From: Limisphaerales bacterium
GTDB lineage: Bacteria; Verrucomicrobiota; Verrucomicrobiia; Limisphaerales; UBA11358
Direction of reading: 5' to 3'
Assembly: GCA_003134375.1 (NCBI GenBank)
Contig: PLAY01000102.1
Coordinates: 1-38,427 of the forward strand
Length of the DNA stretch: 38,427 nucleotides
Positions 1 to 38,427 of the stretch are shown here, in pieces (position 1 is the first letter of the stretch; each line of letters starts with the position of its first letter). A program made the position numbers and the translations under genes. The notes beneath the pieces are model-generated. The model was not told where the DNA came from and searched no databases. It worked only from the letters and a program-made list of their open reading frames with translations.

Positions 1-62
1 ATCTAAATCGAAAATGCTCTAACACCACAATACATGGTGAAGAGTTGTGCGGTCAACTTTAA

Positions 63-1022
63 TCAAGATTCAACTGCTGAAAGTTTTTCCGTCAGCGCCA
101 CGAACTGTTCCAAACCCAACTTCTCTGCGCGTTCCTGCGGCGAGATTTTTAATTCTTCAAATGCGCCCGTCAATTTCTCCACGGGCCAGTCTTCGCGCAA
201 CAATTTCAGCATTTTTTTCCGTCGCTGGGAGAATGCGCGCTTCACAATTTTCACAAAAATCGCGCGCTGGTTTTCGGGCAAAAGCGGCGCGGCGCGGCGG
301 ATCAAAGCCACGCACGCGGAGTCCACGTCCGGCGCGGGGAAAAAACAGCCGGCTGGAATCTTGAACCAGTCGCGCAGCTCGTAGTCGAGTTGAATCAGCA
401 ACGTCAGCAAGCCGTAATCTTCGCCACCAGCTTTGGCCATGAGCCGGCGGGCGACTTCGAGTTGCAGCGTGGCAACCATCCGTTCCGGCCGTTGGGGTGT
501 TTGCGCCAGTTCGACGAGAATCGGCGACGCTACGGAGTAGGGCAGATTGGCCACGAGCTTCCAGTCGTGCCAATCCAGTGGAACAGCCATCCTGCCGGTC
601 TTCGATTTATTTTCAGATGACAAGCTGGAAGCCTGTCCCACTTTCAGAAATTCCAGCGCGTCGGCGTGGAGCAAAATAAATTTCGGAGGGGCGAGCTCTG
701 CGAGTCCCTGATCTTTTGCTTTGGCGGAGTTTGGGGCTCGTGGAACTCGCCCCTCCGAAACGGATGAAAACCGCTCCCGTAGAAATTCCACCAGCCGAAC
801 GTCTTTCTCAATCGCCAAAACCTCACCGGCATTTTCCAGAAGCAATTCTGTCAGCGGACCCAAGCCCGGCCCGATTTCGAGAACTTTGTCCGTCTTTTTC
901 AATTCCGCCGCATCAACGATGCGCCGGAGTTGGTTGCCATCGTGCAGAAAATTCTGGCCGAGGGATTTCGTCAGTTGAATCCCGCGCGTGGCCAGCAGTT
1001 CCCGCATTTCAGAAAGCTTCAC
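63..1022 (-). CDS. rsmA: 16S rRNA dimethyladenosine transferase with two in-frame repeat inserts
   Basis: RsmA (KsgA) dimethylates two adjacent adenines in helix 45 of 16S rRNA during small-subunit maturation. The N-terminal QNFLHD motif (residues 23-28), SAM-binding GPGLGPLT (51-58) and catalytic NLPY (159-162) are all present. The family is usually about 270 residues; this one has 319. The excess is explained by two low-complexity stretches, residues about 88-113 and 127-148, each coinciding with an inverted repeat in the DNA and each lying between conserved motifs. The start is GTG at 1022. An ATG five codons later is an alternative, and neither has a clear ribosome-binding site. The identity is secure. 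Whether the inserts leave the enzyme active is unknown, but the frame and all motifs are intact. Confidence 0.95.
   Translation of the reverse strand: MKLSEMRELLATRGIQLTKSLGQNFLHDGNQLRRIVDAAELKKTDKVLEIGPGLGPLTELLLENAGEVLAIEKDVRLVEFLRERFSSVSEGRVPRAPNSAKAKDQGLAELAPPKFILLHADALEFLKVGQASSLSSENKSKTGRMAVPLDWHDWKLVANLPYSVASPILVELAQTPQRPERMVATLQLEVARRLMAKAGGEDYGLLTLLIQLDYELRDWFKIPAGCFFPAPDVDSACVALIRRAAPLLPENQRAIFVKIVKRAFSQRRKKMLKLLREDWPVEKLTGAFEELKISPQERAEKLGLEQFVALTEKLSAVES
579..644. repeat. Palindromic repeat inside rsmA, GTRGGRC class
   Basis: Imperfect inverted arms lie at about 585-602 and 619-641. On the coding strand the element begins GTGGGACAGGCTTCC and ends near a CCGGCAGGATGGCT arm. It encodes VGQASSLS...KTGRMAVPL in RsmA, the same peptide pattern and reading phase as the element in purH at 14124-14210. 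Its ends resemble those of the element at 18137-18196. Confidence 0.75.
681..760. repeat. Inverted repeat inside rsmA, second family
   Basis: Perfect 15-nt arms TTTCGGAGGGGCGAG (681-695) and CTCGCCCCTCCGAAA (746-760) continue inward as an imperfect stem for about 13 more bases. The element is translated as RsmA residues about 88-113, between the SAM-binding half and the NLPY motif, a stretch absent from ordinary RsmA proteins. Confidence 0.8.
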
Positions 1023-1036
1023 TGGGAGAGATTAAA

Positions 1037-1245
1037 CCACGGATGGACACGGATGGACACGGATAAAACGACGCACGGAACACGTTCTTTTCCCCTCGCC
1101 CCGCCCAAAGCGGGGAGAGGGACAGGGCGAGGGGATTTGAGTTTCACGCACCCCGACCCTCTCTCCCAACTCCGTTGGCGGAGAGGGAGACAACGCAGGC
1201 GCGTACTTCGGTGTTCAATCCGTGTGCATCTGTGTTAATCTGTGG
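1037..1245. repeat. Composite nested repeat between rsmA and aminotransferase
   Basis: The gap between the two genes is bounded by 28-nt inverted arms at 1037-1064 and 1218-1245, identical at 23 of 28 positions by eye. The left arm holds a tandem 10-mer GGATGGACAC. Inside are further dyads: CCCCTCGCC at 1092-1100 with GGCGAGGGG at 1126-1134, and a second C/T-rich and G/A-rich pair around 1157-1190. The right arm runs into the end of the aminotransferase gene and contains its stop codon (1235-1237). No gene of its own is visible here. Confidence 0.75.
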
Positions 1246-2590
1246 CCAAAATCTTTTGGAGTTCGGCGACGGCTTTGGCCAGTTGCGCTTCGGTAATCGT
1301 AAGCGGGGGCGTGAAGCTGATGACGTTACCATACTCCCCTTCGGGCAACAGAATGAAGCCGTGCTGCAACATGATTTTAATGGCCTGCATGGCCGCGTCC
1401 GTGGCCGGCCGGCCGTCGGACAAGTGCAGTTCGACGCCGGCCATCAAACCCAAACCGCGCACGGCGATTTGCAATTTCGGGTTTGAAATTTTCGATTGCA
1501 GTTCCCCGAGCAAAAACTTGCCGAGTTCCGCGCTGCGTTCCGGCAATTTGAGTTTTTCAATTTCCCGGATTTGCGCCAGTGCCATGGCGCAACCGACGGG
1601 ATGGCCGAGGAAGGTGCTGGTATGAATCGCCTCGCCGCGCGATGCCGGCCACGCGGTATCCATCAGTTCGGCGCGGCCAACGCAGGCCGAGAGCGGGAAA
1701 CCGCCCGTGAGCGCCTTGCCCAGGCAGATGAGGTCGGGCATGACGCCGGTGTGTTCGCAGGCAAACCATTTTCCGGTGCGGCCAAAGCCGGTGTAAATTT
1801 CATCGAGAATCAGCAGTGCACCGTGGTCATCGCAAATTTTTCGCAACCGCGGCAGAAATTCCCCGGGCGGAACCTGGATGCCGCCGCGCCCCTGCACCGG
1901 TTCGACCAGAATCGCCCCGATATGTTCGCGGTGAAAAATCCGGCGGATGGACCATTCCACGTTGGCCAGGTCGGCGGATTTTTTTGGAAACGGCACGAAG
2001 TGTCCAAATTCGCGAAGCTGAAAATGAAACGGGTTGCGGAAAAAATTGCGATGGGTGGCGTTGAGCGCACCGTAGCCGAGGCCATGATACGCACCCTCGA
2101 AGGCAATCACCCCGCGCCTGCCGGTGGCCAGAAGCGCGGTTTTGAATGCGGACTCAACGGCTTCAAAACCGGAATTGCTGAAAATGGTTTTCCCGCGAAT
2201 CGGTGAACCGGTGAATCGGTGAATCGGTTCACGATTCAACGGTTGAACGGTTGAAGGGTTCAACGATTTGCTCCATCGCTCGAAGGTGATCCGGCTCAAG
2301 TCGCGGGCGAGTTCCGCCTTGCGCGCGTGCGGTTGCACGTCGCCCATGGCGTGCAAAAGCCGGGACATTTGTTTTTGACCGGCCTTGACGACGGACGGGT
2401 TTGCGTGACCGGCGGCGGCGACGCCAAACGCGGCGGTCAAATCGAGGTATTTTTTCCCGTCAGCGTCCCACACGTGAACGTCTTTGGCGCGGTCCCAAAC
2501 AATGGGCCAGGAGCCATCCGGCTCCATGAACACTATGTTGCGCGACTCGTAATCACGCAGCGTCTCAAGAACTTGACTGGTTTTACTCAC
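1235..2590 (-). CDS. Class III PLP-dependent aminotransferase, substrate unknown
   Basis: A fold-type I, class III (ornithine/GABA family) aminotransferase of 451 residues that moves an amino group from an amine or omega-amino acid to an oxo acid. The cofactor motif ILDEIYTGFGRTG (residues 261-273, Asp263 for the pyridine nitrogen) and the Schiff-base lysine Lys292 in LGKALTGGFP are present. Residues about 108-131 are a foreign-looking stretch encoded by tandem repeats at 2197-2269, and residues about 366-375 may be another. The last codons and the stop fall inside a dispersed repeat, so the natural C-terminus may have been altered. Its position after queE on the same strand, with only a few bases between, suggests co-transcription. 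Glutamate-1-semialdehyde, GABA or diamine specificity cannot be chosen from sequence alone. Confidence 0.85.
   Translation of the reverse strand: MSKTSQVLETLRDYESRNIVFMEPDGSWPIVWDRAKDVHVWDADGKKYLDLTAAFGVAAAGHANPSVVKAGQKQMSRLLHAMGDVQPHARKAELARDLSRITFERWSKSLNPSTVQPLNREPIHRFTGSPIRGKTIFSNSGFEAVESAFKTALLATGRRGVIAFEGAYHGLGYGALNATHRNFFRNPFHFQLREFGHFVPFPKKSADLANVEWSIRRIFHREHIGAILVEPVQGRGGIQVPPGEFLPRLRKICDDHGALLILDEIYTGFGRTGKWFACEHTGVMPDLICLGKALTGGFPLSACVGRAELMDTAWPASRGEAIHTSTFLGHPVGCAMALAQIREIEKLKLPERSAELGKFLLGELQSKISNPKLQIAVRGLGLMAGVELHLSDGRPATDAAMQAIKIMLQHGFILLPEGEYGNVISFTPPLTITEAQLAKAVAELQKILATD
2197..2269. repeat. Tandem 8-mer plus palindromic repeat inside aminotransferase gene
   Basis: Four consecutive 8-mers of the form GAATCGGT (one reads GAACCGGT) occupy 2197-2228. 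They are followed by a GGTTGAAC-rich stretch with a perfect TTCAAC-G-GTTGAA dyad at 2235-2247. Read in the gene, this gives about 24 residues (108-131) between two conserved parts of the aminotransferase, so it looks inserted and kept in frame. Confidence 0.75.
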
Positions 2591-3339
2591 TAAACTCCCC
2601 GTTGTTCCGGCGGCCAGATGATTTTGTGCATCTGCACTTGAAACCGCACCGGCAGCGCGTCGGCGATGATTCGTTCCGCCAATTCGCGCCGCGAAACCGG
2701 CGTCTGGCCGGCGGGAGCCGGTTTCAATGATTTATTTTGCTGCTCCGGCGCGAGCGGATGCCCCCACGAAAAAAGCAGGGGGCATACCACATTCAGCCTG
2801 TGTTCGGCGATTTTTTGCCTGGCCCACTCATAATCTTCAACGGTGCCGATGACAAACTTGATTTCATCAGTCGCTTTCAGGTGTTTGAGGTTTTCCCAGC
2901 AATTGCGTCCGGCCTCGCCGCTGCCGGGGCATTTCAAATCCACGATGCGCCGGACGCGCGGGTCAACCGGCGCGATGTCATGCGCACCGCTGGTTTCAAG
3001 CAACACGGTAAAACCGTCGTCACAAAGCAATTTCATCAACGGCAGGGAATTTTCCTGGAGCAACGGTTCGCCGCCCGTAAGTTCAACCAAAGGCAAGGAG
3101 TTGAGAGTTGAGGGTTGAGGGTTGAGGGGCGGGCGGAATGGCGCGGCCAGCCGCCGGACTTCCGTGCAAATTTCTTCGAGTGATTTTCTTTTGCCTTTGG
3201 CAAAGGCGTAGGCGGTGTCGCAATACGAGCAGCGCAAATTGCAGGCAGTGAGCCGGATAAAAACGCACGGCAGCCCGGCGAAGGTGCTTTCGCCTTGCAA
3301 GCTCAAATAGATTTCGTTGACAACCAGTGTGTCGGACAC
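2590..3339 (-). CDS. queE: 7-carboxy-7-deazaguanine synthase (radical SAM)
   Basis: QueE is the radical SAM enzyme that turns 6-carboxy-tetrahydropterin into 7-carboxy-7-deazaguanine in queuosine precursor synthesis. With a GTG start at 3339 the protein has 249 residues and opens with VNEIYLSLQGES, the expected N-terminus. The cluster cysteines are Cys33, Cys37 and Cys40 in CNLRCSYC, and TGGEPLLQ (residues about 88-95) is the SAM-contact motif. The open frame extends upstream to 3450, but that part matches nothing in the family. Residues about 71-83 (PLNPQPSTLNSLP), just before the TGGEP motif, are encoded by a tandem repeat at 3098-3127 and look inserted. No other queuosine genes are in the window. 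The stop overlaps the first base of the downstream aminotransferase gene. Confidence 0.9.
   Translation of the reverse strand: MSDTLVVNEIYLSLQGESTFAGLPCVFIRLTACNLRCSYCDTAYAFAKGKRKSLEEICTEVRRLAAPFRPPLNPQPSTLNSLPLVELTGGEPLLQENSLPLMKLLCDDGFTVLLETSGAHDIAPVDPRVRRIVDLKCPGSGEAGRNCWENLKHLKATDEIKFVIGTVEDYEWARQKIAEHRLNVVCPLLFSWGHPLAPEQQNKSLKPAPAGQTPVSRRELAERIIADALPVRFQVQMHKIIWPPEQRGV
3098..3127. repeat. Short tandem repeat inside queE
   Basis: GAGTTGAGAGTTGAGGG is followed by further GTTGAGG copies, about four degenerate 7-mers. It is translated in queE as a Pro/Asn/Ser-rich segment next to the conserved TGGEP motif. It resembles the low-complexity repeat type seen in other genes here rather than an enzyme segment. 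Confidence 0.6.
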
Positions 3340-3532
3340 GCTGGCAGTGTAGCGCCCCAACGTAAAAAGGAAATGGCGGTGATTTGCCCGGCACGATTCG
3401 CGGTTTTCTTCTGCGACCTCATCTGTCACACGTTCCGGTGGCGCCGGCAACCGACAATTACAATCACGCGGTTTTAAACGTGACGAACGCCGGTCAATTT
3501 TCCAATTGAGGCCCCCTGAAGATTTCGCGCGC

Positions 3533-4327
3533 TCAGGGAAAATGTCCGAGCGCGGAATATTTCCCGATGCGATAACTTCGCGTGATGGCGGCGGTCACGT
3601 GGCGTTTGCCGATTTCAACCGCATGCGGCAAATCATGGTTCGACGCCAGCGCCGCCACGATGGCCGCCGAATAAGTGCAGCCCGTGCCGTGAGTCGAGAC
3701 GCCTTTGATAAACGGCGCACGCAACAGCAGTTCCGTCCGGCCGTCAAAAAAAATGTCCACCGCATCGCGCCCATCGCGCAAATGGCCGCCTTTGACCAGC
3801 GCAGCGCAGCCGAACCGCGCGTGGATTTCCCGCGCCGCCACGCGCATGTTTTCAACGGACGCAATCTTGCGTCCGATCAAAATCCCGGTTTCGTCGAGGT
3901 TGGGTGTGACCAGGGTTGCGAGCGGCAGCAATTGTTCCCGCAAAATTTTAATCGCCGCCGGTTTCAGCAATGCCGCGCCGCTGGTTGAAATCATGACCGG
4001 ATCCACCACGAGCGGCGGGCGCTTTTGCTTTTTGAAAAAAACGACAACGGCACGCATGATTTCGGCTGAAAACAACATTCCGGTTTTCACCGCCGCCGGC
4101 CGTAATTCCTCGAAGACGGCTTCCATTTGTAGCCGCACGATTTCAGGCGAACACGGTTCGACGGCGAGAACGCGCCGGGGATTTTGCGCGGTGAGGCAGG
4201 TGATGACACTTGCGCCGTGAACGCCAAGCGCGGCGAAGGTTTTCAAATCGGCCTGAATGCCGGCGCCGCCGCCGCTGTCGGAGCCGGCAATGGTCAGCGC
4301 CACCGGCCATTTCACGATCCGTGACAT
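3533..4327 (-). CDS. thiD: Hydroxymethylpyrimidine/phosphomethylpyrimidine kinase
   Basis: ThiD phosphorylates 4-amino-5-hydroxymethyl-2-methylpyrimidine twice to the pyrophosphate used in thiamine synthesis. The 264-residue protein has the ribokinase-type substrate motif GSDSGGGAGIQAD (15-27), the VVDPVM region (107-112), and the anion-hole HGTGC (213-217) with its cysteine, and is of normal length. ATG at 4327 (MSRIVKWPVAL) is preferred. The frame stays open to 4363, but the added residues are not family-like. It stands alone for thiamine synthesis in this window, about 190 bp upstream of queE on the same strand. Confidence 0.93.
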   Translation of the reverse strand: MSRIVKWPVALTIAGSDSGGGAGIQADLKTFAALGVHGASVITCLTAQNPRRVLAVEPCSPEIVRLQMEAVFEELRPAAVKTGMLFSAEIMRAVVVFFKKQKRPPLVVDPVMISTSGAALLKPAAIKILREQLLPLATLVTPNLDETGILIGRKIASVENMRVAAREIHARFGCAALVKGGHLRDGRDAVDIFFDGRTELLLRAPFIKGVSTHGTGCTYSAAIVAALASNHDLPHAVEIGKRHVTAAITRSYRIGKYSALGHFP

Positions 4328-4406
4328 GAGTTTGAACTTACCGGAAGTCGCACAAAACGGCACGGAAAAAAACCGGCGGGGCGGGACTTGGGTTGCCCGG
4401 AACGCC

Positions 4407-6383
4407 TCAAGCGGGGCGTTTGCCCGACGCAGTAACCCGGAGCAGCAAGTCGTTTAGTTCCCTCATGCGCGGTGGCTTGCCGATGACGGCGTCCACTTCC
4501 GAAGCGGTTTCTCCCTCTTCCCTCATTATCGTGCCCCACCCGGTCATCATGATGATGGGGGTGTTGGGGGACTCCGCTTTGATGGTTCGGGCCACTTGGT
4601 GTCCATCCATCTTTGGCATGCCCAGATCCGTAATGACCACTTCGTAGGGCTGGTTTTTCTGCATGGCGGTGCGGAATAATTCCATTCCGTGCTCCCCGCC
4701 GGAGGCAACCATCACCCGATGATTGAAGTGCGTGAGACAATCGTCCAGAAGCTGCCGGACCTGCGCGTCGTCATCAATACAGAGGATGTGAAGGGAGCGC
4801 TTTGGTTTGACTTGCGGCAAAGTGCCCCGAACGGTTTGCGAAGATTTTTCTCGAACGGGAAAAGTGAGCCGGAAACAGGTGCCACGGCCGGGAGCACTGT
4901 CAATCTCAATGGTGCCGTCGTGGCGTTGCATCATTCCGTAAACCATCGCCAGACCGAGTCCGGTGCCGCCGCGCTGGGCCTTGGTGGAAAAGAACGGCTC
5001 CAGACAACGTTGCCGTGTTTTTTCATCCATGCCGATACCGTTGTCCTTCACTTCGACCTGAAGCTGCCGCTCGGAAGCCCCACTCTCTTCCGAAGCGGGA
5101 CCACTGATGGAACGAGTGACAAAGGTGATGGTACCGCCTTGCGGCATGGCGTCCACCGCATTGAAGACCAGGTTGATCAGCGCTTCCCGGAGTTCGCTGG
5201 GATCACTCAGCAGCAGCGGCGGTTGGGATTCCAGTTCGCGTTGGATCTGGATGGAGATGCCCTGGCGCTGTGAAAGGTCGCGCCAGCGCGGCCGGGTGAG
5301 TTCGATTACTTCTTCGATAATCTGATTGATGTTCAGCGGGAGCAATGGTTCCGCATCCGAGCGGCGCCGATAGAACTCCCGCATGCGGGTGACGATTTGA
5401 GCTATGTCCCCGCCCGCCTGGTTGATGGTTTGCAGGTAATGCTTTGAGGCTTCCGGCAAATCCGGCAGCGTACTCAGCAGCAGTTCCGAATAGGCGACAA
5501 TGGGAGACAGCGCGTTGTTGACATCGTGTGCAACCCCGCTGGCCATTTGCCCCAAGGCGCGGAGGCGCTCCTGCTGCACAACCATTTGCTGGGTCCGGCG
5601 CAACTCTTCATAAGCTCTCTGAAGTCCCTCGGTAACGCGCACTTGATCATAAAGGCTGCGGCATTGTTCCTCGGTGGTGATGACTTTGACCTGCAAGGCC
5701 TCCTTCTCCGAACGAACCGCCGCGATTTCGGCAATCGTCTGCTCATTTTTGTACCGGACCTCCTCCAAGACGAGCACAATCATGCTGACGGCAATGAAAA
5801 GCTGCAACACCGCGGCCACAAAAAAACCAGCGCTGAACAGGTTGTCGTATTGCTGCGAAAGCGGATAACTCCCTAGGTAGATTCCCCATAGAAAGAATCC
5901 CAGCGCCAGCATGCCCGCACCCACGAACGGCATTTTCTTCCGCAGCCGGAAGAAACAAGTCCCAGCAAAAATACTGCCGCAACCAAGCAGAATAAAGACC
6001 GGCCACTGAACTTCCAATGTACTTGAGAGGATTTGCGGACTGACGAGGGTCCAAACCAGCAGGAACATCATGAACAGACCAAACAGCCTCTGCGGAACCG
6101 GGAGGCTGAGAAAAAGCAAGCTGCCCCACAAAAGAAAGACCGCCGAAATCGCCACACAACCCTGCTTGATCATGAAAAAGATGCTGTCAGGCGGAGTATT
6201 CTGCATCTGGAGGCTCAACGTCAGCCACAGTGCATAAAACAACCATGCCGCTGTCCAAACGGTGAAATACTCCCGTTTGGTGTAACGATTCAGGTAGTAA
6301 AAAAGCCCCACCAGCACCCACACGCTTAACAGCGACACCATCAATGCCGCCCGCATATATTCCCGGGGAAATATTAAATCCAT
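4407..6383 (-). CDS. Membrane hybrid histidine kinase with receiver domain
   Basis: This 658-residue sensor begins with about seven hydrophobic segments (residues 10-205), so the input region is a membrane module of unknown ligand rather than a periplasmic domain. A coiled-coil linker (210-275) leads to a HisKA domain with phospho-accepting His286 in GVAHDVNNALSP, an ATPase domain with N-box Asn408, DNGIGM (447-452) and GTGLGL (473-478), and a C-terminal receiver with Asp586 in VVITDLGMP and Lys636. All phosphorelay residues are intact. The layout resembles NtrB-like hybrid kinases of environmental bacteria. No separate regulator gene is adjacent, so the final output partner must be elsewhere. 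It is divergent from polX across 241 bp. Confidence 0.9.
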   Translation of the reverse strand: MDLIFPREYMRAALMVSLLSVWVLVGLFYYLNRYTKREYFTVWTAAWLFYALWLTLSLQMQNTPPDSIFFMIKQGCVAISAVFLLWGSLLFLSLPVPQRLFGLFMMFLLVWTLVSPQILSSTLEVQWPVFILLGCGSIFAGTCFFRLRKKMPFVGAGMLALGFFLWGIYLGSYPLSQQYDNLFSAGFFVAAVLQLFIAVSMIVLVLEEVRYKNEQTIAEIAAVRSEKEALQVKVITTEEQCRSLYDQVRVTEGLQRAYEELRRTQQMVVQQERLRALGQMASGVAHDVNNALSPIVAYSELLLSTLPDLPEASKHYLQTINQAGGDIAQIVTRMREFYRRRSDAEPLLPLNINQIIEEVIELTRPRWRDLSQRQGISIQIQRELESQPPLLLSDPSELREALINLVFNAVDAMPQGGTITFVTRSISGPASEESGASERQLQVEVKDNGIGMDEKTRQRCLEPFFSTKAQRGGTGLGLAMVYGMMQRHDGTIEIDSAPGRGTCFRLTFPVREKSSQTVRGTLPQVKPKRSLHILCIDDDAQVRQLLDDCLTHFNHRVMVASGGEHGMELFRTAMQKNQPYEVVITDLGMPKMDGHQVARTIKAESPNTPIIMMTGWGTIMREEGETASEVDAVIGKPPRMRELNDLLLRVTASGKRPA

Positions 6384-6624
6384 ACCGTTAAGTCCTATAA
6401 TTTTATTTCCGGCTGCATTTTAATCAATCTGACAATCTTGATTATTAAACCTTCAGATTGTTGCATAAGCCTTTCCGAGCAAATCAAATATATCTAATCA
6501 CAAAATCAGATTCTGTCAATCTTTCTGACCTGCGGTTTAGGAAGCATTTTCCGGGCCGGAACGAACTCACGCCTTTGCCTGCTTTCTCTTTGGATTCCGC
6601 TCTTATACGCCTATACTCAAGCGC
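6384..6624. promoter_or_regulatory. Divergent AT-rich intergenic region, kinase / polX
   Basis: These 241 bp hold no gene. Bases 6384-6520 are AT-rich and probably carry the kinase promoter on the minus strand, although no clean -35/-10 pair could be fixed. A candidate polX promoter lies at the other end. Confidence 0.5.
6590..6617 (+). promoter_or_regulatory. Candidate polX promoter, possibly leaderless
   Basis: TTGGAT (6590-6595) and TATACT (6612-6617) are separated by 16 bp. The -10 box ends only 7 bp before the polX ATG at 6625 and no purine-rich ribosome-binding site precedes that ATG, so a transcript starting at or next to the start codon is likely if this promoter is used. Confidence 0.35.
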
Positions 6625-8376
6625 ATGGACAAAGAGCAAGTCGCGGAAATTTTGGCCGAAATCGGCACCCTGCTGGAATTGAAGGGCGAAAATCCGTTCA
6701 AGACACGGGCCTACGTGAATGCCGCGCGAACGATTGAAAGTCTGAGCGAGCCGCTGTCAAAAATTGTCGCCGAAAATCGGCTTGGCGAAATCAAAGGTGT
6801 CGGCGAAGCGCTAACGAAAAAAATCACCGAACTCGTCACCACCGGCAAATTGAAGTATTACGATGAGTTGAAGGCTTCGATTCCCCCCGGTTTGATTGAG
6901 ATGCTGGAAATTCCCGGGCTGGGGCCGAAGAAAATCCAGGCGCTCAACCAAAAACTCGCCGTGGATTCGGTCGAGAAACTCGAAGCCGCCTGCCAGGCTG
7001 GCAAAGTAGCCAAACTCGACGGCTTTGGTGAAAAAACGCAGTCAAATTTGCTCGAAGGCATTGAGCGCCGCCGCACTTACGCTTCGAAACATTTGTTGAG
7101 CGAAGCGTTGCGCGCCGCCGAACCGTTACTCGACGGTTTGCGTGGGCATCCTGACGTCATCCGATGCAGCGCTGCCGGCAGTCTGCGGCGGGTCAAGGAA
7201 GTCATCGGCGACATTGATTTGCTGGCATCGTCGAAAAAGCCGGCGGAGGTAATTGGGGGGTTTGTCGCGCAGCCGGACATCATCAAAGTCACCGCCAGGG
7301 GTGAAACCAAGGCAAGCGTCATTCTGGACGGTGGCATTCAATGCGACTTGCGCGTGGTGAGCGACAAGGAATTTCCGTTTGCGCTTGCGTATTTCACCGG
7401 CAGCAAGGAGCACAACATCGTCATGCGCCAGCGGGCGATTCTGCGCGGCCTGCGGCTCAACGAATACGGCTTGTTCAAATCGAAGGAAGAGACGCGCGAC
7501 CCAAAGTTGCTTGTGCCGTGCCGGGACGAAACGGAAATTTTTGCGAAACTGGATTTGCCGTTTGTGCCGCCTGAACTCCGTGAAGATCATGGAGAATTTG
7601 CGGCGGGTGAAAAGAACGATTTGCCGCGACTCATCGAGTGGACGGATTTGAAAGGCGCGCTGCACAATCACTCAACGTGGAGTGACGGCCACAATCGGCT
7701 TGAGGAAATTGCCGAATACATGGAAGAACTTGGTCTGGCCTACTGGGCGATCACCGACCATTCGAAGTCGTCGTTTCAGGCGAAGGGTCTCGACGCAAAA
7801 CGCGTTCGCGAGCAAATCAAGGAAATCAAAAAGATTAACGGGCGGCTGGCCGAACGCGGCAGCGATTTTTGTCTGCTCACCGGAACTGAAGTGGACATTT
7901 TGCGCGACCGGCTGGATTTCAACGATGAATTGCTCGCCGAACTGGATGTGGTGGTGGCAAGCTTGCACGTTCCAGCCAGCGGCGAAGCGGAGAACACCAA
8001 ACGTCTGATTCGGGCGGCGGAAAACAAATTTGTCCACATTATCGGTCACCCAACCGGCCGGCTGCTCTTGGAACGCGAACCGTATCCAGTCAACGTGCCG
8101 GCGGTGATTGATGCGTGTGCTGAGACTGGAACCTGGATTGAGCTGAATTGTAATCCGCACCGGTTTGACTTGGACTGGCGGTTGTGGCCTTACGCAAAAA
8201 GCCGGGGCGTGAAATGTGTCATCAACCCGGACGCGCACCGCAATGAACACGCTGCTTTTCTCAGGCTGGGCGCGGGAATTGCACGCAAGGGTTGGCTGGA
8301 AAAAACAGACGTCGTCAATACTCTTGCCCTAAAATCGCTGCGGAAGGAGTTAAGGCGCAAGCACTTGAATGTTTGA
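6625..8376 (+). CDS. polX: Family X DNA polymerase with C-terminal PHP domain
   Basis: Bacterial PolX is a gap-filling repair polymerase fused to a PHP metal-dependent 3'-5' exonuclease. The 583-residue length is standard. Helix-hairpin-helix elements lie at 55-67 and 93-104 (EIPGLGPKKI). The nucleotidyltransferase motif is GSLRR...GDIDLL (185-200) with catalytic Asp196 and Asp198 and a third carboxylate at Asp241. The PHP domain starts at HNHSTWSDGH (347-356) and continues with ITDHS (376-380), Glu422, His448, His475 and DAH (536-538). All metal ligands appear present. It is probably monocistronic: the next gene is 174 bp away and belongs to the polysaccharide group. Confidence 0.95.
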   Translation: MDKEQVAEILAEIGTLLELKGENPFKTRAYVNAARTIESLSEPLSKIVAENRLGEIKGVGEALTKKITELVTTGKLKYYDELKASIPPGLIEMLEIPGLGPKKIQALNQKLAVDSVEKLEAACQAGKVAKLDGFGEKTQSNLLEGIERRRTYASKHLLSEALRAAEPLLDGLRGHPDVIRCSAAGSLRRVKEVIGDIDLLASSKKPAEVIGGFVAQPDIIKVTARGETKASVILDGGIQCDLRVVSDKEFPFALAYFTGSKEHNIVMRQRAILRGLRLNEYGLFKSKEETRDPKLLVPCRDETEIFAKLDLPFVPPELREDHGEFAAGEKNDLPRLIEWTDLKGALHNHSTWSDGHNRLEEIAEYMEELGLAYWAITDHSKSSFQAKGLDAKRVREQIKEIKKINGRLAERGSDFCLLTGTEVDILRDRLDFNDELLAELDVVVASLHVPASGEAENTKRLIRAAENKFVHIIGHPTGRLLLEREPYPVNVPAVIDACAETGTWIELNCNPHRFDLDWRLWPYAKSRGVKCVINPDAHRNEHAAFLRLGAGIARKGWLEKTDVVNTLALKSLRKELRRKHLNV

Positions 8377-8550
8377 AGCATGCAAGATTTTAAGGACTTT
8401 TTGCCGGCCAAATAAGCAAAAAAATGCTTTGACTGTGATAATATTTTGTTGGTAGCTTTTACAAAATTATTGGCTGTTAGAATATTTTTTGAAATGTTTG
8501 AATGCAAAAGGGCTTGAACGGTCAAAAGAACGATCTGGTGGGGTAGTGAT

Positions 8551-9870
8551 ATGAAGAAATTTTTTGTCTCTGTGGGACTCATCGCTGCTGGGACGGCCAG
8601 CCTTCAGGGGGCCTATGCCCCTGATTGGAATTCCACGGAAGCTTCCATGTGGCGGGTTTCGGGCACGTTGCGCGGGTTTTACGATGACAACTACGAAACA
8701 GCGCCAGCGGGAGCCAAACAAGGCAGCTTCGGTTTTGAGGTTTCCCCACAACTTGAGCTTAACGTGCCACTGCAACAAACTGAGTTGGGGGTGCGCTACA
8801 CTTATGGTTTGTATTATTATCAGAAGCGGGAGGATTTAGGGGAAAACCCGATTGACCAGACCCATCAATTTGATTTGTGGGTGGATCACGCATTCACCGA
8901 GCGTTGGCAGGGAAAAGTGCAGGATTCATTCGTCATGGGACAGGAGCCGGAATTAATCAATGGTGGTACTTTGCATCGTACCTCTGGAGATAACATCAGC
9001 AATTCGGGCACCTTGACTTTGAACACAATTTGGACGCGGTTGTTCAGCACCGCGTTGAACTATCGAAACACAATCATTGATTACCAGAACCACGGCGCCA
9101 CCGACGCAGATGTTCTACCCGGGGGGAGAGGGGCCAGCCTTGCTGGTGAGTTGAATCGCATTGACCAATCGGTTTCGTTGGATCTTCAATGGCTTGTCGC
9201 ACCGGAAACCACTGCCTTCGTTGGCGGCTCGCTCGAGTGGGTAAACTATACGGCAGACGAACCGATTGCCCCTGATTATTATGCGTCTTTACGCGACCCG
9301 ACAGCTCCGCGTACGTATCTTAACAGCGACGCTCGCGACAATCGTTCGTATTATGGATATGTGGGTGTCCAGCGCAGTGTGCTTGCGAATTTGAGCCTCA
9401 CCGCCAAAGGCGGAATACAGTACACTGAGAATTATAATGATCCGTCTGACTCAACTTCGCTCAATCCGTATGCGGATCTTTCGTTGATTTACACCTACTT
9501 GCCGGGCAGTTACGCCCAAATTGGTTTTACTCAATCGCAGAACGCAACCGACCAGGTTTCACCTGACCCGGCCACCGGCAGTTTCGCCTTGGATCAGGAA
9601 AGTTCCACGGTTTACGGTTCCATCAATCATCAATTGACATCCAAGCTGCTGGGCACAGTCATTGGGCGCTGGCAACATTCGATATACAACCAGGGCCTTT
9701 ACAATAATCAGGCGGATGATTACTATAGTTTGGGGGCGAACCTGTCGTATAGTTTCAACAAGCATCTTTCAGCTGAAGCCGGCTATAATTTTGATGATCT
9801 TGTCTCTAAAATTCCGGGGAACGGTTACACGCGCAACCGTGTTTATTTGGGAGTTACAGCCGCCTATTAG
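8551..9870 (+). CDS. Outer-membrane beta-barrel protein of exopolysaccharide cluster
   Basis: A 439-residue secreted protein with a clear signal peptide (MKKFFVSVGLIAAGTASLQGAYA, cleavage near residue 23). The rest has alternating polar and aromatic strands rich in Tyr, Asn and Asp, and it ends GVTAAY with a C-terminal aromatic residue as expected of BAM-assembled barrels. It sits directly upstream of the Wzc-like and Wza-like genes. Barrels of this kind (the EpsL or PEP-CTERM-associated type) are found in exopolysaccharide operons of other bacteria, which suggests a role in polymer passage or surface binding. That is inferred from context. A GTGGGG stretch lies a few bases before the ATG. 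Confidence 0.75.
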   Translation: MKKFFVSVGLIAAGTASLQGAYAPDWNSTEASMWRVSGTLRGFYDDNYETAPAGAKQGSFGFEVSPQLELNVPLQQTELGVRYTYGLYYYQKREDLGENPIDQTHQFDLWVDHAFTERWQGKVQDSFVMGQEPELINGGTLHRTSGDNISNSGTLTLNTIWTRLFSTALNYRNTIIDYQNHGATDADVLPGGRGASLAGELNRIDQSVSLDLQWLVAPETTAFVGGSLEWVNYTADEPIAPDYYASLRDPTAPRTYLNSDARDNRSYYGYVGVQRSVLANLSLTAKGGIQYTENYNDPSDSTSLNPYADLSLIYTYLPGSYAQIGFTQSQNATDQVSPDPATGSFALDQESSTVYGSINHQLTSKLLGTVIGRWQHSIYNQGLYNNQADDYYSLGANLSYSFNKHLSAEAGYNFDDLVSKIPGNGYTRNRVYLGVTAAY

Positions 9871-9908
9871 CCAGCCGTGTCAAACCAAATTGTTTTGAAC
9901 GTTTAGAC

Positions 9909-9946
9909 GGGAGCCGGGTCAATGGTCTGGCTTCCATTATTTTTTT
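9909..9946 (+). terminator. Hairpin with T-tract between barrel gene and wzc-like gene
   Basis: GGGAGCC (9909-9915) can pair with GGCTTCC (9929-9935, one G-U), followed by ATTATTTTTTT (9936-9946). This is an intrinsic-terminator shape sitting 8 bp before the Wzc-like ATG, so it could limit readthrough from the barrel gene or hide the next start. Confidence 0.45.
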
Positions 9947-9953
9947 CCGACAT

Positions 9954-12125
9954 ATGGATTCATTACAAAATCAGCCGCAACAGGAAACCAGGCTGCACTT
10001 TCTGGACTATTGGCGCATTATCCGCATTCGCAAGGCCATCATCATCACTGTTTTTCTGATCACCGCCATCGTCGCCACCGCGGTAACATTCCTTTTGCCC
10101 GAATCCTATGCCAGCACGGCCCGAATCAGAATCGAACCCGACACCATCTCCGACATTCGAGGGGTTGGCGACGTAATGCCATACGCGGCTTACGACCCTT
10201 ATTTCATTCAGACCGAATTTGAAATCATCCAGGATCGTGTTGTTTTGGGAAAAGTCATTGAATCCCTTAATCTGAACGAAGTATGGGGCAAAAAATACTT
10301 TGGCGGCGAGATGCTCAAAACTCCCGAGACCATGGAGTTTCTCAAGAAACGAATGAGCCTGATGCCCGTGCGCAACACCAAGCTCATTGAAATCACCGTC
10401 TATAGCGAAGACAAAAACGACGCTGCGCGCCTCGCCAATACCATTGCTGAAACCTACCGCGATTACCGCCTCCATCTGCGCAGGCAACTCAGCCTGAATG
10501 GCATCAAGGTTTTGGAAGATCGGTTCCAGTCGGACGGAGAGCAAATCGAAGCTATTCAAATCAAAGTGGACACCCTGCGCAAGGAATTGGGCGTCAATGA
10601 CAGTGATCCCAACTCCATGCTCCCCACGCCTACGCTCTCGCAGGAACAAGTGCGCAACTACAACGCCATGCGTCTCGAAGGCGAGACGCACTACATGAAA
10701 CTGGAGAAAGAAGTGACCCAACTTCAGGTATTAAGCCCGGATAAAATGAGGGACGTTCTCCCCACGTTGGCCCCGGATCCAGCCCTGTCCGAGTTGTTGA
10801 ACAAACTGCATGAGTCTGAACAGACCTTCGTCACTTTGACCAACGACTATTCCCCGGCCGATCTACATATCACCCGTATTCAATCCATGATTGACGAGTT
10901 GAATCATCAGATTGACGCCCGGGTCGCCGGCATCATGGCCGGTTTGGAAAATCAGGTCCAGTCAGAGAAAGCCGCGCTCGACGCACTTACCGCCAGCGTT
11001 GAAACAGCCAAAGACAAGGACCAGACGGATTTCACCAAAGGCCAGCCCTACTGGTTGGTAAAGCGCGAACTGGGAGAAAAGATCGAATTCCACAGGCTGC
11101 TTGGCGTCAAAATTGCACAAGAAAAGCTCGACCTTGAAATTCCCAAAACTTCAATAGTGGAAATTACCGGCCAAGCCGAGCCTGGAGACCGCCCCGTCAA
11201 ACCAAACAAGACATTGAACATCGTTCTCGGTGTTATCATCGGCTTGATCATGGGGGTCGGTTTGGCCTTCTTCATTGAATATCTGGATACCAGTGTCAAG
11301 ACGATTGACGAGGTGGAGCGTGCGTTCCAATCGCCGGTGCTTGGCGTTATCCCGCAAAACGTTGGTTACTTGGTGGACGAAGGCCTCGAAAGCCCGCACG
11401 CCGAGGCCTACCGCGTGCTGCGCACCAATATCCTGTTCTCACGCAAGGACGAAAAGCTCAACACCGTTGTCGTCGTCAGTGCCGGTGCGGGAGAAGGCAA
11501 ATCCATCACCGTGGTGAATCTGGCCACAGTATTTGCTCAAGCCGGCCAGCGTATATTGGTCGTGGATTCCGACCTGCGCCGTCCGACACTGCATAAACTG
11601 TTGCACGTCAGCAACAATATCGGCCTGACCAATTATCTGCTGAAACAAAACCAGCTCGAAGAAGTCATCCAGACCACCGGCGTGCCGATGCTTGACTTCA
11701 TGGCCAGCGGCAAACTGCCGAGCACTTCGATGAGCATTCTCGGTTCGGCGCAGATGAAGGAAATGGTCGCCGAATTAAAGCAGCGATACGATTTCATCTT
11801 CTTTGATTCGCCGCCCATTCTGGGTGTGAGCGACGCCTCGGTCCTGGCCAGTGAAGTGGACATGGTCATCCAGGTTATTCAATACCGCCGCTATCCACAG
11901 CCCATGAGCATCCGCGCCAAGCAATTGATCGAAAAAGTCGGCGGCAACCTCATCGGCATCCTCCTCAACAATATCAACATGTCACAGGACGAAAGCTATT
12001 ACTACTATACCGGCTACTATCACGGCAATTATTACTACACGCGCAACGAAGACGCTCTGGAAACTCCCGCCAAGGGAAAAGATCCCGATGACACCGACAC
12101 GATCGGGATTAAACAAAAGTATTGA
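9954..12125 (+). CDS. Wzc-like polysaccharide co-polymerase / BY tyrosine kinase
   Basis: This inner-membrane protein of 723 residues couples a chain-length (Wzz) domain to a bacterial tyrosine kinase and controls assembly of capsule or exopolysaccharide. TM1 is at 29-48, the periplasmic coiled-coil region at 50-415, and TM2 at about 421-441. The cytoplasmic kinase has Walker A SAGAGEGKS (509-517), Walker A' VVDSDLRRP (536-544) and Walker B FIFFDSPP (614-621). The tail has nine tyrosines at 682-695, the autophosphorylation cluster that defines BY-kinases. No tyrosine phosphatase gene is nearby. The start has no visible ribosome-binding site and follows a hairpin with a T-run, which could mean translation depends on leader structure. 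Confidence 0.92.
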   Translation: MDSLQNQPQQETRLHFLDYWRIIRIRKAIIITVFLITAIVATAVTFLLPESYASTARIRIEPDTISDIRGVGDVMPYAAYDPYFIQTEFEIIQDRVVLGKVIESLNLNEVWGKKYFGGEMLKTPETMEFLKKRMSLMPVRNTKLIEITVYSEDKNDAARLANTIAETYRDYRLHLRRQLSLNGIKVLEDRFQSDGEQIEAIQIKVDTLRKELGVNDSDPNSMLPTPTLSQEQVRNYNAMRLEGETHYMKLEKEVTQLQVLSPDKMRDVLPTLAPDPALSELLNKLHESEQTFVTLTNDYSPADLHITRIQSMIDELNHQIDARVAGIMAGLENQVQSEKAALDALTASVETAKDKDQTDFTKGQPYWLVKRELGEKIEFHRLLGVKIAQEKLDLEIPKTSIVEITGQAEPGDRPVKPNKTLNIVLGVIIGLIMGVGLAFFIEYLDTSVKTIDEVERAFQSPVLGVIPQNVGYLVDEGLESPHAEAYRVLRTNILFSRKDEKLNTVVVVSAGAGEGKSITVVNLATVFAQAGQRILVVDSDLRRPTLHKLLHVSNNIGLTNYLLKQNQLEEVIQTTGVPMLDFMASGKLPSTSMSILGSAQMKEMVAELKQRYDFIFFDSPPILGVSDASVLASEVDMVIQVIQYRRYPQPMSIRAKQLIEKVGGNLIGILLNNINMSQDESYYYYTGYYHGNYYYTRNEDALETPAKGKDPDDTDTIGIKQKY

Positions 12126-12157
12126 TTGTGCGCCCAGTTTCGTATGGATTAGGGACA

Positions 12158-12805
12158 ATGAAATTATTTTGGAAAGCAACAAGTTTGGGATTCTTTGCCT
12201 GTGGCCTGCTGTTCACCGGTGTGATTTTCACCGGATGCTACTCGCCATCAAGCAATCCCATCTTTTCCGACACCCCCATTCCGCCGGTAATGATCGGTTC
12301 GCCATCCACAGGCTATAGCGCGGTGGAGGTTGCCCGTTTTCATATCGGTGACTCTGTCTCGGTGGCCTTGACCGGCCTGCCGGAAATCATAGAACCACAC
12401 GTGGAGCCCATCAAAGAAGATGGCACCATCACCATGCCTGATATCGGCCACGTTCAGGCTGCGGGTAAAACTGCGGGGGAACTTCAGAACGAAATATATA
12501 ATCTCTATGTGCCGAAGTATTACCGCCATCTCACCGTCACGGTGAATGCCGGTGACCGCGTCTATTACGTCACCGGTGAAGTCAAGAATCCCGGCCGCCA
12601 GCTCTACGCCGGCCAAATGACCGTCACCAAAGCCATCACCACGGCGGGTGACTTTACTGACTTTGCCAATCACAAAAACGTCAGACTCATCCGTGCCAAT
12701 GGCCAGACCATCAAGGTCAATTGCAACAAAGCCCTTCAGGATCAGTCCCAGGACCCGCTGGTGTATCCCAACGATCAGGTCCAAGTGCAGCGCCGATTTT
12801 GGTGA
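12158..12805 (+). CDS. Wza-like polysaccharide export lipoprotein
   Basis: The 215-residue product begins with a lipoprotein signal (MKLFWKATSLGFF, lipobox FTGC with Cys27), followed by a polysaccharide-export domain (HIGDSVSVALTG, then ITMPDIGHVQAAG) and a SLBB domain (VYYVTGEVKNPGRQL). Wza-family proteins form the outer-membrane or periplasmic channel through which polymer leaves. This one is shorter than E. coli Wza (about 380 residues), with one SLBB repeat and no obvious C-terminal helix for crossing the outer membrane, so the preceding beta-barrel may supply the pore. ATG at 12158 is chosen because it opens the signal peptide; the frame is also open from a TTG at 12122. The gene follows the Wzc-like gene by 32 bp. 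Confidence 0.88.
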   Translation: MKLFWKATSLGFFACGLLFTGVIFTGCYSPSSNPIFSDTPIPPVMIGSPSTGYSAVEVARFHIGDSVSVALTGLPEIIEPHVEPIKEDGTITMPDIGHVQAAGKTAGELQNEIYNLYVPKYYRHLTVTVNAGDRVYYVTGEVKNPGRQLYAGQMTVTKAITTAGDFTDFANHKNVRLIRANGQTIKVNCNKALQDQSQDPLVYPNDQVQVQRRFW

Positions 12806-13194
12806 TGATTCAACTCAACATCCTTTCAGGAAGAAAGGCGGGCGCTCAATCGGCAGCCCGCCGTTTTCCTTTCCGCATCGGACGTGCGTCTGGAAACGAA
12901 CTGCAACTCGACGATGACGGCATTTGGGATCAGCATCTCACACTGGAATTTAACCGGCAGAAAGGTTTCATGCTCGCAACCGCGCCAAACGCCCTGACCA
13001 CCGTCAACGGCGAACCCGTTCAGACCGCGATTCTTCGGAATGGTGACATCATCACCCTCGGTTCCGCCAAACTCCAGTTCTGGCTTGCCGCCGCCCGCCA
13101 GCGCAGCCTGCACCTGCGTGAAGCATTCGTCTGGGCATTGCTGGTTGCCGTCACCGCCGCCCAGTTTGCATTGATCTACTGGCTTATCCGTTAA
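12805..13194 (+). CDS. FHA-domain protein with C-terminal membrane anchor
   Basis: A 129-residue protein whose start codon shares one base with the Wza-like stop (TGATG), so the two are translationally coupled. Residues 3-93 form a forkhead-associated fold: [13 protein letters not shown] (23-35), QHLTLEF, NG (68-69) and [14 protein letters not shown] (79-92). The core Arg27 and His44 are kept, but the phosphate-contacting serine of the usual SxxH is Trp41. A single TM helix (about 108-127) anchors it, with the domain on the cytoplasmic side. Coupling to a tyrosine-kinase operon suggests an adaptor of the export complex. Whether it still binds phosphopeptides is doubtful. Its stop overlaps the convergent purH stop. 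Confidence 0.8.
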
Positions 13195-14801
13195 TGCCGG
13201 AAATGCCGCGCGCCGGTGAAGACCATGGCCATGTTCCGTTCATCCGCTGCCGCAATCACTTCCGCGTCACGTACCGAACCGCCCGGTTGAATCGCCGCCG
13301 TTGCGCCCGCTTCCGCCGCCGCAATCAAACCATCCGGGAACGGGAAAAATGCGTCGCTGCAAACCACGCTGCCTTTCAGCGAAAGCCTTGCCTCGCCCGC
13401 TTTCCAGACCGCAATCCGGCTTGCGTCCACGCGGCTCATTTGTCCGGCGCCAATGCCCAGCGTCCGGTCGGCCGCCCCATAAACAATCGCGTTTGACTTC
13501 ACGTGCTTGACCACGCGCCAGCCAAAAAGCATTGCGCGCAATTCATTGTCCGTCGGCTGCCGGCGGGTGACGATTTTCAAATCCGCGCGCGCCGCTGTTT
13601 TCAAATCGCGCTCCTGCAATAAAAACGAATTTGCCCCGACACTTCGCACGTCCAGCGACCGTGCGGCGAGCGGTGATTTCAAGACTTTGAGCAGCCGCAG
13701 ATTTTTTTTCTTTTGCAAAATCGCCAATGCTTCCGCTGAAAAATCCGGCGCCACGATGACCTCGCTGAAAATTTCCGCGATGGCCTCCGCGCACGCGCCG
13801 TCGAGCGGACGGTTTACGGCGATAATGCCGCCAAACGGCGCCTGTTTGTCCGTCGCAAACGCCTTGTCCCACGCCTCACGCAAATTTGTGCCTTGGCCAA
13901 CCCCGCACGGATTGGTGTGCTTCAAAATCGCCAGCGTTGGCGGGTCGTCCGAAAACTCCGCAATCAAATTCGCTGCCGCCGTCAAATCCAGAATGTTGTT
14001 GTAGGAAAGTTCCTTGCCGTGCAGTTGCTGGAAAAATTCATTGAAACCGCCGTATAGCGCCGCCGCTTGATGCGGATTTTCCCCGTAGCGCAACGGCTGT
14101 GCCAGTGGCGCGGAAATTGAAAGCAGGACAGGCATCTTGCCTGTCTCATTATTTTTCGTTCCCCTTGAGGCGGGAGATGGATTTGGAGACAGGCAAGATG
14201 CCTGCCCTACGTTGAATTCTTTTTGCAGATGCGCGGCAATGGCGCCGTCATAGGCGGCAGTGCGCGCAAAAACTTTCGCTGCCAGTTTGCGCCGCAGTTC
14301 GAGGGTCGTATCGCCGTTGGCGGAAATTTGTTCCGCGACTTCCGCGTAGTCCAGCGGATCAACGACCACCGTGACACTGTCATGATTTTTCGCCGCACTG
14401 CGCAGCATCGAAGGCCCACCGATGTCGATGTTCTCAATCGCGTCGTGCAAGGTGACATCCGGCTTCGCCACCGTCTGCTCAAACGGATAAAGGTTCACCA
14501 CCACGAGATCAATCGGTTGAATATGGTGCGTGCGGATGGCGGCTTCGTGCGTTTCGTTGCCGCGAATGAAAAGCAAACCACCGTGGACTTTGGGATGCAA
14601 AGTCTTGACGCGGCCATCGAGCATTTCAGGAAAGCCCGTGTATTCGCTGACGTCCTTCACCGCGAGTCCGGCCTCGCGCAGCGTTTTGGCAGTGCCGCCA
14701 GTGGAAATAATTTCAATTCCGGCCTTGGCCAGAATTTGCGCGAACGGAACCAGCCCCGTTTTATCCGAAACCGAAATCAGCGCCCGTTGAATTTTTGCCA
14801 T
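13191..14801 (-). CDS. purH: Bifunctional AICAR transformylase / IMP cyclohydrolase with repeat insert
   Basis: PurH carries out the last two steps of de novo IMP synthesis. The N-terminal IMP cyclohydrolase domain shows [19 protein letters not shown] and [15 protein letters not shown]. The transformylase domain starts at LRYGENPHQ and includes LKHTNPCG. Length from ATG 14801 is 536, versus about 510-525 in most bacteria. The extra residues (about 198-226, VGQASCLSP...TGKMPVLL) lie at the domain junction and are encoded by a palindromic repeat. The frame stays open upstream to a TTG at 14843, which adds 14 residues not typical of the family. It lies 43 bp downstream of the TolC-like gene on the same strand. 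Its TAA overlaps the convergent FHA gene's TAA within TTAA. Confidence 0.95.
14124..14210. repeat. Palindromic repeat inside purH, GTRGGRC class
   Basis: Arms of 22 nt at 14125-14146 and 14187-14208 are complementary at 21 of 22 positions, with a central segment of 40 nt. The coding-strand start reads GTAGGGCAGGCATCTTGCC. In purH it encodes VGQASCLS...ETGKMPVLL, matching the insert in RsmA in pattern and phase although the enzymes are unrelated. Confidence 0.9.
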
Positions 14802-14844
14802 GGCCCGACAAAATCTCAGAGCCACCGGTTTCGTCAATGGCAAA

Positions 14845-16224
14845 TCATGGTTTTGACGGCGCGGGCTTTTGAATCATATCCTCGCCGATGGCGCGTTCGA
14901 GTCTGGCGCGAGCGACGGCATAATCGTGTAACGCCTGAATTTGCGTCGTGCGCGCCTGCGTCAGCGAAGTCTCGGCGTCGAGCACGTCGAGTTGCGTGCT
15001 GGTGCCGGCCTCGGCGCGCGCTCGCGCCTCGCGCAGGGCTTCATCGGCCTGCTCTTGCACTTTTTGCTGCGACTCCAGAACTTCCCGCGCCTCGATGAAA
15101 TCGGAATAGGCCGTGCGAACTTCAAGCTCAATTTGGCGTCCCTTGTCGTCCACGTCCGTCCTGGATTTTTCGTAAAGCGCCCTGGCTTGGACAACTTTGC
15201 CGTGCGTGAGCATTCCGTCGAATATGTCCCAGCTCAACTGTCCGCCGGCATTCCAGCCGCGAATATCGTGATCGAGTTCGACCGGCGGCGTATATTGCGC
15301 GTTATACCAGCCATAACCCGCGAAGACCTGAACCGTTGGTTTGTAGCCGGCTTTGGCGTTCACGACATTCAAGCGTTGCAACTCCGCCGTTTTGCGCACG
15401 GCGACAAGTTCCGTGCGTCGGGCCAGTGCCTGCTGAATCGCCGCCGGCAAATCCACCTGATACGGTGCGGCGTCGAGCATATCCGTCAGGTTCAACGGAA
15501 TGTCCTCCCAGATTTCACGCGGCAGATTGTAGCCCAGCAGATTCGACAAATTATTTTTGGCGATGCGATAATCGTTTCGCGCCCGGATCAGGGCCGGACG
15601 CTCATTGGCGACAGCGACTTCGGCGCGGAGCACGTTGAAGTGCGGCACGGTGCCGGCATCGTAGCGGCGTTGCTGGTCTTCGAGTTCCTTTTGGAGCAAA
15701 TTGACCGAGGCTTCATGCACGGTGATTTGTTGGGCGGCAAGCAGTACGTCGTAATAGGCCAGGCGTACGACGAGCAGCGTGTCATCACGCACAGCCTGAA
15801 ATTGCGCAACGGCCTGCTGCTTCGTGGCAGTGGCTGCTTTCAGCGCTGCAACCATTTTTCCGCCTTCATAAATGGATTGGACGATTTGAACGCCCGAATT
15901 CCAGTTTTGATGTGGTGGGGTGAAGGTGAAGACTCCAGGATCAGAAAGGGATTCAATCGCGTGAGGATCGGTGTCCTTGTATTGGCCGGTGGCTTGAACC
16001 CGGGGCAGGGCGACGGCGCGAGTTTGCACGACCACGCCATACTGCGCATCCAGATCGTTCCCGGCCTTGAGGATCGTGGCATTTTGTTGAAGCGCGATAT
16101 TGAGGCAGTCGGTCAGCGACAGCGGACGCGTGATCCAGCCGGGCAAACTGGTATTTGTGTTTTGCGCTGTTATGTTCCAGACAAAACAAATGAGCAACCC
16201 GGCGCCGAATAACAACTTTTTCAT
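14845..16224 (-). CDS. TolC-family outer-membrane efflux protein
   Basis: A 459-residue TolC/OprM-type protein with a signal peptide ([20 protein letters not shown]) and two outer-membrane efflux repeats. The first begins [14 protein letters not shown]; the repeats contain long heptad-rich helices ([41 protein letters not shown] split between helices). It forms the trimeric exit duct for tripartite pumps or type I secretion. It is divergent from the HlyD-like gene, with 75 bp between starts, and so belongs functionally to the exporter at 16300-19357. No lipobox is seen, so it is not a lipid-anchored OprM type. Confidence 0.9.
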
Positions 16225-16299
16225 ACGGCCATGAATCTATCAGTTGGTCAATTCGGTGCAAACTTGCAATTTTTTGTTGCATGGGTTTTCCTTTGCCCG

Positions 16300-17112
16300 A
16301 TGTGGCGGCGAAGAATATTTGTTTTAACCTTCAGTTTTGCACTGGCTGCGATTTTTGTCGCTGGTTGTTCCTCGAACTCTTCAAACGCCTTTCAAGGCTA
16401 CATCGAAGGCGAATACGTTTATGTGGCGTCACCGCTCGGCGGCGCGCTGACGAACCTCGCCGTGGCGCGCGGCGATGCGATCAAAGCCGGACAGTTGTTG
16501 TTTGAACTGGAACGCGGGTCGGAAGCCGCTGCTGTCCAACAGGCGGAAAAAAATCTCGCGCAGGCGAAGGCCAGTCTCGCGCTTTCCGAAGCTGAATTCG
16601 CCCGCCGCCAGCAATTGCGCAACGATCAGGGGGTGATTTCTGCCGAAGAGCTCGACCAGACCCGCGCCCAACGCGACGCCGACCTGGCCCAGGTGGAATC
16701 ACAAACCGCCGCGCTGGACAAGGCCCGCTGGTCGTTCGACCAAAAACAACAATTTGCGCCGACGAATGCGCTGGTGCAGGACACCTTGTATCGCGCCGGC
16801 GAATGGGTCGCGGCGGGCAATCCGGTCGTCGAGTTGTTGCCGCCAGCCAATATCAAAGCGCGCTTTTTCGTTCCCCAGGCAGTATTGCCGCGAATCAAGC
16901 CCGGGCAAACGGTCAGCGTGACATTCGACGGCGGCCAGCACGCCTATTCGGCCACCGTCAATTACATTTCCACGCAGGCCGAGTTCACCCCGCCCGTAAT
17001 TTACAGCCGCGAAAACCGCTCCAAGCTCGTTTTTATGATCGAGGCGAGATTTTCTCCGGCGGATGCGGCCGCCCTTCGCCCCGGCCAGCCGGTGGATGTG
17101 GCGTTGAAATAA
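16300..17112 (+). CDS. HlyD/MacA-type periplasmic adaptor lipoprotein
   Basis: A membrane-fusion protein of 270 residues. From ATG 16300 it begins MWRRRIFVLTFSF and carries lipobox VAGC with Cys23, so it is probably an inner-membrane lipoprotein facing the periplasm. A biotinyl-lipoyl-like half (SPLGGALTNLAVARGDAIKAGQ) is followed by a helical hairpin (about 75-150, Ala/Gln/Glu-rich), the second lipoyl half and a beta-barrel (IKARFFVPQAVLPRIKPGQ). It resembles YbhG-like adaptors that serve ABC exporters. The frame is open from 16231, but those 23 residues would put a hydrophobic stretch before the signal peptide, so the later start is preferred. It is followed by the ABC ATPase gene across a repeat. 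Confidence 0.87.
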   Translation: MWRRRIFVLTFSFALAAIFVAGCSSNSSNAFQGYIEGEYVYVASPLGGALTNLAVARGDAIKAGQLLFELERGSEAAAVQQAEKNLAQAKASLALSEAEFARRQQLRNDQGVISAEELDQTRAQRDADLAQVESQTAALDKARWSFDQKQQFAPTNALVQDTLYRAGEWVAAGNPVVELLPPANIKARFFVPQAVLPRIKPGQTVSVTFDGGQHAYSATVNYISTQAEFTPPVIYSRENRSKLVFMIEARFSPADAAALRPGQPVDVALK

Positions 17113-17114
17113 AA

Positions 17115-17184
17115 CGTGAAACGTGATGCGTGAAAAACCATTGACGCCCAAATGTAATTCACGCATCACGTTTTACGTTTCACG
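17115..17184. repeat. Inverted repeat between adaptor and ABC ATPase genes
   Basis: The arms are CGTGAAACGTGATGCGTGAA (17115-17134) and its complement at 17158-17184, which contains seven extra bases that would bulge. The element fills the whole 75-bp gap and ends three bases before the ATPase ATG, so it replaces any ribosome-binding site and could fold in the mRNA. Confidence 0.8.
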
Positions 17185-17187
17185 CAA

Positions 17188-18120
17188 ATGGACATGAACT
17201 CCCCTGACCTTGTCATTGACGTGCAGGGCATCACGAAGCGGTTCGGCAACCGCACGGTCGTGAACAACATTCCCATGCAGGTGCGCCGCGGGGAGATTTA
17301 CGGTTTCCTCGGCCCGAACGGCAGCGGCAAAACGACGTTCCTGCGGATGTTGTGCGGTCTGCTCCGGCCCGATGGTGGCAGTGGGCGTTGCTTGGGCTTC
17401 GACATCCGCAGCGAATCTGGCGAGATCAAGAAGAACATCGGCTACATGACGCAGCGGTTCAGCTTTTACGAAGACCTGACCATCGAGGAAAATCTGGATT
17501 TCATCGCGCGCATTTACGGCGTGCCGGAACGCAAGTCGGCCGTGGAAAAAAGCCTGGAACGCCTCGGCATGACCAAACGGCGAAAGCAACTCGCCGGTGA
17601 ATTGTCCGGCGGCTGGAAACAGCGGCTGGCGTTGTCCGCGTGCCTGATTCACGAGCCGCAACTGCTTCTGCTCGACGAACCGACGGCGGGTGTGGATCCA
17701 AAGGCGCGCCGCGATTTTTGGGATGAAATCCAGCAGCTTGCCGGCAGGGGGTTGACCGTGCTGATAACAACACATTACATGGATGAAGCGGAACGCTGCA
17801 ATCGCGTGGCCTACATCAGCTATGGAAACCTGCTGGCCAGTGGAACGGTTGACGAAGTTTTGAAAAATTCAAAACTCACGACGTGGGAAGTGACCGGCGG
17901 AAATTTGCACGAATTCGCGGAAAAAATCCGCGGAAAACCCGGCGTCGAACAAGTCGTTGCGTTCGGCTCGACGCTGCACGTCAGCGGGCTTGACGCGGAA
18001 AAATTGCATGCGAGCGTCAATCCGATGATCACGGGTGATTATCACTGGCAACAAATTCAATCGGGACTTGAAGACGTTTTCATCAGCCTGATGGAAACCG
18101 CGAAGGACAATTTCTCATGA
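17188..18120 (+). CDS. ABC exporter ATP-binding protein
   Basis: A 310-residue ABC-2 type ATPase. Walker A is GPNGSGKTT (42-50), the Q-loop region is near YMTQRFSFYEDLT, the signature is LSGGWKQRL (139-147), Walker B is LLLLDEPTAGVD (159-170), and the switch histidine is His196 in TTHYMDEAERC. The C-terminal region (230-310) is the usual accessory domain of drug or polysaccharide exporters (CcmA/YbhF/DrrA-like). ATG 17188 and ATG 17194 are both possible. Neither has a ribosome-binding site because an inverted repeat abuts the start. It works with the adaptor, permease and TolC around it. Confidence 0.92.
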   Translation: MDMNSPDLVIDVQGITKRFGNRTVVNNIPMQVRRGEIYGFLGPNGSGKTTFLRMLCGLLRPDGGSGRCLGFDIRSESGEIKKNIGYMTQRFSFYEDLTIEENLDFIARIYGVPERKSAVEKSLERLGMTKRRKQLAGELSGGWKQRLALSACLIHEPQLLLLDEPTAGVDPKARRDFWDEIQQLAGRGLTVLITTHYMDEAERCNRVAYISYGNLLASGTVDEVLKNSKLTTWEVTGGNLHEFAEKIRGKPGVEQVVAFGSTLHVSGLDAEKLHASVNPMITGDYHWQQIQSGLEDVFISLMETAKDNFS

Positions 18121-18136
18121 AAATATCCAAACATCT

Positions 18137-18196
18137 GGTAGGGCAAAGCTGCTGCTTTACCCCGATATGTCGGCGGCGCGGCAGCGCCGCCCTACC
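18137..18196. repeat. Palindromic repeat before ABC permease, GTRGGRC class
   Basis: The left arm (18137-18161) starts GGTAGGGCAAAGCTGC and the right arm (18173-18196) ends GCAGCGCCGCCCTACC. The outer 8 bp are perfectly complementary and the inner part partly so. The GTAGGGC end is shared with the elements in purH and, with two changes, in rsmA. An ATG at 18167 inside the repeat is in frame with the permease but is probably not its start. Confidence 0.75.
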
Positions 18197-18217
18197 GGAG
18201 GAAATGGAGCCGTTTTC

Positions 18218-19357
18218 GTGAAACTGCACGAATTCAACTGGCGGCGGTTCTGGGCGGTCGTGGTGAAGGAATTCATCCAGATGCGCCGCGACCGCGTCAC
18301 GTTCGCGATGATGATCGGCATTCCGATACTCCAGCTCATTCTGTTCGGCTACGCCATCAATTCCGATCCAAAACATCTGCCCACAGCCGTTTACTCGGCG
18401 GACAACAGCGTTTTTTCGCGGACCATCGTGTGGGGTTTGCGCAACAGCAGCTATTTTGACATCACCCGCGAGGCGAAGAACGAGGCGGAAATTCAAAAGT
18501 TGCTCGCACAGGGCACAGTTCAATTTACGGTGGACATCCCGGTGGATTTTTCGCGCAAATTGCTGCGCGGCGAACGCCCGGATTTGCTGCTGGAAGCCGA
18601 TGCGACCGATCCTGCGGCCATCGGTTACGCCGTTGCCGCCATAAACCTGTTGACGACCACCGTCCTGAATCGCGACCTCACCGGGCCGCTGGCGAAATTG
18701 CAGGGAACGCCGCCGCCGGTCAATCTGGTGGTGCATCAACATTACAATCCGGAAAACATCACGCAATATAACATCGTGCCCGGGCTCATGGGCGTGATGC
18801 TCACGATGACCATGATCATCATCACCGCGCTGGCCATCACGCGCGAGCGCGAGCGCGGCACGATGGAAAACCTGCTTTCGACCCCGGCGCGTCCGGGCGA
18901 GGTGATGATTGGCAAAATCGTGCCTTACATCACGGTCGGTTATATCCAGGTCTTCCTGATTTTGCTGGCGTCGAAGTTTCTGTTCAATGTGCCGATTGTG
19001 GGCAGCGTGCCGTTGCTGCTGGTGCTGACATTCTTCTTCATCGTGGCGAATCTGGCCGTCGGCATCACGTTTTCGACCATTGGCAAAAATCAGCTTCAGG
19101 CGGTGCAAATGGCGTTCTTCTTTTTCCTGCCGTCGCTGTTGTTGTCCGGCTACATGTTTCCGTTTCGTGGCATGCCGGGTTGGGCACAGGACATCGGCGA
19201 AATGTTGCCGTTGACGCATTACCTGCGCGTCGTGCGCGGGATTCTGCTGAAGGGAAACGGTTTCGCCGAAATCGCGCCCGACCTTTGGCCGATTGCGTTG
19301 TTCTTGGTCGTGATGCTGGCCATTGGCATCAAACGTTACCGGCAAACGCTGGATTGA
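18218..19357 (+). CDS. ABC-2 type exporter permease
   Basis: The 379-residue product has the ABC-2 permease layout: a cytoplasmic N-terminus (FIQMRRDRVTF), TM1 at about 30-48, a large periplasmic loop (49-195) and about five C-terminal TM helices with the ERERGTMENLLSTP coupling motif between them. It resembles YbhR/YbhS/YhhJ. Those systems usually have two permeases; only one is here, so it likely works as a homodimer. GTG at 18218 is preferred because GGAG at 18206-18209 sits 8 bp upstream and the product then begins KLHEFNWRRFW. An in-frame ATG at 18167 lies inside a dispersed repeat and would add 17 repeat-encoded residues. Confidence 0.88.
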   Translation: MKLHEFNWRRFWAVVVKEFIQMRRDRVTFAMMIGIPILQLILFGYAINSDPKHLPTAVYSADNSVFSRTIVWGLRNSSYFDITREAKNEAEIQKLLAQGTVQFTVDIPVDFSRKLLRGERPDLLLEADATDPAAIGYAVAAINLLTTTVLNRDLTGPLAKLQGTPPPVNLVVHQHYNPENITQYNIVPGLMGVMLTMTMIIITALAITRERERGTMENLLSTPARPGEVMIGKIVPYITVGYIQVFLILLASKFLFNVPIVGSVPLLLVLTFFFIVANLAVGITFSTIGKNQLQAVQMAFFFFLPSLLLSGYMFPFRGMPGWAQDIGEMLPLTHYLRVVRGILLKGNGFAEIAPDLWPIALFLVVMLAIGIKRYRQTLD

Positions 19358-19446
19358 ATGGTTTTTTTAGCGGCATAATTCATTGTCATCCAAGCAGTTG
19401 CTGGCTAAACTTGCAAATTGGACTTATTTCGGTTCTCCTTATCTAA

Positions 19447-21012
19447 ATGCGACGATTTAGTTGTTTGGTTTTAACCATCGGATTGGCGCTGGCCGGCAAA
19501 GCTTTGATTGGCGCGGAATCAGCCCAAGTCAATTTGGATTATGTGGCGCAGCGCGCTCTCGAACGGGCGCGCCAGCCTTTCCACTCGCCGCGCGCCGATG
19601 TGCCGAAGGTGTTGCGGCAGGAAAATCTCAACTATGACAAGTACCGTGAAATTGAGTTCCGGCATGATCGGGCGTTATGGGCGGCGGACGGCCTGCCATT
19701 TCGCGTGGAGTTTTTTCATCCGGGTTACCTCTATCAGGAACCGGTTCACGTTTATGAATTCACGGCGACCCATGTGCAGCCCATCCGGTTCGTGCAGGAC
19801 TTTTTCAATTACCGCGCGTTGCACATTCAAAACGAGATCCCGGCAGATACAGGTTACGCCGGGTTACGCCTGTTGAATCAATTGAACGACTCGAACAAGT
19901 GGGATGAAATCGGCGCGTTTCTCGGCGCGAGCTATTTCCGGCTGCTCGGCAAGGGACAGCGTTACGGGCAATCCGCGCGCGGGCTGGCCTTGGACTGCGG
20001 GGAACCGGACCGGCCGGAGGAATTTCCCATTTTTACCGACTGGTGGCTGGGCAAGCCGCAACCGGACGCCCGGGGACTGACCCTGTTTGCCATGCTCGAC
20101 AGCGTCAGTTGCGTGGGGGCGTATCAACTGATCATCCGTCCCGGTGAGACCACCGTGGTTGACGTGGAGGCGGTGCTTTATTTACGCGAGACGAACATGG
20201 TTCAGGCTGTGGATGCGAACCGACGGCCCATCAGAACCATCGGCCTGGCGCCCCTGACGAGCATGTTTTGGTTCGGCAAAAATTCCGAGCGCAAATTCGA
20301 TGATTACCGTCCCGAAGTTCATGACACCGACGGCCTGCTCGCCCGCATGGATGGTGGCGAAATGCTCTGGCATCCGCTGGACAATCCCGCCGTCATGCGC
20401 CACCAGGTTTTTTTCGCGCCGAACATCCGTGGCTTCGGACTGTTCCAGCGCGAGCGCACCTTTGCGGCATATCAGGACAGCTTCAACTTCTACCATCTGG
20501 TGCCCACCGTATGGGTCGAACCGCATGGGAATTGGGGCGACGGCGACCTGCATCTCGTGCAATTGAGCGCGAGCTACGAGGGTTTTGACAACATCGTCGC
20601 GTTTTGGGATCCGAGAGACAAACCCGCGCCGCTGAAACCTTTTCGCTTTGGATACACACTCTCCTGGACGCGCGGGGCGGACATGAAACTGTCCGACGAC
20701 AAGGTTGTGTCCACGCGCATCGGCCTGGGCCCGAACTGTGTGAATTGCCGGCAAATCGTGATTGATTTTGCCGGGCCCGGGCTTGACACCCTTTCTGAAG
20801 GCGATCCGCCGCAGGCCATCGCCAATTGCAGCACCAACGCGGCGATTGTGGACAATCAAGTCTTTCATGTTCCCGAATTGAACGCCTGGCGCGTCATTTT
20901 AAAAATGCAGCCCAACTCCGGCAATACCGACCCGGTGGACCTGCGCTGCACGTTGCAAAAGGGAACCAACATTTTGAGCGAAACCTGGACTTACCAATGG
21001 AGTCCGCCATGA
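19447..21012 (+). CDS. opgG: Periplasmic glucan biosynthesis protein OpgG/OpgD family
   Basis: OpgG/MdoG-family periplasmic proteins act on the beta-1,2-glucan backbone of osmoregulated periplasmic glucans. The 521-residue protein has a signal peptide (MRRFSCLVLTIGLALAGKA), then characteristic segments FFHPGYLYQEPVHVYEF, SYFRLLGKGQRYGQSARGLA, FPIFTDWWLGKP and VPTVWVEPHGNWGDGDLHL. Length is normal. Whether it is OpgG- or OpgD-like cannot be settled by eye. The stop overlaps the next start by 4 bp (ATGA), and opgH follows one gene later, so the three form one operon. No Tat twin-arginine motif is seen; OpgD usually has one, which favours the OpgG label. Confidence 0.93.
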   Translation: MRRFSCLVLTIGLALAGKALIGAESAQVNLDYVAQRALERARQPFHSPRADVPKVLRQENLNYDKYREIEFRHDRALWAADGLPFRVEFFHPGYLYQEPVHVYEFTATHVQPIRFVQDFFNYRALHIQNEIPADTGYAGLRLLNQLNDSNKWDEIGAFLGASYFRLLGKGQRYGQSARGLALDCGEPDRPEEFPIFTDWWLGKPQPDARGLTLFAMLDSVSCVGAYQLIIRPGETTVVDVEAVLYLRETNMVQAVDANRRPIRTIGLAPLTSMFWFGKNSERKFDDYRPEVHDTDGLLARMDGGEMLWHPLDNPAVMRHQVFFAPNIRGFGLFQRERTFAAYQDSFNFYHLVPTVWVEPHGNWGDGDLHLVQLSASYEGFDNIVAFWDPRDKPAPLKPFRFGYTLSWTRGADMKLSDDKVVSTRIGLGPNCVNCRQIVIDFAGPGLDTLSEGDPPQAIANCSTNAAIVDNQVFHVPELNAWRVILKMQPNSGNTDPVDLRCTLQKGTNILSETWTYQWSPP

Positions 21013-21587
21013 ACGGCCTGGGCACGCTGACCGATTCCTACGGCCATCTGGCGGGACGCCGGCTCGAAGAATGGAACGCGGCGTATGAGAAGGTGGAAAA
21101 TTATTTCCACGCCCTGCGCGTCCGCAACAAAGCCCTGCTCGGCCAGTTGGTGCTCCGGGTGCTCGAACGCGCCGCGCACCGCGCGCCCACCGAGCCGGAA
21201 CGCTCCGCCACCCAGCTCGCCGCCGAGGAAATGGACCGCATCGTGATTGAGTGGTTCGCCGAGGTGTTGCAGGAACCGCCGACCAACGCCGATCAAACGC
21301 TCTCCACGCGCGGGCGGCTCGCGTTGCTGCTCGCCGACATGCCGGGCCGATGGCAGCAACAATTTTTGCGGCCCGGTCCGTGGCCGGAGGAATTCATCAG
21401 CGCCATGCGCGAAACCTATCTGTGCGCCGGGCCGGATTTTCAGCTCTCAAAAATGACGCCGCGCCCCTTCGATCTTGGCCCGATTACAACATTGACGAAT
21501 CTGGGCAAACTGCCCTATCTCAGAATGGTTCTGGCCTGGACGCTGTTTGCCTTGCTGCTGGTGGCCATTTTCATCCTCACGCACTAA
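21009..21587 (+). CDS. Unknown tail-anchored protein between opgG and opgH
   Basis: A 192-residue protein of no family I recognise. It is mostly charged and helical (LEEWNAAYEKVENYFHALRVRNKALLGQL split over residues 19-48), with no signal peptide. A single hydrophobic helix at the extreme C-terminus (about 171-190) makes it a tail-anchored inner-membrane protein with a cytoplasmic body. The start overlaps opgG by 4 bp and the stop is 3 bp before opgH, so all three are coupled. The OpgH here lacks the long cytoplasmic N-terminus of E. coli OpgH, and this protein may supply a comparable partner domain. That is a guess from position; no sequence similarity could be checked. Confidence 0.8.
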   Translation: MNGLGTLTDSYGHLAGRRLEEWNAAYEKVENYFHALRVRNKALLGQLVLRVLERAAHRAPTEPERSATQLAAEEMDRIVIEWFAEVLQEPPTNADQTLSTRGRLALLLADMPGRWQQQFLRPGPWPEEFISAMRETYLCAGPDFQLSKMTPRPFDLGPITTLTNLGKLPYLRMVLAWTLFALLLVAIFILTH

Positions 21588-21590
21588 GCC

Positions 21591-23771
21591 ATGTCCGGCG
21601 TTTCCCAATCCGCCCCGGCCTCAAGCCAGCCACCGCCATTGCGGGTGGTTGCCGCGCCACGCATTGAGCGGCATGGCTGGCGGCTGTTCATCTTTTATTC
21701 ATGCGCGCTCCTGCTGACGGGTTTGGTCTCGATGCTCTTTGCCGATTTGCTGTGGCGGAAGGGCTGGTCCGCGTCGAGCACCGCGCTGCTGGTTTTGTTT
21801 GTGATTTTGTTTTTATTCATTGCCATCGGTTGCATGCACGGCCTGTATGGTTTCGTGTTGCGGATGTTCGGCGACGACCGCTGCATCACGCGGCTGAAGG
21901 AATATCGCGGCCAAAGCATTGCCGGCATCAGCACGGCGATTGTCTTTCCGGTTTACAACGAAGACGTCGTGCGCGTCTGCGAAGGCTTGCGCGCGACGTA
22001 TGAATCCCTGGAAAAAACCGGCCAGCTTGAACGCTTCGACTTTTTCATCTTGAGCGACTCCACCAATCCGGACAAATGGATCGAGGAGGAACGGTACTGG
22101 TATGATTTGGTCCATGAACTTGACGCGCTGGGCCGCATTTACTATCGCCGCCGGTTGAACAACGAAAGCCGCAAGAGCGGGAACGTGCGCGACTTTCTCA
22201 ATGCCTGGGGCCGCCGCTACCGCTATTTCCTGGTGTGCGACGCCGACAGTGTCATGCGCGGCAATACGCTCGTGGATCTGGTGAAATTGATGGAAACGCA
22301 TCCGACCGTCGGACTGATTCAGACCGTGCCGGCCACGGTCAATGCCGAATCGTTATTCGGACGCATCCAGCAATTTGCCAATCGCCTTTACGCGCCGCTG
22401 TTTATTGCCGGATTGAATTACTGGGCACTCGATCTGGGAAATTATTGGGGGCACAACGCCATCATCCGCACCGAGCCGTTCATGCAATTCTGCGATTTGC
22501 CGCAACTGCCCGGCCGCAAACCGTTCGGAGGCCAGATTCTCAGCCACGATTTTGTCGAGGCGGCGCTGATGTTGCGCGAGAACTGGGAAGTCTGGTTCGC
22601 CTACGACCTGGAAGGCAGTTACGAGGAAGCGCCGCAAGCCCTGATCGAAAACGCCCAGCGCGAACGCCGCTGGTGCCAGGGCAATCTGCAGCACGGCCTC
22701 GTGCTCTTTGCCAAAGGACTGCGCGGGGTGAGCCGGCTGCATCTGATTCTGGGCATTTGCGGCTATCTCGCCGGGCCTTTATGGCTGGCCTTTCTGCTCA
22801 CTTTTAACTGGATCTGCTGGTTCCACAAACACACCGGCCTTTCGGACATCACCGTGCAGGCGTTCACGCGATACCTGAGTAGCTTCAGTGGCACCGCTCA
22901 TGCCCTGCTCATTTTCATCATCTGCATGGTCGCCATCATGCTGCCCAAAGCGCTTGCGCTCATTGACCTTTCGTATGATTCGGAACGACGGCGGGCGTTC
23001 GGCGGTCTGACGCGCGCAACCATCGGCGTCTTTTACGAAACAATTTTTTCCACCTTGCACGCGCCGCTGCTGATGCTGTGGCACACGCGGTTTGTCGTCA
23101 CCAACCTGCTGGGTGTCAGCACCGGCTGGTGGCCGCAAAAACGCGCCGCCGACGGCACAACGTGGACCTATGCCATCCGGCGGCATTGGGGGCACACGCT
23201 GATCGGGCTGGTTTGGGGCGGATTCATGTGGTGGCTTGGATCGTCGCTGTTCTGGTGGTTCACGCCCGTGCTGGCGGGAATGGTTTTGTCCATTCCCTTG
23301 AGCGTTTTCACCAGCCGGCGCAGCCTCGGCGCGCGGGCGCGAAAGCTGGGATTGTTTCTCACACCGGAAGAAATCGCGCCGCCGCCGGAACTGGTCACGC
23401 TCCGGGCGAACATGAAAGTCCATGAAATGACTGAGGACACTTCCCCGCGCCGTCCCCACGCGGGGCTGGCGGAGGCGGTGCTCGATCCTTACGTCAACGC
23501 CATTCACGTTTCGCTGCTGCGCGAGAAACAACTCAATCCGGTTTATGCCGAGCAGCTTGCCGGGATGGGCGTTGGCAGCCCGAAAGTCCGCGCGCTCGGC
23601 GAAAAATTATTGGCCGCCGGGCCGGACAAATTGACGCCGGCCGAACGGCTTTTAATCATGGCCGACGAGCACACCATGGTCTGGCTGTATCATGAAGCCT
23701 GGCTGCGTCAATCGCTCGCGCCGTGGTGGAAAGCCTCGATTCGCGGATACAGCCGGCTGGATGAGTCGTGA
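21591..23771 (+). CDS. opgH: Membrane glucosyltransferase of periplasmic glucan synthesis
   Basis: OpgH (MdoH) polymerises glucose from UDP-glucose into beta-1,2-glucan while moving it across the inner membrane. The 726-residue protein has two N-terminal TM helices (31-52, 63-88), then a GT2 domain: FPVYNEDVVRVCEGLRATYE, the DxD CDADS (216-220), the acceptor/base region LSHDFVEAALM (317-327) and QRERRW (356-361), the Q/RxxRW product motif. Several TM helices follow, then a C-terminal cytoplasmic tail. E. coli OpgH has 847 residues, with about 140 before TM1 against about 30 here. Catalytic residues are intact. It is downstream of, and coupled to, opgG and the tail-anchored protein. Confidence 0.95.
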   Translation: MSGVSQSAPASSQPPPLRVVAAPRIERHGWRLFIFYSCALLLTGLVSMLFADLLWRKGWSASSTALLVLFVILFLFIAIGCMHGLYGFVLRMFGDDRCITRLKEYRGQSIAGISTAIVFPVYNEDVVRVCEGLRATYESLEKTGQLERFDFFILSDSTNPDKWIEEERYWYDLVHELDALGRIYYRRRLNNESRKSGNVRDFLNAWGRRYRYFLVCDADSVMRGNTLVDLVKLMETHPTVGLIQTVPATVNAESLFGRIQQFANRLYAPLFIAGLNYWALDLGNYWGHNAIIRTEPFMQFCDLPQLPGRKPFGGQILSHDFVEAALMLRENWEVWFAYDLEGSYEEAPQALIENAQRERRWCQGNLQHGLVLFAKGLRGVSRLHLILGICGYLAGPLWLAFLLTFNWICWFHKHTGLSDITVQAFTRYLSSFSGTAHALLIFIICMVAIMLPKALALIDLSYDSERRRAFGGLTRATIGVFYETIFSTLHAPLLMLWHTRFVVTNLLGVSTGWWPQKRAADGTTWTYAIRRHWGHTLIGLVWGGFMWWLGSSLFWWFTPVLAGMVLSIPLSVFTSRRSLGARARKLGLFLTPEEIAPPPELVTLRANMKVHEMTEDTSPRRPHAGLAEAVLDPYVNAIHVSLLREKQLNPVYAEQLAGMGVGSPKVRALGEKLLAAGPDKLTPAERLLIMADEHTMVWLYHEAWLRQSLAPWWKASIRGYSRLDES

Positions 23772-23986
23772 CTGCGAACCTTGGGTTTGCGTTCGCCAGT
23801 GATTTATCCGGGCTGGGGCTGTAAATTAACATCATAGTTGGTTTACGCCGTGCCGCTGCTCGCGGAAAGGGGCATCGGCACTGACCCGGGTTCGGTGAAG
23901 AACAAAGTTCTGCCGCTGATTATTCCATCAACTCTCAACATTCAGCCATTCCTCCAGTTTGTAGTCGCAGATGCGGGAGACGGGAT
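23772..23986. other. Convergent gap opgH / M56 peptidase, dyad-rich
   Basis: No gene is seen in these 215 bp. Short dyads occur (GCGAAC at 23774-23779 with GTTCGC at 23791-23796; CGGCA/TGCCG pairs around 23875-23915), but none is followed by a T-run, so a terminator cannot be named with confidence. Confidence 0.4.
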
Positions 23987-26443
23987 TCAATGATTCCCGA
24001 TAAAATCCGCACCTTTTGGCTCAAGCGTCAGTTCAAATTTATTGGTTGTTCCCGGTGAGAACGTCATGCGTATATGTCGGTCACGCCAACCCTTGGGTTC
24101 CTGTAGCGGGACTTGGAATTGAGGATGATACACTTCCATCCCCCGGTTTGTGGCAGGAACATTCCGAATGACAGCGACACCGTTTTTGTCCGTGGTGGCA
24201 GAATATGGGACGTCAGGAAGGGGTGCCAGTGCTCGAAAAGGCTCTTCGCTGGATTGTCTCATATTGCCAAAGATTCCATTCATCCGCCCTACGTTTGGAT
24301 TGAGATAAACGGTGGCGCCTTCAATGGGCTTTCCCCATCTGGTTTTGGCCGTCAATTCCAAAGTCGCGGTGGGTTCGGTCACCACCTCGATTTTTGTCGT
24401 TGGGGCCACCAGCGGGAACGGCTGCGGCACGCCAATGACCGGACCATTTACTAATTGAGAGTGAATCCGGTTTTTAACCTGGCCGATGCTTTTGGATACA
24501 AAGCCATCGCCGTGAACAATCACATCCACCTCTCCTGGAGGAATAGATTCAAAAACAAAACTCCCATCCTCGGCAATCGGTCGGTAGCTCTTCCAAAAAT
24601 GAAAATAGCCGTATTTTTCAAAAAGGTCGCCCATGTCTTCAGGAACAAGCGATGCGGGAAATTCTTTGGGACGCACCATGATCAGCACCCGGCCATTTTT
24701 CACCGGCCTCGACACCTGGTCGTCAAGCCGTCCCTCCAGACGAATGCCGGGTTTCATTTCCAGGGAATAATTATATTCCTTCCCTTTTTCGGCGGTGAAA
24801 GGGAAGGCTTCGCTGTAAACAATCTCGCCCGAGGGCAGTCGGCCCATGAGTTGGAATAGATGTCCACCCGGAGACATTTTATGAAATGCGAACAACCCGT
24901 TTTCCTTTTTCTGCCAATCCTCCTTGTTCAACATTTCTTCGCTGAGGTTGGGAACCAGTTCAGTCACGCGTTGGTGATCGCTGCCGTAATAGCCCGAAAC
25001 TTCCACATGAATGCCTCGGGTCAATTGAATCGGTTTCTCCGGACTGTCCACCGAATAACTCTGCAGCCGTACGGTCGCATATTCCGGATGGAACACCGAG
25101 AAGATGAGTTTTCCCGTGAGCTCCTTTTCCTCCGGGATGCCTACCACTGGATATTTCACATAAGCTTTACCTTCGCGATCAGTGACGGACTTTTCAGGCG
25201 GGCCACCAAATTGCTTAGGCCCCCAATGATACGCGTCAGCCCCATGAATTCCTTTGACACGAAAACCATCGGGCAGAACAGTTGCCCCTTCGATTGGTTT
25301 ACCGTCTTCGTCCTGAACTACAACCAGCACTTTTTTGAATTCAACTGTTGCCGAAACTTTTGAATCGGTTGGACTGGATTTTGAAAACTGGCAACCGGCG
25401 GTCATCAGAAATAACAACCCCACTAACCCAAATCCGGCCACCGAATATTTCCAATTCCAGGCCCCCATACCCTTTTGGCCAAGATGATTCAACCGTCGCG
25501 CAATTTGCGAACTTCCATTCAGCGTAAGTTTGGTCTCAACTGCCGGCAAAGCCAGCACCCGCAACGCCAGCCGGGCCAACATCTGGGCGTAGGAATCCTT
25601 ATCTGCCAATTGCCCTGACGCGACCCGGTCGGCTTCCTGTTCACAAGCGAGGTTGTGAGCGGCAGGAACCTGCCACACGAGCGGATGAAACCAGCAGACA
25701 GCCTTCATCCATTGCCAAGCCACGCACCAGGCCAGGTCGTGCCGGCGCAGGTGCGCGATTTCGTGGCTTAAGAGCGCGGATACTTCGCCCGGCGAAAGAT
25801 GTTGCGCCAGCATTCGCGGCAGGATGATCGTCGGTTTCAACAGGCCGCAAACAAACGGAGAAGTGACCGCGTCTGAAATTTGAACCTCAACCTTCCGCCG
25901 AACATTGAGGCGGTTCTGAATTTGTCTTGCCAGTCGCTGAAGGTCTACAGTCGGGTGACCGGTTTTTCGCAAACGGGAAAGCTGAAGCTGCAGCCGGACA
26001 AGCCGGCCGGCTCCACCGACGCAGCCCAATGCCCAGACCTCCATGAGAATGATCTTCCATGAGACCGGCTTTGGTGAAGTTGGTGGTTGGATGGAATTTC
26101 CGCTGCTGGAAGCCGGGCTGAACGCGACCGGCGCTTGTGCCGGCGGCTTCGCTGATGCTGCCGGCGGGATGGGATTGCCGGCGACGGCCGGCGAAAGCGG
26201 GCCGGCGAATTCAGTTGGGGAAGCAGCATCGCCGGCGATGGGAATCTTGAGGCCGGGGATCTGGAAAAAATGCAGCAGCGGCAGAACCAGACCGAAGCAA
26301 AGAATGCTGCGCCAGAGAATCAACCGCCAGCGGGCATGACGGCGACACAACACCCAATGAGCCACCCAGCCCAGCGCGAGCAGGCAGGTCCATTTGAACA
26401 GGATTACGAATTCCGGTGAGGCAAGCAGGAGAGGCAGGTTCAT
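23987..26443 (-). CDS. BlaR1-like M56 metallopeptidase with carboxypeptidase-regulatory-like outer domains
   Basis: An 818-residue membrane sensor/protease. TM helices are near 10-35 and 42-62, a Pro/Ala-rich linker spans 70-125, and the M56 zinc peptidase motif is HEIAHLRRHD (227-236) with the third ligand in ACEQEADRV (Glu270). A final TM lies at about 333-350. In BlaR1/MecR1 the part after this TM is a penicillin-binding sensor. Here it is about 450 residues with repeated DGKPIEGATV-type segments (about 378-390 and near 700), typical of carboxypeptidase regulatory-like beta domains, so the signal is not a beta-lactam by that route. The start ATG overlaps the BlaI stop (ATGA). It probably cleaves or triggers loss of the adjacent repressor. 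Confidence 0.85.
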   Translation of the reverse strand: MNLPLLLASPEFVILFKWTCLLALGWVAHWVLCRRHARWRLILWRSILCFGLVLPLLHFFQIPGLKIPIAGDAASPTEFAGPLSPAVAGNPIPPAASAKPPAQAPVAFSPASSSGNSIQPPTSPKPVSWKIILMEVWALGCVGGAGRLVRLQLQLSRLRKTGHPTVDLQRLARQIQNRLNVRRKVEVQISDAVTSPFVCGLLKPTIILPRMLAQHLSPGEVSALLSHEIAHLRRHDLAWCVAWQWMKAVCWFHPLVWQVPAAHNLACEQEADRVASGQLADKDSYAQMLARLALRVLALPAVETKLTLNGSSQIARRLNHLGQKGMGAWNWKYSVAGFGLVGLLFLMTAGCQFSKSSPTDSKVSATVEFKKVLVVVQDEDGKPIEGATVLPDGFRVKGIHGADAYHWGPKQFGGPPEKSVTDREGKAYVKYPVVGIPEEKELTGKLIFSVFHPEYATVRLQSYSVDSPEKPIQLTRGIHVEVSGYYGSDHQRVTELVPNLSEEMLNKEDWQKKENGLFAFHKMSPGGHLFQLMGRLPSGEIVYSEAFPFTAEKGKEYNYSLEMKPGIRLEGRLDDQVSRPVKNGRVLIMVRPKEFPASLVPEDMGDLFEKYGYFHFWKSYRPIAEDGSFVFESIPPGEVDVIVHGDGFVSKSIGQVKNRIHSQLVNGPVIGVPQPFPLVAPTTKIEVVTEPTATLELTAKTRWGKPIEGATVYLNPNVGRMNGIFGNMRQSSEEPFRALAPLPDVPYSATTDKNGVAVIRNVPATNRGMEVYHPQFQVPLQEPKGWRDRHIRMTFSPGTTNKFELTLEPKGADFIGNH

Positions 26444-26823
26444 TTTGATTTCCTTTTTGCTTTGTTGGATGACAACCCGTCGGCGGTTTGGCGGATCAGT
26501 TTGAGGTCTGCCGGTTTGATGTCGGATGTTTCCATCAATTGAGCAACCAATTCTTGATGGGAGCCACCCGCAAAGATTCGCGCCAATGTTTGCATCGCGA
26601 TCTGCAGCAAGGTGGCTTTGGGAATCCGGGCCGCATAAAAAAACGCCTTCCCCTGCAACCGTCGGGTGATGTGCCGCTTCCCGACCAGGTTGACCAGAAC
26701 CGAGCGCAAGGTGGCGTTTTCGATCGGCCACGAGAAATGCGCTTGAATCTCCGCCGGCTTCAATTCACCCCGCTCCCAAAGGATTCGGAGGGCCTCCAGT
26801 TCATTTTGATTCAGGGAAGTCAT
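26440..26823 (-). CDS. BlaI/MecI-family transcriptional repressor
   Basis: A 127-residue winged-helix repressor (SLNQNELEALRILWERGELKP split at the first helix; ATLRSVLVNLVGKRHITRRLQGKAFFYAA for the wing region, here given in parts), the standard size and layout of BlaI/MecI. It probably binds as a dimer to the two dyads just upstream and represses its own operon until the M56 partner inactivates it. ATG at 26823 is preferred. The frame is open to 26958, but that stretch runs through the promoter and operators. The stop codon overlaps the peptidase start. Confidence 0.9.
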   Translation of the reverse strand: MTSLNQNELEALRILWERGELKPAEIQAHFSWPIENATLRSVLVNLVGKRHITRRLQGKAFFYAARIPKATLLQIAMQTLARIFAGGSHQELVAQLMETSDIKPADLKLIRQTADGLSSNKAKRKSK

Positions 26824-26827
26824 GGAT

Positions 26828-26848
26828 ATGTGTGAAATGTTCACACAT
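26828..26848. promoter_or_regulatory. Operator-like dyad 1 at the BlaI-family promoter
   Basis: ATGTGTGAA (26828-26836), a 3-bp spacer, then TTCACACAT (26840-26848): a perfect 9-bp inverted repeat. It lies 4 bp upstream of the repressor ATG and covers the expected -10 region. Confidence 0.7.
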
Positions 26849-26865
26849 TGCGCCCCGGCTGTCAA
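26837..26865 (-). promoter_or_regulatory. Candidate promoter of the repressor/peptidase operon
   Basis: On the minus strand TTGACA (26865-26860) is a perfect -35 box. A 17-bp spacer leads to GAACAT (26842-26837), a weak -10 inside dyad 1. The -35 box lies between the two dyads, as expected for a repressed promoter. Confidence 0.5.
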
Positions 26866-26869
26866 GCGC

Positions 26870-26892
26870 AATGTGTGATATTGTCGCACATT
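26870..26892. promoter_or_regulatory. Operator-like dyad 2 upstream of the -35 box
   Basis: AATGTGTGA (26870-26878), a 5-bp spacer, then TCGCACATT (26884-26892): a 9-bp inverted repeat with one mismatch, sharing the AATGTGTGA half-site with dyad 1. The centres are about 43 bp apart, close to four helical turns. Confidence 0.6.
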
Positions 26893-27181
26893 GATGTAGT
26901 ATTCTTGCATTTCACACCGGTGTTTCTCGCCGATGCCAGAGCCTACCCCAAATACCATGGCTGGGAGCGGTTATGTGCCGCGTGTCCAAGCCGATAAATA
27001 ATGCGAAACGATTCGCCACAGTGCATCCAACCGGCGCAGGTAACTTGTCCAACCCCTCGTCGTTAATGTCTCATCGGCGGGCGGAACCCTCCTTAGCAAC
27101 GCAGCGGACCGGCGGGACGCCAGCCTCCGTTCTGAAGCTTCGGCCCGACAGGCCAGCGCTCCCAAGAAAAATGGGTTGCGG
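26893..27181. other. Gene-free stretch upstream of BlaI-family gene
   Basis: No supported gene lies here. The part from about 27085 to 27170 is GC-rich with CCGGCGGGACGCCAGCCTCC and a related GGCCAGCGCTCCC segment, which looks like decayed dispersed repeat sequence. Small open frames in it have repeat-like Arg/Ala composition and no family features. Confidence 0.4.
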
Positions 27182-28369
27182 CTACAGCAATTCCAGCGTG
27201 CGTTGCAGCTCCGCGTCCGTGTTGTAAAAATGCGGCGAGAAGCGGATGTAGCTTTGTCCTTTGCGGTCCGCGCGCAACGACGTCACAATGCCGGCGTCCG
27301 TCAATTTTTTGTGCAACGCCGTGAGGTCTTTGCCCACCTTCGCGGCTGAAGCCGCTTCGGCGAGGCTGGAGCCCGCCTGATAAAAGGAAATGATCCCGCT
27401 GGCGTTTTCAATTTTCGCATCCGCATTCAAAACCGTAAAACCTTTTGCCTGCAAGGCCGGCACGAGCCGCGCGCGTTTGCGCAGCAGTTCGGCGGCGATG
27501 TTTTCGATGCCGATTTCCGCCACGAGTTCCATGGCGGCAATCAGACCGATCAGTCCGAGCAGATTGTGCGTGCCGGCTTCATATTTCGTCGCGTCTTTGC
27601 GGAAAACAATTTGTTCCTGCGCGACGAAATTCGGGCAGCGCACGTTATGCCAGCCGTAAACCGGCGGGTTCAGTTTTTCCTGCAACTCGCGCCGGACATA
27701 AAGCAGGCCCGCACCACAGGGGCCGAGCAGCCATTTGTGCGCGTCGGCGGCGAGAAAATCCACGTGCTCGACCGTCGTCGGAAACGCGCCGAGCGTTTGA
27801 ATTGCATCAACACAAAACAAAATTCCGCGTGCGCGCAAAAATTTGCCGATGGCCTGAAAATCAATGCGATAGCCGCCGATGAAGTGGCAGGACGCGAGCG
27901 CGACGAGCCGGGTGTTTTCGTCCACCTGCCCCATCACGTCCACCGGGCGGATGATGCCGAGGCCGCGCGTATTGAGCAGGCGGACTTCGACGCCACGTTC
28001 GGCCAGTGCCATCCACGGATAAACGTTCGACGGGTAATCGTCGTGATAAATGAGGATGTTATCACCCCTGCGAAAACTCAGCCCGGCGGCGACAAAACTC
28101 AGCGCGAGCGAAGTCGGCCCGACGAGGGCGACTTCCTCCGGCTGGCAATTCAACAATCGCGCCCCGAGCTGGCGCGCATCGTTCAAGCGGTGCAGAACGA
28201 AGGCTTCCTGATCTCCCAGTGTGCCGCGCTGGGCGCATTCGGAAACCGCTTCGGCGACGCGATGCGGCAACGGGCAAACCCCGGCGTGCGCGAGGAAAAT
28301 CTTGTCGCGGGCGACGGGAAATTCACGTTGGCGAAGTTCCTCGTTCGCGTGCAGTTCAGTCAATGTCAT
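27182..28369 (-). CDS. Class V aminotransferase / cysteine desulfurase-like protein
   Basis: A 395-residue fold-type I PLP enzyme of the class V group (NifS/CsdA/isopenicillin N epimerase-like). Asp188 in FCVDAIQTLGAFP contacts the cofactor and Lys212 in AADAHKWLLGP forms the Schiff base; YEAGTHNLLGLIGL is the usual C-terminal landmark. A mobile active-site cysteine loop typical of true cysteine desulfurases is not evident, and no IscU or SufU gene is near, so the reaction may instead be an epimerase, lyase or aminotransferase one. It lies 42 bp downstream of the GspF-like gene and may share its transcript. Confidence 0.82.
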   Translation of the reverse strand: MTLTELHANEELRQREFPVARDKIFLAHAGVCPLPHRVAEAVSECAQRGTLGDQEAFVLHRLNDARQLGARLLNCQPEEVALVGPTSLALSFVAAGLSFRRGDNILIYHDDYPSNVYPWMALAERGVEVRLLNTRGLGIIRPVDVMGQVDENTRLVALASCHFIGGYRIDFQAIGKFLRARGILFCVDAIQTLGAFPTTVEHVDFLAADAHKWLLGPCGAGLLYVRRELQEKLNPPVYGWHNVRCPNFVAQEQIVFRKDATKYEAGTHNLLGLIGLIAAMELVAEIGIENIAAELLRKRARLVPALQAKGFTVLNADAKIENASGIISFYQAGSSLAEAASAAKVGKDLTALHKKLTDAGIVTSLRADRKGQSYIRFSPHFYNTDAELQRTLELL

Positions 28370-28411
28370 GCGGCGAAAGTAATGGGCAACCGTCCGGCGC
28401 GCAAAGCGGAA

Positions 28412-29434
28412 TTAAAATCCTTTCAGAACATTAGAAAGGTCACTGTGTGGACCATAGAGGCCAGCCCAGAACTGGATTACTTTGTAGGCGATCAGCAACG
28501 CGACCAGCATATAAACGAGCCGTGGCATCCAGGTGGCGAAGGCGTTCAGCTTGCGCGTGCCGTCCTCATTGTAGATCCGGCTGATTTGGCGGAGCGAATC
28601 ATCCAGTTTACCGCTGACCTCGCCGCTGGCGTAAAGGTTGGCGAAGGTTCCCGGGAACAGCGGGCAGAGGCGCACGGCCTCAGACGGCATTTGGCCGGCA
28701 ACCACGCGCGGCTTCCAGGCGGTGACCGCCCGACGTAAGGCCGGCGAGCCGCTGGCTGTGGCAGCCAAGTCCCAAGCTTCAAAGATGTTGACCCCGGCGC
28801 TGATGAGCGCTTCGAGCGCCGCGGCGAGCCGGGACAGGGCAAGGTAATGCCGTGCCGTGCCGAGGATTGGAACCGGTCGTAACAGGGATTCCATTATGGC
28901 CCGCCAGTTTTCGCCGTGTTTGCTTTGCGAGGCGTAAATCATCAAGGCGACGGCGCCATAAAATGGTGAGAGGATGAGTGCAGCTTTGGCAAACAGGAGG
29001 GTCAGGCTGGCGTTGAATTGCGACGCGGCGAACGGAAGCACAATTAAAAAAATGAAGGCGGCAAAATGAATCAATCCGACGGGATAAATAAGTTGGGCGA
29101 TCACCTGCTTGATGACGCGGGCGCGGTCGTTGTAGTAATCGGCGAGCATGCGGAAACAGGTATCGAGCCGGCCGCTTTGCTCGCCAGCCGTGATCAACGC
29201 CAGGTCGAACGCGGGCAGCCAGTCGAGGGCCTGCAATGATCCGGCCAGCGTCGCGCCCCTGGCGAGTTCATCGAGCAGGCGTTGCAGCGGCTCGTGGAAC
29301 GAAGGAGCAGGAGGGTTGCGTTTGATTTGCTCCAATGCGCGAACGATGGGGATTCCGGCGGCCGTGAGCTGGCCGAGTTGGTGATACAACTCGGCCCGCT
29401 GGGTGAATTGGCGGGGGGTGACAATTAGCGGCAT
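28412..29434 (-). CDS. Orphan GspF/PilC-like inner-membrane protein
   Basis: A 340-residue protein with two type II secretion F domains (about 13-135 and 205-325), each with the conserved LTAAGIPIVRALEQI- and LISAGVNIFEAWDLA-type segments and GEQSGRLD/GEVSGKLDDSL motifs. TM helices lie near 113-140, 148-170 and 305-325. Such proteins form the inner-membrane platform of type II secretion and type IV pili. No ATPase, pseudopilin or secretin gene is adjacent. N-terminally it is shorter than typical GspF (about 400). It follows trxA by 27 bp, so it is carried in a mixed housekeeping operon; its partners must be encoded elsewhere. Confidence 0.88.
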   Translation of the reverse strand: MPLIVTPRQFTQRAELYHQLGQLTAAGIPIVRALEQIKRNPPAPSFHEPLQRLLDELARGATLAGSLQALDWLPAFDLALITAGEQSGRLDTCFRMLADYYNDRARVIKQVIAQLIYPVGLIHFAAFIFLIVLPFAASQFNASLTLLFAKAALILSPFYGAVALMIYASQSKHGENWRAIMESLLRPVPILGTARHYLALSRLAAALEALISAGVNIFEAWDLAATASGSPALRRAVTAWKPRVVAGQMPSEAVRLCPLFPGTFANLYASGEVSGKLDDSLRQISRIYNEDGTRKLNAFATWMPRLVYMLVALLIAYKVIQFWAGLYGPHSDLSNVLKGF

Positions 29435-29461
29435 AATCCCGCCTCGCGGGACCGGCAGCGG

Positions 29462-29794
29462 TCAGGCCGCGACGCGATCCAGGCTGGCCTTGAAATCGCG
29501 CCGGCTTTTGGCGCCAACCATTTGCTCGGCGATTTCGCCCTTGTTAAAAAGCAGCAGAGTGGGAATGGCGCGGATGCCGTACTCGGTGGCGAGCGACTGA
29601 TGTTCGTCAATGTTCACTTTACCGATTTTCACCTTGCCATCGTATTCGTCGGCCAGTTCATCGAGGAGCGGCGCGATCATTTTGCACGGGCCGCACCACT
29701 CGGCCCAGAAATCAACAAGCACGGGCACCGGCGATTGCAAAACCTGCTGCGCGAAATTGTCCTGCGTGAGCGTAACGATTAATGGAGAAGCCAT
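29462..29794 (-). CDS. trxA: Thioredoxin
   Basis: A 110-residue cytoplasmic thioredoxin with the redox motif WCGPCKM (Cys34 and Cys37), the cis-proline Pro78 in RAIPTLLLF and no signal peptide. Length and motif are those of classical TrxA. It reduces disulfides in proteins such as ribonucleotide reductase and is itself reduced by thioredoxin reductase (not in the window). It lies 53 bp downstream of the Pro/Ala-rich protein gene and 27 bp upstream of the GspF-like gene. Confidence 0.95.
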
Positions 29795-29847
29795 ACGTCA
29801 AATGGAATAGTTTTGGACACGAGAAACAATGCGATCAAAACCGGCCA

Positions 29848-30291
29848 TCAGCTGATGGCACTTTTAAGGATCAGGAACATCCAAACCACCGTGCCGGCGG
29901 CAAATAATCCAGCCACAACCGCGGCGATGACCAGAATGTTGTCGAGCGCGCCAATCGTGGGAGCGGCGGCGGGCGCCGCTCTTTGAACCGCCGGAGCGGA
30001 GCGTGTTTGAGCTACGGGCGCAGCAGCGGTAGCAGTAGCGGCTCGTGGCGCGGCAGCAGTAGGTGCCGATGGAGCTTTTGCCGCGCCGGTTGACAATGGT
30101 ACCACGCTGGGAGCGCCGGTGGGGCCGCCGGGCGGCAGCGTCGGCAGTTTGATGGTCGGCGCCGTGGATGGTTTCGGCGGCAAATTGATTCGGACGGTCT
30201 CTTTTTTGGGCTGGACCTTGCCGGTTTCTTTTTTTACCGGGGGCACAGCACCGGCAGGCGCGCCTGGAATGTTCGAAGGAATGTCAGCCAT
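29848..30291 (-). CDS. Pro/Ala-rich single-pass membrane protein, unknown
   Basis: A 147-residue protein of low complexity. Residues 1-110 are dominated by Pro, Ala, Thr and Lys, with one conserved-looking segment KKETVRINLPPKP (30-42), and one TM helix spans about 118-142 near the C-terminus. There is no N-terminal signal, so the disordered part should face the cytoplasm. The function is unknown. The composition changes smoothly and the codon use matches the neighbours, so it is a real gene rather than a shadow frame. It sits between accC and trxA on the same strand; I could not identify a homologue. Confidence 0.7.
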   Translation of the reverse strand: MADIPSNIPGAPAGAVPPVKKETGKVQPKKETVRINLPPKPSTAPTIKLPTLPPGGPTGAPSVVPLSTGAAKAPSAPTAAAPRAATATAAAPVAQTRSAPAVQRAAPAAAPTIGALDNILVIAAVVAGLFAAGTVVWMFLILKSAIS

Positions 30292-30381
30292 AGTATTTAG
30301 TGGTTCAAGATAAACGGCGGACGGCGGCTGTCAAACTTAATTCTGGAAACATGGGAGAACGGCTGGCACACCACCCTGCCA

Positions 30382-31764
30382 TCAAGTCTTTTCCTCAATC
30401 AATTCACGCCGCGCGCCGCCGAGCAATTGTTCGACGAAACCGGTCGAATAAACGCCACGCCGGAAATTCGGGTCCTGCATGATGGCTTGCTGGAAGGACA
30501 CGGTGGTTTTGATGCCGGTAATCATATATTCGGCGAGTGCACGGTTCATACGATCCATCGCCTCACGCCGGTCTTTGCCCGTGGTGATAAGCTTGCCAAG
30601 CATTGAGTCGTACATCGATGGGATCGTGTAACCCGCGTAAGCGTGTGTGTCCACGCGCACGCCGCGGCCGCCGGGTTGAAAATACATCTCAATCCGTCCG
30701 GGGCTGGGACGGAACTCGTCAAACGGATCTTCGGCATTAATGCGACATTCGATGGCGTGACCTTTGATTTGAATGTCACTTTGCGAATGTTGCAGCGGCT
30801 CGCCCATCGCCAGCAGGATTTGATAGCGCACGAGATCAATGCCCGTGACTTCCTCTGTGACCGGGTGCTCGACTTGAATCCGCTTGTTGACTTCGAGGAA
30901 ATAAAAATTGCCGTGATTGTCCACGATGAATTCGATGGTGCCGGCGTTGGTATAGTGTGCGGCCTCGGCGATTTTCACGGCGGCCTTGCCGATTTTGTCG
31001 CGCAATTTGCGGAATTTATACTCGAGCAATGGCGACGGTGCTTCTTCGATAAGTTTTTGGTTGCGGCGTTGAACGGAACAATCACGTTCGCCCAGATGAA
31101 TAATGCGGCCTTTTTGGTCACCGAGAATCTGAATTTCGATATGATGCGGATTCTCGATGTATTTCTCAATATAGACCCCGGAATTGCCAAACGCTTTTTC
31201 CGCTTCGCTTCGCGCCGTGTGATAACCTTTCACGAGCGAAATGTCATTATGCGCCACACGCATCCCGCGTCCGCCGCCGCCAGCAATGGCTTTGATCATC
31301 ACCGGATACCCGATGTGTTTGGCGATGGTCAGGGCCTCCGGTTCTTTTTCAACGACGCCATCCGATCCTGGCGGTAAGGGCACGCCGGCTTTTTTGGCCA
31401 ATGCACGGCTGACCGCTTTGTCGGCCAGTGCTTGCATCGTGCGCGGATTGGGGCCGATAAAACGAATGTTGCAACTCTCGCAAACCTCGGCGAAATGCGC
31501 ATTTTCCGAAAGAAAACCGTAGCCGGGATGAATCGCGTCCACATCCGTGACCTCCGCTGCGCTGATGATGCGGTCAATGCGCAAATAACTTTCCGCCGCC
31601 GCCGCTTTGCCAATGCAAATGGCCTCATCGGCCAGTTGCACGTGCATGGAATTGGCATCCGCTTCCGAATAAACGGCCACCGTGCGGACGTTCAATTCTT
31701 TGCAAGCGCGGATGATCCGAACGGCTATCTCGCCGCGATTGGCGACCAGAATTTTTTCAAACAT
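30382..31764 (-). CDS. accC: Acetyl-CoA carboxylase, biotin carboxylase subunit
   Basis: AccC carboxylates biotin on AccB using ATP and bicarbonate, the first step of fatty-acid synthesis. The 460-residue protein has MFEKILVANRGEIAVRI, the ATP-grasp lysine Lys158, GGGGRGM (162-168), the bicarbonate-site segment GERDCSVQRRNQKLIEEAPSP (split: GERDCSVQRR 225-234, Lys237) and FLEVNKRIQVEHP (289-301). In E. coli the last motif reads EMNTRIQVEH; here the Thr is Lys294. Asn293, Arg295 and the histidine are kept, so activity is likely. It follows accB by 50 bp, the usual accB-accC order. Confidence 0.96.
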   Translation of the reverse strand: MFEKILVANRGEIAVRIIRACKELNVRTVAVYSEADANSMHVQLADEAICIGKAAAAESYLRIDRIISAAEVTDVDAIHPGYGFLSENAHFAEVCESCNIRFIGPNPRTMQALADKAVSRALAKKAGVPLPPGSDGVVEKEPEALTIAKHIGYPVMIKAIAGGGGRGMRVAHNDISLVKGYHTARSEAEKAFGNSGVYIEKYIENPHHIEIQILGDQKGRIIHLGERDCSVQRRNQKLIEEAPSPLLEYKFRKLRDKIGKAAVKIAEAAHYTNAGTIEFIVDNHGNFYFLEVNKRIQVEHPVTEEVTGIDLVRYQILLAMGEPLQHSQSDIQIKGHAIECRINAEDPFDEFRPSPGRIEMYFQPGGRGVRVDTHAYAGYTIPSMYDSMLGKLITTGKDRREAMDRMNRALAEYMITGIKTTVSFQQAIMQDPNFRRGVYSTGFVEQLLGGARRELIEEKT

Positions 31765-31814
31765 GGGCTTTCAGTGAAAGCAAACAGGATTAACGAATGT
31801 TTCCGGCGCCGAAG

Positions 31815-32282
31815 TCAGGCCGGCCGCACTTTGAACAACGGCTGGCCGAATTCCACCGGCTTGGCGTTTTCCACCAGAACCTGAGTGATCACGCCTTTGA
31901 CTTCAGCTTTGATTTCATTCATCACTTTCATCGCTTCGATAATGCATACGACGGATTCGGGACTTATTTCGGTTCCAATCTCAACGTAACTCGCGGCCTC
32001 AGGGGACGGTGCGCGATAAAAAGTGCCAATCATTGGCGATTTGACCTCAATTTCGTTCGTGGCGGGAATCGGTGGTGTGCCAACCGGTGCCGATGGGACG
32101 GCGATAGGCAGTAAAGCTGGAGCGCCGCCACCAGCTATTGGTTCATCATACTGAACGACAGGTCCCCCGCCGTTGGAACCACGTTTAAGCCTGATTTTTG
32201 AATCCTGACGTTCCAGCTCGAACTCCGTAATGGAATTCTTCTTCATCAGGTCAACGATGGCTTTAATATCTTTTATATCCAC
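31815..32282 (-). CDS. accB: Acetyl-CoA carboxylase biotin carboxyl carrier protein
   Basis: A 155-residue carrier. The N-terminal part (MDIKDIKAIVDLMKKNSITE) is typical AccB, followed by a Pro/Ala/Gly linker (35-75) and the biotinyl domain with IIEAMKVMNEI, whose Lys119 is biotinylated. The start is GTG at 32282. It carries the carboxyl group between AccC and the carboxyltransferase (AccAD, not in this window). A 199-bp AT-rich region with a candidate promoter precedes it, so accB-accC and the genes downstream may start a transcript here. Confidence 0.95.
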   Translation of the reverse strand: MDIKDIKAIVDLMKKNSITEFELERQDSKIRLKRGSNGGGPVVQYDEPIAGGGAPALLPIAVPSAPVGTPPIPATNEIEVKSPMIGTFYRAPSPEAASYVEIGTEISPESVVCIIEAMKVMNEIKAEVKGVITQVLVENAKPVEFGQPLFKVRPA

Positions 32283-32481
32283 AGTACGTTTTCGTTAAAG
32301 TAAATTCAAATTCCCGTTTTTAATCTAAAATAACCCAAAAAACAGCATCCCAAGTGTGACTATTCTTAACCGATTATTACGTCGAATTAAATCCTAACCA
32401 TTTGAATGATTATCGTCAAGTCGCAAAATAGAAAAATTTAAATCAAATAAAAACCGCTTAAAATGCAATAAAAATACAGTT
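32283..32481. other. AT-rich gap between aroQ and accB
   Basis: About 200 bp, much richer in A and T than the neighbouring genes and with no open frame of note. It probably holds the aroQ terminator and the accB promoter, both listed separately. Confidence 0.6.
32391..32419 (-). promoter_or_regulatory. Candidate accB promoter
   Basis: On the minus strand TTGACG (32419-32414) and TAGGAT (32396-32391) are separated by 17 bp. They lie about 110 bp upstream of the accB GTG in the AT-rich gap. Confidence 0.35.
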
Positions 32482-32497
32482 TTATGACTGTTTTTTA
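32466..32497 (-). terminator. Weak hairpin terminator overlapping the aroQ stop
   Basis: On the minus strand ACAGT, a 6-nt loop and ACTGT are followed by ATTTTT and preceded by an A-run, so the stem can extend past one mismatch. The aroQ stop codon (32484-32482) lies in the loop. The stem is short, so termination is probably partial. Confidence 0.45.
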
Positions 32498-32928
32498 TTA
32501 ACTTTAACGTCAACGGATGCTTCTAATGCCAAAATATAAGATTTTTGTCCAAAGCCAGTGATTTGTCCGCAACAAACCGGCGCAATGAGCGATTTGTGTC
32601 TGAATTTTTCTCTCGCATGAACGTTTGAGAGGTGGATCTCAATGGTCGGGACTCCTACCGCCGCAATTGCATCCCGTAGCGCAATGCTGGTATGGGTGTA
32701 AGCAGCGGCATTGATGACAATCACGTCAAACTTCCCCTTTGCCTGCTGAATCCAGTCAACCAGCTCGCCTTCCAGATTGGATTGCCGGAACTCAATCCCC
32801 ACCTTCAACTGTGCGGCACGTTCACGCACTTTTGCCTCGATGTCAGCCAAAGTCACGCGGCCATAGACTTCAGGCTCGCGTTGTCCCAACAGATTCAGAT
32901 TCGGCCCGTTGAGGAAGAGAATTTTCAT
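32482..32928 (-). CDS. aroQ: Type II 3-dehydroquinate dehydratase
   Basis: AroQ dehydrates 3-dehydroquinate to 3-dehydroshikimate. The 148-residue protein starts [20 protein letters not shown] and has Tyr22 in VYG, the [10 protein letters not shown] segment (72-80) and [17 protein letters not shown] (97-113), the standard catalytic set. ATG at 32928 overlaps the stop of the O-antigen ligase-like gene by 4 bp (ATGA). The frame extends to 33021, but that part is the end of the neighbour read in another frame. Pairing with a polysaccharide ligase gene looks like operon sharing rather than shared function. Confidence 0.95.
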
Positions 32929-34343
32929 GTGCGGTAGGCAGAATAACCGGTCATCAGATGTTTGTCGATTTGAATTCCGGTCGGGGCGAGCAGAAAGCCT
33001 AACAAGATGAAAGCCGTCCAAGCCAGTGCCGGAACATAGAGGCTAAACTCACCAAACCCCTGGATAAACCAGGCCCATACTCCAAGAAAAATGGCGAAGC
33101 TTGCCGGATCACCAGAGCGCCAAACGCGCCGCACGATCGTCAGCAATGAAAGCACAATCCAGGCTCCGTAAAGTGTTCCGCCGACAATGCCCGAATCCGA
33201 AAATTGTTCGAGGTAGTCATTATGCGCCAGGCGGGCCATTTCGGCGGTGGGCGATTTGAGTTGTGCGTAAGGCCGTTGAAAAGTGCCCGGGCCCGTTCCC
33301 ACCAGCGGATGCATGAATGTGGTTTCCACCGCCGCGTGCCAGTAATCAAACCGTGCGCCGATACTGGTTGCGCCGGCGGCAAAGTAACTATGGAATCGCA
33401 CGGCGAAAACTCCCAGTCCGATCACAATGACCGCAGTCAAGGCCGCCCATTTCAACCGCGTCGGCCACTGCAGGCGAAACAAGCATGCGCCGCCAATCGC
33501 CACCGCAATCAGCCAGCCCAGCTTTGAGCCGGTCCAAAAAAATGCCGCGCCACCCAGAAAAATGGTGAGTGTGATTACCACCGCGCGAATGGATGATCGC
33601 AGCCGTTTTGTGCTGTTGAACGCCAAATTGAGCGACATTGGCAGTAACAGCAGAATCAAGCCCGCCAGGGCATTGGGATAAACCAGCGTGCCATAGACGC
33701 GCCCTTTGGCAAACTTGGCAAGGATGGCTGGATTCGGCACGTCCATGCCATTGGTGGTGACGATGGCCCCGTCGCGTTTCATCTCCACAAGCAGTTCTGG
33801 CGGAAGGTTTGTCCAACCGGTGCGTCCGCCTTCCAACAACATTTGCCGGCTTTGCGGGAACTCAAACAGCCGCTGGTTGATTCCCCGAACAAGGCAAAAT
33901 GCAAACGCCGCCAGCAACCCGACAAGCAGCCAATGCCATGCGCGTTCGCGTCCCAAAACCAATGCGCCGATGAAATAGCAGGCGAGGCATCCGGCAAACT
34001 GACAAAGCGTCGTTGCGGTGAGATTGCCATCCACAGTTTGCGTGGCTGAAAGAAGCTGCCAGCCGAACCATAGCAACGGCAGCAACCAGAGCCAGCGCGT
34101 TCCCGGCCAGCGCGGCCTGCTGGCGAACACAAACACTGTGCCCGTCAGTGCCAGCGGCAACAAAATCCAGTTGCCCCAATGGGTGGGCCAGGCGTCCGTC
34201 CAAAATTCGGAAGGTGAAGCTGGCGGCGTGATTTTTTGGTCGAGGATGACCGGATTGCCGAACTTCAAAATCGCCAGACCGAGAAATAGTCCGAATACGA
34301 GCGCATAAAACCCGGTTCCGGTGATTTTTTTTTCAGACTTCAT
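32925..34343 (-). CDS. O-antigen ligase / Wzy-type polymerase family membrane protein
   Basis: A 472-residue protein with about 11-12 hydrophobic segments and the Wzy_C (WaaL/Wzy) signature: an inner Arg in [15 protein letters not shown] (214-228), [10 protein letters not shown] (331-340), GTGPGTF (349-355) and the large periplasmic loop ending [16 protein letters not shown] (374-389). Members join undecaprenyl-linked glycans to lipid A or polymerise them, or glycosylate proteins; which of these applies cannot be decided. It lies 23 bp after holB and overlaps aroQ. It may act with the Wzc/Wza-like proteins encoded at 9954-12805, although it is 20 kb away. Confidence 0.85.
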
Positions 34344-34366
34344 TGCGAGATTTTGTTCGCAACCGG

Positions 34367-35392
34367 TTAAAAACGAAGTTTGAGCAGGCTTACTTCCAGC
34401 GCCAGTGCTTCCTGCACGTTGGTGTGCAACAACCGCTGGGTTTGCTCCAGGGTTTGCATATTTTCCAATGCCTGCCGCGGCGTAATGCGCCGGGCGACGG
34501 CTTCCGCGCCGGAAATTTCAGGGAATTTCAGCAGGCTTCCGCCGGCAGCGAGCGTGCGCAGCCACACGTCGCGCAACCACCACTGCACGAGCAAAAGCGC
34601 CTCCGCCCGCTGGCGACGATATTCCGCTTCGATGGCCGCGGCCAGTTCGTCCTCCCACTTTTCGCGCAGTTCTTTTTCGATTTCATCGTGCTGCTGCAAT
34701 GGCGAGCGCGCGGTCAGGGTCTCTTCCACCCGCACCCGGATTTCGCCGAGCCTTTGCAGCAGCGCGTCGAGCAGCCGGTAGCGCCCCAGCAAACTTTTTT
34801 GTTCATTGGCCGCCAGGGCGTCGAAATGCGCGAGCCATTCCACTTGCGCCGGGTCAAGCGGGCGGGTGCCTTCGCCGAAAAAATTCAGGCGCAGACAGCG
34901 CGACAAAATTGTTTCCAAAATCCGCTGCGGCTCGGTCGAAAGCAGAATCAGAACCGACTTGCCGGGCGGTTCTTCAAGCGTTTTCAAGAAAGCATTGGCG
35001 GCTTGAACATTAAGCCGGTCCGCTCCCGCGATGACCGCCACCTTGTATTCGGCCTCGGTGGGTTTGAGTTGGATTTCGCGCATCAACTCGCGCGTTTGCT
35101 CGACGGTGACGATGCGCGATTTGGACTCAGGCCGCGCCCAATGCACGTCAGCATGGGTATCGTGGTCAATTTTCCGGCAGCTCAAACAGACGTCGCAGCA
35201 ATCGGTCGTCACGCCGCCGGCTTTGACGGGGTTCTGGCAGTTCAGCGTTTTGGCCAGCGTGCGGGCGAGCGATTCCAACTCTTCGAGCTGATCCCCGGCG
35301 AACAGGTAGGCGTGGCCGAGCCGCCCGCGGGCGAGCGAACGCTGGAGCAATTCGACGCCTTGCGTCTGTTTCGCAAAATGTTTGAAGGCCAT
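34367..35392 (-). CDS. holB: DNA polymerase III delta' subunit
   Basis: A clamp-loader subunit of 341 residues. After KQTQGVELLQRSLARGRLGHAYLF (split: residues 8-30) comes a degenerate P-loop region AGDQLEELES (32-41) in place of GPxGxGK, as expected for non-ATP-binding delta'. A zinc module uses Cys52 and a CCDVCLSC group (65-72). ADRLNVQAANAFLKTLEEPP (124-143) and STEPQRILETILSRC (152-166) are the classic AAA+ clamp-loader landmarks. ATG at 35392 is chosen at MAFKHFAKQ; the frame extends to 35527 without family features. It heads the series holB, O-antigen ligase, aroQ on the minus strand. Confidence 0.9.
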   Translation of the reverse strand: MAFKHFAKQTQGVELLQRSLARGRLGHAYLFAGDQLEELESLARTLAKTLNCQNPVKAGGVTTDCCDVCLSCRKIDHDTHADVHWARPESKSRIVTVEQTRELMREIQLKPTEAEYKVAVIAGADRLNVQAANAFLKTLEEPPGKSVLILLSTEPQRILETILSRCLRLNFFGEGTRPLDPAQVEWLAHFDALAANEQKSLLGRYRLLDALLQRLGEIRVRVEETLTARSPLQQHDEIEKELREKWEDELAAAIEAEYRRQRAEALLLVQWWLRDVWLRTLAAGGSLLKFPEISGAEAVARRITPRQALENMQTLEQTQRLLHTNVQEALALEVSLLKLRF

Positions 35393-35836
35393 GCGTGTTT
35401 TGAAAATTGCAGGCTGGTGCCCACGGAGGGGTCGAAGCCAAACTAGAGGCGTTCGTGACCCTGCGTAAATCTGCGCCGTGACACCATGAACACATGAGAT
35501 TTTGCACCTTTGCCAGGTGACGGTCAAGACACTGAATCGCGCGGTAGTGCCCTAATTTGAATCTTATGACCACCAGCGCGCCGCGCACCGCGCCAAGCAG
35601 CGCGAGTACGAACGGCTGGTTTTCCGCCAGCGCGGCGGCAAGTTGCTCGCAGCCGCGCGTCATAAAGTTTTGCTCACCGGCAAATTAAAACGATTTCGCG
35701 CGAATGGTAACCAAGCATGAATCAAGTCACTTGTGCCGCTGGAAGGGCGGATGGCACAAACATGCTGGAATAAAACCTTGAACCGCTTCGTTCGTGGTGT
35801 TATCGCAAACTGGAATTTCACAATCACAATCCCGAT
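35393..35836. other. 444-bp gap between holB and the MFS transporter
   Basis: No confident gene. The holB-side part (35393-35540) has no coding character. From 35556 to 35720 a plus-strand frame with coding-like third-position GC is listed separately. The last 110 bp before the transporter hold its leader; no clear promoter boxes or strong ribosome-binding site were found. Confidence 0.4.
35556..35720 (+). pseudogene. Possible degraded gene remnant
   Basis: A 54-codon open frame (stop TGA 35718-35720) reads YDHQRAAHRAKQREYERLV and onward to KLKRFRANGNQA, with GC-rich third positions, but has no start codon and is closed by TAA at 35553. It may be the tail of a lost gene. The opposite strand is also open here, so chance is possible. 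Confidence 0.2.
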
Positions 35837-37153
35837 ATGCAAAAACCGCGCCTGAATTTCTGGCAAATCTGGAACATGAGCTTCGGCTTCCTCGGCATCC
35901 AGTTCGGCTGGGGCCTGCAGATGGCCAACATGAGCGCCATTTACAGCTACCTCGGGGCGAACGCCAATGCCTTGGCCATCCTGTGGCTGGCCGCGCCCGT
36001 CACCGGCGTGCTCATCCAGCCCTTGATCGGGCAATCCAGCGACCGCGTCTGGACGCGGCTGGGCCGGCGGCGTCCGTTTATTCTGGGCGGCGCGATTCTC
36101 GCGTCGCTGGCCCTGGTCTTGATGCCCAATTGCCCGTCGGTTTGGATGGCGGCGGGACTGCTCTGGGTGCTGGACGGAACCATCAATGCCAGCATGCAGC
36201 CTTTCCGGGCATTGGTGGCGGATAATCTTCCCGAAGAACAGAACGCCCAGGGTTTCGCCATTCAATCCCTGTTCATTGGTCTGGGCGGAACCATCGCTTC
36301 GGCTTTGCCCTGGATGATGACCAACTGGTTTGGCGTCACCTCGGAAGGCGCGGGGCAGGGACATATCCCCAATTCCGTCCGGCTCTCGTTTTACATCGGC
36401 GCCGTGGCGTTCATGGGCGCAGTACTCTGGACGGTTTTCAGCACCAGGGAATATCCGCCCTCCGATTCCGAACTGGCCGCCATCCGGGCGCGGAAATTTG
36501 ATTGGACGCTCGGCCTGGGCCAAATCTTCGCGCTGGTTTTTCACCTGCCCCGACGGATGTGGGAACTAGGACTGGTTCAGTTCTTCACCTGGATCGGGAT
36601 GTTCGCGATGTGGGTTTATTTTCCCCCGGCGGTGGCCCGAAATATTTTCCATGCCTCGCCCGGCTCGGTGGAAATGGAAGCCTCCGGTTCCTGGTCGGGC
36701 TTCTGTTTTGCCGCGTATAATGCCATGTGCTTCATTTTTTCATTCGTGCTGCTGTGGGGCACGAAATATACCGGCCCCAAGCTGATGCACATTCTCTGTC
36801 TGGCCGTGGGGGCGCTGGGGCTGGCGACGGTTCCGCTGACTTCCGACAAATACCATCTGTTGATTTCCATGACGGCCATTGGCATCGCGTGGGCGAGCAT
36901 TCTATCCATGCCTTACGCCATGCTGGCGCCCGCCCTGCCGAAGGAAAAAATCGGGGTCATGATGGGAATGTTCAATTTGTTCATCGTCCTCCCGCAGATT
37001 GCCGCCTCCAGCCTGCTGGGATGGATCCTGAAAAGTTATCTGCACAGCGAACCCATGAATGCACTCGTCCTGGGCGGCGCGAGCATGGGGCTGGCCGCCC
37101 TGCTGACGTTGGTGGTGGTGACCTTCAAGAAAACCGGCGGGGAACCCGGTTGA
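35837..37153 (+). CDS. MFS sugar transporter of the SUC/maltose (GPH-like) type
   Basis: A 438-residue protein with about 12 TM helices. The motif DRVWTRLGRRRPFILGG (residues 69-85) in the loop between TM2 and TM3 is characteristic of sucrose/maltose-type cation symporters (plant SUT, bacterial MalY-like). FRALVADNLPEEQNAQGFA (123-141) and LPKEKIGVMMGMFNLFIVLPQ (near 368-388, split) are further family landmarks. It probably brings a disaccharide in with protons. The substrate cannot be read from the sequence, and no glycoside hydrolase or regulator is adjacent. It is transcribed away from holB. Confidence 0.88.
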   Translation: MQKPRLNFWQIWNMSFGFLGIQFGWGLQMANMSAIYSYLGANANALAILWLAAPVTGVLIQPLIGQSSDRVWTRLGRRRPFILGGAILASLALVLMPNCPSVWMAAGLLWVLDGTINASMQPFRALVADNLPEEQNAQGFAIQSLFIGLGGTIASALPWMMTNWFGVTSEGAGQGHIPNSVRLSFYIGAVAFMGAVLWTVFSTREYPPSDSELAAIRARKFDWTLGLGQIFALVFHLPRRMWELGLVQFFTWIGMFAMWVYFPPAVARNIFHASPGSVEMEASGSWSGFCFAAYNAMCFIFSFVLLWGTKYTGPKLMHILCLAVGALGLATVPLTSDKYHLLISMTAIGIAWASILSMPYAMLAPALPKEKIGVMMGMFNLFIVLPQIAASSLLGWILKSYLHSEPMNALVLGGASMGLAALLTLVVVTFKKTGGEPG

Positions 37154-37322
37154 TGAACCATTCAGGCTCAATCGGGACTGGAAAAAGGACTTGCAAACCT
37201 GTAGAGAGGGAAGAGAATCACGAAAAGACCCACGCTGGGCGTGGGCAAGAACCCAAATGGGAAAATCCCAGTAACAATCTATTGGACCCCCTGGACCCCT
37301 TTACGACCGGCTGTGGAGAGAG
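37154..37322. other. Gap between MFS transporter and CapK-like gene
   Basis: 169 bp without a gene. Near the end is a tandem TGGACCCC CTGGACCCC (about 37282-37299), and GGAG at 37315-37318 is the ribosome-binding site of the next gene, 4 bp before its ATG. Confidence 0.5.
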
Positions 37323-38426
37323 ATGAAAACCGACAAAGCAATTCGGGTTGGGTTCATCAGCAAAGTCTTCATTCTTCTGATTCGATTTGTCGATCTGATT
37401 CAGGGGAGCATCTTGAAGAACTATGCTGTATTTTCTTATATCGTCCGCTACGCTCCGCAAAAGCTCGGCGCGGACGCCTGCTATTATAGGGCTTTCAAAG
37501 AGTTACTGATTGCTTGTCACCGCGTTCCCGCCTACAGGGATTTCCTGCGGAAGCGCGGTTGGTCCTGCGTATCCTCCGACCCGAAAGAGATTCTCAGGTC
37601 CCTGCCTCTCACGGATAAATCGGATTACATCCTGGCTTACAGCACTGAGGAAAGATGCCTCGACGGGAGTTTCTTCTCTAAAGGGGTTGTCATTGATGAA
37701 TCCTCCGGGGCTACCGGGATTCCCTATAATTGGGTGCGGAGCGAAACCGAGCGCGAAATCGTCAAGAGCCTGATCGGAGTTTACTTGAGGTATTGTTTCG
37801 GCGACAAAAAGTTCATTGTGCTGAACATGTTCAGCATGGGAGCCTGGGCAACGGGTTTCAACATGGCGTTGGCGGCCCAATCCTTGGGCGTCGTGAAATC
37901 CACGGGGCCTGATGTGGACAAAATCCTCCGAACCCTTGAGTTTCTCGGAAGCAAGTACCCATACATACTCAACGGTTATCCGCCCTTTCTGAAATACCTC
38001 TTCGATGAAGGAGAGCGGAGAGGGTTCAATTGGCAGGCATACACGATCCATGGTCTCGTCGGCGGCGAAGGAATGTCAGAAGGACTGCGTGATTATCTGC
38101 TCAAGTACGCCAAGACTGTTTACTCCGGTTATGGCGCTTCGGACTTGGAAATTGGCATGGCGGGGGAGAATCCATTGACGGTGATGATCCGAAAACTCTG
38201 TTTCAAGGATCTGTCCTTGAGAAAAACTATCTTCGGAGACGAACATCGCTTGCCGATGCTCTTTCAGTATAACCCACTGGACCATCTGGTCGAAATCATC
38301 GACCACGAGGTGGTTGTGACCATCAGCAAGCCTTGGACCCTTTCCCCACGGATCGGTCATGTCCTAACGCTTTGTTGCTGGCAGGAGGGGAAGGCAAACG
38401 GCGCTTTATTTAGAGCTTATCCGTAA
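37323..38426 (+). CDS. CapK/PaaK-like adenylate-forming enzyme, probably truncated
   Basis: The 367-residue reading frame resembles the CapK branch of phenylacetate-CoA ligase-like enzymes, common in polysaccharide clusters: DESSGATGIPYNWVRSE (125-141, the SSGxTGxP phosphate-binding motif), GGEGMSEGLRDYLLK and YSGYGASDLEIGMA, with SPRIGH near 344. Family members are usually about 430-450 residues, with a C-terminal lid after this point. Here the frame runs about 20 unfamiliar residues (LTLCCWQEGKANG) to a TAA three bases from the window end. An insertion or frameshift near 38360 is likely. Codons such as AGG, AGA and TCC are more frequent than in its neighbours. The true substrate is unknown. 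Confidence 0.7.
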   Translation: MKTDKAIRVGFISKVFILLIRFVDLIQGSILKNYAVFSYIVRYAPQKLGADACYYRAFKELLIACHRVPAYRDFLRKRGWSCVSSDPKEILRSLPLTDKSDYILAYSTEERCLDGSFFSKGVVIDESSGATGIPYNWVRSETEREIVKSLIGVYLRYCFGDKKFIVLNMFSMGAWATGFNMALAAQSLGVVKSTGPDVDKILRTLEFLGSKYPYILNGYPPFLKYLFDEGERRGFNWQAYTIHGLVGGEGMSEGLRDYLLKYAKTVYSGYGASDLEIGMAGENPLTVMIRKLCFKDLSLRKTIFGDEHRLPMLFQYNPLDHLVEIIDHEVVVTISKPWTLSPRIGHVLTLCCWQEGKANGALFRAYP

Positions 38427-38427
38427 A

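Follow-up and report, generated by a model that had tools for sequence, protein, structure and literature searches.

The Rickettsia palindromic elements (RPE) are the classic case of dispersed palindromes lying in frame within conserved protein genes (PMC2229807, PMC3733652), and a guanylate kinase bearing an RPE stays active (PMC2229807). A 2013 catalogue of in-frame REP dimers found Opitutus terrae (Verrucomicrobia) to be the richest in intragenic GTAG repeats. Many ORFs of this species and of other bacteria contain GTAG dimers in frame, more than half of the intragenic REP inserts encode 20–30 aa, some ORFs are hit twice, the targets include DNA ligase and RNA helicases, and two Xanthomonas species differ in the REPs that they carry at roughly one position of recB (PMC3733652). 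REPINs consist of two inverted REP units and a spacer and are hairpin-capable; they have been described as extragenic and tied to a cognate RAYT (PMC3116915).

The palindrome analysed here, a member of what we call family A, lies in rsmA of a Limisphaerales bacterium (Verrucomicrobiota subdivision 3), within a stretch of 38,427 nt (the window). Like the RPEs, family A is a dispersed palindromic repeat found in frame in conserved genes; however, RPEs, which occur in obligate intracellular bacteria, measure 105–146 bp or are CGTC-tagged, whereas family A elements measure 63–82 bp, differ in sequence and occupy a 4.2-Mb genome of another phylum. The family is REPIN-like in that two REP-like hairpin units stand in inverted order with a spacer. 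It is unlike a REPIN in having no adjacent RAYT among the Y1 genes examined and in the intragenic position of 15 of its ~40 copies. Unlike the GTAG and CGTC REP superfamilies, the family carries no GTAG/CGTC tag; its consensus starts TCGGAGGGG, and its ends read TTTCGGA. O. terrae shares the phylum of the window genome, but its intragenic REPs are GTAG-tagged and family A is untagged; moreover, in comparison with Opitutus, the sister species studied here show several families alternating at shared loops of several genes. Our literature search, the coverage of which left out most subscription journals, found no paper on repeats of the Limisphaerales clade. In-frame REP/RPE insertion is already known; family A, untagged and with no close RAYT, and the multi-gene turnover look new.

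Two palindromic inserts in RsmA

The rsmA (ksgA) gene for the 16S rRNA (A1518/A1519) dimethyltransferase occupies positions 66–1022 of the window on the minus strand and encodes 319 aa in an intact reading frame, with the stop codon at 63–65. The product scored 214 bits against TIGR00755 (cutoff 171) and 159.6 bits against PF00398; its identity as RsmA is evidenced by the score above the equivalog cut-off, the KsgA fold and the presence of the GPGLGPLT and NLPY motifs. The family A element spans positions 681–760 (loop A), with arms at 681–708 and 733–760, a spacer at 709–732 and a TCGGA...TCCGA core at 683–758. The outermost 15 nt of the arms, TTTCGGAGGGGCGAG at 681–695 and CTCGCCCCTCCGAAA at 746–760, are perfect reverse complements, and the extended arms of 28 nt are 86% complementary around the 24-nt spacer. 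The inverted repeat is not due to chance, since both its IR score (18, against a maximum of 7.5 over 30 shuffles) and its folding z-score (−8.25, with 0 of 200 shuffles folding as well) are far beyond those of shuffled sequences. The mRNA hairpin, at −47.1 kcal/mol, is stable and could affect the translation of rsmA. A preliminary description of this DNA had perfect 15-nt arms encoding RsmA residues ~88–113; the arms are as described, and the interval is more exactly residues 88–114, read from the minus strand.

The other insert, listed as the first in that description, is a family B element at positions 578–641 on the minus strand (loop B), reading GTGGGACAGG...CTGTTCCAC on the coding strand. 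It matches at 80% the family B copy that the related genome G031 carries in glnE, and it folds with a z-score of −3.95. The element starts with GTGG, a variant that has been reported for GTAG-20 of O. terrae (PMC3733652). Close relatives lack the insert, and loop B of the window RsmA exceeds theirs by 18 aa; the few longer loops B in the orthologue alignment are all in distant rows. The claim of two inserts in rsmA was hence correct, while the added length of ~48 residues attributed to them has to be lowered to 42 (~24 + 18) relative to insert-free orthologues.

An AlphaFold2 model of the window RsmA, computed from 49 sequences, reached a mean pLDDT of 90.2, and its best Foldseek match was KsgA of B. 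subtilis (6ifs, E 1.6e-24). Only two blocks were poor, residues 91–110 (58, 63) and 131–150 (63, 63), with the rest at 82 or above, and these blocks coincide with the two inserts. In the model, the KsgA fold is confident, and both inserts form loops of low confidence on it. Loop A follows a helix that ends in ...RERF and precedes the strand at 114–119, and the alignment of the protein to solved KsgA sequences breaks after residue 87 and restarts at 153. The structural model was also checked for placement of the insert residues in the conserved core, and no such placement was found. The low model confidence at the inserts and their absence in relatives point to surface exposure, and the insert-bearing RsmA presumably still works as an enzyme.

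Further repeats were observed near rsmA. A family D copy lies in the intergenic region upstream, at positions 1091–1135, and matches CCCTCTCC...GGAGAGGG at 88% over 1093–1134. The class-III aminotransferase-like ORF at 1235–2590 (minus strand) has an apparent in-frame repeat of its own at ~2195–2265 (NPSTVQPLNREPIHRFTGSPIRG, from GGTGAATCGG/CGGTTGAACGG repeats). The ORF at 2590–3450 (minus strand, QueE-like by eye) contains PPLNPQPSTLNSLP, which resembles a peptide in mfd of the window genome (L246); its presence in both suggests a further coding repeat family.

Family A in the genome and within genes

A DNA search of the same genome (G000) with the repeat gave 41 blast matches, some of which count a single place twice, once per strand. 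With 23 full-length copies as input, a covariance model located ~40 family A loci, 34 of them at E<=1e-6, in a catalogue that rests on search matches in a draft assembly of 201 contigs and 4.2 Mb. The consensus is TCGGAGGGGCGAGCTCTGCGAGTCCC, a variable spacer and GGGGCTCGTGGAACTCGCCCCTCCGA. Family A matches were found in 23 of the 59 genomes of the relatives search and in 3 of 288 other members of the phylum (E<=1e-6, strict filters), all three being weak; the named relatives, found via the RsmA protein, are metagenome-assembled genomes of Limisphaerales / Verrucomicrobia subdivision 3. The high repeat activity proposed in the preliminary description is borne out by the ~40 genomic copies and by the assignment of the other rsmA insert to a different dispersed family. 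In genome G048, a first look gave ~300 family A candidates and ~30 Y1 transposase matches; the candidates are partly clustered (e.g., C31:16583–18049), with spacings that look like multiples of ~97 bp (tandem amplification).

Covariation among the 23 copies defined two units within the rsmA element: a first REP-like unit at 683–708 (plus strand), with a local stem pairing 688–692 with 704–708, and a second, inverted unit at 733–758 (minus strand), with a stem pairing 733–737 with 749–753. For these local hairpins (alignment columns 6–10 with 22–26, and 57–61 with 73–77), 96.1% of cells were paired and 18 showed double changes, against a shuffled mean of 3.1. Their covariation score was 0.280 versus 0.106 for shuffled alignments, and 0 of 500 shuffles scored as high, a count that is not a probability because the sequences are related, and with which slid controls agree. 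The long hairpin was rejected as a conserved structure (0.075 versus 0.071 shuffled, 23 copies). Since covariation favours the local hairpins over the long one, family A is best seen as an inverted pair of REP-like units around a variable spacer, in a REPIN-like arrangement.

A RAYT was sought beside family A. The window genome has eight Y1 genes, the nearest family A copy being ~0.8–1 kb off, and none of 30 Y1/RAYT loci from six related genomes has closely flanking family A. A RAYT was therefore rejected as the family A mobiliser, as no Y1 gene examined in the own genome and the six relatives is closely flanked by the family; such an enzyme could still act on it from a distance. Several Y1 genes carry repeats other than family A. 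Two Y1/RAYT-like genes of the window genome, L071 (G000:C50:20190–23432) and L074 (G000:C159:11723–14839), are flanked by their own palindromes (GGAGCGCGGAGCATTGCTCCGCG and GGAGCGCCGGCCTCCGGCACGGC, respectively) and are plausible REPtrons for other families; the L074 palindrome resembles family C.

Fifteen of the ~40 copies lie in frame within genes, 14 of which are conserved. The conserved hosts are rsmA, a DUF3516 helicase, a PNP_UDP_1 nucleosidase (MTAN-like), ligA, nadC, glnE, lpxB, ispG, a DsbH/YyaL protein, an M3 peptidase, mfd, prmA, hemL and an acyltransferase/AMP-ligase fusion; the fifteenth is a 476-aa ORF without a Pfam match. A sixteenth copy lies in the leader of a T2SS pseudopilin. 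The reading frame is open in all 15 intragenic copies, which are read mostly in two sense frames (SEGRVPR.P and RRGEFHEP), and the flanking protein domains run on across the element. The other ~25 of 40 copies, most with no conserved ORF running through them, may be intergenic. Because coding DNA normally makes up most of a bacterial genome, an intragenic share of 15/40 suggests that family A avoids genes, an estimate that uses this general proportion. At least one extra in-frame repeat-like peptide each was observed in ligA (G000:C111, L279), mfd (G000:C99, L246) and the DUF3516 helicase (G000:C69, L281): RRAGVPPAS...RRDACPT, VGQASRPSS...CDACPT and RPRPDPLPQERE...LPGGEGRGEGE, respectively.

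Different families at shared sites

Of 91 distinct RsmA orthologues, 57 have a short loop A and 34 a long one. The long loops comprise three with family A, three with B, two with C, four with D and 22 with other, unclassified sequence, such that a palindrome was recognised in 12 of the 34, always in frame. Family A is present in the window genome, G022 and G005, in the same reading frame in all three. Family B (GTAGGACAGGC..., GTAG-type) occurs in L114, L115 and L124, family C in G023 and as an eroded copy in L043, and family D in L042, L117, L054 and L059. Families B, C, D and F are each multi-copy in the genomes examined. This comparison with relatives lacking the insert, together with the low pLDDT of the insert residues and with loops that in relatives are short or hold other sequences, upholds the earlier suggestion of a tolerant region.

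In an RsmA tree computed without the loops, a single clade of family A carriers was rejected (AU p=0.00014), as was a clade of the window sequence and G022 (AU p=0.0018); the nearest tree relatives of the carriers have B, C or no insert. The window spacer best matches the G022 rsmA spacer (score 12 versus 7 for the next best; mean −3.1, sd 4.9), with 3 mismatches between the two copies over 52 arm positions and 6 over 24 spacer positions. On the simplest reading of these sequences, the family A element of the window and G022 would be an old shared insertion with later loss or replacement in L114, G023 and G025. Since the G005 rsmA spacer shows no special resemblance to that of the window copy, the insertion in G005 may be independent. 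The preliminary description had taken the two rsmA inserts as independent; they are so of each other, with the qualification that the family A insertion itself appears old and common to one relative.

Similar exchanges were found at other genes. The glnE site holds family A in the window genome, B in G031 and a fifth family, E, in G023 and G025; the MTAN-like site holds A in the window genome, G031 and G022, D in G025, and E in G023 and G005; and the ligA site holds A in the window genome and F in G031. The multi-copy status of family E is only partly confirmed (short arm matches). At nadC, the window genome carries family A, G005 a family A-like remnant, and G022, G023 and G025 an empty site. 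The lpxB loop, with family A here, contains short tandem repeats (KAEGRRQKAEG) in G022 and G023 and other inserts in G031, G025 and G005 (loci L199, L205, L216, L220, L207). Comparison of empty sites gave no clean target-site duplication, which is not callable because the sites are too diverged (species ~75–85% identical in DNA). Homogenising of the arms by gene conversion was also considered: the arms are ~87–90% identical and the flanks 78–84% in several shared-site pairs, a comparison that leaves out the G000/G022 rsmA pair, and the difference was too weak for this candidate to be kept.

Origin and retention of the rsmA insert

We hold it highly probable that the rsmA repeat is a non-autonomous dispersed palindrome, an old in-frame insertion tolerated in a dispensable loop with turnover of families. 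Family A would have entered loop A of RsmA long ago and in frame, and would have been retained because the frame is open and the loop immaterial to the fold. Non-autonomous palindromes would insert widely and, within genes, survive only at dispensable loops where they do not interrupt the frame. Loops of housekeeping proteins in the Limisphaerales clade would hence be tolerated sites at which unrelated palindromes arrive, decay, vanish and are replaced. Selfish palindromes, tolerated at surface loops and repeatedly turned over, are the most likely explanation; we infer mobility, selfishness, and replacement rather than repeated independent gain.

A more active process is conceivable, though doubtful: the loops of RsmA, GlnE, the MTAN-like protein and LigA would be exchange sites where the resident palindrome is actively replaced, for instance because its hairpin invites a further insertion or repair event, and the loops would evolve by swapping repeat cassettes. 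A regulatory role, in which the repeat would act at the RNA or DNA level through mRNA stability, transcription attenuation or post-transcriptional excision and lie in a gene only by coincidence, is quite unlikely. The very stable mRNA hairpin and the ~25 copies that may be intergenic would fit such a role, but the open frame of 15/15 intragenic copies is unneeded for excision or attenuation, unrelated families share the insertion sites, and covariation keeps the local hairpin of each unit, not the full-length one. There is very little likelihood that the inserts were recruited, with the palindrome-encoded peptide forming a useful new RsmA surface such as a ribosome or partner contact. Retention of family A at rsmA in G000 and G022, with fewer differences in the arms (3/52) than in the spacer (6/24), and the single reading frame of the three carriers are consistent with recruitment; yet at this position close relatives either lack an insert or hold an unrelated one, the frames in which family A is translated in other genes differ (SEGRVP or RRGEFHEP), and the model shows no confident structure at the insert. 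A local origin by polymerase template switching at rsmA, or an assembly artefact, is scarcely credible: the assembly is a draft and chimeric assembly is known to occur at inverted repeats, but ~40 copies follow one consensus, the element recurs at this site, with a related spacer, in the independently assembled G022, and the flanking protein domains continue across the element.

The same RsmA loop holds other, unrelated repeats in relatives, and under the preferred reading of tolerated selfish palindromes such elements would keep reshaping housekeeping proteins without visible breakage. In a genome of ordinary size (4.2 Mb), part of the coding sequence of core enzymes would at many sites come from selfish palindromes. 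One loop of one protein with different inserts or none offers natural replicates for measuring insertion tolerance and loop lengthening, and the inserts would explain the over-long annotations of RsmA, LigA, LpxB and other proteins in these Verrucomicrobiota genomes.
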